A stretch of 64,000 nt of DNA from Brachyspira hampsonii 30446 (GTDB lineage Bacteria > Spirochaetota > Brachyspiria > Brachyspirales > Brachyspiraceae): NCBI RefSeq assembly GCF_000316195.1, contig NZ_JH994111.1:1024299-1088298 (forward strand), in the 5' to 3' direction. Shown one piece after another: positions 1 to 64,000 of the stretch (positions are counted from its first letter, which is position 1; each line of letters starts with the position of its first letter). Both the position numbers and the translations under genes were made by a program. Below the pieces are notes generated by a model. The model made no database searches and was not told the origin of the DNA. It saw only the letters and a list, made by a program, of their open reading frames with translations.

Positions 1-565
1 CAAAACTACTTGACAAGATTACATATGAAAATTTCGTAATTTTATAATTTATAAAATAATGTTTGACATGTTTTATAAATTATTGTTTTAGTATATAAAT
101 ATGCAGTCTTTCGCCTGCCGTAGGCACACACAGTGAGGCGTACTTCGTATGTGCCACACCGAAGGCGGACAGGCGTCACAAAAGAAGTGGGGTTTTGCGA
201 AACATGCAGAGCGGTTGGCAAAGCCCCAACTATAATCAAAAAAATATTAAATTAAAAAACTATAAATATTAAAAATTTGAGTTTTGAAACAAGTCTATTA
301 TAAAATAAATTTGTTATATTTATAATGCTTTTAATAAATTTTTATTCTTATTATTTATTTTATTAATGAGGTTAATGAATTAATAAAATCTATATATTTC
401 AAATAAAAATACTAATTTAAATATAAATGTTATATATGTTTTATAATATACAAATATTGCATTAAAAAATATGATATTAGTATGTTATTATGGTCTATAA
501 TCTATTGTTAAAAATGTTAGAGTATTATAAAATAATGTTAGTTAAATCTAAAAAAGGAGTTTATT
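1..565. other. Gene-free region upstream of ferritin
   Basis: No convincing gene lies here. A minus-strand open frame of 65 codons at 42-239 overlaps the GC-rich structured element at 112-228 and looks incidental. The rest, especially 236-560, is extremely AT-rich. A ribosome binding site (aaaggag) at about 554-560 belongs to the ferritin gene. TTGACA hexamers occur at 10-15 and 63-68, but neither has a well-placed -10 partner, so I call no promoter. Confidence 0.6.
112..228. repeat. GC-rich structured intergenic element
   Basis: This stretch stands out from the AT-rich surroundings: 41 of 64 bases in 112-175 are G or C. It folds well by eye. 112-117 pairs with 170-175, 118-120 pairs with 166-168 across one bulged base, and 123-128 pairs with 150-155, forming a closed multi-part hairpin. 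A second stem pairs 189-198 with 218-227, ten base pairs including one G-U. It may be a dispersed intergenic repeat or a structured small RNA. I found no second copy in this window. No known RNA family was recognised. Confidence 0.5.
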
Positions 566-1081
566 ATGTCTATAATAAAAGAAGAAACAGTAAAATTATT
601 AAATGAACATTTAAATTTAGAGCATTATTCAGCTAATTTATATTTTAATATGGCTGGCTGGTGCGAAAAAGAAGGGCTTAAAGGCTGCAGCAAATTCCTA
701 TATAATCATTCAGCAGAAGAACATACACATTTGGAAAAATTTAGAGAATATATCAATAAAGCAGGCGGACAAGCTATAATGGGAGAGATGAAAGCTCCTG
801 AATGTAATTTTAATTCTGTTGCAGAGTTATTTGAAAAAGTAATTAAACATGAAGAGTATATCACTTCTTGCATTAATAAATTAGTAGGCATAGCAATGGA
901 TAGCAAAGATTATGTTACATTGAAGTTTTTGGAATGGTTTGTTGAAGAGCAGCTTGAAGAAGAAGAATTATTTAATGATATTATTAAAAAAATTAAAATT
1001 TTAGGTAATTTAGAAGGAAGAAATCTTTATACTTTTGATAAGTTCGTAGGCAATTTGGATGCACAAGAACATAATTCATAA
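566..1081 (+). CDS. ftnA: Ferritin (non-haem iron storage)
   Basis: This is a 171-residue bacterial ferritin, the usual length for the non-haem type. Ferritins form a 24-subunit cytoplasmic shell that oxidises Fe(II) and stores it as a ferric mineral. The four-helix-bundle pattern and ferroxidase ligands are visible: an early helix with EHLNLEHYSANLY, the SAEEHTHLEKF segment supplying the Glu/His pair, and the later EEQLEEEE helix. There is no haem-binding Met as in bacterioferritin. A strong ribosome binding site (aaaaaaggag) precedes the ATG. The gene is monocistronic, with a shared terminator downstream at about 1131. In an anaerobe it would protect against iron and oxidative stress. Confidence 0.93.
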   Translation: MSIIKEETVKLLNEHLNLEHYSANLYFNMAGWCEKEGLKGCSKFLYNHSAEEHTHLEKFREYINKAGGQAIMGEMKAPECNFNSVAELFEKVIKHEEYITSCINKLVGIAMDSKDYVTLKFLEWFVEEQLEEEELFNDIIKKIKILGNLEGRNLYTFDKFVGNLDAQEHNS

Positions 1082-1130
1082 TCTCTAATTTCGTACCCAT
1101 TTCATAAATTATGAGATGGGTATAAAAAAA

Positions 1131-1156
1131 CAAGGAGAATTATTCCCCTTGTTTTT
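1131..1156. terminator. Bidirectional terminator between ferritin and AhpD-like gene
   Basis: The hairpin caagg (1131-1135) with ccttg (1147-1151), extended by further inner pairs, has an A-run before it and a T-run after it. It can therefore end transcription from both converging genes. A second inverted repeat just upstream, tacccat (1094-1100) with atgggta (1116-1122), adds another stem. Confidence 0.75.
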
Positions 1157-1176
1157 ATTTTATAAATAATTAAATA

Positions 1177-1734
1177 TTAATTATTTTTTGCTCTCCAAGT
1201 TTCTTTTTCAAACTCGCCTTGTATAGGTACTAAAGATTCATCTAAATCTATTTTTAATACGGCATTAAAATTGTTAGTAGCCATCATCTGAGCAGCAAAA
1301 CCTACTATAGTAACTATTTCAGAATCATTGAAATGTTTTTTAAGATTATTCATAAGTTCATCAGTTACGCCATTAGGATCTTTTACCATCTGCATACCTA
1401 ATTGTGATAATAATTGTTCTTTTTCATCAAGTTTAAGATTTTTAGGATCATCTCCTATAGCTTTTAAATCTCTGATAAAGAATAAAGAACAAAGCATACA
1501 TCCGTTAGTAGTAGAAACAGAATGTGCCAATATCATAGCTGCTCTTTTTCCAACTACCTCTACTAATCTATCGAATGAAACATACCAACCCATAAATGCT
1601 TCATAAGTAGCGTAATCATTTAATAATGCTTTTTTCATATTTGTAACATTGCCGCTTTTTTTTAATTGATAATCGAAAGCTTCTTTTACTTTACCTGTAG
1701 CTTCTTCATATTCCATGAATTTCACTCTAGCCAT
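1177..1734 (-). CDS. Carboxymuconolactone decarboxylase/AhpD-like family protein
   Basis: This 185-residue all-helical protein resembles the AhpD/carboxymuconolactone decarboxylase family. Members act as thiol-based peroxidase partners or decarboxylases. The family active site is normally Cys-x-x-Cys followed three residues later by His. Here the Cys pair is clear (GCMLCSLFF) but the His is replaced by a hydrophobic residue, so classical AhpD proton-relay chemistry is doubtful. The start is supported by aaggag seven bases upstream. It lies 62 bases after the radical SAM gene on the same strand and could be co-transcribed with it. The family call is fairly secure; the substrate is unknown. Confidence 0.7.
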   Translation of the reverse strand: MARVKFMEYEEATGKVKEAFDYQLKKSGNVTNMKKALLNDYATYEAFMGWYVSFDRLVEVVGKRAAMILAHSVSTTNGCMLCSLFFIRDLKAIGDDPKNLKLDEKEQLLSQLGMQMVKDPNGVTDELMNNLKKHFNDSEIVTIVGFAAQMMATNNFNAVLKIDLDESLVPIQGEFEKETWRAKNN

Positions 1735-1796
1735 AAATAACTCCTTAATTTAAATTTATGATTAATAATTCTATATATTTTATAATAAAAACAAAA

Positions 1797-3254
1797 TTAT
1801 TCAAAGTCTTTTAAATGCCCTTTTGAAACTTTTTTAAATGCTCTCAAATAATATTTTATATCATCTAAATCCCTGATAGATAATACTTTATGCATCAAAA
1901 ACTGCGGAGTAAAGCTAAGATTATAAAGTTTTTGTACCCATTCTTTTATCTTTTCTTCACCGACATCGGTCTTCATTATAGCACTACGCATATCATAATC
2001 TTCCCAATTTTCTGTAGTAAGCCAATTTTCTTTTTTGCATTGATTAAATAATTCAGTACCCGGATAAGGTATTATAATTGTAGCCTGCATAGTTTTAGCA
2101 TAACCTTTAAGAAGAAGTTTTTTAGTAAGCTCATAAGTTTTTTCAATATCCTCTTCAGTTTCCCAAGGATATCCTAGCATTACCGTGATATGAGGAGAAA
2201 GCCCTGCATCAGATGCTGCTTTGCATGAAGGAAGTATCTCTTCAACCTTGTTTCCTTTTTTTAGCTTATCTAATGTAGTTTGACTTGCAGATTCTAGTCC
2301 AAACAAAAGAAATCTAAATCCAGCTTTTTTCATAAGCCTGTACTCATCTTCATTGCAGGCACCAAAACGCATATTGCAGTCTATATTAACTTTTTTATTT
2401 AGCTTTTTATCTATCATGAAATTACAAAAATCATTAAGCCATTTTTTTACAGGGAAGCATCCTGTATCATCCATTATCTCTCTGATATTGTATTTATTAT
2501 AAAGAAACTCCACCTCATCAGCAACATTTTCAGCAGTTCTAGCACGGAAATTGGTATATATTCCTGTCCAAGAGCAGAAAGTACATCTATGATGCCAGCA
2601 GTCTCTTCCAGCCATTATATAAGTACCCGGTATTCTTTTGAAGTTGCCATTATCATAGGCGTATCTTTTCCACTGAGTTAAATCTCTATCTATAAATGGA
2701 AGGCTTTTTAAATCATGTCTTAATTCAAAAAAGCCTGTGTTTTTTATATTATTATTTTCTCTGTAGTATATGCCTTTTTCTAATTGTGCTTTTCCATTGA
2801 GATATTCTATTAGGTTTAAAAGAAGAAAATCATAATCTCCCCCCATCAATAAATAGTCAACTTTACAATTATTCATAGTCTCTTCAGGCATAGCAGTAAC
2901 ATGATCTCCTGCAATAACAACTATCATATTTGGGTATTTAGCTTTCAAATCATCAGCTATTTTCCACGCCTTATATATAACAGGAGTTTTTACCTCAAAA
3001 AATAATAAATCAGGTGTTTTTTCATCTAAATATTGATACCATTGTTCTGTTGTCATATTTCTAGCAATAGCATCAACAAAGTCTACATCATATCCTGCAT
3101 TTTTTATCATAGTTGCTGCAGTGGCTGGTACTACAGGATAAATATATGTTGGGCTTTTAAACCATTGAAATTGTCTGTTTTGTGATAATAATGCTACTCC
3201 TCTGTCGCTTTCAAATGGAGGGTATCCTATATATATTTTATTTATTTTATTCAT
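1797..3254 (-). CDS. Cobalamin-binding-type radical SAM protein
   Basis: This 485-residue protein has the two-part layout of B12-binding radical SAM enzymes. The N-terminal ~190 residues form a Rossmann-like domain with the GDHVTAMPEE and MGGDYDFLL signatures. The strict cobalamin DxHxxG motif is not visible, so B12 binding is not certain. The radical SAM barrel begins near residue 205. Its cluster cysteines are C219, C224 and C227, spaced Cx4Cx2C rather than the canonical Cx3Cx2C. Family members methylate or rearrange unactivated carbons, often in lipid, tetrapyrrole or natural-product pathways. The substrate cannot be read from context. Its only same-strand neighbour is the AhpD-like gene downstream. 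The start has gaaagg upstream. Confidence 0.78.
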   Translation of the reverse strand: MNKINKIYIGYPPFESDRGVALLSQNRQFQWFKSPTYIYPVVPATAATMIKNAGYDVDFVDAIARNMTTEQWYQYLDEKTPDLLFFEVKTPVIYKAWKIADDLKAKYPNMIVVIAGDHVTAMPEETMNNCKVDYLLMGGDYDFLLLNLIEYLNGKAQLEKGIYYRENNNIKNTGFFELRHDLKSLPFIDRDLTQWKRYAYDNGNFKRIPGTYIMAGRDCWHHRCTFCSWTGIYTNFRARTAENVADEVEFLYNKYNIREIMDDTGCFPVKKWLNDFCNFMIDKKLNKKVNIDCNMRFGACNEDEYRLMKKAGFRFLLFGLESASQTTLDKLKKGNKVEEILPSCKAASDAGLSPHITVMLGYPWETEEDIEKTYELTKKLLLKGYAKTMQATIIIPYPGTELFNQCKKENWLTTENWEDYDMRSAIMKTDVGEEKIKEWVQKLYNLSFTPQFLMHKVLSIRDLDDIKYYLRAFKKVSKGHLKDFE

Positions 3255-3376
3255 AAATTAATTTACCTTTCTAATTTTATTATCTTTTATTATTTTAATA
3301 AAAAATTATTTATTATGTTTATTTTTAGATTATACTTTAATTAATAAAAATGTAAATAATTGATTTAATTGTATGA

Positions 3377-3907
3377 TTAAAAATTGATAGTGAAAATTTC
3401 TGTATAATTATGAAAGTCGCTTGAATATAAACTTATAGAATTAGCTATAAAAGATGAGGCGGTAAATTCTATTTCCTCAATATTTTCTTTTAATTTCTCA
3501 TTATCATGAACTTTTTTAACTCTTGCTAAAGTTAGATGGGATTTAAAATCTTTTTTATCATATTTAAGATTTTTTATATTATCTAGTTTTTCTCTTAAAG
3601 TTTTTACATAGTTCTCTAATTCTTTGCTTACCGCTTTTATAAATATGACATTAATATCTTTGAATTTATTTGTGAAGTATGAAATATTTTCAAATTTTAT
3701 ATTAAATGGAGTAGGTGAATAGTTTATCACTTCTTCTTTTATTAATTCTATTTGTTCTTCTTTTATATTGTCAAAAAATACTAATGTTACATGCATTTTA
3801 TCTTTTGAGACTTTTTTTAATTCTGCTGTTTTTTCATTTATTTTAAGTATATTAGAATACTTATTTTTAATTTCTTGATTTAAGTTTAATGCTAAAAATA
3901 CTCTCAT
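3377..3907 (-). CDS. thpR: RNA 2',3'-cyclic phosphodiesterase (2H family)
   Basis: This 176-residue protein belongs to the 2H phosphoesterase superfamily. Both signature motifs are present: HVTL at residues 39-42 and HLTL at 124-127. They supply the paired catalytic histidines that open 2',3'-cyclic phosphates on RNA ends, also known as the 2'-5' RNA ligase fold. Length matches bacterial ThpR (about 175-190). It acts in the cytoplasm on RNA ends. It starts 25 bases after the secreted-protein gene on the same strand, so the two may share a transcript. The ribosome binding site is weak. Confidence 0.88.
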   Translation of the reverse strand: MRVFLALNLNQEIKNKYSNILKINEKTAELKKVSKDKMHVTLVFFDNIKEEQIELIKEEVINYSPTPFNIKFENISYFTNKFKDINVIFIKAVSKELENYVKTLREKLDNIKNLKYDKKDFKSHLTLARVKKVHDNEKLKENIEEIEFTASSFIANSISLYSSDFHNYTEIFTINF

Positions 3908-3932
3908 ACTATTACAGCTCTATGTTTAATAT

Positions 3933-4520
3933 TTATATATCAAGGCTTAATAGTTTAGTTATCATATCCATTGTAACATCTTTATATAAAATCTTATTAG
4001 GCACTACATTTCCATTAACCTGCTTAGAGGTTGTTTTTACTTCATTAGTATTTGCTGAATCACTATTATCAATAAGTTCCACAATCATACTAGCTTTATC
4101 CAAATATATTTGTTTATCATCATTATATTTGAATGTTATATACATTTTTAGATTTAGCATAATATTATGTTCTATAGTAAAAAAATTATCTTTATAAACT
4201 ATATTTCCTATAAGACCTTCTGTATTTAGATTAAAGCTTTTAAAAGCAATAGTGCCAATATAATTGTATTTATTATTTTGTTCTATTTGAAATAAACTGT
4301 AATAATACCAATTATTATTTTTTAATATTATCATTTCATAAGATGAGTTATCAGTAAATCTAATCTTTCTAATAGCATAAACCGATAAGTTTCTATTGTT
4401 TTTTAAATTTCCATCATCAGTGAAGTAATTTTTATTTATTTTCATTGGTTTATCATCAATATTTTGAGAATAAAGATTAAAAGAAAATAAAATTACAAAT
4501 ATTACAGCCAATCTTAACAT
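3933..4520 (-). CDS. Secreted hypothetical protein
   Basis: I do not recognise the family. The 195-residue product begins with a clear signal peptide: a hydrophobic core LAVIFVILF followed by a likely cleavage near FNLYSQ. The rest is Asn- and Tyr-rich with alternating beta-like segments, suggesting a periplasmic or surface-associated protein. I chose the ATG at 4520. An upstream TTG at 4535 would place the purine-rich ggga within the coding region, while from 4520 it sits about ten bases upstream. It precedes thpR by 25 bases on the same strand. Confidence 0.6.
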   Translation of the reverse strand: MLRLAVIFVILFSFNLYSQNIDDKPMKINKNYFTDDGNLKNNRNLSVYAIRKIRFTDNSSYEMIILKNNNWYYYSLFQIEQNNKYNYIGTIAFKSFNLNTEGLIGNIVYKDNFFTIEHNIMLNLKMYITFKYNDDKQIYLDKASMIVELIDNSDSANTNEVKTTSKQVNGNVVPNKILYKDVTMDMITKLLSLDI

Positions 4521-4829
4521 AGATATAAATCCCAAATTATAATAAATGAAGTTATACTCTATAAGCCTTTATTTGTCAATATTTATTGTATTAGATGTGT
4601 TTTAATTCTATGAAAAACTAAAATTAGTTAAAATAATATTTAAATTTTTATATGTCTTGAATAATTTAGAATTAAATTGTATTAATCATATTTATTTATG
4701 CATCATATAAAAATTATTTTAATTTATTGACACTATTATTTTTTTTTATTATACTAAAATATGTTAGGTTTCATTTTTATTTTATGCAATTCAATATTTT
4801 CTATGTAAAAATGATTTTAGGAGTAAATT
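4521..4829. other. Divergent intergenic region before the chemoreceptor gene
   Basis: This AT-rich gap separates divergent genes. It contains the promoter described at 4727-4755 for the chemoreceptor gene, and presumably a promoter for the minus-strand secreted-protein gene, for which I see no good consensus. No open frame or RNA gene was seen. Confidence 0.5.
4727..4755 (+). promoter_or_regulatory. Sigma-70-type promoter for the chemoreceptor gene
   Basis: A perfect -35 hexamer TTGACA at 4727-4732 is followed after exactly 17 bases by TATACT at 4750-4755, a five-of-six match to the -10 box. The next gene on this strand starts at 4830. This is the best consensus promoter I saw in the window. 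Confidence 0.75.
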
Positions 4830-6653
4830 ATGAATAAAATACACAGTTTGTCTTTTAAACTTCCTATAGTTATTAGTTTAATGTCTATATTGATGCTAGG
4901 TTTTTTGTTATCTGTTTCAGTATATTTTGCAAATAAGGGAATAACTGAAAGCACTAATACAGGATTTCAAAATACAGTAGAAGGTTATGCTAATTTATTT
5001 GATTCTATATTAAATGCTCAGATTATGCTTAATGAATCATATACAAGCGGTGCTAATATTAAGAATTTCTTTTCAAATGCCGCTGCTTATAGTAATAATG
5101 TTTTTTTGGATGTCACATCATTTATAGAAAATAATAACTTTATTGAAAATATTTCTATAATGAATACTGACGGCGTAATAGTTTTTGATAGAAACTCTCA
5201 GTTAATAGGCAGAAATTTTATGGATCTAAGACCGGCCATGATGACTAAGCTATTAGCAGGAGAAGAAATAGCCTTTGGAGATATCTCTAAATCTGCTGCT
5301 ACAGGAGAGCTTACAATGTCTTTAGGTGTAAGAATACTTAGTTATGATAATCAATTGGTAGGTTATTTAGTTTCTATTATCAAAATAATGTCTATATATG
5401 ATGCATATTTTAGTAATGTGCAATTAGGAAGAACAGGAAGAATAGTAATCGTTAATAATAAATCTATAGTTGTAATGGATACAGATCCGGCAGAAATAAA
5501 TAAACAGGCTCCAAGTGAATATGCCAATATAATACAGGGTACTTCTATATCCGGACAATTAAAATATGGAGTAAGAGAAGGTTTTTATAAGAAAATGACT
5601 TCTCAGCCTTGGGTAGTTGCTTATGCTATGGATAAAGATGAAATTTATGAAATTAATAAATCAATAATTATAACTAGTATAATTATAGCTGTAATATCCA
5701 TGCTGCTTATGACTTTGGTTGTATTCTTATTTACTAGAAGCATTATAAAACCTCTTAGAATTGTAGTTGAGGAAGCCAAAGAAATAGAGCATGGAAAACT
5801 TATTATGCATGGAAGAAAAATAAAGCGAAAAGATGAGATTGGAGAACTATCTCAGTCTTTCCATAATATGAAATATAAATTAATAGAAGTAATAGAAACA
5901 ACTTTGAATAATGCTGATAAGATGTCTCAGGCAGCTAATGCACTTGCTTCTGGAAATAAGAACTTAGCTACAAAAGCAGAAAATACAGCTGCCAATCTTG
6001 AAGAGACAGCATCCTCTATGGAAGAAATATCTTCAGCAATATCAATGGCCACTAATAATTCTGTAAAAGGAAATAATATGATGAACAGCTGTAAGGAAGC
6101 TATAGAAAATGCATCTTCAGTGGTATCAGAAACAGTAAAAAGTATGAATGAAGTTAATAATGACAGTGAAAAAATTAAAGATATAATAAAAGTTATAGAA
6201 GGAATTGCTTTTCAGACTAATATTTTAGCACTTAATGCAGCAGTAGAGGCAGCTCGTGCTGGAGAGCAGGGTAAAGGTTTTGCTGTTGTAGCAAGCGAGG
6301 TTAGAAGTTTGGCACAAAATAGTCAGACTTCAGCAAAAGACATTACAGAATTGATTAATCAGGTATATGAAAAAATTAATAAAGCTAATGAAATTGTAGA
6401 GAGTCAGGAACAATTATTTATATCAATAAAAGACCAAATTGAAGAAACAGCAAATATCATAAAAGATATAAGTTCTGCTGCTTTGGAACAGCAGTCTGGT
6501 GTAGCTCAGGTTAATAAGGCGGTTATGGAAATGGATTCTATTACTCAGGAAAATGCTGCTTTAGTAGAAGAGTCAACAGCTTCTTCTATATCGCTTTATA
6601 ATGATGCTAAAGAACTTCAAAATGTTGTTAGCTTTTTCCATATAGAAAAATAA
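4830..6653 (+). CDS. Methyl-accepting chemotaxis protein
   Basis: This 607-residue chemoreceptor has the standard order. A transmembrane segment lies near residues 12-32. A periplasmic Cache-like sensory domain follows to about 275, then a second membrane segment (about 280-303) and a HAMP domain. The long cytoplasmic coiled coil carries the signalling tip, with the conserved segments NAAVEAARAGEQGKGFAVVA and EVRSLAQ that contact CheA and CheW. It would sense a small extracellular ligand and steer flagellar rotation. Ligand identity cannot be read. No che genes are adjacent, so it is a stand-alone receptor with its own promoter (4727-4755) and an agga ribosome binding site. Confidence 0.93.
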   Translation: MNKIHSLSFKLPIVISLMSILMLGFLLSVSVYFANKGITESTNTGFQNTVEGYANLFDSILNAQIMLNESYTSGANIKNFFSNAAAYSNNVFLDVTSFIENNNFIENISIMNTDGVIVFDRNSQLIGRNFMDLRPAMMTKLLAGEEIAFGDISKSAATGELTMSLGVRILSYDNQLVGYLVSIIKIMSIYDAYFSNVQLGRTGRIVIVNNKSIVVMDTDPAEINKQAPSEYANIIQGTSISGQLKYGVREGFYKKMTSQPWVVAYAMDKDEIYEINKSIIITSIIIAVISMLLMTLVVFLFTRSIIKPLRIVVEEAKEIEHGKLIMHGRKIKRKDEIGELSQSFHNMKYKLIEVIETTLNNADKMSQAANALASGNKNLATKAENTAANLEETASSMEEISSAISMATNNSVKGNNMMNSCKEAIENASSVVSETVKSMNEVNNDSEKIKDIIKVIEGIAFQTNILALNAAVEAARAGEQGKGFAVVASEVRSLAQNSQTSAKDITELINQVYEKINKANEIVESQEQLFISIKDQIEETANIIKDISSAALEQQSGVAQVNKAVMEMDSITQENAALVEESTASSISLYNDAKELQNVVSFFHIEK

Positions 6654-6787
6654 TTATAAAAAATTAATAAAAGCTATTTACAAAATAAACTTATAGTTTT
6701 ATAATAAGAATTGCCTAAGTGAATAACTGTTAATGTTTATCATAAAGGAATATATTTTTTAATTATATTTATCTTTTTTGTTAGTTT

Positions 6788-7039
6788 ATGGAAAATAATA
6801 GAATTGCTGTTATAGGTATAATAATTGAAGACACCAATGCTGCGGCAAAGGTGAATGAAATACTGCATACTTATAGTGATTTTGTTATAGGAAGAATGGG
6901 GATACCTTACAGAGAAGAAAATATAAATATCATAAGCATAGTATTAAATGCTCCTATAGATAAAATTAATAGTTTAACAGGCAAACTTGGTATGCTTGAA
7001 AATGTTTCTGCTAAAGCTCTTTATGCTGGTAAAAAGTAA
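6788..7039 (+). CDS. TM1266-family hydrogenase-associated ACT-like regulator
   Basis: This 83-residue protein matches the small ACT-like family named after Thermotoga TM1266, found beside [FeFe]-hydrogenase maturation genes. It shows the expected beta-alpha-beta pattern: IAVIGIIIED, then GRMGIPYREENINIISIVLNA, then LGMLENVSAKAL. It is proposed to regulate the hydrogenase system, probably by ligand binding, but its direct role is not established. It lies 36 bases upstream of hydG on the same strand, so it is almost certainly the first gene of that operon. No strong ribosome binding site precedes its ATG. Confidence 0.8.
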   Translation: MENNRIAVIGIIIEDTNAAAKVNEILHTYSDFVIGRMGIPYREENINIISIVLNAPIDKINSLTGKLGMLENVSAKALYAGKK

Positions 7040-7075
7040 TACCTAAACATTTTAATTTTAATAGGAGTATATTTT

Positions 7076-8500
7076 ATGTCTCTAGAAACTTTATTTAAGT
7101 ATGATTCAAAATCTAGAAATGCAAATGAATTTATCAACGATGAGGAAATTCTAAAAACAATATCCGAAGTAGAAAATGGCGATTATAATATTAGAGAAAT
7201 ATTAGACAAAGCTAATGAAATGAAAGGGCTTGAACCTAAAGAAGCATTGGCTTTACTTCTTTGCAATGATAAAGATGCTGAAAATGAGATGTTTGAAATA
7301 GCAAAGAAAATCAAATTAGAGATATACGGTAAGAGAATAGTTTTATTTGCACCTCTTTATTTATCTAATTATTGTATTAATGGCTGCGTTTACTGTCCTT
7401 ATCATGCTAAAAATGGTCATATAGCAAGAAAACAGTTAAGTCAGGACGAAATTAGAGCTGAAGTTATAGCATTGCAGGATATGGGACATAAAAGACTTGC
7501 TTTAGAAACAGGAGAAGATCCAGACTATGCTAGTATGGAATACTTACTTGAATCTATAAAAACAATATACAGCATCAAGCATAAAAATGGAGCTATTAGA
7601 AGAGTTAATGTTAATATTGCTGCTACTACAGTTGAAAATTATAGAAAATTAAAAGATGCAGGAATTGGTACTTATGTATTATTCCAAGAAACTTATCATA
7701 AACCTACTTATGAAAAAGTTCACCCAAGCGGACCTAAAAGCAATTATGAATATCATACTGAGGCAATGGACAGAGCTATGGAAGGCGGTATCGATGATGT
7801 GGGTATAGGAGTATTATTTGGGCTTTATGATTATAAATACGATTTTACTGCTATGCTTTATCATGCTAAACATTTGGAAGATACTTTCGGATGCGGTCCT
7901 CATACTATAAGTGTTCCTAGAATAAGACCTGCTGATGATGTTGATGTTAAAAGTTTTCCTAATGCTATAGTAGATAGTTTATTCAAAAAAATAGTTGCTG
8001 TTTTAAGAATCGCTGTTCCTTATACTGGAATAATAGTTTCTACAAGAGAGAGCCAAAAATCAAGAGAAGAAGCATTAGAGGTTGGAGTTTCTCAAATAAG
8101 CGGAGGATCAAGAACTAGTGTTGGCGGATATGTTGAAGAGGAAGAAGAGAATTCAAAACAGTTTGAAATATCTGATAACCGTTCGTTAGATGATATAATT
8201 AAATGGCTTTCTGATATAGGTTATTTACCTAGCTTCTGCACTGCCTGCTATAGAGAAGGAAGAACAGGAGACAGATTTATGGCTTTTGCTAAGAGCGGAC
8301 AAATAAAAAATTTCTGTCAGGCTAATGCTATAATAACATTAAAAGAATATGAAAACGATTATGCCAAAGAAGAAACTAGAAAATCTATAGATAAAGTTAT
8401 GGCAAATGAAATAGAGAGGGTTCCTAATGAAAAGGTAAAAATGAAATTAGTTGATGCTTTAAAAGGAATAGATGAGGGAAGAAGAGATTTTAAATTTTAA
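7076..8500 (+). CDS. hydG: [FeFe]-hydrogenase maturase HydG
   Basis: HydG is a radical SAM tyrosine lyase that makes the CO and CN ligands of the hydrogenase H-cluster from tyrosine. The radical SAM cluster motif Cx3Cx2C is at C100, C104 and C107. The second, HydG-specific cluster motif Cx2Cx22C is complete at C388, C391 and C414. This separates it from its relative ThiH. Length (474) is typical. The start is supported by taggag. It follows the TM1266-like gene by 36 bases and ends before a strong terminator at 8547, so hydF is probably transcribed separately. Confidence 0.96.
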   Translation: MSLETLFKYDSKSRNANEFINDEEILKTISEVENGDYNIREILDKANEMKGLEPKEALALLLCNDKDAENEMFEIAKKIKLEIYGKRIVLFAPLYLSNYCINGCVYCPYHAKNGHIARKQLSQDEIRAEVIALQDMGHKRLALETGEDPDYASMEYLLESIKTIYSIKHKNGAIRRVNVNIAATTVENYRKLKDAGIGTYVLFQETYHKPTYEKVHPSGPKSNYEYHTEAMDRAMEGGIDDVGIGVLFGLYDYKYDFTAMLYHAKHLEDTFGCGPHTISVPRIRPADDVDVKSFPNAIVDSLFKKIVAVLRIAVPYTGIIVSTRESQKSREEALEVGVSQISGGSRTSVGGYVEEEEENSKQFEISDNRSLDDIIKWLSDIGYLPSFCTACYREGRTGDRFMAFAKSGQIKNFCQANAIITLKEYENDYAKEETRKSIDKVMANEIERVPNEKVKMKLVDALKGIDEGRRDFKF

Positions 8501-8546
8501 TATATTGGGGATAAATTATTGATTTAATTTATGATCGATTTATGTT

Positions 8547-8587
8547 ACCGAGCAGAAAAATATAATTTTATTTGCTCGGTTTATTTT
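8547..8587 (+). terminator. Terminator downstream of hydG
   Basis: A perfect eight-base stem, accgagca at 8547-8554 with tgctcggt at 8573-8580, is followed by a T-rich tail. It is a clear intrinsic terminator that should end the TM1266-hydG transcript. Confidence 0.85.
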
Positions 8588-8665
8588 ATTTGTTATATTT
8601 AGAGATGAGAAACAAATAAATTTTTTTAATATTATTAATTATAATATAAATAAATGGAATAAAAA

Positions 8666-9850
8666 ATGAATACTACACCAAATTCAAACAGAACACATAT
8701 TGCAATATTTGGAAGAAGAAATGCAGGTAAATCAAGCATCATAAATGCAATTGCAAATCAAGATGTAGCAATAGTTTCTGATACTGCAGGAACTACTACT
8801 GACCCTGTTAAAAAGGCTATAGAGATAAATGGTATAGGAGCTTGTGCCATAGTTGATACTGCTGGTTTTGATGATGAGGGTGAGCTTGGAGCTTTAAGAA
8901 TACATAAAACTAGAAAGATTATGGAATCTGCTGATATTGCCTTACTTGTATTTGATGCTTCTTTTATTAATAATGATTATTTACTTGAATTAAAATGGAA
9001 AAATGAGATTGCTGCTTTGGAGATACCTGTTATAGCTGTATTAAACAAAATAGATTTAAATGATAATTATAAAAATATAGAACAGAATATAAAAGAAATG
9101 TTTGATTTAGAAGTTGTTTCAATTAGTGCAAATAATAGAGTTAATATTGATAAACTAATAGAAGCTATAAAATCATCAATTCCAAAAATAGAAGAGATTA
9201 GTATAACAGGGCATATAATTAAAGAAGATGATATTGTAATGCTTGTTATGCCTCAGGATATTCAGGCACCTAAAGGGCGTCTTATACTTCCTCAGGTTCA
9301 GACTATAAGAGATATTTTAGACAATAAAGCTGTGATTATGGCTTCTACTTTTGATAAGTTTGAAAAAGCTCTTAAAGCATTAAGCAAGCCTCCTAAAGTT
9401 ATAATAACAGATTCTCAAGTTTTCAAAGAAGTAGAGAAGTTAAAACCAGAGGAAAGCCTTTTAACATCATTTTCAGTGCTTTTTGCAAGATACAAAGGAA
9501 ATGAAGAAGTATATAAAAAAGGTGCCGACTTTATAGATAATCTTACAAAAGAGAGTAAACTATTAATTGCAGAAAGCTGTACTCATGTTCCTTTGGAAGG
9601 AGATATTGGAAGGGTAAAAATACCTAATCTTTTAAAAAAGAAATTTGGTTTTGACTTTGATATTGATTATGCGGCAGGCAATGATTTTCCAGATGATTTG
9701 TCTAAATATGATTTGGTAATACATTGCGGAGGTTGTATGGGTACTAGAAAGCATATTTTAAATAGAATAAGAATATGCGAAGAGCAGAATGTACCTATAA
9801 CGAATTATGGTATGACTATAGCTAAAATTAATGGTGTGAAATATATTTAA
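8666..9850 (+). CDS. hydF: [FeFe]-hydrogenase maturation GTPase HydF
   Basis: HydF is the GTPase scaffold on which the diiron precursor is assembled and then passed to the hydrogenase. The N-terminal Era-like GTPase has a P-loop GRRNAGKS, a DTAGF switch and the NKID specificity motif. The C-terminal cluster-binding motif C-x-H...H-C-x-x-C is intact: C305, H307, H353, C354 and C357. The spacing between the two histidines (45 residues) fits the family. The 394-residue length is normal. It has only a weak ribosome binding site. It lies between hydG and an Rpn-family gene. Confidence 0.96.
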   Translation: MNTTPNSNRTHIAIFGRRNAGKSSIINAIANQDVAIVSDTAGTTTDPVKKAIEINGIGACAIVDTAGFDDEGELGALRIHKTRKIMESADIALLVFDASFINNDYLLELKWKNEIAALEIPVIAVLNKIDLNDNYKNIEQNIKEMFDLEVVSISANNRVNIDKLIEAIKSSIPKIEEISITGHIIKEDDIVMLVMPQDIQAPKGRLILPQVQTIRDILDNKAVIMASTFDKFEKALKALSKPPKVIITDSQVFKEVEKLKPEESLLTSFSVLFARYKGNEEVYKKGADFIDNLTKESKLLIAESCTHVPLEGDIGRVKIPNLLKKKFGFDFDIDYAAGNDFPDDLSKYDLVIHCGGCMGTRKHILNRIRICEEQNVPITNYGMTIAKINGVKYI

Positions 9851-9965
9851 ATTATATAATATAAAATTAGTAATAAAATATTTAAAATACAAAATATATT
9901 TTTTAGCTTTAACTAGATTTTCATTTATAACTTTACATTTATATTTATTTTAGTATAATTATATT

Positions 9966-10877
9966 ATGAGAAGAGATATTAATGTTTTGAATGATTATTT
10001 TATGAGATATTTATTCTCATCTAAAGACAGCAATTTGATATTACTTGATTTTATTAATTCTACAATGCTTGACGCTAATATGAAAACTTTTAGAAGTGTT
10101 GAAATACTTACTACATTTAATTATAAGGAAAACTATGAAGATAAGGAAACCATTGTAGATGTAAAATGCATTACACAAAATGGTACTGTTGTTATAATAG
10201 AGATTCAGCTTCAAGGCAATTCAAGATTTCCAGAGCGTATATTATATTATTGGGCTTCTAATTACAGCAAACTTTTAAAGCATGGTGAAAAGTATGATGC
10301 ACTAACTCCTGTTATAAGTATAAATCTTCTTAATTTCAATTTAGATGACAGCAACAATATACATTCCTGCTATATGATTTATGATACTAATAGTAATAGA
10401 CTTCTTACCGACCATTTGCAGATACATATAATTGAACTCAAAAAATTTAAAAACAATTTATTAAATAAAGATTTAGATTGCTGGCTTAAATTTTTCACTA
10501 TAAAAAAAGATAATAGGGAGGTAATTATGTCTGAGTTAGTCAAAGAAAAACCTATAATGGAAGAGGTGCAAAGAAGATACAATAACTTTATTAAAGATAG
10601 ATTGATGATGAATGAATATGATAAAAGAGAGGCTTATCTATATGGTAATCAGATAATGTTAGAAGAAGAAAGAAGATTAGGCATTGAAGAAGGTTTCAAA
10701 AAAGGTATAGAAAAAGGTATAGAGAAAGGTATAGAGAAAGGTATAGAGAAAGGTATAGAGAAAGGTATAAAAGAAAATCAAATATTAACTGCAAAAAATA
10801 TGAAAAATAAAAATATAGATATAGCATTGATAAGCGATATTACAGGACTTAGTGTAAAGGAAATAGAAGAGCTATGA
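9966..10877 (+). CDS. Rpn-family PD-(D/E)XK nuclease (transposase-like)
   Basis: This 303-residue protein belongs to the Rpn/PD-(D/E)XK nuclease family, often annotated as recombination-promoting nuclease or transposase. The start (RRDINVLNDYFMRYLFSSKD) and the nuclease core, VDVKC followed by VVIIEIQLQ, give the D...ExQ catalytic signature. The C-terminal part contains a run of Lys-Gly-Ile-Glu repeats encoded by six near-identical 12-base units at 10701-10772. It interrupts the hydrogenase maturation set between hydF and hydE on the same strand. No terminal inverted repeats or target duplications were seen. No ribosome binding site is obvious. It could be a selfish or phage-defence-related nuclease. 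Confidence 0.85.
   Translation: MRRDINVLNDYFMRYLFSSKDSNLILLDFINSTMLDANMKTFRSVEILTTFNYKENYEDKETIVDVKCITQNGTVVIIEIQLQGNSRFPERILYYWASNYSKLLKHGEKYDALTPVISINLLNFNLDDSNNIHSCYMIYDTNSNRLLTDHLQIHIIELKKFKNNLLNKDLDCWLKFFTIKKDNREVIMSELVKEKPIMEEVQRRYNNFIKDRLMMNEYDKREAYLYGNQIMLEEERRLGIEEGFKKGIEKGIEKGIEKGIEKGIEKGIKENQILTAKNMKNKNIDIALISDITGLSVKEIEEL
10701..10772 (+). repeat. 12-base in-frame tandem repeat
   Basis: Six copies of a 12-base unit close to aaaggtatagag lie inside the Rpn-family gene and encode Lys-Gly-Ile-Glu. The first ends in gaa and the last in aaa; the middle four are identical. Copy number changes would keep the reading frame. Confidence 0.95.
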
Positions 10878-10914
10878 TATATATTTTAATATGTGTAATT
10901 AGAGGAAGAGAAAA

Positions 10915-12036
10915 TTGATTGATATAAACAAAGCAAAAGAAATTATTAACAAAATAGATAAGGAAGAGAGCATATCTCATGATGATGCTCTAGTTTTATT
11001 ATCATCTTTTGAGTACGATAATAATATTAATAAAAAACAATTAACTCAAGATGAAGAAGAGAGCATAAAAGAACTAAAAGAATATCTTAGGGTGAAGGCT
11101 AGAGAAAAGGCAGATAAAATATTCGGAAAGTATGTTTTTATGCGAGGGCTTATAGAGTTTACCAATTACTGCAAAAATGACTGTATATACTGCGGAATAA
11201 GAAAGAGCAATAGAAATGCTGAAAGATACAGATTAAATAAAGAAGATATTTTATCATGCTGCGAACTTGGCTATGAGATAGGTTTTAGAACTTTTGTTTT
11301 ACAAGGCGGAGAAGATCCTTATTATAATATAAATATAATGTCTGATATAGTGGATGCAATTAAAACTAAATTCCCAGACTGTGCATTAACATTATCAATA
11401 GGAGAGAAAGAAGAAGGGTACTATAAAGTATTAAAAGAAAAAGGAGCTAATAGGTTTTTATTAAGGCATGAAACTTCTGATAATACTCATTATTCAAAAC
11501 TTCACCCAGCAGATATGAGTTTGGATAATAGAAAAGAATGTTTAAGAAATTTAAAAAAGTTAGGCTTTCAAACAGGTACAGGCATAATGGTTAGAAGTCC
11601 GTATCAGACTTTAGAAAATATTGCTGATGATTTTGTATTTATGCAGGAAATTAAGCCTGAGATGATAGGTATAGGACCTTTTTTACCCCATAAAGATACT
11701 CCTTTTGCCAATGAAAAAAAAGGTGAATTAGAACTTACATTAATACTTATAAGCATACTTCGATTAATTTTTCCTTTAGCCTTGATACCTGCTACTACAG
11801 CATTAGGTACTATAAAAGAAGGCGGACGAGAAATGGGTATACTTCATGGGTCTAATGTTGTTATGCCGAATTTATCTCCTATGGATGTAAGAAAAAAATA
11901 TTTATTGTACAATGATAAAATAGCTACAGGAACGGAATCTGCAGAGGGTGTTGAAAGTTTGAGAAACAGTATGAAAAATATTGGATATATTCTTACAGGG
12001 GCAAGAGGTGATTTTGATATTAATAGACATGCTTAG
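10915..12036 (+). CDS. hydE: [FeFe]-hydrogenase maturase HydE
   Basis: HydE is a radical SAM enzyme that completes the H-cluster precursor with HydG and HydF. The cluster motif Cx3Cx2C is at C86, C90 and C93, within FTNYCKNDCIYCGIRKSN, which is typical of HydE rather than BioB. The optional second cluster site near the C-terminus, present in Thermotoga, is missing: no cysteine follows the MPNLSPMDV segment. The start codon is TTG, supported by agaggaagag a few bases upstream. Length 373. It lies 37 bases after the Rpn-family gene. Confidence 0.94.
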   Translation: MIDINKAKEIINKIDKEESISHDDALVLLSSFEYDNNINKKQLTQDEEESIKELKEYLRVKAREKADKIFGKYVFMRGLIEFTNYCKNDCIYCGIRKSNRNAERYRLNKEDILSCCELGYEIGFRTFVLQGGEDPYYNINIMSDIVDAIKTKFPDCALTLSIGEKEEGYYKVLKEKGANRFLLRHETSDNTHYSKLHPADMSLDNRKECLRNLKKLGFQTGTGIMVRSPYQTLENIADDFVFMQEIKPEMIGIGPFLPHKDTPFANEKKGELELTLILISILRLIFPLALIPATTALGTIKEGGREMGILHGSNVVMPNLSPMDVRKKYLLYNDKIATGTESAEGVESLRNSMKNIGYILTGARGDFDINRHA

Positions 12037-12132
12037 ATTTCAATAAAAAACAAAATTATATATTTACATATAGTCTATTATATATTAAAATGTTTTTGTT
12101 TATATATAATATGATAAGAGTAAATATTAATT

Positions 12133-13890
12133 ATGAAAAATATTTTTAGTAATAAGATTAATAATCAAACTAATCCTAATAAAACTATCATTCAGGCGAT
12201 AGATGAGTTTTTAAGGAGAATTTCAAATTTAATAGCTATAGCAGGTTCTATATTTGCAATATTTGTGCTTTTAATGCAGGTAAGACAAATTAATGCAGAT
12301 AATTTTTATATAGCAAATTATGATAAAATAATTAATATTATAACAATATGTTTTATTTTTATACTCATAGATCAAATAAGAATAGCACCTAGAAAACTTT
12401 ATATAGTAGTTCCGATTATTCAGCTAGTCGGACTTTTACTTCTTAATTTCTTCAGCAAAAAATACTATGATATATATGCAAATAGAATTATATGGACTAT
12501 AGCAGGTTCAATACTTTTCTTTTTGGTTATAGTAATAAATTGGCTTAGGCTTTCATATTCTAAGTTTACATTATATCAAATGATTATAGCATCGTTTATA
12601 TTTGTTATAACATTAGGAAGTTTATTATTGTATCTTCCTTTAAGTACAGTAAGCGGTAAGTTATCATTTGTTGATGCTTTATTTACAGCAACAAGTGCGG
12701 TATGTGTAACAGGGCTTAGTGTTATAGATGTTTCTAAAGAGTTTACTTTATTCGGGCAAGTTGTATTAATAATTCTTATACAAATAGGCGGACTTGGTAT
12801 TATGTCTATATCGGCAATAGTGCTTTTATTTTCTGTAAATAAGGGAAGCGTTCAGGATAGAGTTAGAACTTTAGAGATGTTTAATACTCAAAATAAAGAT
12901 ATAATACAGTCAACTGTAAAAGTAATATTCTTATCAACATTTTTTATAGAGTTATTAGGAGCTGTTTCTTTATTTACAGTTATGGAAACTGACAGTAAAT
13001 TAGGAATGCGTATATTTTCTTCTGTATTTCACTCTATAAGTGCCTTTTGTAATGCAGGTTTTTCGCTTTATACAGATAATCTTCATCAATATTCTGCAAA
13101 TGTTGTAGTTAATGTTACTATTATGCTTCTTATCACTCTAGGCGGTATAGGATATCCTGTTATGCTTACTATTACTAGGGCTATAGTAAATAAGGTAAAA
13201 GGACAAAGATATGTATTTGATGTTCAGGCTAGAATAGTTATATATACAAGTGTTATTTTGATAATATTAGGAAGTGCCTTTATATTTTTTAATGAATATT
13301 CAAATTCTTTAAAGGATTTGCCATTGAAAGAGAAGATATTAGTTTCATTATTTCAAAGCGTAAGTCCTAGAACAGCTGGTTTTGAAACTATTGCATACAA
13401 TTCTATGAGCAGTGTTACTATAGGAGTTGTTATATTTTTAATGTTTGTAGGTGCTTCTCCAAACAGTACAGGCGGCGGAGTAAAAACTACTACTTTATTT
13501 GTATTTATATTTTCAGTAATTACAGCAATTTTTAACAGGCCATATATTGTAGTTAATGGCAGAAAGATAAAAGATGATACAGTTAATAAATCTGTTGCTA
13601 TAGTTACCCTGGCAATAGCTATTTCTGTACTTGCTTCATTTATTATGTTTTATATAGAAAAATCAAATAGTATGATGCCTATACTTTTTGAGGCAGTATC
13701 AGCTATAAGTACGGTAGGGCTTTCTTTAGGTATAACTCCAACAGTTACAATATGGAGCAAATTAATATTAATAATACTTATGTTTATAGGCAGAGTAGGT
13801 TATCTTACTTTATTTATGAGTATAGGCTCTATTAATAAAGGTAAATACGGTATAATAGATTTGCCTACAGGAGAAGTAACTATAGGCTGA
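12133..13890 (+). CDS. TrkH/KtrB-family potassium uptake channel subunit
   Basis: This 585-residue integral membrane protein carries the four selectivity-filter loops of the TrkH/KtrB family: VTGLS, CNAGFS, RTAGFE and STVGLS, each with its filter glycine. It would import K+ (or Na+ with K+) across the inner membrane, normally with a cytoplasmic TrkA/KtrA nucleotide-binding partner. No such partner is adjacent. It has an extra N-terminal hydrophobic region of about 150 residues before the conserved core. The next gene, a YqeC-MocA fusion, begins only two bases after its stop, so the two are almost certainly one operon. Confidence 0.88.
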   Translation: MKNIFSNKINNQTNPNKTIIQAIDEFLRRISNLIAIAGSIFAIFVLLMQVRQINADNFYIANYDKIINIITICFIFILIDQIRIAPRKLYIVVPIIQLVGLLLLNFFSKKYYDIYANRIIWTIAGSILFFLVIVINWLRLSYSKFTLYQMIIASFIFVITLGSLLLYLPLSTVSGKLSFVDALFTATSAVCVTGLSVIDVSKEFTLFGQVVLIILIQIGGLGIMSISAIVLLFSVNKGSVQDRVRTLEMFNTQNKDIIQSTVKVIFLSTFFIELLGAVSLFTVMETDSKLGMRIFSSVFHSISAFCNAGFSLYTDNLHQYSANVVVNVTIMLLITLGGIGYPVMLTITRAIVNKVKGQRYVFDVQARIVIYTSVILIILGSAFIFFNEYSNSLKDLPLKEKILVSLFQSVSPRTAGFETIAYNSMSSVTIGVVIFLMFVGASPNSTGGGVKTTTLFVFIFSVITAIFNRPYIVVNGRKIKDDTVNKSVAIVTLAIAISVLASFIMFYIEKSNSMMPILFEAVSAISTVGLSLGITPTVTIWSKLILIILMFIGRVGYLTLFMSIGSINKGKYGIIDLPTGEVTIG

Positions 13891-13892
13891 TT

Positions 13893-15071
13893 ATGTCAAA
13901 AATTATTATTGTATGCGGCGGCGGCGGTAAAACTTCTTATATAAAAAAATTATCAGAAAGTTATAAAGATAAAAAGGTAGTAATCACAACTACAGCAAAA
14001 ATTTTTAAACCTGAGAAATATATTGAAACTATTAATGCTCATTCTTTTGATAATGATAATATTATTGTATTAGGAAAAGAGTATGATGATAAAAAACTTA
14101 TGTATGCAGGATATGATGAATTAAAGAATGCTATTGATTTAGCTGATATTATTTTTATAGAGGCAGATGGAGCAAAGTATTATCCAATAAAAATACCTAA
14201 TGATGAAGAGCCTGTCATACCAGCTTTTTTATACGAAAAAATAGAAAAAATAGTTGTGGTTATGGGACTTCATAGTTTGAAAAGAAAGTTTAAAGAGGTT
14301 TGTTTCAGATATAATTTATGCAGTGAAATAGACAGTGAAAGCATAGTGGATTTAGAAACTATTAAATATATTGCAGATAAATATTATGTTAATAAACTTA
14401 AATGCAGTAATATAGAACTATATTTAAATGATTTTACAAAAAATAATAGTATTACATATAAAAAAACAGCTTTCATTATATTAGCATCTGGTAAAAGCGA
14501 GCGTTTCAGCGGAAATAAGTTAATTCATAAATTCAAATCTCTTAATAATAAAACATTATTTGAAAACACTGTCAATAAAATATCAGATGTAATAAAATTA
14601 TTTAAAGAAGATGATGATTTAAAAAATATAGAAACTTCTGTTATAGCAGTAAGTATATATGATGAAATAATAAATAAAACATTTGAAAATAAAGATTATA
14701 TTTCGGTATATAATAATAATCATGATGAAGGTATAAGCTCTTCTATAAAACTAGGTATTAATGAGGCTTTAAAACTCAAAGCTGACTCATTTGCTTTTTT
14801 TGTATGCGACATGCCTTTTTTAGAAGATTATGATATTTTTAATATGCTTAAATATTTTTATTACAGTCATAAGAATATAGGAGCTATGTTCACAGGAGAA
14901 AGACCATCAAATCCAGCTGTATTTTCAACTAAATATATTAATGATATTTTGAGTTTAGAGCATGATAACGGAGCATTGAGAATTATAAAAAAAAATGCTG
15001 AAGATTGTTTCTTTTATACTATAGATGAAAATAAATTAAAAGATATAGATACCAGAGAAGATTTACTTTAA
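13893..15071 (+). CDS. YqeC-MocA fusion: molybdenum hydroxylase maturation protein
   Basis: The 392-residue product joins two proteins that are usually separate. Residues 1 to about 190 match YqeC, the putative selenium-dependent hydroxylase accessory protein, with a nucleotide-binding GGGGKTS loop at the start and TTTAKIF just after. Residues about 193-392 match MocA-type molybdopterin cytidylyl/nucleotidyl transferases: LASGKSERFSGNKL, then GISSSIKLG, CDMPF and RPSNPAVFS. MocA activates the molybdenum cofactor for xanthine dehydrogenase-type enzymes. The fusion strongly suggests that the two steps are coupled. It sits two bases after the transporter gene and converges on the purine permease across a shared terminator. 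Confidence 0.88.
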   Translation: MSKIIIVCGGGGKTSYIKKLSESYKDKKVVITTTAKIFKPEKYIETINAHSFDNDNIIVLGKEYDDKKLMYAGYDELKNAIDLADIIFIEADGAKYYPIKIPNDEEPVIPAFLYEKIEKIVVVMGLHSLKRKFKEVCFRYNLCSEIDSESIVDLETIKYIADKYYVNKLKCSNIELYLNDFTKNNSITYKKTAFIILASGKSERFSGNKLIHKFKSLNNKTLFENTVNKISDVIKLFKEDDDLKNIETSVIAVSIYDEIINKTFENKDYISVYNNNHDEGISSSIKLGINEALKLKADSFAFFVCDMPFLEDYDIFNMLKYFYYSHKNIGAMFTGERPSNPAVFSTKYINDILSLEHDNGALRIIKKNAEDCFFYTIDENKLKDIDTREDLL

Positions 15072-15093
15072 AGTATATTTATTTAATATAAGA

Positions 15094-15128
15094 AAAAGCA
15101 TAAGTCATAATAAATAACTTATGCTTTT
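15094..15128. terminator. Bidirectional terminator
   Basis: A perfect 12-base stem, aaaagcataagt (15094-15105) with acttatgctttt (15117-15128), carries its own A-run and T-run ends. It can stop transcription from the YqeC-MocA gene and from the converging permease operon. Confidence 0.85.
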
Positions 15129-15147
15129 ATATATAAAATATTTTTAA

Positions 15148-16530
15148 TTATTTTTTAGCTTCTTCTTTAGGAAGAACAACATTAAGTATAATAGCAACAC
15201 AAGTAGCTATAACAACAGGGCTGCTTCCAAATACAGTTTTAGCCCAAGCAGGGAAAGTATCTAAAGCACCTCCAACTTGAACAGTACCCATACCTAAAGC
15301 AACAGCAAGACCTACTATTAATGTATTTCTAGGTCCCATATTTTCAGTGAATACCAATTTAATACCTGTCATAGCAATAGAAGCAAATACCATTATAGTA
15401 GCTCCTCCAAGTACGCAGGAAGGTATTGTAGTAAGCAAAGCAGAGAATTTAGGGAATAGTCCAGCTATTAATATTATAACAGCAGCAATTAAAAATACTA
15501 TTCTATTAACAACTTTAGTAGTAGCAACTATACCAACATTCTGACTGTAAGTAGCAGTAGGCAAGCAGCCAAACATAGAAGATAATATGTTAGTAAGTCC
15601 ATAAGCAGTGATACCGCATTTTAACTCTTTATCAGTAGGCATTCTTCCCATACCTCCTGAAGTAGTAGCAGAGAAGTCTCCTATAGCCTGAACAGAGTTT
15701 ACAGCAAATAAAAGAGCTATAGCTATTGCAGCAGAAGGATCAAACTCTATACCAAAAGGAAGTAATTTAGGAGCTTGGAAAATACCAGCATTAACTACGC
15801 TGGTAAAATTAATCATTCCAAAGAAAAATGCAGCTATATATCCGATAATTAATCCCATAAGTATAGAAGCTAGTTTCAAGAAGCCTTTAGTAAACTGATT
15901 GAAGAAAATAACAGCAATAAGTGTTATTCCCGCAACAGCCCAATACTGCCAAGAACCAAAAGGAACAACCTCTCCGTTTATACTGTATAATGTACTTCCT
16001 CCAGCCATATATCTAACAGCAGTAGGATATAAAGAAAGCCCAACAGTAAATACAACAGTACCTGCTATTAGAGGAGGGAATAATTTTCTTATTTTTTCAA
16101 CAGCAAGTCCGAATATAACGGCAACTATACCTCCTACTACCTGAGCACCAAATATAATAGCTAAACCTCTTACTCCAAGACCTGTACCTTCAGGACCTCT
16201 TGCTATAGACTGCATAGTAGATACATAAGCAAAACTAACACCAATAATCATAGGAAGTCTGGCACCTATATGATAATTTTTTGTAATAGGTATAGGGAAA
16301 ACCATTATTATTGTAGAGATAGCAGCAAATACCAAAGATGACTGAACTAAGAGTATTTGTTCTGGGCTTCCGCTTTTAAGTCCGGCAGCAGAAGATACTA
16401 TAAGAGCAGGAGTTACACAGCCCACAATCATAGCAACTACATGCTGAATAGCTAGCGGAAAAGCCTGCGACATCTTTGGAACGGCTTCGTATTCGAACAA
16501 AGCACTTTGAGTTTTTTCATTTGTACTCAT
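15148..16530 (-). CDS. NCS2-family purine permease (xanthine/urate type)
   Basis: This inner-membrane symporter of about 460 residues belongs to the nucleobase-cation NCS2/NAT family. The diagnostic motif QNVGIVATTK is present, as is the QAIGD segment in the preceding helix. Family members bring in xanthine, uric acid or uracil with protons or sodium. Being last in the xanthine dehydrogenase operon points to xanthine or urate. I prefer the ATG at 16530 because ggag sits seven bases upstream; a TTG four codons earlier would overlap that site. It starts 27 bases after the FAD-subunit gene. Confidence 0.9.
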   Translation of the reverse strand: MSTNEKTQSALFEYEAVPKMSQAFPLAIQHVVAMIVGCVTPALIVSSAAGLKSGSPEQILLVQSSLVFAAISTIIMVFPIPITKNYHIGARLPMIIGVSFAYVSTMQSIARGPEGTGLGVRGLAIIFGAQVVGGIVAVIFGLAVEKIRKLFPPLIAGTVVFTVGLSLYPTAVRYMAGGSTLYSINGEVVPFGSWQYWAVAGITLIAVIFFNQFTKGFLKLASILMGLIIGYIAAFFFGMINFTSVVNAGIFQAPKLLPFGIEFDPSAAIAIALLFAVNSVQAIGDFSATTSGGMGRMPTDKELKCGITAYGLTNILSSMFGCLPTATYSQNVGIVATTKVVNRIVFLIAAVIILIAGLFPKFSALLTTIPSCVLGGATIMVFASIAMTGIKLVFTENMGPRNTLIVGLAVALGMGTVQVGGALDTFPAWAKTVFGSSPVVIATCVAIILNVVLPKEEAKK

Positions 16531-16557
16531 AATTAACTCCAATTTTTTTATTCTATT

Positions 16558-17400
16558 TTATAGATTTATATCATCTAAAAAATATTCAATTAAATTTAAA
16601 GCACATTTCTTTCTATACAAAGCAGTTGACCTAGCACTGTTTCTAGGATTCATAATTGAAGAATATGCTTCCTGTATAGATTTAATATTGTTCTTCCATT
16701 CTTTTATATCTGAAACAATATATTTTTCCTCTATACTTTCATCTCTTGTAATTGTAACACCTAATGTACAAAAACTTATTTTAAATCGGTACCTATCATT
16801 TTCTTTGCAAACTAATGCACATACGGCAAGTTTAGATAATGCATTAGCTTTTCTAGTTCCTATTTTTCGATAAAAGGAATATTTATAATCTTTCTTTGGT
16901 ATTATTATATGAGTAAGTATTTCATCATTTTTCAATATAGTTTTGCTTACTCCGGTAATAAAATCTTTTATTTTTACTTCTCTTTTTGAATTTTTACTTT
17001 TTAATACTAAAACTGCATCCATAGCATATAAAGAAGGCAAACTGTCAGCAGAAGGGGAGGCATTGCATATATTTCCTCCTATAGTGGCAATATTTCTAAT
17101 GGGAGGACCTGCTATTCCTAAGGCACTGTCTTTTAATACCTGAGGAGTTAGACTAGATCTAATAATTTCATCGAAGGTAGTTAATGCTCCTATGATAATA
17201 TTATTTTCATCTTCATTTATGCCTTTTAATTCATCTATATCATTTATAAATAATATAGGTTTATTAAATTTAGCTATTAAATTACTTCCTCTTAAATGCT
17301 CTACCATCAAATCAGTACCTCCTGCAAAAATTACAGAATCATTTGCTGCTCTGAATTCTAATGCTTCATTAATATTTTTAGCTTTTAAAGTTACTGCCAT
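16558..17400 (-). CDS. xdhB: Xanthine dehydrogenase FAD-binding subunit
   Basis: This 280-residue subunit binds FAD and passes electrons from the iron-sulfur subunit to NAD+ in xanthine dehydrogenase. The family signatures are clear: FAGGTDLMVEHLRG near the start and ATIGGNICNASPSAD near residue 105-120. Length is typical of separate FAD subunits. The reading frame overlaps the preceding iron-sulfur gene by ten bases, indicating translational coupling. The start has aaggaggg upstream. Gene order on this strand is Mo subunit, Fe-S subunit, FAD subunit, permease. Confidence 0.93.
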   Translation of the reverse strand: MAVTLKAKNINEALEFRAANDSVIFAGGTDLMVEHLRGSNLIAKFNKPILFINDIDELKGINEDENNIIIGALTTFDEIIRSSLTPQVLKDSALGIAGPPIRNIATIGGNICNASPSADSLPSLYAMDAVLVLKSKNSKREVKIKDFITGVSKTILKNDEILTHIIIPKKDYKYSFYRKIGTRKANALSKLAVCALVCKENDRYRFKISFCTLGVTITRDESIEEKYIVSDIKEWKNNIKSIQEAYSSIMNPRNSARSTALYRKKCALNLIEYFLDDINL

Positions 17401-17882
17401 AAATTTTTACCCTCCTTAAAAGCCATATCAGAAGCTCTTAATACGGCACTTACTATATGATCATATCCAGTGCATCTGCATAGATTTCCTGATAATCCTT
17501 TTCTTACTTGGTATTCTGTAGGTTTTCCTTTAGTATCATTTAAAATAGCTTCAGAAGACATAACCATACCAGGAGTACAAAAACCGCATTGTACAGCACC
17601 TTCTTCCATAAAAGCTTTTGTTACTATTTTTCCTTTTTCTGTTTCTGAGTATTGTTCTATAGTTATAATTTCTTTTCCTTCGCATAAAATTATAGGTATT
17701 AAACATGAATTGACAACTTTTCCATTCATAAGTACAGCACAAGCTCCGCATTCTCCTTCGCCGCATCCTTCTTTGGTACCAGTAAGTTTTAATTCATCTC
17801 TTATAAAATCTATTAACCTAGTTAAAGGATCTAATTCTGTATTAATTTCGTTTCCATTTACTTTAAATTTTATAGACATCAT
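17391..17882 (-). CDS. xdhC: Xanthine dehydrogenase 2Fe-2S subunit
   Basis: This 163-residue protein carries two [2Fe-2S] clusters that relay electrons from the molybdenum centre to FAD. The plant-type ferredoxin cluster uses C40, C45, C48 and C60. The second cluster sits in CGFCTPGM and the CRCTGYDH motif. The ATG overlaps the stop of the Mo-subunit gene, and a second ATG immediately follows; a ggaggtgat site serves either. It overlaps the FAD-subunit gene by ten bases. All ligands are intact, so it should be functional. Confidence 0.94.
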   Translation of the reverse strand: MMSIKFKVNGNEINTELDPLTRLIDFIRDELKLTGTKEGCGEGECGACAVLMNGKVVNSCLIPIILCEGKEIITIEQYSETEKGKIVTKAFMEEGAVQCGFCTPGMVMSSEAILNDTKGKPTEYQVRKGLSGNLCRCTGYDHIVSAVLRASDMAFKEGKNLWQ

Positions 17883-20014
17883 ATCACCTCCGCTATGTTT
17901 TCAGGGAGAATAGGTATTTTTCTAAAATGATAATTCAAAGCATTTTCCATAGCAGCTGCATAAGCACTTGCCGCCCCGTCAAAAGTAATTTCTCCTACTC
18001 CCTTAGCACCAGAAGGACCATATTGATAAGGTTCATTCATGATATACGACTTTATTTCAGGCAAATCCAAAGAAGTCGGTATCATATAATCAGACATTTT
18101 TACCTGTAAGAATTTTCCATCTTTATTCACTATGTTTTCTAAAGCCCCCCATCCAAGTGCCTGAGCAACACCCCCCTTTATTTGACCTTCAACTATTTTT
18201 TCATCTATAGCATATCCGCAGTCAAATACCGCCCAAACACCTACTATTTTTACTTCTAATGTAACTTTATCAATTTCAACTTCAACAACATTTATTCCAA
18301 GCCCATAAGTAGGGTAGGCATCTCCTCTTAAAGCAGAGGTATCCCAATCTATTAAATGTGCAGGGTGTTTATAGTCTTCTATTATTTCTATTTCTTCAGA
18401 TTCATTCCATCTGTCTTTTAATTTTTTACATGCTTCCTGTATTAAATATCCAACGATCATAACAGAACGGGAAGCCACTGTAGGACCTGTATTTGGTATT
18501 ATATTAGTATCATACACAGATATATCTATATTTTCCAATGGTATTTGCAAGTTATAAGCAGCTATTTTTCTGAATGTAGTATGAAGTCCCTGACCTATTT
18601 CTGTATTTGATGTTAGTATTGTTACTTTATTTCCTTTTTTCTTTAACTTTAATTTGGCTTTAATTATATCTCTTTCACCGCTTCCTGTAAAAGCACATCC
18701 ATGCAGAAAGCATGATATTCCTATTCCTCTGTACATATCATCTTTATATTTTTTTCTTTTTTCTTCATAATCAGATTCCTTTAAGGCTAAATCAAGCATT
18801 TGAGGAAGTATTATATTATCATGGAATATACCGCCTGTTATTGTAGGATCATTTTGTTTTACAAAGTATTTTCTTTTAAGTTCTATAGGATCAATTCCTA
18901 TTTTTTTTGCTATATTATCCATAGTTCTTTCTATAGCAAATATTGCCTGAGGTCCGCCGAATCCTCTGAATGCACAGCTAGGTACATTATTAGTGCAGTA
19001 CAATCTTCCCAAAACTCTTACATTAGGGAAATGATATACATTGGCAGCAGTATAAGTACATCTTTGCATAATAACTCTGGAACTTGACTCATAAGCACCA
19101 GCGTCCATATCCGAAATTATATCAAGTGCGGTAATATTATTGTTTTCATCAAGAGCTATTTTAGTTGTGATTTGAGCAGGCTGTCTTTTTACACTATAAG
19201 CCATATCAAATTGTCTGTCTAATATAAGTTTAACAGTTTTTTTTAGTTTATGTACGGCAACGGCAACAGCGGCAGATAGTATATCAGGATAATGTTCTTT
19301 TCCTCCGAATCCTCCGCCTATAGTGGGGGATATTACTCTTACCTTTGATTCTTCTACACCAAGAACAGGAGCAACAGCTTTTTGTACATAGTAAGGACAT
19401 TGCGTAGATGAATATAAAGTTACGCCGTCATTTTCCCAAACACCTACTGTTCCATTAACTTCCATGTATAAATGTTCCTGATATGGGGTATAATAAGTTT
19501 CCTCTATTATAGTTTTAGCTTTTTTAAATGCTTCATCAACATCTCCATATCCCGCTTTAAATGAAACAAAAATATTATCATCTCCGTATATAGGACCGCC
19601 TAATAATTTCTTAGAATCATCTATATTCAATACAGGCTCTAAATCTTGATATTCTATTGTAACTTTTTCTGCTATATCATATACCACATTTTTGTCAGGA
19701 CCTACAATAAGGAGTATTGTCTCTCCAATGTATCTAACATTATCATCAGCAAAAGGACGCCAATCAGATATAATCATAGTGGCAGCATTTTTACCCGGAA
19801 CATCTCTATAATCTATTACAGAATAACCTTCAGGAAGTTCAGGAATATTTATTTTTAATATCTTAGCCCTTGCCTTTGTAGAATAAACAATTTTGGCATG
19901 CAGGACTTCTTTTCCAAAATCAATATCATTTAAATATTTAGTTCTTCCTGTTATCTTGTCAAAAGCATCTACTCTTGATACAGAATTTTTTAATTCTTTA
20001 ATTAGAGTTTCCAT
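17879..20014 (-). CDS. xdhA: Xanthine dehydrogenase molybdenum-binding subunit
   Basis: This 711-residue protein is the catalytic subunit of a three-subunit xanthine dehydrogenase, hydroxylating hypoxanthine or xanthine (or a related azaheterocycle). The Mo-pterin loops GGGFGGKE and FRGFGGPQ are visible. The active-site glutamate lies in GAKGVGE near the C-terminus. It is slightly shorter than the Escherichia coli XdhA (about 750). It begins a four-gene operon with xdhC, xdhB and the purine permease, with ATGA coupling to xdhC. A long inverted repeat lies upstream at 20102-20152. Exact substrate preference is inferred from context. Confidence 0.92.
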   Translation of the reverse strand: METLIKELKNSVSRVDAFDKITGRTKYLNDIDFGKEVLHAKIVYSTKARAKILKINIPELPEGYSVIDYRDVPGKNAATMIISDWRPFADDNVRYIGETILLIVGPDKNVVYDIAEKVTIEYQDLEPVLNIDDSKKLLGGPIYGDDNIFVSFKAGYGDVDEAFKKAKTIIEETYYTPYQEHLYMEVNGTVGVWENDGVTLYSSTQCPYYVQKAVAPVLGVEESKVRVISPTIGGGFGGKEHYPDILSAAVAVAVHKLKKTVKLILDRQFDMAYSVKRQPAQITTKIALDENNNITALDIISDMDAGAYESSSRVIMQRCTYTAANVYHFPNVRVLGRLYCTNNVPSCAFRGFGGPQAIFAIERTMDNIAKKIGIDPIELKRKYFVKQNDPTITGGIFHDNIILPQMLDLALKESDYEEKRKKYKDDMYRGIGISCFLHGCAFTGSGERDIIKAKLKLKKKGNKVTILTSNTEIGQGLHTTFRKIAAYNLQIPLENIDISVYDTNIIPNTGPTVASRSVMIVGYLIQEACKKLKDRWNESEEIEIIEDYKHPAHLIDWDTSALRGDAYPTYGLGINVVEVEIDKVTLEVKIVGVWAVFDCGYAIDEKIVEGQIKGGVAQALGWGALENIVNKDGKFLQVKMSDYMIPTSLDLPEIKSYIMNEPYQYGPSGAKGVGEITFDGAASAYAAAMENALNYHFRKIPILPENIAEVI

Positions 20015-20101
20015 AAAATATCCCTCAGCTTATTATTTAATTAAAATATTGATAATATTTATAATATATTAATAATAAAAATCAAGATATTATAAACATT
20101 T

Positions 20102-20152
20102 ATAAACTAGATAATTTATATATTATTAATTTAATATAAATATCTAGTTTAT
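20102..20152. promoter_or_regulatory. Long inverted repeat upstream of the xdh operon
   Basis: ataaactagata (20102-20113) and tatctagtttat (20141-20152) are perfect inverted copies. After one bulged base, a further seven pairs form between 20115-20121 and 20134-20140. It lies between the stop of carbamate kinase and the start of xdhA, both on the minus strand. It could be a transcription terminator, but there is no T-run after it on the minus strand. It could also be an operator for xdhA. Confidence 0.55.
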
Positions 20153-20166
20153 TTATATACCAAAAA

Positions 20167-21108
20167 TTATTTTATAACTCTAGTACCTGTTTTTCCATTG
20201 ATAGCATCTTTAGCTTTTTCAAGCAATGTTATCATAGCTTCTTTTCCAGTTGCTTCTACAAACTGCATACAAGCCTGAACTTTAGGAAGCATAGAACCCG
20301 GAGCAAACTGACCATCATCGCAATGTTTTTTAGCCTCTTCTAAAGTCATAGAATCTAACCATTTAACATCCGGCTTACCAAAATTAACAGCAACTTTTTC
20401 TACAGCAGTTAATATGATAAGCATATCGGCATGAAGTTCTTTAGCAAGTACAGAAGCAGCAAAGTCTTTATCTATAACAGCAGCCATACCTTTTAAGTGA
20501 TTACCTATTCTTATCACAGGTATTCCTCCGCCTCCGCAGCATATAACTAATGCTTTTTCATTAAGCATAGCTTTTATAGCAGTACTTTCAGCAATAGCAA
20601 CAGGCTTAGGAGAAGCAACAACTCTTCTGTATCCTCTTCCTGCATCTTCTTTTACTACCCAGCCTAATTCTTTGGCTTTTTCTTCTCCCTCTTCTTTAGT
20701 CATAAACTGACCTATAGGTTTAGTAGGATTTTTGAAAGCAGGATCATTTTCATCAACTACTACTTGAGTAATTAATGTAGCTATAGGCGGAACTGTTATT
20801 TTTCTGTTAGAGAACTCTTCCATAATAGCATTTTGTAAATCGTATCCTATATAGGCCTGACTCATAGCAACACAAACAGAAAGAGGTATATCATTACCTG
20901 TTTTATGATGTGCAGTATATTCATTCATAGCATTATTAATAAATCCAACTTGAGGTCCGTTTCCATGTGCAACTATAACTTCGCAGCCATTTTCTACCAA
21001 ATCCACTATGTTTTTAGCAGTTATTTTTACAGCTTCCATTTGCTCAGCTAGTGTATCACCTAATGCATTACCGCCCAAAGCAATAACAATTCTTTTTTTA
21101 TTTTCCAT
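20167..21108 (-). CDS. arcC: Carbamate kinase
   Basis: Carbamate kinase makes ATP from carbamoyl phosphate and ADP, releasing carbamate. The 313-residue product shows the family signatures: VIALGGNAL at the start, VAHGNGPQVG near residue 47, CCGGGGIPV near 190 and FAPGSMLPKVQA near 270. Length is standard. It follows ygeW on the same strand, but a terminator at 21187-21220 separates them, so it may have its own promoter. In purine-degrading clusters it is the energy-yielding step after YgeW. The start has tagga upstream. Confidence 0.95.
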   Translation of the reverse strand: MENKKRIVIALGGNALGDTLAEQMEAVKITAKNIVDLVENGCEVIVAHGNGPQVGFINNAMNEYTAHHKTGNDIPLSVCVAMSQAYIGYDLQNAIMEEFSNRKITVPPIATLITQVVVDENDPAFKNPTKPIGQFMTKEEGEEKAKELGWVVKEDAGRGYRRVVASPKPVAIAESTAIKAMLNEKALVICCGGGGIPVIRIGNHLKGMAAVIDKDFAASVLAKELHADMLIILTAVEKVAVNFGKPDVKWLDSMTLEEAKKHCDDGQFAPGSMLPKVQACMQFVEATGKEAMITLLEKAKDAINGKTGTRVIK

Positions 21109-21186
21109 TTTTATATCCTAAATCAAAAATTAAATTCTTTTTATATTGTAAAAAGTGCTTTTTTTCACAATATAATAGATATAAAA

Positions 21187-21220
21187 TGGTAAGCACTATA
21201 TATCTTATAGATGCTTACCA
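21187..21220 (-). terminator. Terminator downstream of ygeW
   Basis: The inverted repeat tggtaagca (21187-21195) with tgcttacca (21212-21220) is followed on the minus strand by a T-run (ttttat). It lies just after the ygeW stop and before carbamate kinase, so it should at least partly separate their transcripts. Confidence 0.75.
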
Positions 21221-21235
21221 TCTTTATTATTTATA

Positions 21236-22426
21236 TTATCCAAATATTCTTGGTTTTTTATCAGAAGCTAATTTGCTTAATATAGCTTGAGGGTCTTTAA
21301 ATTTAGATAAGAAAATCATAGCAGCTATAACATAAGGTTTGTAGCTAGCTTGTTTGTAAAGAGGAACTCTATATCTGTCAAATACAGAAGCAGCAACTTC
21401 TCCGTCTTTACAGCTAACATCATTAATATCAGCAGGTAAGCAGTGTAAGTATAATGCTTTTCCGTCTTTAGTTTTTTTCATTTTTTCTTCAGTACAGCAC
21501 CAATCTTTATGCTGAGCATTTTGTTCTAATAATCTTTTTTCAAGAGCTTTAATACCATCAGTGTCTCCTTTACCGTAAAGGTCTGTTCTCTCTTGCATAG
21601 CAGCAAAAGGAGCCCAAGATTTAGGATAAACAACATCAGCATCTTCAAAAGCTTCGTCCATACTGTTAGTGATAGTCAATTTAACACCAGCAGCTTCAGC
21701 ATTTTTCTTAGCAATAGCTTCAACTTCCGGCATAAGTTCATAACCTTTTGGATAAGCTAAAGCAACATCCATACCTAATCTAGTGAACAGTCCAGCAGCA
21801 CCTTGAGGTACAGAAAGAGGTTTGCCGTAAGAAGGAGAATAAGCCCAAGTCATAGCAACTTTTTTGCCTTTAAGGTTTTCTAATCCGCCTAATTCATGAA
21901 TGAAGTGAAGTGAGTCAGCCATCATTTGTGTTGGATGGTCTCTGTCGCATTGTAAGTTTACCAAAGTAGGAATTTGTTCTAATATTCCGTCATTGTATCC
22001 TTGTCTTACAGAAGCAGAAACTTCTTTCATGTATTCATGACCTTTACCAATGTACATATCATCTCTGATACCTATAACATCAGCCATGAATGATACCATA
22101 TTTGCAGTTTCTCTAACTGTTTCACCATGAGCTATTTGGCTTTTACCTTCGTCTAAGTCCTGAACTTCTAAACCTAAAAGGTTACAAGCAGAAGCAAAAG
22201 AGAAACGAGTTCTAGTAGAATTATCTCTGAATAGAGAAATACCTAAACCAGAATCAAATACTTTAGTAGAAGTGTTAGTTTCTCTTAAGAATCTTAAAGC
22301 ATCAGCAACAGTCCAAACTGCTTGTAATTCATCAAAAGTTTTGTCCCAAGTTAAGAAGAAATCATTTTGATACATTTTGCCGAATTCAAGGCTGTCTAAT
22401 TTTGATATGTATTTTTGTATACCCAT
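21236..22426 (-). CDS. ygeW: Knotted carbamoyltransferase YgeW
   Basis: YgeW is a carbamoyltransferase of the aspartate/ornithine transcarbamoylase superfamily with a knotted fold. The carbamoyl-phosphate loop FRDNSTRTR and the HCLPAD motif are intact, and the sequence is close to E. coli YgeW throughout. It is thought to work in the phosphorolytic direction, giving carbamoyl phosphate for carbamate kinase. I prefer the second ATG (22426). The first, at 22435, would overlap the aagga site, which is eight bases upstream of the second. It lies 39-48 bases after ygeY on the same strand. Confidence 0.93.
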   Translation of the reverse strand: MGIQKYISKLDSLEFGKMYQNDFFLTWDKTFDELQAVWTVADALRFLRETNTSTKVFDSGLGISLFRDNSTRTRFSFASACNLLGLEVQDLDEGKSQIAHGETVRETANMVSFMADVIGIRDDMYIGKGHEYMKEVSASVRQGYNDGILEQIPTLVNLQCDRDHPTQMMADSLHFIHELGGLENLKGKKVAMTWAYSPSYGKPLSVPQGAAGLFTRLGMDVALAYPKGYELMPEVEAIAKKNAEAAGVKLTITNSMDEAFEDADVVYPKSWAPFAAMQERTDLYGKGDTDGIKALEKRLLEQNAQHKDWCCTEEKMKKTKDGKALYLHCLPADINDVSCKDGEVAASVFDRYRVPLYKQASYKPYVIAAMIFLSKFKDPQAILSKLASDKKPRIFG

Positions 22427-22474
22427 ATTTTTCATCCTTTTTTATTTATTTAAATTTATTTTTTTATAATTAAA

Positions 22475-23809
22475 TTACTTATTTGCACAATAGATAGTAG
22501 GTACAGCAGCATATAAAGCAGCACAGTTTACTAAATCTTGCTTCCAAGTTTTTTCATTAGGAGCATGAGCCTGAGCTTCAGCACCAGGTCCGAAACCTAT
22601 ACAAGGTATTCCGTTTCTTCCCATGATAGATACGCCGTTAGTAGAGAAAGTCCATTTATCAGTAAGAGGACGAGCTTTTCTTTCTTTTTCTATTTCCGGA
22701 GTAGGTCCTAATCTCTCTTCTGTACCATATAAGCCTTTGTATGCTTCTTCTAAAGCTTTAGTTACAGCATGATCTTCTGGAATTACCCAAGTAGGGAAGT
22801 AGCATTCTATTGGATAAACTAAACCTGTCCAAGATGGTCTGTCATAATTGTACATAGATACTTCAGCACCATATTTTTTTACATTAGGAAGGTTTCTTAT
22901 TTCTTCTAAGCAGCTTTCCCAAGTTTCACCTGCTGTCATTCTTCTGTCTAAAGAAATAGAACAAGAGTCAGCAACCGCACATCTGCTTGGAGAAGTATAG
23001 AATATTTGAGAAACTGTTACAGTACCTCTTCCTAGGAAATTAGCTTCTTTGTATTGAGGATTGTATTTTTCTTCTAACATTTTTACTAAGCCTTTGATTT
23101 CTGTAGAATCTTTAGCATCATTTTCGTTAAGGCTTCTGATATCTTGAAGTATGTCAGCCATTTTGTATATAGCATTATCTCCTCTTTCTGGGGCAGAACC
23201 ATGGCATGAAATACCTTTAACATCTACTCTTATTTCCATTCTTCCTCTTTGACCTCTGTAAATACCGCCGTCAGTAGGTTCAGTAGAGATTACGAATTCA
23301 GGTTTGATATTGCTTTTTTTACAAATGTATTCCCAGCATAATCCGTCGCAGTCTTCTTCCTGTACAGTACCAACAACAACAACTTGATATTTGTCATTTA
23401 AAAGACCTAAATCTTTCATTATTTTAGCACCGTAAACACCGGAAACTATGCCGCCTTCTTGGTCAGAAGTTCCTCTTCCTCCGATTTCTACATCATTTTC
23501 ATAACCTTCATAAGGATCGAAATTCCAGTTATCTTTATTTCCTACTCCTACAGTGTCTATATGAGCATCAATACCTATCAAAGTTTTACCGCTTCCCATA
23601 TAACCTAAAACATTACCCATAGGATCTATATCTACTTTATCAAATCCTACTTTTTTCATCTCTTCAGCTATTCTTTCGATTACGCCTTTTTCTTCGCAAG
23701 ATTCACTAGGAATTCTAATTATATCTCTTAAGAATTTAGTCATATCAGCTTTATAGCTTTCAGCTTTTGCTTTTATTTGTTCAAATTGTTCTTTTGAAAT
23801 AGCACTCAT
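22475..23809 (-). CDS. ygeY: YgeY-type M20 amidohydrolase
   Basis: This 444-residue enzyme belongs to the M20 metallopeptidase/deacylase family and to the YgeY group found in selenium and purine catabolic clusters. Metal-binding segments are visible: [18 protein letters not shown] and VQEEDCDG. YgeY is believed to hydrolyse a ureido or amide intermediate of purine ring breakdown rather than a peptide. It lies between ygeX (62 bases upstream) and ygeW (about 40 bases downstream) on the minus strand, the usual neighbours. A clear taggag ribosome binding site supports the start. Confidence 0.92.
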
Positions 23810-23871
23810 TGTTTTTATTCTCCTAAAAAATTTATAATTTTAAATTTCTTTATTATTCTAATTAAATTTTA

Positions 23872-25065
23872 TTATCTATCTTTTGCTTCCCAAACGATAT
23901 TTTTCCATCTTTCAGGATCCGTATCTCCTTCAGTGCTGAATAGTAATACTTTAGAATTAGAATCAAGTTTTAATTTTTTTCTTAATTCAGCATACTCATC
24001 TTTAAGCATAATAGTAGCCAAAGCACCGAAAGGAGCAGCACCAGATTCACCAGATACAACCTGAGGATCACCTTTTAATGGAGCAGCAAGCATTCTCATA
24101 CCTCTTGCAGCAATTATGTCTTTAGCAGCTATAAAGCAGTCAGCATGATTTTTAAGTATATCCCAAGAAGTGATATTAGGTTCTCCGCATGCAAGTCCAG
24201 CCATTATAGTATCTAAATCACCTTCTACTATTCTTATTTTTCCATCTCCAGCTTCAGCACCCTTATATAAACAAGCAGCAGCTTCAGCTTCAACTATAAC
24301 CATTACAGGAGGATTATTTTTGTATTTATTAGAGAAATATCCAACCATAGCACCAGCCAAAGAACCAACTCCAGCCTGTACAAATACATGTGTAGGTCTT
24401 TCTCCGAATTGTTCATCAGCTTCTAATGCCATAGTGCCGTAACCTTGCATAATCCAAGCAGGTATTTCTTCATAGCCTTCCCAAGCAGTATCCTGTACAA
24501 CTACACCATTAGGTACTTTAGCAGCCTCTGCAGCAGCCTTTCTAACGCATTCATCATAGTTGTATTCTTCTATTGTAGCAGTGGCACCTTCAGCCTGAAT
24601 ATTTTTTAATCTTGTTTCTGTTGAACCTTTAGGCATGAAAATTACAGATTTTTGTCCTAATTTATTAGCAGCCCAAGCAACACCTCTTCCATGATTACCG
24701 TCTGTAGCTGAGAAGAATGTAGCCTGACCGAATTCATCTTTCAATTTTTTTGAAGTGAGTACATCATAAGGAAATTCGCTTACATCTTTTCCCATTTTCT
24801 GAGCTATATATCTAGCCATAGAATAAGAACCGCCTAATACTTTAAAAGCATTAAGACCGAATCTGTATGATTCGTCTTTTACTTTTACAGTTCCTAAGCC
24901 TAGATATTTAGCCATTTCTTTTAATTCTGATAATGGTGTTTGTGTATATTGAGGGAAACTTTGATGAAATGCTTTTGCTTTTTTTACTTCCTCAATAGAC
25001 ATTATTGGCAGATTTTTATCATCTGTTTTAGGCATCTTATTTTCAGCCCATTTAAGTTCACTCAT
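23872..25065 (-). CDS. ygeX: Diaminopropionate ammonia-lyase
   Basis: This 397-residue PLP enzyme converts 2,3-diaminopropionate to pyruvate and two ammonia. The PLP-binding lysine is K75 within LNAFKVLGGS. The phosphate-binding glycine-rich region is AGVGSLAGA and a GESGAAPFGAL segment follows, all typical of YgeX/DpaL. Length matches the family. Its reading frame overlaps the end of the upstream regulator gene by eight bases, tying its expression to that regulator. The ribosome binding site is aaggagg. In the cluster it should make pyruvate from the final three-carbon product. Confidence 0.95.
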   Translation of the reverse strand: MSELKWAENKMPKTDDKNLPIMSIEEVKKAKAFHQSFPQYTQTPLSELKEMAKYLGLGTVKVKDESYRFGLNAFKVLGGSYSMARYIAQKMGKDVSEFPYDVLTSKKLKDEFGQATFFSATDGNHGRGVAWAANKLGQKSVIFMPKGSTETRLKNIQAEGATATIEEYNYDECVRKAAAEAAKVPNGVVVQDTAWEGYEEIPAWIMQGYGTMALEADEQFGERPTHVFVQAGVGSLAGAMVGYFSNKYKNNPPVMVIVEAEAAACLYKGAEAGDGKIRIVEGDLDTIMAGLACGEPNITSWDILKNHADCFIAAKDIIAARGMRMLAAPLKGDPQVVSGESGAAPFGALATIMLKDEYAELRKKLKLDSNSKVLLFSTEGDTDPERWKNIVWEAKDR

Positions 25066-25711
25066 TTACTTCCTCCTTTTTTGAATCTATATAATTATAT
25101 AGAGTGAATTTACTTATTCCAAAATGATTCGATACTTTATCTCCGGATTTTGTTATTAAAAATACTCCTGAATCATTTAAAAATTTTATAGCTTTTATTT
25201 TCTCATTTTTATTCATTATAGAAGCAGGTTTTCCTACCAATTCTTCGCTTTTGATTATTAACTTCTCCATAAGCTCCTGAGCACTGTTTGGAATTTCTTC
25301 TAATTTTGATTTATCTTCTGTATTCAAAAGACTTTCTAAATCGCTTTTAAAAGGCATTAAATTAGTTATATCAAAGTTTATAGATAGTATATATCTGTAT
25401 TTACCATTCATATCCTTTATAAAAACTGTTGAAGATTTTAATATTTTTCCATTTGATGCTTTTGTAAGATAAGATAAATGATCTACTATAGGTTCTCCTT
25501 TTTTCAGCTTTTCTATAGTATTGATTACAACATTTGAGGCGCCTTCTCCTACTTGTCTGCCTGTAATGCCTCCATTAATGATAAAAATAATTGTATGATC
25601 TAAATCATCTTCCTTTAATTCATGAATACATACTTCGCAATTATTGCCGAATTGTCTTGCTATGCCATGTGCTACATTTATTAGAGTTTCGAGTATTATA
25701 TTAGATTCCAT
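25058..25711 (-). CDS. DauR/YheO-like PAS-HTH transcriptional regulator
   Basis: This 217-residue protein has the two-domain form of the YheO/DauR family. An N-terminal PAS-like sensor (residues about 1-125, with LINVAHGIARQFG and GEGASNVV) precedes a C-terminal helix-turn-helix around KVSNHFGISKFTLYNYI. Members control amino acid and D-arginine catabolic genes. It is the first gene of the ygeX-ygeY-ygeW transcript, overlapping ygeX by eight bases. It diverges from ssnA, with inverted repeats between them. It is therefore the best candidate for the local regulator of the cluster. The only ribosome binding site is weak and distant. Confidence 0.82.
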   Translation of the reverse strand: MESNIILETLINVAHGIARQFGNNCEVCIHELKEDDLDHTIIFIINGGITGRQVGEGASNVVINTIEKLKKGEPIVDHLSYLTKASNGKILKSSTVFIKDMNGKYRYILSINFDITNLMPFKSDLESLLNTEDKSKLEEIPNSAQELMEKLIIKSEELVGKPASIMNKNEKIKAIKFLNDSGVFLITKSGDKVSNHFGISKFTLYNYIDSKKEEVNE

Positions 25712-25781
25712 AAAATATAAAAATATTCCTTAATGGCTAATTATATAACCATTTAATATGATTATAGTATACTAATTTTTT

Positions 25782-25807
25782 TTTAGATTTTCAAGAAAAA
25801 ATCTAAA
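25782..25807. promoter_or_regulatory. Candidate operator between regulator and ssnA
   Basis: The inverted repeat tttagattt (25782-25790) and aaatctaaa (25799-25807), spaced by eight bases, sits in the 188-base gap between the divergent regulator and ssnA genes. Its place suggests a binding site for the PAS-HTH regulator. Because the region is AT-rich, chance occurrence is possible. Confidence 0.4.
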
Positions 25808-25823
25808 TTTTTTTTGAAAATTG

Positions 25824-25851
25824 TTGACAAATAGACTTTTTTTAATATCCT
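25824..25851 (+). promoter_or_regulatory. Possible promoter for ssnA
   Basis: TTGACA at 25824-25829 is followed after 16 bases by tatcct (25846-25851), a four-of-six match to the -10 box. It lies 17 bases past the candidate operator and about 50 bases before the ssnA start. Confidence 0.4.
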
Positions 25852-25899
25852 ATTAAAATGTATATAAAAATTATTATAATATAAATTTAGGAGGCATTT

Positions 25900-27231
25900 A
25901 TGCTGTTAATAGGCGGAGGAAAATTAATCACAAGAGATTCAGCTAAAGCATTTATAGAAGATGGTGCTGTTCTTTGCGATGGAAGGTTAATAAAAGAAGT
26001 GGGAAAAACTTCGGATTTGAAAGCTAAATATAAAGATGCTGAATATATAGATGCTAAAGGCGGAATAATCATGCCGGCATTTATAAATGTACATGAACAT
26101 ATTTACTCTGCTATGGCTAGGGGCTTTAGTATAAATGGCTATAATCCTAAAGGCTTTTTAGAAATATTAGACGGAATGTGGTGGACTATAGACAGAAATC
26201 TTACTTTAGAGCAAACAAAACAAAGTGCTATGGCTACTTATATAGAATCTATTAAAAATGGAGTTACTACAGTATTTGACCATCATGCTAGTTTCGGACA
26301 TATTGAAGGTTCTTTATTTGCCATAGAAGAGGCTGCTAAAATTATGGGCGTTCGTTCTTGTCTTTGCTATGAGGTTTCTGATAGGGACGGAGAGGCTAAA
26401 TCTAAGGCTTCTGTTAAAGAAAATCTTGATTTTATTAAGCATGCTATGGCTGATAAAACCGATATGATTAAAGGTATGATGGGTATGCATGCCTCTTTTA
26501 CTATTTCCGATAAAACTATGGAAGCATGTATGAAAGATTTACCTGAAGGCATAGGCTGTCATATACATGTTGCAGAGGGTATAGAAGATTTACATGCCTG
26601 TCTTAAAGATCATGGAAAAAGAATAGTTGACAGACTTTATGATTTCAAAGTTTTAGGTCCTAAGACTATACTTGTTCACTGTATATATATTAATCCTCAT
26701 GAAATGGACTTGATAAAAGATACTGATACTATGACTTCTCATAATCCAGAATCCAATATGGGTAATGCATGCGGATGTCCTCCTACTATGGAATTAATGA
26801 AAAAGGGTATATTAACAGGTTTGGGTACTGACGGATATACTCATGATATGACAGAATCATACAAAGTAGCTAATGTTCTTCATAAACATAATCTATGCAA
26901 TCCTAATGCTGCTTGGGGAGAAATACCTCAGATGCTTTTTGAAAATAATGCTAAAATAGCTAACCGTTATTTTGAAACTCCTCTAGGCGTACTAAAAGAA
27001 GGAGCTGCTGCTGATGTTATTATAATGGATTATAAAAACTATACAGAATTAAGCGATAAAAATATTAACGGACATATATTATTTGGCATGAACGGCGGAC
27101 ATGTTAATACTACTGTTTGTAACGGAGAAGTATTAATGAGAGACAGAAAACTTACAAAAATAGATGAAGAAGCTGCTTATGCTAAAATAAGAGAAGAATC
27201 TGATAAACTTTGGAAACAGATTAATAAATAA
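25900..27231 (+). CDS. ssnA: SsnA-type amidohydrolase
   Basis: This 443-residue enzyme is a metal-dependent aminohydrolase of the SsnA group, related to chlorohydrolases and guanine deaminase. Metal-binding parts are visible: NVHEHIYS near residue 63, CHIHVAE, LVHCIYINP, and the late Asp in GLGTDGYTHD. SsnA genes occur with selenium-dependent hydroxylases and YgfK in purine-degrading bacteria, where it is thought to open or deaminate a ring intermediate. It begins the plus-strand arm of the cluster and has a strong taggagg site. A weak promoter and a candidate operator lie upstream. Confidence 0.92.
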   Translation: MLLIGGGKLITRDSAKAFIEDGAVLCDGRLIKEVGKTSDLKAKYKDAEYIDAKGGIIMPAFINVHEHIYSAMARGFSINGYNPKGFLEILDGMWWTIDRNLTLEQTKQSAMATYIESIKNGVTTVFDHHASFGHIEGSLFAIEEAAKIMGVRSCLCYEVSDRDGEAKSKASVKENLDFIKHAMADKTDMIKGMMGMHASFTISDKTMEACMKDLPEGIGCHIHVAEGIEDLHACLKDHGKRIVDRLYDFKVLGPKTILVHCIYINPHEMDLIKDTDTMTSHNPESNMGNACGCPPTMELMKKGILTGLGTDGYTHDMTESYKVANVLHKHNLCNPNAAWGEIPQMLFENNAKIANRYFETPLGVLKEGAAADVIIMDYKNYTELSDKNINGHILFGMNGGHVNTTVCNGEVLMRDRKLTKIDEEAAYAKIREESDKLWKQINK

Positions 27232-27251
27232 AATAATAAATTAACATTTGT

Positions 27252-27286
27252 GAGTTCTATATAATTAATTTTATATAGAATTCTTT
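27252..27286 (+). terminator. Hairpin between ssnA and ygfK
   Basis: A 13-base stem (27252-27264 with 27271-27283, one G-T pair) is followed by a short T-rich tail. It may be a partial terminator or an RNA processing site that alters the ratio of ssnA to ygfK transcript. Confidence 0.5.
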
Positions 27287-27327
27287 AATGTTTTGATAAA
27301 CAGTAAAATTAATTGGAGGAATAATAT

Positions 27328-30297
27328 ATGAGCGATGTAATGACACCCATTCCTTTCGGAAATCTTATGAATTGGGTTTTGGAAGAGAAAAAGACAGGTA
27401 AAGTATTTGGTATTTCAAGAGCTTTTAAAGCTGATAAATCTAAATATTATGAAATTTTTGGAAGAAAATTAGAAACACCAATAGGACCAGCTGCAGGACC
27501 TCATACTCAGTTAGCACAGAACATAATAGCTGCATACTATACAGGAAGCAGATTCTTTGAGCTTAAAACGGTGCAGAAAATGGACGGAGAGGAATTAAGC
27601 AAATGCGTTGCTAAGCCTTGTATAGCTGCTAATGATGAATGTTATAACTGCGAATGGTCAACAGAGCTTTATGTACCTCAGGCTTTTGATGAGTATGTTA
27701 AGGCTTGGGTGGTTTTAAAAGTTATAGCTAAAGAATGGGACTTAGGAGATATGGACGGTTTTCAGTTTAATATGTCTGTAGGATATGATTATGAAGGCAT
27801 TAAACTAGAAAAGATTGATAATTTTATTGAAGGCTTAAAAGACGCTTCTAATACTCCTATATTTAAAGAATGTATACAGTGGCTTAATGATAATATTGAC
27901 AGATTCAAAAACTTCAAAAAAGAAGATATTGATAAAATTAATGCTGATGTATGTAATTCCGTTACTTTATCTACTCTTCATGGCTGTCCTCCTACTGAAA
28001 TAGAAAAAATCGCTTCTTATTTAATCACAGAAAAAAAATTAAATACTTTTGTTAAATGCAATCCTACACTTTTGGGTTATGAATATGCTAGAAAGACTTT
28101 AGATGAAATGGGTTATGATTATATATCATTTACCGATTTTCACTTTAAAGACGATTTGCAGTACAGCGATGCAGTTCCAATGCTTCAAAGACTTCAAAAA
28201 TTGGCTTCTGATAATTCTCTTTTATTTGGGGTTAAAATTACTAATACATTCCCAGTGGATGTTAAGCAGAAAGAACTTCCTTCTGAAGAGATGTATATGT
28301 CTGGAAAATCTTTATTCCCTCTTTCTATGACAGTTGCTTCAAGATTGAGTAAAGATTTTGACGGAAAATTAAGAATATCATACTCTGGCGGATGTGATTA
28401 TTTCAATATTAATGATGTTATAGATGCAGGAATTTGGCCTGTAACCATCGCTACTACTTTATTAAAAACAGGCGGTTATCAAAGAACAGAACAAATAGCT
28501 AAAAATCTTAAAGAATATAAACCATTTACAAAAGTTGATGTTTCTAAAGCTGAAAAAATAGTTGAAGCAAGCAAAAGAGATAAACATCATATTAAACCTA
28601 TTAAACCTCTTGCAAGCAGAAAAATTAAGAAAAAAGTACCTTTAGTAGACTGCTATACTGCACCTTGTATGGAAACTTGCCCTATAAATCAAGACCTCAC
28701 TACTTATATAAGACTTAATGCTGAAGGCAAATATGATGAATCTTTCAAAGTTATTATAGAAAAAAATGCTATGCCTTTTGCCACAGGTATATTATGTCCT
28801 CATACTTGTATGGATACTTGTACTAGACAATTCTATGAAGAGCCTGTAAGTATAAGAGCATGCAAATTAGATGCTGCCAGAGCTGGTTATAAAAATGTTA
28901 TATCCACTTTAAAACCTGCTGCTCCTATAGGAAAAAAAGCTGGTATTATAGGGGCTGGACCTGCTGGACTTTCTGCGGCATTCTTCTTGGCTCGTGCTGG
29001 GGTAGAAGTTACAGTATTTGATAAGAGGGAAAAAGCTGGCGGAGTTGTTTCTAATATTATACCTAATTTTAGAATAACAGCTGAAGAGATTGGAAATGAT
29101 GTGAGTTTATGCACACAAATGGGAGTAAAATTTGAACTTGGAAAAGAGATAAAAGATATAAAAGAGTTTGCTAAAAATTATGATTATACTGTTGTTTGTA
29201 TAGGTGCTCATAAAAACATGCCTTTGAAACTTGAAGCTGGAGAATCTATCAATGCACTTAAATTCTTAGAAGAGTTCAATAAAACTAACGGAAATGTTAA
29301 TTTAGGAGAAGATGTAGTAGTTATAGGAGGCGGTAATACTGCTATGGATGCTGCCCGTGCTGCTAAGAAAAATAAAGGTGTTAAAAATGTAAGACTAGTT
29401 TATAGAAGAACTAAAAGATATATGCCTGCTTTAGAAGAAGAGCTTAAAGAGGCTTTAGAAGACGGTGTTGAGTTTATGGAATTATTAGCACCTGTTAAAG
29501 TTGAAAACGGAAAACTTTTATGTAAGAAAATGGAATTATCAGATTACGATGAAAAAGGAAGAAGAAATGTTGTTGAAACTAATGAAACAGTAGAAGTTCC
29601 TGCAAGTACAGTTATAGCTTCTATAGGAGAGCAGATTGAGTCTGAGTTCTATAAATCTAACGGCATAGAAGTTGATGACAGAGGAAGACCAAAATGCAAT
29701 TCCAACAATGAATCATCTCTCAAAAATGTTTATATAGCTGGAGACGGACTTTACGGGGCTGCTACTATAGTTGAGGCTATAAGAGATGCTAAAGTTCTTT
29801 CTGAAGCTATATTGGGAAAAGCAGTTGCTCCTGATTTGCCTTCTGTTTCTACTGAAGAGATTTCTTACAGCAAAAAAGGTAATTTGAAAGAAGTATCAAA
29901 AGAACCTGAAGCTAACAGATGTTTAACATGCGACTATATATGCGAAAGCTGTGCTGAGGTTTGTCCTAACAGAGCGAATATATCAGTTAAAGTTGACGGA
30001 CATGCTAAAATATCACAGATTATACATGTTGATTATATGTGTAATGAATGCGGAAACTGTGAAACATTCTGTCCTTATAGTTCTGCTCCTTATAAAGATA
30101 AGTTTACATTATTTGCTACTGAGGCAGATATGAAAGATTCTAAAAATGATGGTTTCTTATTCTTAGATAAAGATGGTAATGCTAAACTTAGAATAGACGG
30201 AAAAGAAGAATCTTATAAAGTTGGCGGAAATAAAAATGGTGTTTACACTATAGTAGATAGTGTATTTAATAATTATAAATATTTAATATTAAAATAA
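27328..30297 (+). CDS. ygfK: YgfK iron-sulfur flavoprotein (putative selenate reductase)
   Basis: This 989-residue protein has the full YgfK layout. An N-terminal dihydroorotate dehydrogenase-like region spans about residues 1-420. A GltD-like flavoprotein follows, with a cysteine-rich segment near 450-520, an FAD loop GAGPAG near 545 and an NAD(P) loop GGGNTAMD near 667. C-terminal iron-sulfur ligands are at C865, C868, C872, C875, C879 and at C905, C908, C911, C915. Annotated as selenate reductase, it is now linked to reductive purine and urate breakdown, as an electron-transfer partner of the molybdenum hydroxylase. It sits between ssnA and the Se-type xanthine dehydrogenase, with a ggagg site. 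Confidence 0.93.
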   Translation: MSDVMTPIPFGNLMNWVLEEKKTGKVFGISRAFKADKSKYYEIFGRKLETPIGPAAGPHTQLAQNIIAAYYTGSRFFELKTVQKMDGEELSKCVAKPCIAANDECYNCEWSTELYVPQAFDEYVKAWVVLKVIAKEWDLGDMDGFQFNMSVGYDYEGIKLEKIDNFIEGLKDASNTPIFKECIQWLNDNIDRFKNFKKEDIDKINADVCNSVTLSTLHGCPPTEIEKIASYLITEKKLNTFVKCNPTLLGYEYARKTLDEMGYDYISFTDFHFKDDLQYSDAVPMLQRLQKLASDNSLLFGVKITNTFPVDVKQKELPSEEMYMSGKSLFPLSMTVASRLSKDFDGKLRISYSGGCDYFNINDVIDAGIWPVTIATTLLKTGGYQRTEQIAKNLKEYKPFTKVDVSKAEKIVEASKRDKHHIKPIKPLASRKIKKKVPLVDCYTAPCMETCPINQDLTTYIRLNAEGKYDESFKVIIEKNAMPFATGILCPHTCMDTCTRQFYEEPVSIRACKLDAARAGYKNVISTLKPAAPIGKKAGIIGAGPAGLSAAFFLARAGVEVTVFDKREKAGGVVSNIIPNFRITAEEIGNDVSLCTQMGVKFELGKEIKDIKEFAKNYDYTVVCIGAHKNMPLKLEAGESINALKFLEEFNKTNGNVNLGEDVVVIGGGNTAMDAARAAKKNKGVKNVRLVYRRTKRYMPALEEELKEALEDGVEFMELLAPVKVENGKLLCKKMELSDYDEKGRRNVVETNETVEVPASTVIASIGEQIESEFYKSNGIEVDDRGRPKCNSNNESSLKNVYIAGDGLYGAATIVEAIRDAKVLSEAILGKAVAPDLPSVSTEEISYSKKGNLKEVSKEPEANRCLTCDYICESCAEVCPNRANISVKVDGHAKISQIIHVDYMCNECGNCETFCPYSSAPYKDKFTLFATEADMKDSKNDGFLFLDKDGNAKLRIDGKEESYKVGGNKNGVYTIVDSVFNNYKYLILK

Positions 30298-30321
30298 TTG
30301 AATTTATATTGATTATCATGT

Positions 30322-30363
30322 AACATAACAGTGAGATATATAATTTCATTGTTATGTTTGTTT
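30322..30363 (+). terminator. Hairpin between ygfK and the Se-type xanthine dehydrogenase
   Basis: aacataacagtga (30322-30334) pairs with ttcattgttatgtt (30345-30358), with a G-T pair, followed by a T-rich stretch. It looks like a terminator or attenuator within an otherwise co-directional gene set. Confidence 0.6.
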
Positions 30364-30390
30364 TGTAATTAAAAAACGGAGGTATTTTAT

Positions 30391-32964
30391 ATGGGAGAGA
30401 ATGTCAATATTATTATCAATGGCAAAGAAATGAGTTTTGACTCAGACAGAAAATTAATGGATGTTCTTAGAAATGACTGCAAGTGCAAATCTGTGAAAGA
30501 CGGATGTTCTGAAGGAGCTTGCGGAACTTGTACTGTTTTGATAGATGGAAAACCAACTAAAGCATGTATACAAACTATAGGAAGACTTCAGGGAAAAAGT
30601 GTTCAGACTATAGAAGGATTTACTCAAAGAGAAAAAGATGTTTATTCTTATGCTTTTGCTGTATGCGGTGCTGTTCAATGCGGATTCTGTATACCGGGTA
30701 TGGTTATATGTGCTAAGGGATTGATAGATAAAAATAATAATCCTACAAGAACTGAAATAACTGCGGCTATAAAAAATAATATTTGCAGATGTACAGGATA
30801 CAAAAAAATCATTGATGCTGTAGAATTAGCAGCTAAAATGATAAGAGAAAACATTGATGTTAAAGATTATAAAGGAAAGGTAAAATTAGGCGACAGAAAT
30901 ATTGCAAGAGTAGATGCTAAGGAAAAAGCTTTAGGTACAGGTGAATACTGCGACGATGTTGAAATAGATGGTATGCTTTATGGTGTTGCTGTTAGAACTA
31001 AATATCCTAGAGCCAAAATATTAAAAATAGATATAAGCGAAGCAAAAGCATTAAAAGGTGTAGTTGATGTTATAACAGCTAAAGATTTACCGGGTGCTAA
31101 AAAAATAGGTCATATTTTCCATGACTGGGACGTGCTTATAGGTGAGGGCGAAGTTACAAGATTTATAGCTGATGGACTAGCTTTGATTGTTGCAGAAGAT
31201 GAAGACACTGCTAAAAAGGCTAGGGATTTAGTAAAAGTAGAATATGAAGAGCTTCCTTTAGTGAAAAATCCAGAAGAGGCTATGAAAGCAGATGCTCCTT
31301 TAGTTCATGAAGAGCGAGAAAGCAATTTACTTACTCATGAAAGATTAGTTAAAGGAAATGCTGATGAGGTAATAGCAAAATCAAAATATAAAGTTACAAG
31401 GCATTATGAACTACCTTGGACAGAGCATGCCTTTATGGAAGCTGAAGTTGCTATTGCTATGCCTTTTAATGAAGACGGAATTTTTATATATTCAAGCGAT
31501 CAAAGTGTATATGATACTAAAAGAGAAGTTTCTATGGCTTTGGGAATAGAGCCTGATAAGGTTGTAGTAGAAAATAAATATGTAGGCGGTGGTTTCGGCG
31601 GTAAGGAAGATATGAGTGTTCAGCATTATGCTGCAATAATGGCATACAGAACAAAGAGACCTGTTAAGTTTAAACTTACAAGACAGGAAAGTATTAATTG
31701 GCATCCTAAACGCCACCCTATGAGTATAGATATGACAACTGCCTGTGATGAAAATGGTATACTTACTGCTATGAAAGCTACTTTAATTACGGATGCAGGT
31801 GCTTATGCTTCTTTATCTGGTCCTGTACTTCAAAGAGCTTGTACTCATGCTGCTGGTCCTTATAATTATCAGGTTATAGATATAGAAGGTAAATCTTTCT
31901 ATACTAATAATCCTCCTACAGGACCATTTAGAGGTTTTGGTGTTCCTCAATCTTGTTTTGCTACAGAAATGAATATAAACTTACTTGCTGAGATGTGCGG
32001 TTTGGATCCTTGGGAGATAAGATATAGAAATGCTATTCGTCCTGGTCAGATACTTCCTAATTATCAAATAGCTGATGAGGCTACAGGTCTTATTGAAACT
32101 TTAGAAGCTGTTAAAGATGAATTTTATAATAATAAAAATGTAGGCATAGCATGCGGATTTAAAAACTCTGGTGTTGGTATGGGACTTCCAGATACAGGAA
32201 GAGTTCGTGTGGTTGTAGAAAATGAAAAAGTACATGTATATTCTGCTGCTTCTTGCATAGGGCAGGGTATTGCTACCGTACTTTATCAGATAGCAGGAGA
32301 GACTCTTGATTTGAATGATGATGAGATAATAGTTCATCAGCCTAATACAGCTACCTCTCCAGATTCTGGTACTACTTCAGGATCAAGGCAGACACTCATT
32401 ACAGGTGAGGCTTGTAAAAGAGCATGTGAGGATCTTAAAAAAGAGCTTGATAAAGGAAAAACTTTAAAAGATTTGGAAGGCAAAGAGTTTTATGGTGAAT
32501 GGCTTACTATAACTGATAAAATGGGTGTTGATAAGGAATATCCTATTTCGCATGTTGCTTATAGTTATGCTACTCAAGTATGTATTCTTAATGATGATGG
32601 AAGTATAAATAAAGTTATAGCAGCCCATGATATAGGAAGGGCTATTAACCCTATAGCTTTGGAAGGTCAGATTGAAGGCGGTGTTGTTATGTCTTTGGGT
32701 TATGCTCTTACAGAAAAATTCCCGCTTGAAAATTGCGTGCCTAAAGTGAAATTTGGTACATTAGGATTATTCAGAGCTGATAAAACTCCTGATGTAGAAA
32801 GTATAATTATAGAAAAACCAGGTGTTCCTTATGGTTACGGAGCTACTGGTATAGGCGAGATTTCTAGTATACCTACTGCTCCTGCTGTTGCTTTAGCATA
32901 TTACAAATTTAATGGTGAGTTCCAAACAGAACTTCCGCTTAAAAATACTCCTTATTCAAAATAA
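30391..32964 (+). CDS. xdhD: Selenium-dependent-type xanthine dehydrogenase (fused Fe-S and Mo subunits)
   Basis: This 857-residue molybdenum hydroxylase joins an N-terminal two-cluster [2Fe-2S] domain to the Mo-pterin catalytic domain. The first cluster uses C39, C44, C47 and C59; the second lies in CGFCIPGM and CRCTGYKK. The catalytic part begins near residue 170, with GGGFGGKED, a GPFRGFG loop and the catalytic Glu in ATGIGE. This fused form with neighbouring YgfK, SsnA and YqeB is the selenium-dependent group, whose cofactor carries labile selenium rather than selenocysteine; no in-frame TGA is seen. It lacks its own FAD domain, so YgfK or XdhB must accept electrons. A strong ggagg site precedes the ATG. 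Confidence 0.92.
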   Translation: MGENVNIIINGKEMSFDSDRKLMDVLRNDCKCKSVKDGCSEGACGTCTVLIDGKPTKACIQTIGRLQGKSVQTIEGFTQREKDVYSYAFAVCGAVQCGFCIPGMVICAKGLIDKNNNPTRTEITAAIKNNICRCTGYKKIIDAVELAAKMIRENIDVKDYKGKVKLGDRNIARVDAKEKALGTGEYCDDVEIDGMLYGVAVRTKYPRAKILKIDISEAKALKGVVDVITAKDLPGAKKIGHIFHDWDVLIGEGEVTRFIADGLALIVAEDEDTAKKARDLVKVEYEELPLVKNPEEAMKADAPLVHEERESNLLTHERLVKGNADEVIAKSKYKVTRHYELPWTEHAFMEAEVAIAMPFNEDGIFIYSSDQSVYDTKREVSMALGIEPDKVVVENKYVGGGFGGKEDMSVQHYAAIMAYRTKRPVKFKLTRQESINWHPKRHPMSIDMTTACDENGILTAMKATLITDAGAYASLSGPVLQRACTHAAGPYNYQVIDIEGKSFYTNNPPTGPFRGFGVPQSCFATEMNINLLAEMCGLDPWEIRYRNAIRPGQILPNYQIADEATGLIETLEAVKDEFYNNKNVGIACGFKNSGVGMGLPDTGRVRVVVENEKVHVYSAASCIGQGIATVLYQIAGETLDLNDDEIIVHQPNTATSPDSGTTSGSRQTLITGEACKRACEDLKKELDKGKTLKDLEGKEFYGEWLTITDKMGVDKEYPISHVAYSYATQVCILNDDGSINKVIAAHDIGRAINPIALEGQIEGGVVMSLGYALTEKFPLENCVPKVKFGTLGLFRADKTPDVESIIIEKPGVPYGYGATGIGEISSIPTAPAVALAYYKFNGEFQTELPLKNTPYSK

Positions 32965-32970
32965 TTTATT

Positions 32971-33798
32971 ATGAGTTTATTTAATGATGAACTTGTAATT
33001 ATAAGAGGGGCTGGAGATTTAGCTACTGGTATTGTGTATTCTTTATATAAGGCTCATTTTAAGATTATATTATTAGAAACACAATACCCCTCTTCAATTA
33101 GAAGAAAAGTAGCCTTATCTGAGGCTGTTTATGATGGTGTAAGCAGAGTTGAAGATATTGAAGCTGTTTTAGTGAAAAGCTATGAAGAAGCTCTTAATAT
33201 AGTTGCAGATAAAAATTATAGTAAGATACCTATTCTTATTGATCCTAATTGTGAAATATTAAATCATGTTGAGCCTGTATTTTTAATTGATGCGATAATA
33301 GCCAAAAAGAATTTAGGTACTAATAAATCTATGGCAAAATATACTATAGCATTAGGTCCCGGGTTTACAGCTGGTAAAGACTGTGATATTGTTATAGAAA
33401 CTATGCGAGGTCATAATCTTGGAAGAATGTATACCAAAGGCGAGGCAATACCAAACACAGGAATACCGGGAAATATAGGCGGAAAAGAGTCTGAAAGGGT
33501 AATACATGCAAGTGCTGATGGTATTATTGAAAACATAAAAAATATAGGCGATTTTGTAAGAGAAAAAGAAGTTATAGCATATATAAACAATAATAACCAA
33601 AAAATAGAAGTGCTTGCTAGTTTTGACGGTCTTTTGAGAGGCATCATAAAAGATGGTTTTAAAGTGCATAAGGGCTTAAAAATAGCGGATATTGATCCTA
33701 GAAAATCTGAATATAATAATTGTTTTACCATTTCTGATAAGGCTAGAAATTTGGGAGGTGCTGTGCTTACTGCTATGATGTATTTATATAATAAATAA
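32971..33798 (+). CDS. yqeB: YqeB, selenium-dependent molybdenum hydroxylase maturation protein
   Basis: This 275-residue protein matches YqeB, an accessory protein of selenium-dependent molybdenum hydroxylases and related to XdhC/CoxI maturation factors. It starts with a nucleotide-binding-like IIRGAGDLATG loop and carries the ALGPGFTAG and GKESERVIHA segments. It is thought to help put selenium on the molybdenum cofactor. It begins six bases after the dehydrogenase gene with no visible ribosome binding site, so it is probably translated by coupling. A shared terminator follows at 33797. Its partners, YqeC and MocA, are fused in one gene at 13893. Confidence 0.9.
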   Translation: MSLFNDELVIIRGAGDLATGIVYSLYKAHFKIILLETQYPSSIRRKVALSEAVYDGVSRVEDIEAVLVKSYEEALNIVADKNYSKIPILIDPNCEILNHVEPVFLIDAIIAKKNLGTNKSMAKYTIALGPGFTAGKDCDIVIETMRGHNLGRMYTKGEAIPNTGIPGNIGGKESERVIHASADGIIENIKNIGDFVREKEVIAYINNNNQKIEVLASFDGLLRGIIKDGFKVHKGLKIADIDPRKSEYNNCFTISDKARNLGGAVLTAMMYLYNK

Positions 33799-33832
33799 AA
33801 GGCTTAACTTATTATATTTAAGAAAGCCTTTT
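33797..33832. terminator. Bidirectional terminator after yqeB and rnr
   Basis: aaaaggctt (33797-33805) pairs with aagcctttt (33824-33832), giving A- and T-run ends on both strands. It separates the converging yqeB and RNase R genes. Confidence 0.8.
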
Positions 33833-33850
33833 ATATCAATTAATTAAATA

Positions 33851-35836
33851 TTATCTTCTCTTTTTTGATTTCTTTTTTCTATCTCTTCTGTCTTTTGATC
33901 CTCTTTTTCTATCTTTAGATGATTTATGAGATTTTCTTGAATATATTTCTTTTTTATTTTTTTTCTTCTTTAAAAAATCCCTGCTGTCTATTATATCTCT
34001 GTCATCAAAACTATTATCAAATTCGCTTGCTGGTATAAAATCAATGAATAATTCTTTAATATCAACCTTATAAACTACTATTCTTATTCTGTCTCCTAAT
34101 GTGTACCATTTAGCATCTTCTTCGCTATATGCTGCCTGTTCATTTTCATCGTATCTGTAATGCGATTTTAATACTGCATATCTTATTAAGCCTTCTATTC
34201 CTCTGTCTTCTATTTCAACAAATATTCCAAAATTTGTAACACCGCTTATTATTCCGTTATATTCATTTCCTACTTTATCTTTCATAAATCTTGCAGCTTT
34301 TACCTTTGCTAAACTTCTCTCGCATTCAACTGCAACTCTTTCTGTTTTTGAACACCACTGTGCAGAGTTAATGTAAAACTGCTGCATAGTAGGTTTTAAA
34401 TTATTTATACCTTCTAATGAAAGTTTTAAAAGTCTATGAGTAAGCAAATCAGTATATCTTCTTATAGGCGAAGTGAAATGAGTGTAGTATTCAAAACCAA
34501 GACCGAAATGACCTATATTATTAACATCGTATATAGCCTGTTTCATAGAACGAAGGAGTAGGGTAAGAAGTAATTTTTCGTCTGGCTTTCCCATTATAGA
34601 CTGTATAAATGAATGAAAATCCAAATTGCCGTCTGCATCTTTTGTAAGTCTGTAGCCTCTGTTAAATGCTATTCTTGTGAAAGTATCAAGCTTTTCCATG
34701 TCAGGACTGTCATGCACTCTGTAAATAGAGCCTTTTATATTTTTTAATTTTTTAGCCACTTCGCAGTTGGCAATAAGCATCAATTCTTCTATTATCTTAT
34801 GAGTTTCTTTTCTCTCACCGATAAAAAAGTCTTTTGGGTTTCCTCCCTTATCTAATATTATCTGAGTTTCATTTAGATTAAACTCTATACTGCCGTTTTC
34901 TATTCTTTTTTGAAGAAGTATTTTTTTTACATCATCAGCATTTTTTAATAATTCTACAAGCCAATCTTCATCTTGTTCTATGCCGTCCAAAACATCTTGG
35001 GCATAGTCATAAGTTAATCTTCTGCTAGATTTTATAACGCTTTTATGAAAAGTGCTTTCTTTAATATTGCCTTTATTATCTATAGTTACAAATACCGTCA
35101 TTGTAAATCTGCTTACACCTTCATTTAAAGAACATATACCGTTTGAAAGTTCATGCGGAAACATCGGATAAACTGTATCTATCAAATAAACACTATTTCC
35201 TCTTTTTCTCGCTTCTCTGTCTAAAGCACTTCCCATAACCACAAAATGACTTACATCAGCAATATGAATGCCTAATTTATATCCGTCATTTAATTTTTCT
35301 ATACTTATAGCATCGTCAAAATCCTTTGAATCTGCTCCGTCTATTGTTACAGTTTTTATGTTTCTCAAATCTATTCTGTCAAACTCTAATTCTACATTTT
35401 CCATACTGTCTGGTAAAAGTTTTGCCTCTTCCAAGCATTTTTTTGGGAAATCTGTTGGTACATTATAGGCTTTTGCTATTATATCGGCGTCTTTTTTGGC
35501 ATTGTTAATATCTACTTTTATTTCTGGTTTTGGTATGCTTGTTTTTTTACTAGACTTTTCATCTTTTTTAGTATTTCTTCTGTCTCTTTTACTTTCTGAT
35601 GTGCTATTTACTTTTTCAGATGATTTTCTTAATTCTCTTTCTAAATATACTCTTCCCTCATTGGTAAGTTTTAGTATATTAGATTTTTTCATTACTAGTC
35701 CCATAGAAACTGACTTTTGAAGTATTTTATCAAACTTAAGTTTATCTTTTTTAGTTTCTACATATCTATTTTTGTATTCTGATATATCTAATTCTTTTTC
35801 TTTATTGATTCTTTTCAGAAATTTTATAACTTTCAT
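33851..35836 (-). CDS. rnr: RNase R/RNase II-family exoribonuclease, no cold-shock domains
   Basis: This 661-residue enzyme degrades RNA from the 3' end. The catalytic aspartates lie in DGADSKDFDDA at residues 166-175. The RNB domain and a C-terminal S1 RNA-binding domain (near GIISGVTNFGIFVEI) follow, and the last ~45 residues are very rich in Lys, Arg and Ser. Upstream of the catalytic core there is only a winged-helix-like start (about 1-70) and a Lys/Ser/Arg linker (about 70-110). The two cold-shock domains of classic RNase R are not recognisable. It is about 100 residues shorter on that side than E. coli RNase R. It lies downstream of tyrA on the same strand. Confidence 0.9.
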   Translation of the reverse strand: MKVIKFLKRINKEKELDISEYKNRYVETKKDKLKFDKILQKSVSMGLVMKKSNILKLTNEGRVYLERELRKSSEKVNSTSESKRDRRNTKKDEKSSKKTSIPKPEIKVDINNAKKDADIIAKAYNVPTDFPKKCLEEAKLLPDSMENVELEFDRIDLRNIKTVTIDGADSKDFDDAISIEKLNDGYKLGIHIADVSHFVVMGSALDREARKRGNSVYLIDTVYPMFPHELSNGICSLNEGVSRFTMTVFVTIDNKGNIKESTFHKSVIKSSRRLTYDYAQDVLDGIEQDEDWLVELLKNADDVKKILLQKRIENGSIEFNLNETQIILDKGGNPKDFFIGERKETHKIIEELMLIANCEVAKKLKNIKGSIYRVHDSPDMEKLDTFTRIAFNRGYRLTKDADGNLDFHSFIQSIMGKPDEKLLLTLLLRSMKQAIYDVNNIGHFGLGFEYYTHFTSPIRRYTDLLTHRLLKLSLEGINNLKPTMQQFYINSAQWCSKTERVAVECERSLAKVKAARFMKDKVGNEYNGIISGVTNFGIFVEIEDRGIEGLIRYAVLKSHYRYDENEQAAYSEEDAKWYTLGDRIRIVVYKVDIKELFIDFIPASEFDNSFDDRDIIDSRDFLKKKKNKKEIYSRKSHKSSKDRKRGSKDRRDRKKKSKKRR

Positions 35837-35981
35837 TTTTTATTATCCGAGGCAATTATTAATATTATTACATAAATAATATTATTTTATTATAGCAATA
35901 TTATTTATAATGTCAAATAGTAATATCTTTTTACATATTTTTAAATATACGGTTTTATTATTTAAGAAAGCATTTATTTTT

Positions 35982-36007
35982 TATGCCTCCTATTTTTAGG
36001 GGGCATA
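35982..36007. other. Stable hairpin between tyrA and rnr
   Basis: tatgcctcc (35982-35990) pairs with gggggcata (35999-36007) across an eight-base loop, one of the more GC-rich stems here. Neither strand has a T-run after it, so a standard terminator is uncertain. It may mark the end of tyrA or protect an RNA end. Confidence 0.45.
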
Positions 36008-36016
36008 CAATTAATC

Positions 36017-36865
36017 TTATTTTTTCTTTCTTTCAATCCATTCATTTTTTATTGTATTTGAATTATCCATTAATTTTTTTAACTCATCTCTGTTTTTATC
36101 TTTTAAAGCATATTTAAAATCATCTAGGCATTTTATATATTTATCTAAAGCATCGTATAAATAATCGCTGTTGTATAAAAATAATTCGCTCCACATATTA
36201 GAATCTATTGTACCTACTCTTGTATGATCTCCCAAGCTGTTTCCCTCAAAACCAAGTGAAGATAAAAAATGATCATGATTAACAATACCGCAGGCTATTA
36301 TATGCATAAGCTGACTTGTAAAAGCTATCATTTCATCATGTTTCTCAGCTGTTGATCTTATAATTTTAGAACAGCCTATATCCTTTGAGAGTTTTTCTAC
36401 TATTTTAATATCGCTTTCATTTGCATTTTCATTATTCACTATTATAGCATTTGAATTTTTGAATATAGTTTCAGAAGAGTTAATATATCCTCCCTTTTCT
36501 TTTCCTGCCATAGTATGAAGACCTATATATTTTTTATCTTTTGTATTATTAAAAATATCAGTCTTTACTCCGCAGAAATCTGAGAGTATTTTATTATCAT
36601 CAATTAAATGTTTATATTTACAAATAATATCTATTGCTATCAAAGGAAGTGTACATATCATAATGATGTCGGATAATTCAATAAGTTCTTTTATATTATC
36701 ATAATTAAAATATCCTTTTTCAATATATCCGTATTTTAAAGCTGATTGTATATTTTCTTTATTTGTATCTATGGCATATATATGATAATTTTGATTGCTT
36801 AGTTTTAATGCTTTTATTAAAGAGCCTCCCATTAATCCCATTCCGATAACTGTTATATTTGACAT
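36017..36865 (-). CDS. tyrA: Prephenate dehydrogenase
   Basis: This 282-residue enzyme makes 4-hydroxyphenylpyruvate from prephenate with NAD(P), a step in tyrosine synthesis. The N-terminal dinucleotide fold starts with GMGLMGGSL, and the catalytic region contains GLHTMAGKEKGG and SQLMHIIACG with their conserved histidines. There is no chorismate mutase domain or ACT domain, so it is the short, monofunctional form. The start has agaggtg upstream. It lies 23 bases after the NYN-LOTUS gene on the same strand, an unexpected partner for an amino acid gene. Confidence 0.9.
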   Translation of the reverse strand: MSNITVIGMGLMGGSLIKALKLSNQNYHIYAIDTNKENIQSALKYGYIEKGYFNYDNIKELIELSDIIMICTLPLIAIDIICKYKHLIDDNKILSDFCGVKTDIFNNTKDKKYIGLHTMAGKEKGGYINSSETIFKNSNAIIVNNENANESDIKIVEKLSKDIGCSKIIRSTAEKHDEMIAFTSQLMHIIACGIVNHDHFLSSLGFEGNSLGDHTRVGTIDSNMWSELFLYNSDYLYDALDKYIKCLDDFKYALKDKNRDELKKLMDNSNTIKNEWIERKKK

Positions 36866-36888
36866 ATTTCACCTCTGTATTATTTTTT

Positions 36889-37986
36889 CTATTCATTACA
36901 TATATTTTCTAATATTTCCAAAACTTTGTTTTTATCTTTCATTATAAAAGCATTTCCTTTATTAGTAAGTTCAATAGGAATATCTTTTTTAATTATATAA
37001 TCTATAAATTTACTTGGTTTTTTAAATTTTGTATTTTTTACAGCACTTGAATTATTTCCTATTTTGAATTTTTTATTAATTTCATTCATTGTATTAGCAA
37101 GAGAAATAACAGCATTTTCTTCATAATTAGAAACTATTTCTTTGAATGCTAATATAAAATTTTTTTCGCTTATTTCAGAGCTGCTTAGATTTAGAATTTT
37201 AGACATTATATTTTTGAATATGTTTATTTCATTAATATAAAAATCATCATTATTTGTTTCTGTTTCTATTCCATTATTATTTAGATATTTAAGAACATTT
37301 TTCATTTTTTTGAACTGTGTTTGTTCTATGGCACTTTTTCCTCTTTCAAGATTAAAATCTTCATTGATTTTGTTGCATATATCTGATATTGAAATTTTTA
37401 CAGTTTGTGTATTTTGTATATTGTACATTTCCAATACTCTATTATAAAAGAAAGTTAAAAATTCTATTTTATCAATATTATTTTCTTCTTTTTTAGATTC
37501 ATTTTCATGTTTTTCTGCTGATTTATAATCTTCAATTTTAAATATATGGCTGCATGAGCTTTTGAATATATTTCTTTTAGCATTATCAAATACTGTAACT
37601 ATTCCAACAATAGCACCGTATCTTGAAAGTCTATCCATCACCACAGTATAATCAACATCTCTGCTTACAAATATTACTATATCTATTTTTTTGTCTATTA
37701 CAAAATCTTCAAATGCATCTATTGATGATATCATATCAGCCATGTTTTTTGCTTTATTAACAGGCACAGAATAAATAATATCAATATGCATATCCCTTAG
37801 TTTCTTAGAATATTTTTTTATAGATTTTGCATCGCCATAAGCTTTTTTTATAGAGTAAACTATCTCTTTGTCTTTTAAATTATTCTTATAAAATAAAAAT
37901 ATATTATTAAGCATTTGTTCAAAATTAACTTCGTAGCTTAAATGCGATACATTTTCTAAGTCTATATATACGCCTATTTTTTTCAT
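36889..37986 (-). CDS. NYN-domain ribonuclease with LOTUS-like domains
   Basis: The 365-residue product begins with a NYN (PIN-like) nuclease domain at about residues 1-160. Expected acidic residues are visible in GVYIDLENV, MADMISSIDAF and FVSRDVDYT. A Lys/Glu-rich linker leads to two repeated segments at about 180-260 and 265-360, each shaped like an OST-HTH/LOTUS domain, with FLTFFYNRVL and FILAFKEIV starts and similar LERGKSAIEQTQFKKMKNVL and GNNSSAVKNTKFKKPSKF blocks. Such proteins cut or bind structured RNA, and in animals they act in RNA surveillance. Target unknown. The start has ggcgga upstream. The neighbouring upstream genes are a YhaN/YhaO-like pair. Confidence 0.82.
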   Translation of the reverse strand: MKKIGVYIDLENVSHLSYEVNFEQMLNNIFLFYKNNLKDKEIVYSIKKAYGDAKSIKKYSKKLRDMHIDIIYSVPVNKAKNMADMISSIDAFEDFVIDKKIDIVIFVSRDVDYTVVMDRLSRYGAIVGIVTVFDNAKRNIFKSSCSHIFKIEDYKSAEKHENESKKEENNIDKIEFLTFFYNRVLEMYNIQNTQTVKISISDICNKINEDFNLERGKSAIEQTQFKKMKNVLKYLNNNGIETETNNDDFYINEINIFKNIMSKILNLSSSEISEKNFILAFKEIVSNYEENAVISLANTMNEINKKFKIGNNSSAVKNTKFKKPSKFIDYIIKKDIPIELTNKGNAFIMKDKNKVLEILENICNE

Positions 37987-38076
37987 AATTCCGCCAATAC
38001 TTGTATAATATTATTATTAAGTATATTTTATAAAGAAATTGATAAAAATACAATACTATTAAAGATAATAAATATA

Positions 38077-40236
38077 TTAAGATAACTCATGTATAATAGC
38101 TTCTTTATAATTTTTCATGATATCTCTTATAAATATATCTTTTGTAAATATTGCTATAGGAATATTATATTTTTTTGAATATTCTCTTATAAATGCTAAT
38201 GCTTCTTTTGTTCTATTATTATCAAAAGTTATAAAAGGGTCATCTAATAGTATTAATCTTCCTTTTTCATGTATTTTTGAAAGTATAGAAAGACGCATAG
38301 CTATATAAACTGCATCTTTTGTTGCTGAAGATAATAATTCCACATTTCTCATTTCATTATTCTTATCTTTTACCATTATTTTATTTTTATCGAATCCGGA
38401 CATTGAAATTACATCATCAGATAAATTTTTTCCTGTTATATGATTGTATAAAAGCTCTGCATCATTTGAAAGAGAATTAAATATATCATCATTTTTTTTA
38501 TTTATTTTTGAGAGCATATTTTCAAGCAGTGCTAATGCTTTCTTTTTTTTGTTTAAATTTTTTATTTCTTCATTATTTTCTGCAAACTCACTTTCAAGAT
38601 TTATTATTTTTTTATGTACATCATCGCTGCTGTTAAGTTCTCCTTGAATATATGAGGCATTAGACATAACTTTGTTCATATTTTCTTTTATAGAATTAAT
38701 TTCTATTTCAAGCTCTCTTAATTTATTTTCTAATGCTTTCATTTCCATTTCATTAAAATCATCAGGATTAATTCCATTTTCATCAAGCTCTTTTAATATT
38801 CTGCTGCAATTAGCTTCTAAAGTTTTAATATCTTTAAATCCGAATTTTTTTGCTTCTATCATTAGTTTTTTAAATAGCTCTTCAGTGCTTTTATATACAT
38901 TATCAAAATTGCTTTTTATTTCATAGTAATTTTCTTTATTTTTCACATTAAGTTTATCAAAGAAATTATTTAATTCCTTATGATGATTTTCTAAATTAAT
39001 TGCCGCTTCCTGTAATTCTTTTTTATAATTTTCTAATTCTTCATCGTTATTTTGTTCAAGTATCAATTCTATTTTAGCCAATTCTCTTAACAGCATATCT
39101 TTTAAATCTGACATCTCCAAATTATCACTTTTTATATCAAGTTCCGGAAGCGAGTCTAATATATCGTTTATAGACTTGTCATTTTTTCCTTCTTTTATGA
39201 GTAAAAATGGTATAGAAGGAAGTATGATTAAAAACCAATATGGATTTTTAAAATATAAACTAAGTAATGCTGATATTAAAACAACAGCAGCTAAAAAAAC
39301 TATCTTTGGTATCTTATTATTTTTTTCTTTTAATTCATCTATTTTTTTTATTGCTTTATCTATTCTTATCATTATGCTTTGATAATCTGTTTTATTTTTT
39401 TCTTCTGAAGATTTTTGAAGAGATTCTATTTTTCCTTTTAAATATGATATTCTATTTTCGCCTTCATCTATTTTTCCGCTTAGTTCATTAATTGTTTTTG
39501 AATGATCTTTTTGAAGGTATATATTTTCATTTATAAATTTATCTTTTTTATTAAATTCATGAATCATTGTATTGATATTTAATAAATTATTTTTTTCTTT
39601 TGCTTTATTTTTTTCTTCTCTTAATGCATTTAATTTATTGTAATTATCAATTTTTTCTTTTAATATATTGCTGCTTTCTTTTAATAATTCATCGAGTTCC
39701 TTCAATTTATCTTTTTTATTAACTTCTGTATTAGCCTTGCTGTATAAGTTACTGAGTTCTTCTTCTATTTCTTCATTTCTGTATTTTGTATTTTTTAATT
39801 GTGCCGGTATTGCATTTTGAGATTTTCCTGAATATTCAGCTTTTATTTCTGATATTATTTTTCCTACATCTATATCTGAAGCAAATAATTTTTTCTTTAT
39901 CTCACTTTCCCAATCCTTAGAGTCTTTTTTACTGTCCGACATTTCAAATATTATTTCGCTTTGTCTTATTGAATATAAATTATTATAGGACTGTGGATGA
40001 AGTTTTATATTTTCATCTATTTCAGGTTCGGTATTAATATCTATATTATCTCCGTATCTCAATTTTATTTGCTTGGCGAATGATGAAGTTTTTTTGTTTT
40101 CTGAAAATAATAACATCAAAGAATCAAATATAGTAGTTTTTCCTGATTCATTTTCTCCGTAAAACAATGTGAGATTATCTGATATTTCAAAAGATTTATT
40201 TTTAAACTTTCCGAATTTATTTAAATTTAATATCAT
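38077..40236 (-). CDS. YhaN-like SMC/Rad50-type ATPase
   Basis: This 719-residue ATPase has a Walker A loop GENESGKT (27-34) at the start and a Walker B segment LILLDDPFITFD near the end, with long coiled coils between, as in Rad50/SbcC. It also has two hydrophobic, probably membrane, segments in the middle (around IVFLAAVVLISALL and WFLIILPSIPF). This feature is known from Bacillus YhaN. It pairs with the phosphoesterase gene 24 bases upstream on the same strand, as YhaO and YhaN do. A role in DNA end processing or repair is likely but unproven. It lacks the SbcC zinc-hook cysteines. Confidence 0.85.
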   Translation of the reverse strand: MILNLNKFGKFKNKSFEISDNLTLFYGENESGKTTIFDSLMLLFSENKKTSSFAKQIKLRYGDNIDINTEPEIDENIKLHPQSYNNLYSIRQSEIIFEMSDSKKDSKDWESEIKKKLFASDIDVGKIISEIKAEYSGKSQNAIPAQLKNTKYRNEEIEEELSNLYSKANTEVNKKDKLKELDELLKESSNILKEKIDNYNKLNALREEKNKAKEKNNLLNINTMIHEFNKKDKFINENIYLQKDHSKTINELSGKIDEGENRISYLKGKIESLQKSSEEKNKTDYQSIMIRIDKAIKKIDELKEKNNKIPKIVFLAAVVLISALLSLYFKNPYWFLIILPSIPFLLIKEGKNDKSINDILDSLPELDIKSDNLEMSDLKDMLLRELAKIELILEQNNDEELENYKKELQEAAINLENHHKELNNFFDKLNVKNKENYYEIKSNFDNVYKSTEELFKKLMIEAKKFGFKDIKTLEANCSRILKELDENGINPDDFNEMEMKALENKLRELEIEINSIKENMNKVMSNASYIQGELNSSDDVHKKIINLESEFAENNEEIKNLNKKKKALALLENMLSKINKKNDDIFNSLSNDAELLYNHITGKNLSDDVISMSGFDKNKIMVKDKNNEMRNVELLSSATKDAVYIAMRLSILSKIHEKGRLILLDDPFITFDNNRTKEALAFIREYSKKYNIPIAIFTKDIFIRDIMKNYKEAIIHELS

Positions 40237-40260
40237 TTTTATTTTCCATATTTTTAATTA

Positions 40261-41331
40261 TTATCTTTTATTATTTTGTAATGCAGTATATAGTTTTTCT
40301 ATGCCTATTCTTTTTGCAATTTCAACTATTTCTAAATCTTCTTCATTATTGGTATTAAATTCATATTCATCTGCTATAGATAAAAACTCTTTTATAATGC
40401 TTTCATTATATGCATTTTCAAGTAAAAATATATCCGAAGTTTTTATATTAAAGTCTCTTACATATTTTGAATATTTATTTTTTATGCTGTTTATTTTTTC
40501 TTCAAGTTCATTCTCATCTTCAGCTATTCCGTAAATATTAATATCTATAATATCATTTATGTCCCATTCAGAGGCTTTCTGTTCTAAATTTGATATATTG
40601 TAAATGTTGCTTTCATACACTCTATATATTCCGGCATTTTTGATATTTATAAATGTTTTTTTTATTGAATTATTTTCAGTATCAATAGCCAAACATCTTC
40701 TTATACCCATTTCTGATTTAGTTCTTCTCCAAACTCTTGCAGAACCTGTATATATTATTTCTATATTTTCTATATTAACTTCCATCTGTTTATGTATATG
40801 TCCAACTACTGCAATATTAGGATCTATTTTTTTTATTATATCTATTGGTATGCTTGCTGATTCTTCATTTTCTTCTATAGCCCACAATGTACCTTCTACT
40901 ATTCCATGTGCTATTAGTATTCTGTTATCAGCATTTAGATTTTCTATTTTTTTATTTATATCATTATCTATAATATATTTTTCACTGTAGGGAAGTGCTA
41001 TAATATCCAAGTTATCAATATTAAAAAAAGTTATATCTTCTATTACTATTAAATTATCTGGGAATTTTAATTTATTTAATGTTATGCCTTTCGCTTTTAA
41101 ATTCTCATGATTGCCTTTAAGCAAGTATACATCTTTTTGATAATCCTCTATTTTTTTTGAGAACACATCTTTTAATCCTTGCAAATCTTCAAAAGTATTG
41201 AAAGTATCGCCAAGAAGCATTAAGGCATCATAATCTTTTGCATATTCTATTATCTCATCCAGCACAGAAAGAGAATATTCTTTTTCCTCTAGGCTGAGAT
41301 GAAGATCGCTTGATATTAATAATTTAGGCAT
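40261..41331 (-). CDS. YhaO/SbcD-like metallophosphoesterase
   Basis: This 356-residue protein has the calcineurin-like nuclease fold of Mre11/SbcD/YhaO. Metal-binding motifs run in order: SSDLHLS, LLGDTFN, LKGNHEN, a HGIVEGT segment and GHIHKQ. It should act as the nuclease partner of the YhaN-like ATPase immediately downstream. The two, with the NYN-LOTUS gene 90 bases further on, form a nucleic-acid-processing block. The ribosome binding site is weak (agaga). Whether it is nuclease or phosphatase cannot be told from sequence alone. Confidence 0.86.
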   Translation of the reverse strand: MPKLLISSDLHLSLEEKEYSLSVLDEIIEYAKDYDALMLLGDTFNTFEDLQGLKDVFSKKIEDYQKDVYLLKGNHENLKAKGITLNKLKFPDNLIVIEDITFFNIDNLDIIALPYSEKYIIDNDINKKIENLNADNRILIAHGIVEGTLWAIEENEESASIPIDIIKKIDPNIAVVGHIHKQMEVNIENIEIIYTGSARVWRRTKSEMGIRRCLAIDTENNSIKKTFINIKNAGIYRVYESNIYNISNLEQKASEWDINDIIDINIYGIAEDENELEEKINSIKNKYSKYVRDFNIKTSDIFLLENAYNESIIKEFLSIADEYEFNTNNEEDLEIVEIAKRIGIEKLYTALQNNKR

Positions 41332-41672
41332 AATAAAATTTCTCTTTTTAATATATAATAATTTTGAAACTGTATTTTTATATTATAAAGCAAATATATT
41401 AATTAATCAATATTAGTTATTATTAGAGTTATTATAAAATAGATGTATTATATTATTGTACTTAATTATAAGTATACAAAAAATATAGAATAAAAGTTGA
41501 AAAAATCATATTTATATTATAGAATGCGAGCAGGTATGATTTGTTATTAAATAATATCTGATTATATGCCAAGCCAATAATATGAAGTTTCTCTATTATA
41601 AAATATCAAAAAAATTTGCATAAAATTTTTTAGTAATAATAATTTCATATCAAGCAGTAATAGGATTGTATT
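41332..41672. other. Gene-free, AT-rich gap before the lipoprotein pseudogene
   Basis: No open frame of note, RNA gene or clear promoter pair was seen here. The segment separates the phosphoesterase gene (minus) from the pseudogene (plus). A minus-strand 84-codon frame at 41645-41899 only overlaps the pseudogene start and looks incidental. A small palindrome, tacttaattataagta, lies at 41459-41474. Confidence 0.5.
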
Positions 41673-43397
41673 ATGAAAAAGAATTTTATTAATAAGAAAA
41701 TGTATTTTTTACTCCTTTTATTGATTTTAATAATAGTTATAATAATGTCCTGTAAAAAGGTTAATATTTTAAGCCCTACACATATACCTCCTACAACAGA
41801 TTTTAGATTGCCTGAATACACAATACCAAGCAAAATAGATGTAAACCCAGTGCCTGCTAAATACGGTGAAGTTTTCGGAAGTTTTAGAAGAAAGTTCAAA
41901 TATCAAGGAAAATGGTATATATTAGCTGACTATATGTATGATTATGACCCTAAAAGCAAAACATTAAATAAAAAAGCTTAAGACATAATACTTCAAATAG
42001 ATGAGAGCGGAAATATAGTAGTTTATGATAAAAATAGTAAAGGATATAATCATTTATTAAAAATGAATGTCATAGAAGAAAACAGAGTTTTATATGAAGA
42101 TTATTATTATGGAAAGTATTAATATTCTTCAAGTTCTTTTACTACTACAGACTGTAACGGTGAAGTAAATTATCATTCATTTCGCACAGGCATAATTTTT
42201 GATAATGAAGTAAGAACATCATCAGATTTAATAAATTGGACAACGGAGGGATCTAGTGATAATGTTTATAAAACTCTTCCTTCTGTAAGTACAGACCCTA
42301 ATGCTAGCTTTCAAAGAAGATTTGGTGTTAGCAGTTATAAAATTGTAGAGTTTAAAGATTATATATATTTAATAGGTTTAGAAGAAGATTTTTCTGAGCA
42401 AAATCCAAGCGGATGCCGAAATGAAATTTAGGGAGCATTTACAACAAGTAAAAATGTTTATTACAGAATAGATAAAAATAAAGATACATCTCTAGGTTCT
42501 AATTGGGAGAAGATTAATACGCCTTGGGGACAAAGAAGAAGTCTTAATATTCGATATGATAAAGATAAAATATATGTTACAAAAGTAGAAATGGTATATT
42601 ATGAAAATGACCCTTCTATTAATAAATGGACGCCTAAATATGAAAAATTTGAAAATGATAATACTATATGGTCAAACAGCGATGGCATAACCTGGCAAGC
42701 AGAGCCTAATTCTTCAGCTTATGATAATGCTAAAAATGTATTATATATTGGAGGAGATTTGCCTTATATACAAAATAGGATAAGAACTCCTGAAGAGCCT
42801 AATTGGGTAAGATTAGATAATGGAAGATATTATAAATCTGACAATTCTTATGAAACTTATACAATCAATAACAAAACTTATTATGTTCCTATACCTCCTT
42901 ATGAAGAAATAAGAGCTGCTCATAATAGTGGGCAGGAATATTTTACTATTACAGAAGCTCATATAAAAAGTGCCGGGCTTAATCAGTTTTTAACCAAAGA
43001 TAAAGAGCCTAATAAAGATGAAGATTGGACAGTTATCACTCCTATAGATTATACAGATAAATTAATGGTATGGCAGAGCGGCGGTGAGAAAGTTATGCTT
43101 AATATTAATAATAAGGCAGTGCAGCTTGTAGACTATACTCAAATAGAATATATGTATAATACTATTAAAGAATATTCTATTGTTATAAATGATTTGAGAA
43201 AAACAGCAAAAGAATATAGGGACGGAACTTATTGGGATACTTCAGCTAATTATGGACAAGGAGGATATATAAAAGATGTTCTTCTTGGTATGGAATATGA
43301 TGCTAGGGCTGATATGCTTGAGATTTTAATGAATAACAGAGAATACATTATGCCCGATGATGCTGTTACGCATTATACTGTGGAGTTTAAATATTAA
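41673..43397 (+). pseudogene. Lipoprotein pseudogene with three in-frame stops
   Basis: One reading frame of 574 codons runs from 41673 to 43397 but is broken by three stops in the same frame: TAA at 41979, TAA at 42120 and TAG at 42429. The frame is otherwise continuous and protein-like, with no frameshift. The start encodes a long lipoprotein signal peptide ending in IIMSC, a good lipobox. Tyr, Trp and Asp-rich repeats follow, of the kind seen in beta-propeller-like surface proteins (for example LINWTTEGSS and NWEKINTPWG). I do not recognise a family. The last piece, 42591-43397, is the longest intact open frame. Recent decay of a surface lipoprotein is the simplest reading. Confidence 0.85.
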
Positions 43398-43531
43398 TAA
43401 ATAATATATCATTATTAATTTTTTGTTTAAATGCAATTTTATTTTTATATTAGCTTGCATTAAATTAATATTCAAATATAATGCAAAATTATTTTATTGA
43501 TGGATTTATTCATACTTATTTTGTTTTACTT

Positions 43532-44785
43532 ATGAAAAAAATATATATAATATTTTCTTTGATGATTGTTTTAGGCATCAATTTATATTCCCAGATTATT
43601 CCAACTATTGATTATAAAACTTTTATTAATGCTTATATAGAATCTGCAGGAATGTATAATAATATACCAAAAGAAACATTGAATATTTTAACAGAAAGCA
43701 AACAGATGAATCAACTTTTTGATGACGGTATAAAAAGTTTTACATTAGGCGAGCTTATAACAATAGCTCAGAATCCTGAAAAAGTTCTTGATACTACAAC
43801 GAATGAATCAGTTATACTTTTAGTAGGTACTACATTAGGATTTTTAGAAGTTGCTAATATGCAGCAGGGGACGGCTACAGTGGTTATTAATGCTTTAAAA
43901 AATAAAATGGCTTTTAATGCAGCTTCCGGAAATAATACAGGACTTCTTATACCTATGCACACGCCTATAGGAAGTTTCGGAATTAATTTATACAGTGATG
44001 TACCTCTGCTTCATATAAACGATATAGTAAATCCTCCTACATCTCAAAATGATTATGATTCATTAGCTAATGCTTTGGATATACTTCCTATACCTCATAT
44101 TAATGCTTATTTGCAGGTTAATCTAGGACCTGTACCTTTGGCTTTAACTCTTAGAGGAGGAATGGCTTTGGGATTTAAAGAGATTTATGGTGCTGTTGTA
44201 AATGATGTTGAAATAGAATCTCTAGGCTGGAATATAGGTGCTTCATTAAAGGCTTATCTTTTTAGAACTAAATATTTCTTCGGAGATTTAAGATTCGATT
44301 TTAATTATGACGAAGGAAATTTAAAAATGGCTGCCAATAATAGAAATATATATGTGCCTCTTTATTTAGGTTATGGAGGAGGAACTGATACAGGTGTAGT
44401 ATTCAATGGAAATGCCTTTTTAGAATCAAAGTGGAAAACTTTTGCTTTGAGTCCTAAATTAGTATTCGGATTTAAAATGCAGGATAAAGTGCCTGTTATA
44501 CAGTATTTAGCTGCTTATTTTTCTTTGGGGGCTGATATCATATATGGAAGTTTAGAATCAAAAGTTGGAGTAAATGGTATAGGAAGCTATGCTAATATTG
44601 TTGGGCATGAAATAACAGTTAATGATTTGTATATACCTAATTCTCAGGATAAAATGTCTTATCAGCTTTATGATATGAGAGTGGGCTTTCATTTTGATAT
44701 ATTTTATCAATCATTTGCTATTGAGTACGGCATATTTACAAAACAATTTGCAGTCTCTTTTATACCTATAAACATAAGGTTTTAA
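43532..44785 (+). CDS. Outer-membrane beta-barrel-like protein
   Basis: This ~417-residue protein starts with a signal peptide (KKIYIIFSLMIVLGINLYSQ). It continues with alternating hydrophobic strands and ends in Phe, typical of outer-membrane barrels. I prefer the ATG at 43532; the frame opens 17 codons earlier at 43481, which would spoil the signal peptide. Neither start has a clear ribosome binding site. It is followed after 12 bases by an OmpA-type lipoprotein and then another barrel, so the three are probably one envelope operon. The family is not recognised. Confidence 0.65.
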   Translation: MKKIYIIFSLMIVLGINLYSQIIPTIDYKTFINAYIESAGMYNNIPKETLNILTESKQMNQLFDDGIKSFTLGELITIAQNPEKVLDTTTNESVILLVGTTLGFLEVANMQQGTATVVINALKNKMAFNAASGNNTGLLIPMHTPIGSFGINLYSDVPLLHINDIVNPPTSQNDYDSLANALDILPIPHINAYLQVNLGPVPLALTLRGGMALGFKEIYGAVVNDVEIESLGWNIGASLKAYLFRTKYFFGDLRFDFNYDEGNLKMAANNRNIYVPLYLGYGGGTDTGVVFNGNAFLESKWKTFALSPKLVFGFKMQDKVPVIQYLAAYFSLGADIIYGSLESKVGVNGIGSYANIVGHEITVNDLYIPNSQDKMSYQLYDMRVGFHFDIFYQSFAIEYGIFTKQFAVSFIPINIRF

Positions 44786-44797
44786 TAGGAAAGTATT

Positions 44798-45385
44798 ATG
44801 AGATATTTAAAGATATTTTTTATTTTATTAATTGCTTTTATTTTAATCTCATGTTTTATACCTGAAAGAAGATTATATTTTACTTGGAACAGACCTGCTA
44901 AACAAATAGATCCTTGCAATTATGAATTTAATACAAGCAGTAATATGAATTTGATTGAAACGCAAATAGGAACAATGCTTGATACTGATAAAGAAATATA
45001 TTACAGGTTAAATGAAGAAAAACCTTATAATGTAGAAGACTATGTATATGTTATGAATGAAGTTATTAGTTTTATGAGTAATAATAAAAGCTGTATTTTA
45101 ATTGTAGAAGGGCATGCTGATATTATAGGTCAAGGCAATGGGGATATTAACTTCAAATTATCACAGAGAAGGGCTAGTGTTATAAGAGATGTTATACTTT
45201 CTTACGGATTTTCTTATAAAAGAGTTAAAATTTTCCCTTATAGCGATATAATGCCCAAATATACTAATGATATTTACAAAAACAGAAGAGTAAATTTTAT
45301 AGCACTGAAATGCGAAAGGGATCTTGACAAATATATAAAATATTATGATAATGTTACTAATCAGTTAAGCTATATGGAGAAATGA
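44798..45385 (+). CDS. OmpA-family lipoprotein (peptidoglycan-associated)
   Basis: This 195-residue protein has a lipoprotein signal ending in LISC and a C-terminal OmpA-like peptidoglycan-binding domain. The family motif appears as NFKLSQRRASVI, preceded by VEGHADIIG and followed by NRRVNFI. Such Pal-like proteins tie the outer membrane to the cell wall. It lies between two barrel genes; its stop overlaps the next start region. The start has tagga upstream. Confidence 0.85.
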   Translation: MRYLKIFFILLIAFILISCFIPERRLYFTWNRPAKQIDPCNYEFNTSSNMNLIETQIGTMLDTDKEIYYRLNEEKPYNVEDYVYVMNEVISFMSNNKSCILIVEGHADIIGQGNGDINFKLSQRRASVIRDVILSYGFSYKRVKIFPYSDIMPKYTNDIYKNRRVNFIALKCERDLDKYIKYYDNVTNQLSYMEK

Positions 45386-45387
45386 TT

Positions 45388-46056
45388 ATGTTCAAATCAT
45401 ATAAAATAATATTTATAAGTTTATTATTGATGTTATTAAGTCAAATTTCTTATGCCAATATAGGTGGATTTGAGATAATAGCAAATGTACCTATAGGGGC
45501 AGGCGTAACAATTTATGAACCATATTCAAAATTTAATAATGGAGGAAATTTCCAAATAGGAGTAGAGGCTGATATAGGATATATGTTTAATATAAGAGAA
45601 AATATGGGAGTAAGTCTGCTTGGTTCTTTGGGATATGGTTTTACGGGATTCAGTTATTCGCATGGCAATGATATTAATTTTAAAAGTTATGTGCATGATA
45701 TTTATATAGGTTTTTATCCTAAATTTAATATACAAGGATTTTCTATAGGTATTAATTCCGGAGTAAAATTTGGATTAGCTTCTTCTTCTTCATTAAAAAA
45801 TTCTAGTTCTGAGTTAAAGGCAGAAACTAAAATTGAGCCTAGAACATATATAAAAGGTACTTTTGATTATTCTTTCTTTTTTGATGATAATAATGCTTTG
45901 AATATAGGGCTTTATATAGGTTATGATTGGGGCTTTAAATGGAATGAGGCTATATCAGATTCAAGTGTTTCATCAGGAGACAACTATGGAAATTTAGATG
46001 TAGGTATTCAAATAGGCTATAGATTTGGTCCTAGATTTGGAGAATATTTATTTTAA
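45388..46056 (+). CDS. Small outer-membrane beta-barrel protein
   Basis: This ~222-residue protein has a signal peptide ending near QISYA and many alternating strands with Gly and aromatic residues, ending in Phe. That is the pattern of a small outer-membrane barrel. I prefer the ATG at 45388, with ggag eight bases upstream, over the ATG six bases earlier, which would be too close. It is the third gene of the envelope operon and ends before a strong shared terminator at 46074. Function unknown. Confidence 0.7.
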   Translation: MFKSYKIIFISLLLMLLSQISYANIGGFEIIANVPIGAGVTIYEPYSKFNNGGNFQIGVEADIGYMFNIRENMGVSLLGSLGYGFTGFSYSHGNDINFKSYVHDIYIGFYPKFNIQGFSIGINSGVKFGLASSSSLKNSSSELKAETKIEPRTYIKGTFDYSFFFDDNNALNIGLYIGYDWGFKWNEAISDSSVSSGDNYGNLDVGIQIGYRFGPRFGEYLF

Positions 46057-46073
46057 TTAAAAAAATTTAATAA

Positions 46074-46103
46074 AAAAGGCATGTAGAAAACTATATGCCT
46101 TTT
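46074..46103. terminator. Bidirectional terminator
   Basis: aaaaggcat (46074-46082) pairs with atgcctttt (46095-46103); the stem continues inward through four more pairs to an aaaa loop. It ends the envelope operon and the converging peptidase gene. Confidence 0.85.
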
Positions 46104-46122
46104 ATTTATTTAAATATAATTT

Positions 46123-47238
46123 TTATAAAACTATTAAATCTGTAGGAGTATCATTTATAGAAACTCCTCCGTTTTTAGTTACTATTACCATGTTTTCTAT
46201 TCTAACTCCGCCTAAATTTGGTACATATATTCCAGGCTCAACTGTAACCACGCATCCGCCTTCTAAAACATGGTCAACAAGAGGTGAAAGTCTAGGAGAT
46301 TCATGTATTTCAAGTCCTACACTATGTCCCAATCCATGTCCGAAATACTGACCGTAACCTTTGTTTTTTATTATTTCTCTTGCAGCATTATCAACTTCTT
46401 TTCCTAACACTCCTGAATGTATTGCTTCTATGCCTTTATGATGTGCTTCTTTTACTATATTATATATTTTACTCATCTCTTCAAAGTTATTTCCTTTGCC
46501 GAAGAAGAAAGTTCTTGTTATATCGCTTTTATATCCGTCTCTGGATAATCCGAAGTCCATAAGTATATTGTCGCCTAATTTTAATTTTCTTTCAGAAGGT
46601 ACTCCATGAGGAAGTGAAGTTCTTTCGCCAAAAAGCAGTATAGTATCAAATGCAGTTTTATCTCCTCCTTCTTTACGCATTTGATATTCTAATTCTGCTG
46701 CTAATTCCTGTTCTGTTACTCCCTCTTTTACAAATGCAAGCATTTTAGTCATTGCTTTTTCTGCTCTGTTAAGATTATCTTTTATTATTTTTATTTCTTC
46801 TTTTTCTTTTATATTTCTTATGGAGTCTATATCAGCCTTACTTATTGCTATTTTTATTGAATTGTTAACCATAGAAGCAACTATACTTTCATAATCAGAA
46901 AGATAAAGTCCGTTTTTAGCGACATGTATTTCTTTAATATTATTTTCTTTACAGAATTCAGCTACAGCATCTTGATAAGTTACAGCCACAAGTATAACAG
47001 TAGTTTTATGTGTAACTTTGGAGGCATGCTCAGAATATCTTGAGTCTACAAATAGATATTTTTTGCCATTACTGACAAGAAGCCAGCCGGCACTGCCTTT
47101 AAAACCTGTAAGATAGAATATATTTTCATTTTTTGTGATAAGAATATTTTCATTTGTTAATTTTAATAATCTTTCTAATCTTGCATCATAATTGAATTTT
47201 TTATTTTCTCCGCTTTCAGTTAAAGTTAATTTACACAT
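46123..47238 (-). CDS. M24-family Xaa-Pro aminopeptidase
   Basis: This ~371-residue metallopeptidase removes N-terminal residues before proline. The creatinase-type N-terminal domain ends near residue 130. The catalytic domain shows the metal ligands in order: DFGLSRDG and YKSDITRT (two Asp), GHGLGHS (His), HESP region (Glu) and VRIEN (Glu). I prefer the ATG at 47238 because a cggag site lies nine bases upstream; the frame also opens at a TTG two codons earlier. It lies 20 bases after the AroQ-like gene on the same strand. It is a housekeeping cytoplasmic enzyme. Confidence 0.9.
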   Translation of the reverse strand: MCKLTLTESGENKKFNYDARLERLLKLTNENILITKNENIFYLTGFKGSAGWLLVSNGKKYLFVDSRYSEHASKVTHKTTVILVAVTYQDAVAEFCKENNIKEIHVAKNGLYLSDYESIVASMVNNSIKIAISKADIDSIRNIKEKEEIKIIKDNLNRAEKAMTKMLAFVKEGVTEQELAAELEYQMRKEGGDKTAFDTILLFGERTSLPHGVPSERKLKLGDNILMDFGLSRDGYKSDITRTFFFGKGNNFEEMSKIYNIVKEAHHKGIEAIHSGVLGKEVDNAAREIIKNKGYGQYFGHGLGHSVGLEIHESPRLSPLVDHVLEGGCVVTVEPGIYVPNLGGVRIENMVIVTKNGGVSINDTPTDLIVL

Positions 47239-47258
47239 TTTCAAACTCCGTAATATAT

Positions 47259-47702
47259 TTAATTATTATTTCTTTTTTCCATTGATAATAAATGAGCTAG
47301 GGCTAATATATAACTATTATCACCAAACCCTGTAATTACACCCAATGCTATATCTGATAAATAGCTTTTACTTCTAAAATCTTCTCTTGCATAAACATTA
47401 CTCATACGAACTTCTATAAATGGTATATTGGTTGCCAAAAAAGCATCTCTTATAGCTATAGATGTATGGGCATAAGCACCTGCATTTATTATTATATATT
47501 CTATATTTTCATCATAGGCTCTATGTATTCTGTCTATAATAGCTCCTTCATGATTTGACTGAAAGAACGATACTTTTGCATTGCCTGATGCTGCTTCTTT
47601 AATCTTATTTTCAATATCTCCTAATGTAATATTTCCAAAAATTTTAGTCTGAGCTGCACCGAACATATTTGTATTAGGACCGTTTATAACTAAAATATTC
47701 AT
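47259..47702 (-). CDS. Type II 3-dehydroquinase-like protein with altered catalytic site
   Basis: The 147-residue protein clearly belongs to the AroQ (type II dehydroquinate dehydratase) family by fold: INGPNTNMFG at the start, IINAGAYAHTS near 70-81 and REDFRSKS near 106. But three catalytic positions are changed. The REP-loop arginine is Ala17, the catalytic tyrosine is Phe22, and the acid histidine of the EVH motif is Arg99 (EVRMSN). Asn73 and His79 remain. Automated annotation would call it aroQ, but normal shikimate-pathway activity is doubtful. It may bind a related ligand or have a non-catalytic job. It lies upstream of the M24 peptidase; ribosome binding site weak. Confidence 0.85.
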   Translation of the reverse strand: MNILVINGPNTNMFGAAQTKIFGNITLGDIENKIKEAASGNAKVSFFQSNHEGAIIDRIHRAYDENIEYIIINAGAYAHTSIAIRDAFLATNIPFIEVRMSNVYAREDFRSKSYLSDIALGVITGFGDNSYILALAHLLSMEKRNNN

Positions 47703-47825
47703 AGTATATGATAGAAACCTTTATTATAGAATTTTATTAAATAATATAATATACCTATTACAAAAAAAATCAAATATTGATTTTATATTATGTTAATTTG
47801 TTTTAAATTATTGGAATATGTAAAT

Positions 47826-48713
47826 TTATTCAATATCTATAAAAGCATATTTATTATTTTTATCAGTGTTGTTTTTTTCAATTATTGCAAGAAGATTATT
47901 TTTATTATCTGTTAATGCCATATATTTATTGTTTATTTTTATATTTTCTATTGTTTTAGTATTGCCGCATAATATCTGTTTTATATCTGATGTATTTTCT
48001 ATTATTGTTTTATCAAAATTTTTAAACATATCAAAGAATGACAATATTTTATTTTTACTTATATCTTCAATATTACAAGACATATCAATATTATAATTTC
48101 CTATTGAAACTCTTTTTAATTCTTTTGTATAGGCAAAGTTTCCTGTTATTTCTCCTATATCTCTTATTATAGATCTTATATAAGTTCCTTTGCTTACTGA
48201 AGTTTTTATTTTGAAATATGGATAATCATATTCTAATAATTCTATTTTTTCTATAAAAACATTTATATCTTTTAATTCAAAACTTTTATTATCCCTAGCT
48301 AAATCATAAGCTCTTTTGCCATTTATTTTTTTGGCACTATATATAGGAGGTTTTTGTATTATATTTCCTTTGAAATTTGTTTTTATAATATTTTCTAATT
48401 CTTCAAAACTCAATTTATTAATGTTATTTGATACTTTAATTGTATTTCCTTCTATATCATCAGTATCCCTGCTTTCTCCGAATACTCCTGATGCTATATA
48501 TTCTTTATTTAAATCATCAAATAAGAAAAATAATTTGGTATATCTGCCGAATGCTAGTATTAATACTCCGTCAGCAAAAGGATCCAATGTACCTGCATGT
48601 CCTACTCTTTTTTCTAATATATTTTCTTTTTGCTTTAATATTATTTTTGTTTTTTTTATGGCATCAAAAGAGGTTATGCCTTTTGGTTTATTTAAAATGC
48701 AAAATCCTTTCAC
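47826..48713 (-). CDS. truB: tRNA pseudouridine-55 synthase
   Basis: TruB makes pseudouridine 55 in the T-loop of tRNAs. The catalytic aspartate is in HAGTLDPFADGVL near residue 42, and later signatures GTYIRSIIRDIG (near 160) are also present. Length is 295. The start codon is GTG at 48713, with an agga site about 12 bases upstream. The C-terminal portion is Asn- and Lys-rich and poorly conserved. It starts ten bases after the lipoprotein gene on the same strand. Confidence 0.93.
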   Translation of the reverse strand: MKGFCILNKPKGITSFDAIKKTKIILKQKENILEKRVGHAGTLDPFADGVLILAFGRYTKLFFLFDDLNKEYIASGVFGESRDTDDIEGNTIKVSNNINKLSFEELENIIKTNFKGNIIQKPPIYSAKKINGKRAYDLARDNKSFELKDINVFIEKIELLEYDYPYFKIKTSVSKGTYIRSIIRDIGEITGNFAYTKELKRVSIGNYNIDMSCNIEDISKNKILSFFDMFKNFDKTIIENTSDIKQILCGNTKTIENIKINNKYMALTDNKNNLLAIIEKNNTDKNNKYAFIDIE

Positions 48714-48722
48714 TATACTTAA

Positions 48723-49466
48723 TTATCCTCTTATTATTTGAAGTGAGTTAAAATATATATTTAAAATATTTTCTGATATATTAGAAAGATTACTGTATTT
48801 TTTTGAGAATAAATCATTTCCTATAGATTTAACTAAATCATCTATAGTTTCTATATTATGCTTTAAAGTGCCAAGCTGCTGCTGAGATAGATGGAGAAGG
48901 TGAATATTACTTCTATCAAATTCTGATATAGTAGTTTTTACAGCAGCATCAAGAAGATAATATACCACTATCAATTTTTCTTCCTCTTCTGGTGTAAGCG
49001 TAGTATTAGAACCTGCATATATTTTTGAAAGTTCTCCTACTCTGTATGCTATTTTATATATAGAGTTCAAATTATCAAAAAACCAATTAACATTATTTCT
49101 TTTTCTTAAATCTGAAAGTACATATTTAATATCATGCAGTATAGAATATCCTGCACTTTCATCTTCTCCGCTTGATATATAATAATGAGATCTTATAAGT
49201 ATATCCTGCAAAGAATCAAAATCAGCCTTCCATTGCGGATCCTCTGTATTTGAATTATAATACTTTTTTTTAAACTCATTCCATATAATTATAAATTTTT
49301 CTATTGCTTCTTTTCTATTTGGATTATTAACATCTCTGATTATTAATAATGTATCCATATATGATTTATCCAAAGAAGCCATATCTTCTAAAAAATTATC
49401 CTCTTTTTTCTGACATGATGAAAGTATAATAACACTTAATAACAATATAAATATCTTTATATTCAA
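48723..49466 (-). CDS. Hypothetical lipoprotein
   Basis: The 247-residue product has a lipoprotein signal ending in ILSSC, followed by a charged, largely alpha-helical region with no family I recognise. The start codon is TTG, supported by ggag eight bases upstream; no nearby ATG would keep the signal peptide. It precedes truB by ten bases on the same strand and may be co-transcribed. Diverges from the lipoprotein gene at 49555. Confidence 0.65.
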   Translation of the reverse strand: MNIKIFILLLSVIILSSCQKKEDNFLEDMASLDKSYMDTLLIIRDVNNPNRKEAIEKFIIIWNEFKKKYYNSNTEDPQWKADFDSLQDILIRSHYYISSGEDESAGYSILHDIKYVLSDLRKRNNVNWFFDNLNSIYKIAYRVGELSKIYAGSNTTLTPEEEEKLIVVYYLLDAAVKTTISEFDRSNIHLLHLSQQQLGTLKHNIETIDDLVKSIGNDLFSKKYSNLSNISENILNIYFNSLQIIRG

Positions 49467-49554
49467 TATGAAATCTCCATATACTTATTTTACAATTACT
49501 AATATAATAAAGTTAAAATAATTAATATTACAAAAGGATAATTTATTATAAATT

Positions 49555-50184
49555 ATGGAAAAAAACAAGCTGTATTTTATCATTATTTTATCATTATTTT
49601 ATTTAATGGCATGTTCAGGAAATAATATTAAAAAAGGTAATTTCTATTCAAAAGTTTACACAGATGTAAGTTTTGAAGCGAGCAAATCTAAAGCAATAGA
49701 TTCTATATACTATTATATAGCTAAGGAAACTTCATCAATAATAAATAGAACGGATTTTAATATAGTTGCTGTATCTTTAAAGGATAATAATTTAATAGAT
49801 TTTGATAATGAGGATATATCTGATATAAAAGAATATAAAAAAGATGATAATTTTTATGTAGAAATAAGTGTTAAAGACAGCAGCGTATATAATAAAACTT
49901 TGGAAATATTGAATAAATTAAAAAAAGAGGGTAGTGTGGAAGATAAATTTTTCAGAGCAAATGCTTCTATACAAATGCCTGAAACTGCAAATCTTAATGC
50001 TTATACAAGACAAATGCTCACCCAAAATGCTTTAAAAAGGGCTTATGAATCATTATTTAGAGTATTGAGAAGCAATGATATAGAGGTTAACAAAGCCGTA
50101 CAATTAACAAATGAGGCTTATATACTAGAAGAAAGCTATAGTTCTAATGAATATAATGTTGTTGTTGAAACTATTTTGGAGTGA
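49555..50184 (+). CDS. Hypothetical lipoprotein
   Basis: The 209-residue product has a lipoprotein signal ending in YLMAC, then a mixed alpha/beta region with a late helix (TRQMLTQNALKRAYESLF). It resembles general LPP20-like lipoproteins but I cannot assign a family. It is divergent from the lipoprotein at 48723-49466 and is followed 121 bases later by uppP. The aagga site is about 15 bases before the ATG, further than normal. Confidence 0.6.
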   Translation: MEKNKLYFIIILSLFYLMACSGNNIKKGNFYSKVYTDVSFEASKSKAIDSIYYYIAKETSSIINRTDFNIVAVSLKDNNLIDFDNEDISDIKEYKKDDNFYVEISVKDSSVYNKTLEILNKLKKEGSVEDKFFRANASIQMPETANLNAYTRQMLTQNALKRAYESLFRVLRSNDIEVNKAVQLTNEAYILEESYSSNEYNVVVETILE

Positions 50185-50305
50185 TGTTCTAATTATAAGC
50201 CATTATTCTAGATTATCATAACATAGTTGACATAATTTTTTACTATTGCTTTTTTTAAACTATCCGAAAATTATACAGATATTATGTAAACAATGGGGTA
50301 GTTTA

Positions 50306-51115
50306 ATGATTAAGGCTGTAATACTTGGTTTTGTTCAGGCTATAACAGAATTTCTGCCGGTTTCAAGTTCCGGTCATTTAAGAATGACAGAATACTTTTT
50401 AAATTTTCATGCAGAAAATATACTGTCATTTGAAGTTGCACTTCATTTCGGTACATTTTTAGCTACATGCTTAATATTTCGTAAAGATATAATAAATGCT
50501 ATCACAGGTTTTTTCTCAGGACTTAAAGATGTTAAAAATGCTAGTAAAAATAGCGAAGGCTTTAGAATATCTTTAATGGTGATAATAGCTTCTATACCTG
50601 TTGCTATAGTAGGCTTATTATTAGAAAAATATTTAAGCAATTTGGATTTACAAAGAATAGGACTTAACCTTATTATAACAGGGTCTATACTTCTTCTTAC
50701 TAGAAAATTAGATAAAAACACTTACAGCGATGATTTAAAAGATGTATTTACTATGACCTATAGGAATGCATTTATAATAGGATTAGCTCAGTCAATTGCA
50801 ATATTTCCTGGTATATCAAGATCCGGCATGACTATAAGTGCCGCTTTGTTTTTAGGATTAAATAGAGATTTAGCAGGAAGATTTTCTTTTTTAATATCAT
50901 TACCTGCCATATTCGGAGCTTCATTATTATCAATAAAAGATATTGCTGATTTTAATATTACTTATGCTTTGGTAGGATTTTTTACGGCATTTGTATTTGG
51001 TATTATAGCTTTAAAATTTCTTCTTTCTTTTTTGAAGAAGGGTAAACTTTTCTATTTCGGATTCTATTGTCTTATAGCCGGAATGGCAGTTTTTTTCTAT
51101 TTTTTGCAGGTATGA
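50306..51115 (+). CDS. uppP: Undecaprenyl-diphosphatase UppP/BacA
   Basis: UppP recycles the lipid carrier undecaprenyl diphosphate at the inner membrane, needed for peptidoglycan synthesis. The two catalytic motifs are intact: EFLPVSSSGHL near residue 16 and FPGISRSGMT near 170. About 269 residues with seven or eight hydrophobic segments match the family. I chose the ATG at 50306 with a ggggta site; the frame opens at a TTG 20 codons earlier, but that extra part does not fit the family. It is 24 bases before ftsK. Confidence 0.93.
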   Translation: MIKAVILGFVQAITEFLPVSSSGHLRMTEYFLNFHAENILSFEVALHFGTFLATCLIFRKDIINAITGFFSGLKDVKNASKNSEGFRISLMVIIASIPVAIVGLLLEKYLSNLDLQRIGLNLIITGSILLLTRKLDKNTYSDDLKDVFTMTYRNAFIIGLAQSIAIFPGISRSGMTISAALFLGLNRDLAGRFSFLISLPAIFGASLLSIKDIADFNITYALVGFFTAFVFGIIALKFLLSFLKKGKLFYFGFYCLIAGMAVFFYFLQV

Positions 51116-51139
51116 TTTTTTAAGTATTGGAGTTTTATT

Positions 51140-54100
51140 ATGATGGAATTATTTAAAAGAAAATTAACAATACAAAAAAGAGCAGAACAAAAAAAGTTTG
51201 AACATAAATCAGAGAATGAAAAATTTGATGATTATATTCAGGAAGAATATGAAAATAGAAATCCTTTTTTTGATATAGTGGGTTTCTTATGTCTTTTATT
51301 TGCTGGTATACTTCTTCTTTCCTATTTTAGTATGAATATGGAAGATTTAAATTCAAATAATGAAATTAAAAATTTATTAGGTATATTCGGAGCTTATATA
51401 TCAAGCTATTCATTTCTAGCATTTGGTTTTGCTTCTTATATAATACCTGCATTTTTTATATATGCAGGAGTAAATATTATATTAAGAAATTCTACTGATA
51501 GAATATTAATATCTGCATTATCCTCTTCCATATTGATGATACTTCTTAGTATATTATTAAATATATTTTTAGGAAGTTTAGATTTTTATAATAAAGGCGG
51601 AATGCTAGGTGAGTTTATAGGAGGTTCTTTAGTATCAATATTTGGAAATACCGGTGCTATTATGATAGTAATTTCCGGACTTGTAATAACTGCTATTGTA
51701 TTTGCTAAAGTTTCTATAATGGATTTAGTTAATTATTTCAGAAATATGGTTAGAAATGTTGATTTTGAAAAAATCAAAGATATAGAGCAGAAAGTTGTTA
51801 ATGGGATAAAAGATTTAGAAATAAAATCAATGAAAAATACTGAAACCACTCATCAGACTGATAATAAAGAAAAAATATATTCCAGAGATTATGTTCCTTT
51901 ATTCTATACTAAAGAAATTTCAGAGTTAGAGTTTAAAACTGTACCATTTATAGAGAAAGTAGAAAATAACAATTATAATTTTGATGAAAAAAAATACAGA
52001 GAAACATTATTGAGAAGAAATAAATCTGAGGATAGTTTTTTCAGTTCATCTAATCCATTTAGTAAAGAAGCTGAGAATCTTACAAATGAATTAAAAAACA
52101 TGCATTTTAATGGCGGAATAAATGTAAATGCATTAGAAAATAGAGAAGAAGATTTAGGACTTACTTTGGCAGAAGTTGTTTTTGGAAAAGAAAAAGCTAA
52201 TAGAAATAATCCTATCCATAACAGCAGTATGGAAATGGAAGATGAGTTTTATAGAAGTTATTACAATGACTTCATAAATAAAAAAAAAAATGAGGAATTA
52301 AAAGAAACAGAAAATAATGATTATAAGGAATTTGAAGGGCTTGATTATAATATTAATTATTTAAAAAAATCGGATTTTAAGAGAGCTGCTTATGATGATT
52401 CTATTAATAATTATTCAAAATATAATGTTGAAGATCAATATATAAGAGCTAATAGTAATGCAGAAAGTTATGAAAATTATGTATATGATTATTCTGATAC
52501 AAATGAAAAAGCAAATATTAATGAAAATATAGAGGCAGAGGATAGTTTTGAAAAGCTGCAAAGATTAGTTGAAGAGAATAAAAAAAATAAAGAAAATGAA
52601 TTGAATGAAATATATGAAGTACATAATCATATTGATAATATTTCAGAAACTAAAAAAGAAGAATATGAAAAAGAATATGTTTTAACTTCAAATAATATTG
52701 GAAATAGTATAAACAGCAGCAGTAATAAAAAAGAAGCATTTGAATTTTCTATGGGATATGCATCAAAAAGAGTGTATAATAGAGAAGATCATATACCAAA
52801 TTATAATAATCATCATAATAATTATTCTGACAATAAAATAGATGAGTTTGATTTGGATGAAGAAGAGCTTTATAATGCAGATTCCAATATAGAAGATATA
52901 CGATTAAAAACTAGAACTGTAAATAGGGTGGATAATATAGATAACGATGAAAACTTATCAGAATCTAATAATAATTTAGATAATAGTATGTTAGATAATA
53001 GTATAAGTGAAACTACAGAGAATAATAATATAATTGATAGTACAATATTAAAAGAATCAGAAGAAATAAATGAAGCAGATAATAAAATAGATAATAATAC
53101 CGCTCATATAAATAATGCTCCTCAGGAAGAAGCAGGATTTATAAATATAGAATCTCAAAAAACAGTTGATACATTAAAGCCTATGAAATCTGTTATAGGT
53201 ACTAAATCAATTAAAAATTTTGACAGAGAGCGTATACAATCAAATTTTGATACTAAATATGTTGATAAGCATTATAAGCATCCGCCTTTTGATTTATTAA
53301 ATAGATCTATACCTGTAAATGATGGAGCTATGATGGAATCTATTAAACAGACTGCCATGCAGCTTGAACATACTTTACTAGATTTTAATATAGAAGCAAA
53401 GGTAACAGGAGTATCAAGAGGTCCTGTTATTACTAGATATGAATTAGAGATTGCATCCGGAATAAGAGTGTCAAAAATATCCAACCTTACAGACAATATA
53501 GCATTGGCATTAGCTTCTGAAAGTGTAAGGATAATAGCACCTATACCAGGACGATCTGTCATAGGAATAGAGATACCTAATAAAGTGAGAAATGCAGTTT
53601 TCTTAAGAGATGTACTTGAAAGCACTGATTTCAGACAATCAAAATTGGATATACCTTTTGTGCTTGGAAAGGGAATATATGGAAATAATGTTATATCCGA
53701 TATGTCAGAAGCTCCTCACTTATTAGTTGCAGGTACTACCGGTTCTGGTAAAAGTGTTTGTCTTTCTACTATAATACTTTCGCTTTTATATAAATTCAGA
53801 CCTGATGAACTTAAGTTTATATTTGTAGATAAAAAGAGAGTAGAGCTTTCCATATATAACGGCATACCGCATTTGATGTCTCCTGTAGTATCCGATGAAA
53901 AGAAAGCTACTATAGTATTAAGATATATTGTAGATATAATGGAAAAAAGATACGAGAGAATGGAAAGATTTTTCGTAAGAAATGTTAAGACATATAATGA
54001 AAAGGTTAGACAATTACTAAAAGAAGGAGAAACAGAATTTAACGGAGAGCCTTTAGAATTATTTCCATATATAGTTTTAGTTATAGATGAGCTTCATAAC

Positions 54101-54718
54101 TTGATGGTTGTGGCTTCAAAAGAAGTTGAGGACTTAATATCTCGCTTGGCTGGAATGAGTAGGGCAGTTGGAATACATTTGATAATAGCAACTCAAAGAC
54201 CTTCTGCTGATGTAGTTACGGGAGTTATTAAAGCGAATCTTCCAACAAGAATAGCATTCCAAGTACCTAATAAAACCAACTCAAGAATCATAATTGATAT
54301 GTCAGGTGCCGAACAGTTATTGGGTAAGGGTGATGCTTTATTTTGTGCTTCTGGAAGTCAAATGCCTGATAGGGTGCAGGGAGCCTTCGTATCTGATAAC
54401 GAGGTTAAAAAAGTTGTTGATTATTTATCTGGAGAAATGTCTCCTATGTTTGATGAGAGCTTGATTGCTGCCTTAGAGGGAAGCGATGCTGATGATAAAA
54501 ATACTGATGAAGAAGATATACTTGATGAAGAGCTTTGGGAGGATGCAGTTCAGCTGGTTGCTAGAACAGGTAAGGCTAGTGCTTCATTCTTACAAAGACG
54601 CTTAAAAATAGGATATAATAGAGCTGCAAGAATAGTAGAGATAATGGAGCGTCAGGGTATAGTAGGACCTGAAAACGGCAGTAAGCCTAGAGAGGTTTTA
54701 ATTACTTTAGATGAATAA
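51140..54718 (+). CDS. ftsK: DNA translocase FtsK/SpoIIIE with very long linker
   Basis: FtsK pumps chromosomal DNA through the division septum. The 1192-residue protein has four N-terminal membrane segments (about 45-200). A long linker, rich in Asn, Glu, Asp and Lys, runs from about 230 to 690. The motor domain has Walker A GTTGSGKS (865-872) and a LVIDELHNL Walker B region. A C-terminal winged-helix gamma domain (from about 1130) reads the DNA orientation sequences. Many FtsK proteins of this kind are 750-1300 residues, so the length itself is normal; the linker is unusually Asn-rich. It starts 24 bases after uppP with a ttggag site. Terminator at 54771. Confidence 0.94.
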   Translation: MMELFKRKLTIQKRAEQKKFEHKSENEKFDDYIQEEYENRNPFFDIVGFLCLLFAGILLLSYFSMNMEDLNSNNEIKNLLGIFGAYISSYSFLAFGFASYIIPAFFIYAGVNIILRNSTDRILISALSSSILMILLSILLNIFLGSLDFYNKGGMLGEFIGGSLVSIFGNTGAIMIVISGLVITAIVFAKVSIMDLVNYFRNMVRNVDFEKIKDIEQKVVNGIKDLEIKSMKNTETTHQTDNKEKIYSRDYVPLFYTKEISELEFKTVPFIEKVENNNYNFDEKKYRETLLRRNKSEDSFFSSSNPFSKEAENLTNELKNMHFNGGINVNALENREEDLGLTLAEVVFGKEKANRNNPIHNSSMEMEDEFYRSYYNDFINKKKNEELKETENNDYKEFEGLDYNINYLKKSDFKRAAYDDSINNYSKYNVEDQYIRANSNAESYENYVYDYSDTNEKANINENIEAEDSFEKLQRLVEENKKNKENELNEIYEVHNHIDNISETKKEEYEKEYVLTSNNIGNSINSSSNKKEAFEFSMGYASKRVYNREDHIPNYNNHHNNYSDNKIDEFDLDEEELYNADSNIEDIRLKTRTVNRVDNIDNDENLSESNNNLDNSMLDNSISETTENNNIIDSTILKESEEINEADNKIDNNTAHINNAPQEEAGFINIESQKTVDTLKPMKSVIGTKSIKNFDRERIQSNFDTKYVDKHYKHPPFDLLNRSIPVNDGAMMESIKQTAMQLEHTLLDFNIEAKVTGVSRGPVITRYELEIASGIRVSKISNLTDNIALALASESVRIIAPIPGRSVIGIEIPNKVRNAVFLRDVLESTDFRQSKLDIPFVLGKGIYGNNVISDMSEAPHLLVAGTTGSGKSVCLSTIILSLLYKFRPDELKFIFVDKKRVELSIYNGIPHLMSPVVSDEKKATIVLRYIVDIMEKRYERMERFFVRNVKTYNEKVRQLLKEGETEFNGEPLELFPYIVLVIDELHNLMVVASKEVEDLISRLAGMSRAVGIHLIIATQRPSADVVTGVIKANLPTRIAFQVPNKTNSRIIIDMSGAEQLLGKGDALFCASGSQMPDRVQGAFVSDNEVKKVVDYLSGEMSPMFDESLIAALEGSDADDKNTDEEDILDEELWEDAVQLVARTGKASASFLQRRLKIGYNRAARIVEIMERQGIVGPENGSKPREVLITLDE

Positions 54719-54770
54719 AATTATTAATTAGAAGCTATCAAATATTTATATACATGTTTATACCTATCTT

Positions 54771-54811
54771 AAAAACAGGAGAATTAAAAAATAATTAATT
54801 CTCTTGTTTTT
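54771..54811 (+). terminator. Terminator downstream of ftsK
   Basis: A long stem pairs 54771-54787 with 54795-54811, with one G-T pair, and ends in a T-run. It is a good intrinsic terminator for the uppP-ftsK transcript. Confidence 0.8.
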
Positions 54812-54922
54812 TATAAATTTATTATTATCTTAGTTAATAACTTGAAAAATTATTATTTATATTATATGCTTATTAAATACTATCGAGTGTAATTTTTAAT
54901 TAAATCAAAAAAGGATAAAATT

Positions 54923-55978
54923 ATGAAATCATGGAAAGGACTTTTAAGAGAGTACAGAAAATATTTACCTATAACAAATAAAACCCCATTAATAACCTTG
55001 CATGAAGGAAATACCCCTTTAATAAAAGCAGAGAGGATAGGAAGGGATTTAGATATAGAATTATATTTAAAATATGACGGACTTAATCCTACAGGTTCTT
55101 TTAAAGACAGAGGTATGGTAATGGCTGTTGCTAAAGCACTTGAGGGCAGAGATACTAAAGCTATAATGTGTGCTTCTACAGGAAATACTTCTGCATCTGC
55201 TGCTGCCTATGCTGCTAGAAGCGGTATAGATTGTATAGTTGTTATACCTGATGGAAATATTGCCTTGGGTAAATTAGCTCAGGCTTTGATGTATGGTGCT
55301 AAAGTTATAGCTATTAAAGGAAATTTTGATGAGGCTTTAAAGGCTGTTGTTGATATTACAAATAAATATCCTATCACATTAGTAAACTCTATTAATCCTT
55401 TCAGACTTCAGGGACAAAAGACTTCAGCATTTGAAATTTGTGATGTTTTAGGAAAAGCTCCTGATTATGTATCAGTGCCTATTGGAAATGCTGGTAATAT
55501 AACTGCTTATTGGATGGGTTTTAAAGAATATAAAGAAAATGGAACAATATCTAATCTTCCAAAGATGATAGGTTTTGAGGCTGAAGGCTGTGCTGCTATA
55601 GTACAGAATAAAATAATAGAGAATCCTCAGACATTAGCTACTGCAATAAAAATAGGAAATCCTGCCAGCTGGAAACTCGCTGTTAATGCTGCTAATGAAT
55701 CAGAAGGTTTTATTGACTGTGTTACTGATGATGAGATATTAGAGGCTTATAAAATGCTTACAGTAGAAGAAGGTGTATTTGCTGAACCGGCTTCTGCGGC
55801 TTCTCTTGCTGGTATAATAAAAAGCCGTAAAGCTGGAAAAATAAATAAAGGTGATACTGTAGTTTCTGTATTAACAGGAAACGGACTTAAAGATCCTGAC
55901 AATGCAATTAAAATCTGTAATGAGCCTATAAAAGTTGATAACAATATAGAAGAAATAAGGAATGCTATAGGAATATGA
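54923..55978 (+). CDS. thrC: Threonine synthase
   Basis: ThrC is a PLP enzyme that makes threonine from phosphohomoserine. The PLP lysine is K61 in GSFKDRGM, preceded by NPT, and the PLP phosphate loop and [14 protein letters not shown] substrate loop follow. At 351 residues it is the short type found in many anaerobes. The start has aaagga upstream. Its stop overlaps the upstream ATG of thrB, forming a two-gene threonine operon. Confidence 0.94.
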
Positions 55979-55980
55979 TA

Positions 55981-56919
55981 ATGAATAAATCTGAAAATAA
56001 AAAACTTGTAACTTTTAAAATACCTGCTACATCTGCAAATATTGGTTCTGGATTCGATAGTGTAGGGCTTGCTTTAGATTTATATAATGAAGTACATATA
56101 TACTCAAATGATAATTCCAAAAAAATAGAATTTGAAATAATAGGAGAGGGTCAAAACGAGATATCAAAAGATAATAATATGATACTTGATGCTATGAAAT
56201 TGGTATATAAAAGGTTAAAGTTAAAGCCGGATAGAGGATATATAATAAAGTGTATAAATAGAATACCGCTTTCAAGAGGACTTGGAAGCAGTTCGGCGGC
56301 TATCATAGGAGGACTTCTTTCTGCTAATTATATACTTGGAAATAAACTTTCTATTGAAAATGATATATTAAATATGTCAGTTCAGCTTGAAGGACACCCT
56401 GATAATGTATCGCCTGCTATATTAGGAGGTATTGTATCTGGTGTAGTTCGTAAAGATGAGGATTTTAAATATGTAAAAATAAAACCTCCTAAAAATTTAA
56501 AAGCGGTAGTTGCTATTCCTGATTTTTATTTGAGTACAGAAACTGCTAGAAATGCACTTCCTAAAGAAATAACTTTTAAAGATGCTGTATTTAATATTTC
56601 AAGGGCGGCACTTCTTACTTCAGCATTATTTACAAGCAGATTTGATTTACTTGAAGTTGCTACAGATGATAAACTGCATCAGGATTACAGAGCTAAATTT
56701 ATACCGGGGTTAAAAGATTTATTTAAGAATACAAAACTAGCAGGAGCGTATTCGGTTACAATAAGCGGAGCTGGTTCTTCTGTACTTTCACTTGTAAAAA
56801 ATGATGAAAAGATAATTAAAAAAGTTTCTGAAGCGATGAAAAGCAGTTTCAATAAAAAGAAAATAAACTGTGAAATAAAACTTTTAAATATACCTCAAAA
56901 AGGTGTGATAATAAAATAG
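55981..56919 (+). CDS. thrB: Homoserine kinase
   Basis: ThrB is a GHMP-family kinase that phosphorylates homoserine, the step before ThrC. The ATP-binding motif PLSRGLGSSSAAI is clear near residue 95, and the substrate-binding ATSANIGSGFDSVG is at the start, as is the late SGAGSSVL segment. The frame opens at an ATG at 55975 overlapping the thrC stop; the ATG at 55981 has better spacing (eight bases) from the agga site. A shared terminator follows at 56937. Confidence 0.94.
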   Translation: MNKSENKKLVTFKIPATSANIGSGFDSVGLALDLYNEVHIYSNDNSKKIEFEIIGEGQNEISKDNNMILDAMKLVYKRLKLKPDRGYIIKCINRIPLSRGLGSSSAAIIGGLLSANYILGNKLSIENDILNMSVQLEGHPDNVSPAILGGIVSGVVRKDEDFKYVKIKPPKNLKAVVAIPDFYLSTETARNALPKEITFKDAVFNISRAALLTSALFTSRFDLLEVATDDKLHQDYRAKFIPGLKDLFKNTKLAGAYSVTISGAGSSVLSLVKNDEKIIKKVSEAMKSSFNKKKINCEIKLLNIPQKGVIIK

Positions 56920-56936
56920 ATTTTTAATTATTTAAT

Positions 56937-56967
56937 AAAAGGTTAGTATACTAAAATACTAACCTTT
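56937..56967. terminator. Bidirectional terminator between thrB and TM2 gene
   Basis: aaaggttagtat pairs with atactaaccttt (up to 56967) across a six-base loop, with A and T runs at either end. It serves the two converging genes. Confidence 0.85.
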
Positions 56968-56972
56968 ATTTA

Positions 56973-57176
56973 TTATTTTCTTAATTTTCTTCCTTCTTTA
57001 TCAGTAAACTTGTCTAGTAATATCATCACAATATCTATAATATACCATATACCAAAACCTCCAGCAGTAATCCAATATAATATACCTGTCCATATTTTTC
57101 CAACATAGAATCTATGAAAAGGAAGAAATATTGCCAAAAGCAATGTAACAACCCAACTTCTATCTGAAACTTCCAT
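56973..57176 (-). CDS. TM2-domain membrane protein
   Basis: This 67-residue protein has the TM2 domain pattern. The first membrane segment WVVTLLLAIFLPFHRFYVGK contains the characteristic GxHRFYxG-type turn (here PFHRFYVG). The second is GILYWITAGGFGIWYIIDIV, ending in Asp. A short basic tail follows. The biological role of TM2 proteins in bacteria is not known. Good ribosome binding site (aaggag). Monocistronic, ending at the shared terminator. Confidence 0.85.
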   Translation of the reverse strand: MEVSDRSWVVTLLLAIFLPFHRFYVGKIWTGILYWITAGGFGIWYIIDIVMILLDKFTDKEGRKLRK

Positions 57177-57298
57177 AATGTCTCCTTAATATTTATTTAC
57201 ATTATTAATTATACATTAAATAAAAAAAAATAGAAGTATTATACTTTATAATAAAAAATACTGATATATAAGAGAATACTAGTATTAAGAATGATTAA

Positions 57299-58483
57299 TT
57301 ATAAGTTTATTATATTATTTGATTTCAGGTATTCAATAGTCTTAGTTATTCTACTCATACAATCTTTTATTTTATTTATTGAACAAGCACAATTAATTCT
57401 TAAAAAAGTCTTTCCTTCTTCACCATATACAGATCCATTCATTATAGCAACCTTACCTATTTCCACTAAATATTTTTGAAAAACCTCTTCAGATATATTT
57501 AATTTAGAATAATCAACCCAAGCAAAATATGAACCTTCCGGCATATATGATCTTAGCATTGGTATGTTATTATCCAAATAAGAAATTATATAATTTATAT
57601 TACTATTTACATATTCTAATAGTTCATCAACCCAATAATCGCATTTGTTATAAGCCGTCATAGTTGCTATTATTGCTAATATTGGCGGTGAAGATAAAGC
57701 ATCTCTATCTTTTAATATATTCAAATACTCATTTCTATCTTTATTATTTCTTATAAATAGATAAGATCCACCTAAAGCAGGTATATTAAAAGTTTTTGAA
57801 GCAGAAGTGCATAATATCATATTATCATAATCAGCAACAGAAAGTATTGGTATATGTTTTTTATTGTATACTATATCCATATGTATTTCATCTGATATTA
57901 TATATACATTATATTTTTTACAAATATCCACTAGCTTTTTAAGTTCAGCAATATCCCAAACTCTTCCTACAGGATTATGCGGAGAACAAAAAAGAAATAT
58001 TTTAGATACTCTGCACTTCTTTTCAAAATCTTCGAAATCTATTTCATATTTTGATTCTGTTTTTATTAAAGAAGAAGATAATATATTTCTATTATTTGCC
58101 TTTATAGTTTTAAAAAATCCATCATAAGCTGGAGTTAATATTAATATATTATCATTAATACTAGATTTCATTCTTATGAAATTTGATACAGAATATATAA
58201 CACTAGGACTATATACGATATCATCTTTATTTATGTTAAAATTAAATCTCTTTTTATACCATAATTCTATAGAATTTTTAAAATCATCATGATTCCATCT
58301 GCTATATCCGAATATTTTATGATTTACTCTTTTTATTAAAGCATCTATAATTTCCTCAGGAGACTGTAAATCCATATCTGATATAGTAAAAGGTAAAAGA
58401 TCATTAACTCCGAATCTATCCTTAATATAATCCCATTGAGTACAGTATGTACCTTTTCTATTTATAATTGTATCAAAATCCAT
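57299..58483 (-). CDS. malY: MalY/PatB-type PLP beta-lyase
   Basis: This 394-residue fold-type I PLP enzyme is close to E. coli MalY, a cystathionine beta-lyase that also regulates the maltose system. Shared segments are obvious: CTQWDYIKDRFG, LLPFTISDMD and FGYSRW near the start, CSPHNPVGRVW, ISDEIHMD and the PLP-lysine region SASKTFNIPAL. It lies 41 bases after the MalX-like PTS gene, matching the E. coli malX-malY order. Enzyme activity is well supported; a regulatory role here is only by analogy. Good aggat site upstream. Confidence 0.9.
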   Translation of the reverse strand: MDFDTIINRKGTYCTQWDYIKDRFGVNDLLPFTISDMDLQSPEEIIDALIKRVNHKIFGYSRWNHDDFKNSIELWYKKRFNFNINKDDIVYSPSVIYSVSNFIRMKSSINDNILILTPAYDGFFKTIKANNRNILSSSLIKTESKYEIDFEDFEKKCRVSKIFLFCSPHNPVGRVWDIAELKKLVDICKKYNVYIISDEIHMDIVYNKKHIPILSVADYDNMILCTSASKTFNIPALGGSYLFIRNNKDRNEYLNILKDRDALSSPPILAIIATMTAYNKCDYWVDELLEYVNSNINYIISYLDNNIPMLRSYMPEGSYFAWVDYSKLNISEEVFQKYLVEIGKVAIMNGSVYGEEGKTFLRINCACSINKIKDCMSRITKTIEYLKSNNIINL

Positions 58484-58524
58484 ATATTAATCCTAGATAA
58501 ATATTTTAATATTATACAATAGAA

Positions 58525-60060
58525 TTAGCTTTTTATAAGTTTATCTAATTTATTTTTTACAACATGTACTTGAGGTCCTATAATTATTTGAAGATTAGTA
58601 TCATCTAGTTTAACAACCGCTATAGCACCTGTAGCTTTTATTTCTTCCTCATTTATTAAAGCCATATCTTTAACAACCAATCTGAGTCTAGTGATACAGT
58701 TATCTAATGATACTATATTTTCTTTTCCGCCAATAGCTTTAAGCATTCTTTCCTCATCATATCCTCCAAGTTTTACGCTGTCACCATCATTAATAATTTC
58801 TCTTCCTGGTGTTTTTAAATCAAATTTTAATATAGCAAATTTGAATACAAAATAATATACAGCAAACCAAACAACTCCAACAACAGGAACCAAATACCAA
58901 TTAGTTCTAGTACCTTGTAAAATACCAAATACTATAAAATCAATTAAATTACCATCAGTATTTCCTATAGCAACTTTTAATATACCCATAGTCATAAAAC
59001 CAAGTCCGACCATAATACAATGGAATATATAAAGTATAGGTGAAATAAACAAAAATATAAACTCTAAAGGTTCAGTAATACCTCCTATAACACAAGCTAT
59101 TACTCCTGAAGTTAATAATCCTTTTATTTTATTTCTATTTTCTGGTCTTGCAGTATGATATATGGCAAGTGCTACAGCTGGAAGACCAAACAAATATGAA
59201 GGCATTTTTCCCTGAGATAAAAATCTAGTAACATTAGGATCCAAAATACCATTTGCAAACTCTTTATAAAATATAGTTAAAGCACCTGATACAGTTTCAC
59301 CATTAACTATAGCATCTCCTCCAGCAGAAGTAAATCTTATCATAGCTACAAGTATGTGATGAAGCCCGAAAGGTCTTAATAATCCCTCTCCTGTTCCAAA
59401 TAAAAATGGTCCGAAAATACCTGCTTTTCCTATTAAATTACCTATTCCAATGATTAACTTATTGAAAGTAGGCCATATAAAAGGTATTAGTAAACCTATT
59501 AAACCAACTATAACTAAAGTAGCAATAGGAACAAATCTAGCTCCGCCAAAAAAAGCTAAAGCATCAGGAAGTTTAATTTCATGAAATTGATTATGTATTT
59601 TAGCAACTATAATACCTATTAAAATACCGCCTAAAACACCAATATCAATGCTTTGTATACCCATAACCATAGCCTGACCAGCATTTTTCATATCTTCTGC
59701 TGAAGCCAAAGTACCTGTTGCCTTTAATAAAAAATTAACGGATAAACATGATACAACAAAACCTACATATCCTGAAAAAGCAGCAACACCTTTATCAGCT
59801 CTTGCAAGACCTAATGGTATAGCTATGGCAAACATAGCTGGTAAATTAGAAAAAGCAAAAGAACCTATTGTTGCCATAAACTCAAAAAATACTTTTATGA
59901 TAGGTATTTTCAAAAATGGTAAAATTTCTGCTGTTACAGAACTAGAAAAAGAACTTCCTACTCCAAGCATAATACCGCAAGCAGCAAGCAAAGAAACAGG
60001 AAGCATAAATGTTTTTCCTAAACCTTGAAAAAACTCCCAAAAATTTATTTTTTTATTCAT
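58525..60060 (-). CDS. malX: MalX-type PTS permease (EIICB, maltose/glucose family)
   Basis: This 511-residue phosphotransferase permease has an EIIC membrane domain (about 1-415) followed by an EIIB domain. It matches E. coli MalX closely: FWEFFQGLGKTFMLPVSLLA at the start, GNTDGNLIDFIVFGIL later. The phosphorylated cysteine is C455 in SLDNCITRLRL. It would import a sugar while phosphorylating it, needing EI, HPr and an EIIA not seen here. The sugar could be maltose or glucose by family but cannot be fixed. It is 83 bases after a PRD-regulator gene and 41 bases before malY. The start has gaggt. Confidence 0.92.
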   Translation of the reverse strand: MNKKINFWEFFQGLGKTFMLPVSLLAACGIMLGVGSSFSSSVTAEILPFLKIPIIKVFFEFMATIGSFAFSNLPAMFAIAIPLGLARADKGVAAFSGYVGFVVSCLSVNFLLKATGTLASAEDMKNAGQAMVMGIQSIDIGVLGGILIGIIVAKIHNQFHEIKLPDALAFFGGARFVPIATLVIVGLIGLLIPFIWPTFNKLIIGIGNLIGKAGIFGPFLFGTGEGLLRPFGLHHILVAMIRFTSAGGDAIVNGETVSGALTIFYKEFANGILDPNVTRFLSQGKMPSYLFGLPAVALAIYHTARPENRNKIKGLLTSGVIACVIGGITEPLEFIFLFISPILYIFHCIMVGLGFMTMGILKVAIGNTDGNLIDFIVFGILQGTRTNWYLVPVVGVVWFAVYYFVFKFAILKFDLKTPGREIINDGDSVKLGGYDEERMLKAIGGKENIVSLDNCITRLRLVVKDMALINEEEIKATGAIAVVKLDDTNLQIIIGPQVHVVKNKLDKLIKS

Positions 60061-60143
60061 ATCACATACCTCGATACATTAGTTTATTATAGATTGAATT
60101 CTATTTATCACATAAGAAATGAAAAATCAATATAAATAATATT

Positions 60144-61913
60144 TCACTTTTTTTTGAATTTTTTTGTAGGGCTGTAATATTTTTTTATTGATAAAATAAT
60201 TTTCTCAGGGGTTTCCTGATTTATGATTTCTTTCATAAAATTATTATCTTCCGAAAGTTTCATTATCTGCGATGCTATCTGTAAATGTTCAGTTTTATTA
60301 TTAACTATTATAAAAAATAAAATATTAGCTTCTTTATCATTAACAATAATTGATTTTTTAGAAATTATTAAATGTATACAAGGTTTGTTATCAATATTAT
60401 TAATATTGATATACATATTACTAAAAAGAAATACTTTTTCTTTTATAAAAAAATACTGTCCGAATTCTTTTACTGTATTATTTAAAATAGTAATATTTTT
60501 ATTATTGATATATTTATCATTAAAAAAGATATTTAAAATATTTTCTATTGATGTATTATTCTTAATAATATATATATTTTGCTTTTTTAAAAAATTTAAA
60601 ATATTGTAATCAAACCTATCTCTTATATCATCATAAATAAATTTTGAAAATTTCCTTTTAATTTTTTCTATTAAAAGTTTTTTATCATTATGGTTTTTAT
60701 ATATGATTTTTATAAGTTCTTTTAATGAAATTTTATCATATTGGCATGTGTAATTTTCTATAATCTTTGCTATATAATAAATTTCTTCTTCTCTTAAAGG
60801 TTCATAGAGATATGACATATTCTTCTCTATGCTGTTTTTAACCATATTAAATACATTTGCATCTATATTATAAAAATCCAAATTTTTATCTATACAAAAA
60901 TTATTTTTAATTCTATATATAGCTGGTAAAAGATATTTAGTAATTTCTTCTACTAACTCATCTTCTATTGCTATATTCATATCCTCTAAAATTTTTAATA
61001 TAAACTTTTCTGAAATTATTTTATTTTCATAGAAATGTTCATTATAATATTCACTTAAGAAATATTCTGTTAAATGAAGTATTTCATATTTGTAATTTTT
61101 ATTGTTTTGAAATAAAAAATTATTAAGAACTATTTTTATTTTTTTATATTCTGGAAGTTTAATTAGAAAAGCTGCATTATTTTTTTTCTTTATTATGTGA
61201 TTATTATTTATTCTCTCTAAAGTTGCTATTAAATATATAGACATTATATTTTTAAATTTATCAGAAAAATTTGATTTTAACTTTTTTTCTACTTCAATTA
61301 TGATTGTGCATATAATATTTATATCAGCTTGATTAATATATTCTTTTAATATTGATAATTCCATTTTTTCATTTGGATATACGGTATTTATATAATTTAT
61401 TTTATTTGATTCCATATTAATATATTGAATCATATTTAAAAATTTTAAATGCCTTAATTTCTTTTCATTACCGCCTAATCTTATTTTATTATTTTCTAAA
61501 TAAAAATAAAGCTCAAAGTTATTAATATATTCTTTTAAATCATTGATATCATTTTTTATAGTAGTTCTGCTAACACCAATATTTTTTTCCAACTTTGATA
61601 TAGTGATATTTTCTTTAAAAAGAAAATTAAATAAAATATATTTTTTTCTCTCATCTTGCGATAACAAATACTCATTCATTGGTATTTTTTCAATAAAAGA
61701 AATTAAGGCATCATCATCTAAATTAAAATACAGCTTACCATTTTTTAGGTATATTTCAGGCATATAATATTTTTTTAAATGATTATTTATATTATCAATA
61801 TAATATCTTATTGCCCTAGCAGTAATTTTATATTTTTCTACTAATGTATTTATAGATATTGGATTATTATTAATTTCTTTCAGTATATCTAAATAAACTT
61901 TAGTAAAACTCAT
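60144..61913 (-). CDS. PRD-containing transcriptional regulator (MtlR/LicR type)
   Basis: This 589-residue protein has the layout of a PTS-controlled regulator. It has two N-terminal helix-turn-helix segments (about 20-45, with ITARAIRYYIDNI, and 100-125, with IGVSRTTIKNDI). Two PRD-like helical domains (about 180-400) follow, then a C-terminal EIIA-like domain with HLIISKKS and the EHLQIASQIMKL helix. It would be phosphorylated by the PTS and control the neighbouring malX-like permease. It replaces the MalI repressor of E. coli. It lies 21 bases after pepF on the same strand; no ribosome binding site is clear. Confidence 0.8.
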   Translation of the reverse strand: MSFTKVYLDILKEINNNPISINTLVEKYKITARAIRYYIDNINNHLKKYYMPEIYLKNGKLYFNLDDDALISFIEKIPMNEYLLSQDERKKYILFNFLFKENITISKLEKNIGVSRTTIKNDINDLKEYINNFELYFYLENNKIRLGGNEKKLRHLKFLNMIQYINMESNKINYINTVYPNEKMELSILKEYINQADINIICTIIIEVEKKLKSNFSDKFKNIMSIYLIATLERINNNHIIKKKNNAAFLIKLPEYKKIKIVLNNFLFQNNKNYKYEILHLTEYFLSEYYNEHFYENKIISEKFILKILEDMNIAIEDELVEEITKYLLPAIYRIKNNFCIDKNLDFYNIDANVFNMVKNSIEKNMSYLYEPLREEEIYYIAKIIENYTCQYDKISLKELIKIIYKNHNDKKLLIEKIKRKFSKFIYDDIRDRFDYNILNFLKKQNIYIIKNNTSIENILNIFFNDKYINNKNITILNNTVKEFGQYFFIKEKVFLFSNMYININNIDNKPCIHLIISKKSIIVNDKEANILFFIIVNNKTEHLQIASQIMKLSEDNNFMKEIINQETPEKIILSIKKYYSPTKKFKKK

Positions 61914-61934
61914 ATTTTATTATTTTCATTAAAA

Positions 61935-63755
61935 TTAGTTTAATGACTTCAATTCCTCAACCTCCTTAGCAAAAAGTTTTAAAGCACTTTCTACTACTTC
62001 TGGTTTTGTCATATCAACACCAGCAACTTTTAAATTCTCTATAGGAGTCCTGCTTCCTCCGCTTTTTAAAAATTTTAAATAATTATCTCTGTTTGTATAA
62101 TCATTTTTAGCATTGCCCTCAAGCACTCCATTATATAAAGCAACAGCAGCTGACATACCAGTGGCATATTTATAAACATAGAATGAACGATAAAAATGAG
62201 GTATTCTAAGTGCCTCTAAATCACTTGTCTCTTCAAATACAGCTTTATCTCCAAAATACTTTTTAAGTAAATCTTTATAAACTGTTCTTATAAGTTCTAA
62301 TGTTGTAGGGTTACCCTCTTCAGCTTCTTTATGAATGATATGCTCAAACTCTGCAAACATAGTCTGTCTAAATACTGTAGCAACAAATCCGTTTATATCC
62401 TTATTAAGTAAAAATGCCTTAACTTCTTTTTTACTCTCATTTTGCATTAAATAATGAAATAAAAGTTTTTCATTAAAAGTGGATGCAACTTCTGCTTCAA
62501 ATATACTGTAATCATGATGCTGAAAAGGATTATTTTTTCTGCTGTAATAACTATGCATACTATGTCCAGCCTCATGTGCCAATGTAAATACAGACTCAAT
62601 ACTTTCATCTCTAAAGTTCATTAATATATAAGGCTCTGATGTATAGCATCCTGCAGAGAATGCTCCGCTTGATTTACCTTTATTCTCATATTTATCAACC
62701 CATCTTGAATTTAAACCATTCGTAAGAGTAGATACATATTCCTCACCTAATGGAGATAATGCTTTATTTAAAACTTCTATTGCCTCATCAAATGTATGAT
62801 GTATTTTAATATCTTTAACAACAGGTGCATATTTATCATACTGTCTGAAATCAGTAATACCTAATTTGCCAGCACAATATTCATAATAGCTATGAACCGC
62901 AGGCAAGGCATTATGCACACTTTCAATTAAACTGTCATAAACGCTTACAGGTATATCGTCACCGAATAATTCCATTTCACGAACACTATTGTAGTTTCTT
63001 ATTCTGGCATCAAATATATCCTGTTTGATTTGACTTGCATAAAGTTCTGCCAAAGTATTTTTATGTTTATCATATTCTTTATAAAATTGATTATAACTAT
63101 TTTTTCTTATTTCTCTGTCTTGACTTTCTTGAAAACTTGAGAATGTTGCATGTGTTAATGGTGTTTTTTCTCCATTATGTTCTAATTCACCAAAATCTAA
63201 ATCAGCATCATTTAAAGTATCAAATACATTAGAAGCAGTTGAAGATAATTCACTTTGAAGAGCTAATATTCTCTCTTCTTTTTCTGATAATGTATGAGGC
63301 TTATATTTTAGTATTTTATTTAAATAAATTAAATAATCTTTTAATACTTCATCTTTCAAAAAGTTATTCATCTTTTCATCATCTATACTCATTAATTCAG
63401 GGTCAAAATAACTTAAATTGGCGGAAATCTCTGAAGAGAGTTTTGCAAATCTAGCCATTTTTACATTAGAATCATTATTAGTTAAATCCTCTGTTTGTCT
63501 TAAAAAAGCATAAGAACCTAATTTCTCTAAAGTTATAGAGGCTTTCATTATACTATCCAATATATTTTTTAATTCATTTGCTGAATTAGATAATTTTCCC
63601 CTGAACTTTGAAACATCTTTTGAAAACTCTTCCATTAGCTTAAAATCTTTTTCAAACTCTTCATCAGTTTTGTATAATAAACTCAAATCCCAAGTATCAT
63701 CTATTTTTACATCTTTTCTTTCTATTAAAGCATTTGATTTATTTTCATTACTCAT
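61935..63755 (-). CDS. pepF: Oligoendopeptidase F
   Basis: This 606-residue zinc metallopeptidase cuts short peptides in the cytoplasm. The HExxH zinc motif is at H394-H398 (LAHEAGHSMH), followed by the third ligand region EAEVASTFNE, as in the M3B family. Length matches PepF. It has a strong taggag site. It is the first gene of a minus-strand run that continues with the PRD regulator 21 bases downstream. Confidence 0.94.
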   Translation of the reverse strand: MSNENKSNALIERKDVKIDDTWDLSLLYKTDEEFEKDFKLMEEFSKDVSKFRGKLSNSANELKNILDSIMKASITLEKLGSYAFLRQTEDLTNNDSNVKMARFAKLSSEISANLSYFDPELMSIDDEKMNNFLKDEVLKDYLIYLNKILKYKPHTLSEKEERILALQSELSSTASNVFDTLNDADLDFGELEHNGEKTPLTHATFSSFQESQDREIRKNSYNQFYKEYDKHKNTLAELYASQIKQDIFDARIRNYNSVREMELFGDDIPVSVYDSLIESVHNALPAVHSYYEYCAGKLGITDFRQYDKYAPVVKDIKIHHTFDEAIEVLNKALSPLGEEYVSTLTNGLNSRWVDKYENKGKSSGAFSAGCYTSEPYILMNFRDESIESVFTLAHEAGHSMHSYYSRKNNPFQHHDYSIFEAEVASTFNEKLLFHYLMQNESKKEVKAFLLNKDINGFVATVFRQTMFAEFEHIIHKEAEEGNPTTLELIRTVYKDLLKKYFGDKAVFEETSDLEALRIPHFYRSFYVYKYATGMSAAVALYNGVLEGNAKNDYTNRDNYLKFLKSGGSRTPIENLKVAGVDMTKPEVVESALKLFAKEVEELKSLN

Positions 63756-63906
63756 ATTTTATATTCTCTCCTAAATAATATTTTAATTTAAAACATATAC
63801 AATTAAAGTTTGTAAATTATAACATAATATTATATTTTACAAAATACAAAATAATTATATTATAAAAGTATAAAATAATTATTTTGGAAATATTATATTC
63901 TTTTTA

Positions 63907-64000
63907 ATGAAAAAACAACAGCAAATTAAAGAATTAAATAAAATTATAAAAGATAACAAACTCTCTAAATTAAATAATGAATTAAAAAAAATATTGTATA
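63907..64000 (+). CDS. Partial open reading frame at window edge
   Basis: An ATG at 63907 opens a frame that stays open to the end of the window, 31 full codons. It is very Lys-, Asn- and Gln-rich, and the product cannot be recognised. No ribosome binding site is clear. It may be the start of a real gene diverging from pepF, or an AT-rich chance frame. Confidence 0.35.
   Translation, partial: MKKQQQIKELNKIIKDNKLSKLNNELKKILY

Follow-up and report, generated by a model that had tools for sequence, protein, structure and literature searches.

The 64,000-nucleotide stretch of the Brachyspira hampsonii 30446 genome analysed here, hereafter referred to as the window, encodes a protein of the type II dehydroquinase (AroQ) family in which residues that define the catalytic site are replaced. 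Two questions arise from this locus, namely what such a protein does in the cell and how the organism makes dehydroshikimate. An initial sequence-only reading had proposed that the protein has lost three catalytic residues while retaining the motifs of the fold, and that either a new function or a non-catalytic protein is hidden under an aroQ annotation.

The AroQ protein of the window and its catalytic residues

The gene extends from position 47259 to position 47702 on the reverse strand, with an ATG start at 47702, and encodes an aroQ-derived putative pseudoenzyme of 147 amino acids. Over its full length, this protein is unambiguously a member of the AroQ sequence and fold family. In particular, it matches the Pfam profile DHquinase_II (PF01220) with 172.7 bits (cut-off 23.3) and the aroQ profile TIGR01088 with 175.3 bits (cut-off 169.85), and its alignment to solved type II dehydroquinases is nearly free of gaps across both the lid and the EVH strand. 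Moreover, the PDB structures closest to an AlphaFold2 monomer model of the protein (mean pLDDT 92.3) are type II dehydroquinases, with a TM score of 0.93 to 3lwz. The type II fold is predicted to be intact, and the proposed retention of the fold motifs is borne out by profiles and model alike. The closest named relatives of the protein are those of Brachyspira.

In the AroQ enzymes of Helicobacter pylori and Mycobacterium tuberculosis, an arginine of the lid (residue 17 or 19, respectively) sets the orientation of the catalytic tyrosinate and also stabilises the enolate, the tyrosine (22 or 24), activated by an aspartate of the neighbouring subunit, removes the C2 proton, and a histidine (102 or 101) protonates the leaving hydroxyl (PMC6011038). 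The residue numbers 17 and 22 used here for the Arg and the Tyr are those of the H. pylori enzyme, DHQ2 (PMC6011038). All three substitutions named by the sequence-only reading are real. Specifically, counting from the ATG, translation and alignment place Ala17-Gln18 (codons 47649 to 47654, reverse strand) in the lid loop where canonical AroQ has Arg-Glu, Phe22 (47637 to 47639, reverse strand) at the position of the catalytic Tyr, and Arg99 (47406 to 47408, reverse strand) at that of the catalytic His of the EVH motif. The lid thus has the sequence GAAQTKIFG where the canonical motif is G-x-R-E-P-x-x-Y-G, and EVH has become EVR. Asp86, the residue contributed by the adjacent subunit, is present in the alignment, as are N10, N73, H79, E97, S101, R106 and R110. 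The lid Arg17, Tyr22 and the donor His99 are absent, and the protein falls outside the functional type II dehydroquinases because these defining catalytic residues are missing.

The consequences of such changes have been measured in the AroQ of Corynebacterium glutamicum, where alanine at N12, R19, Y24, N75, E99, H101 or R108 leaves almost no activity, and where the H81A and R112A mutants have no detectable activity (PMC10772564). The window protein itself carries an Ala at the position of C. glutamicum R19, and it has neither the base nor the acid. As the alanine substitutions reported for these residues leave the enzyme inactive or nearly so, we infer from the sequence that it would lack dehydroquinase activity. 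That the protein is still a dehydroquinase, in which other residues stand in for Arg17, Tyr22 and His99, appears extremely improbable. The TIGR01088 score above cut-off and the intact fold would be in keeping with it, but once these residues are changed to A or S, F or L, and R or S, no group that could obviously serve as the base is left, replacement by alanine at these positions nearly abolishes activity (PMC10772564), and the activity would be unnecessary given the type I enzyme described below.

Spread of the residue losses within and beyond Brachyspira

Among the 26 Brachyspira genomes compared, aroQ is intact in 17, frameshifted in one (B. alvinipulli, G015) and absent from eight (G001, G005, G006, G014, G018, G020, G021 and G041, with G020 being just 85% complete). 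Position 17 is A or S, position 18 is Q instead of the canonical Glu, and position 22 is F or L in every one of the 17 intact proteins. A sequencing error or a variant of a single strain is ruled out, as the loss of Arg17 and Tyr22 is genus-wide. The claim regarding the histidine, on the other hand, has to be narrowed. Read from tip sequences only, His99 is kept in 10 of the 17 proteins; the remaining seven, which form three separate groups, have Arg or Ser at this position, with R in the window genome (G000), G019 and G023, S in G016, G017 and G024, and S in G009. The proteins of G016, G017 and G024 have also changed at substrate-binding residues (H79N, S101R and R106A/S).

Outside the genus, the catalytic residues are kept. 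In a set of 80 non-Brachyspira AroQ proteins, from which the tandem second copies of some Spirochaetaceae were left out, Y22 and H99 are found in all and R17 in 79, the remaining sequence being unaligned at that position. Likewise, at additional loci from 20 spirochaete genomes, the primary AroQ retains R17, Y22 and H99, with the exception of the very divergent and poorly aligned L194.

Some further observations concern individual lineages. In B. alvinipulli, a short deletion near codon 33 of aroQ (L030:1483-1909, L083:4001-4427) produces the frameshift and the remainder of the gene is well preserved, so that it is apparently a recent pseudogene. In the genomes that lack aroQ, no relic of the gene is detectable beside pepP. 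G010 and the deep-branching G009 (L020, L026) both have Ser17 and Leu22; the AroQ tree places them together (UFBoot 96) but the PepP tree does not, a pattern that may reflect convergence, transfer or a state retained from earlier in the history of the genus. Among spirochaete AroQ proteins, unusual lids were seen at L182 (GPNLSHLKDREEKFY), L181 (GPNISHLHLREPEYY) and L194 (QYREKFY, poorly aligned), and the RE...Y arrangement is apparently kept in them.

Tandem aroQ genes occur in several Spirochaetaceae-type genomes (L009:1504-2391, L128:4001-4908, L135:2181-3080, L137:1530-2437 and L183:1234-2113). In the second copy, which follows a canonical one, R17 and Y22 are conserved, but positions 18, 86 and 99 are K, S and F, so that this copy lacks the neighbouring-subunit Asp and the His. 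A mixed oligomer of live and dead AroQ subunits produced from such tandem copies is possible. At loci for which more of the flanks was read, a gene for an aldehyde dehydrogenase lies upstream of the tandem and a gene for a sugar-isomerase-like TIM-barrel protein downstream.

A type I dehydroquinase and the probable displacement of AroQ

The question of how the organism makes dehydroshikimate is answered elsewhere in the genome. A DHquinase_II profile search of the whole 3.04-Mb sequence (99.99% complete) found no second aroQ; the search for an aroD, which had been suggested alongside it, found an intact type I dehydroquinase, AroD, that matches TIGR01093 with 193.5 bits (cut-off 139.3) and whose gene is located about 17 nt downstream of aroE. 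With positions assigned from family knowledge, we take the type I active-site motifs EWR, LRS..EGG, NHDF, AKVAYMP, SR and SSAPGQ to be intact in its translation. The Schiff-base Lys is presumably that of AKVAYMP and the His that of NHDF. Of the remaining pathway, the genome encodes AroB, AroC, AroE, AroK, three genes of the DAHP-synthase family and two of the EPSP-synthase family, one of the latter presumably being AroA and the other MurA. As far as the encoded proteins indicate, the dehydroshikimate step in Brachyspira can be performed by AroD.

Of the 26 Brachyspira genomes, 24 encode this enzyme, and a further copy, in G024, is cut by an assembly gap; since that copy continues into a stretch of N, a broken AroD in G024 is unsupported. 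In the profile search of the 26 genomes, AroD is missing from the incomplete G020 alone. As a separate observation, G025, G026 and G036 (L060, L061, L062) combine a canonical AroQ with DHquinase_I matches that are weak and divergent (E values of about 1e-16 to 1e-19).

The sister genera of the same family provide the relevant contrast. In G058, G063 and G123, AroQ is 72%, 75% and 59% identical to the window protein, respectively, R17, E18, Y22 and H99 are all kept, and the gene adjoins pepP; a profile search of these genomes, which are 96-99% complete, found no type I AroD. In the AroQ tree, the Brachyspira proteins form one clade (UFBoot 99) whose nearest relatives are those of G058 and G063. 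Across Brachyspira and its sister genera, in other words, the loss of catalytic residues coincides with the presence of AroD. Since the sister genera possess a catalytic-looking AroQ but no detectable AroD, AroQ seems to have been displaced by AroD in the ancestor of Brachyspira. As the stem branch of Brachyspira carries both changes, the order of events, with AroD first and the loss in AroQ afterwards, is what we infer from the distribution of the genes among genomes. A horizontal acquisition of a divergent AroQ, which shows about 60% identity to Deferribacterales proteins, is unneeded, the closest relatives being the 72-75% identical proteins of the sister genera.

When compared with canonical AroQ (PF01220, TIGR01088), the Brachyspira protein is alike in fold, in length, in N10, N73, D86, E97 and R110, and in the pairing with pepP that is seen in the sister genera and in Deferribacterales. 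It differs in that the lid Arg-Glu and the Tyr are replaced throughout, His99 in 7 of 17, and in that the reaction is covered by another enzyme. The nearest precedent is Aro1 of Candida albicans, whose type I dehydroquinase domain is inactivated by active-site substitutions and where the step falls to a type II enzyme, Dqd1; across species, the loss of Aro1 dehydroquinase activity correlates with the presence of the other enzyme (PMC9074039). The two cases are mirror images, in that an apparently dead enzyme is kept in place while an unrelated type does the step. In Aro1, however, the dead part is of type I and, as a domain of a five-domain protein, has to be kept anyway, whereas the Brachyspira AroQ is a free-standing type II protein, and its retention therefore needs a reason of its own. 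Bacillus subtilis, used as a control for the profile searches, has both the type I and the type II family in one genome, as in Brachyspira. Its type II enzyme (structure 1gqo) keeps the catalytic residues, so that redundancy alone does not force their loss. In the open-access literature searched, neither Brachyspira AroQ nor any pseudoenzyme of the type II dehydroquinase family was described, and expression or activity data for Brachyspira AroQ were likewise not found.

Selection on the retained protein and its possible role

The dN/dS ratios of aroQ, estimated by the Nei-Gojobori method with codon bootstrap, are uniformly low. They amount to 0.061 in the R99 clade (95% 0.000-0.230, a wide interval that goes with a small gene), 0.065 in the S99/N79/R101 clade (95% 0.025-0.127), 0.055 in G003/4/8/12/13 (95% 0.021-0.112) and 0.076 in a more divergent H99 set (95% 0.049-0.111), while pepP, aroD and aroE range from 0.03 to 0.22 in the same clades. 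The AroQ clades without Arg17, Tyr22 and His99 are constrained about as strongly as the neighbouring working enzymes. Accordingly, the low dN/dS in clades that lack all three residues indicates that constraint on AroQ persists after the catalytic loss.

The genomic context is also conserved. Directly downstream of aroQ lies pepP, which encodes an M24 aminopeptidase (46123 to 47238, reverse strand). Its likely ATG at 47238, preceded by GGAG, is located about 20 nt past the aroQ stop; the list of open reading frames has a TTG start at 47244. The aroQ-pepP pair is conserved within Brachyspira although the upstream gene changes, and it is found also in the sister genera, in Deferribacterales, in one Eubacteriales genome and in a few others. 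As this pair is the sole steady association of aroQ, PepP is proposed as a candidate partner. PepP itself can do without AroQ, as seven of the eight Brachyspira genomes that have no aroQ carry pepP, and the eighth is the incomplete G020.

Both observations bear on a different explanation, according to which AroQ has been redundant since the arrival of AroD and is slowly decaying, the apparent constraint being a lag or the result of selection against a toxic misfolded protein. The absence of aroQ from eight of the 26 genomes, the frameshift in B. alvinipulli, the stepwise erosion of active-site residues and a rate of evolution that was higher in AroQ than in PepP along the G016/G017/G024 branch (distance between G016 and G022 0.273 versus 0.126) are all compatible with such a process. 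Nevertheless, we consider it unlikely, given that dN/dS is about 0.06 in clades already without Arg17, Tyr22 and His99 at a synonymous divergence of 0.09-0.31, that 17 full-length reading frames are intact with 88 of the 147 positions invariant across Brachyspira, and that the pairing with pepP has outlasted changes of the upstream neighbours. The relative rate of AroQ and PepP was dropped as a main argument; the comparison is too noisy because PepP itself varies. AroQ is dispensable in part of the genus, as the eight genomes without it and the B. alvinipulli frameshift indicate, which also fits slow loss. The fairest reading is that of a useful but non-essential protein.

Retention could also be explained by a new catalytic activity, in which the remaining half-pocket (N10, N73, D86, E97, R110 and mostly H79 and S101) would act on another substrate without a Tyr base. 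Most ligand-binding residues are present in 14 of the 17 sequences and His99 in 10, and the lid region has acquired new, near-fixed residues (T/S11 and Q18). However, H79, S101 and R106 have been lost in G016/G017/G024 and His99 in three groups while the protein is still constrained, so that a single genus-wide catalytic role is hard to maintain. New catalysis is, in our view, rather unlikely.

The explanation we favour, with a probability of roughly 0.7, is displacement by AroD together with selected retention of AroQ as a non-dehydroquinase. A type II dehydroquinase would have been vertically inherited down to the common ancestor of Brachyspira. An unrelated type I AroD would have arrived, beside aroE, and would now carry out the dehydroquinase step. 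At or after this arrival, still in the common ancestor, AroQ would have lost its activity; the lid Arg and the Tyr would have gone genus-wide, and further losses would have removed the acid His in three groups and the substrate-binding H79, S101 and R106 (H79N, S101R, R106A/S) in a single clade. AroQ would survive as a pseudoenzyme with an intact fold and a sequence still under selection. The fact that the pocket erodes in some lineages and the rest of the protein does not points to a role without need of the pocket. This role would be non-catalytic, most likely that of an oligomer serving as a binding or scaffold partner, and we would give the scaffold role specifically somewhat less than an even chance. 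A variant in which AroQ had an additional, non-catalytic function already before Brachyspira arose, such as that of an oligomeric partner of the PepP encoded next to it in several phyla, and in which the AroD takeover exposed this function, seems improbable. Of the original proposal, the predicted loss of dehydroquinase activity under an intact fold and an aroQ annotation stands, and purifying selection fits a non-catalytic or new role.

Displacement with selected retention would make Brachyspira, a genus of gut spirochaetes, a clear-cut natural experiment on how one enzyme displaces another. The sister genera have a live-looking AroQ and no substitute, whereas Brachyspira has the substitute together with an apparently dead but conserved AroQ, and some species have dropped the gene. 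Through this contrast, a hidden non-catalytic function of AroQ becomes directly testable. Judging by its sequence, the Brachyspira protein probably does another job behind a misleading name, because natural selection still keeps it. The aroQ annotations in Brachyspira are, then, probably wrong as to function, inhibitors of AroQ would be expected to leave the pathway running in these organisms, and in metabolic models of Brachyspira the dehydroquinase step would belong to AroD.
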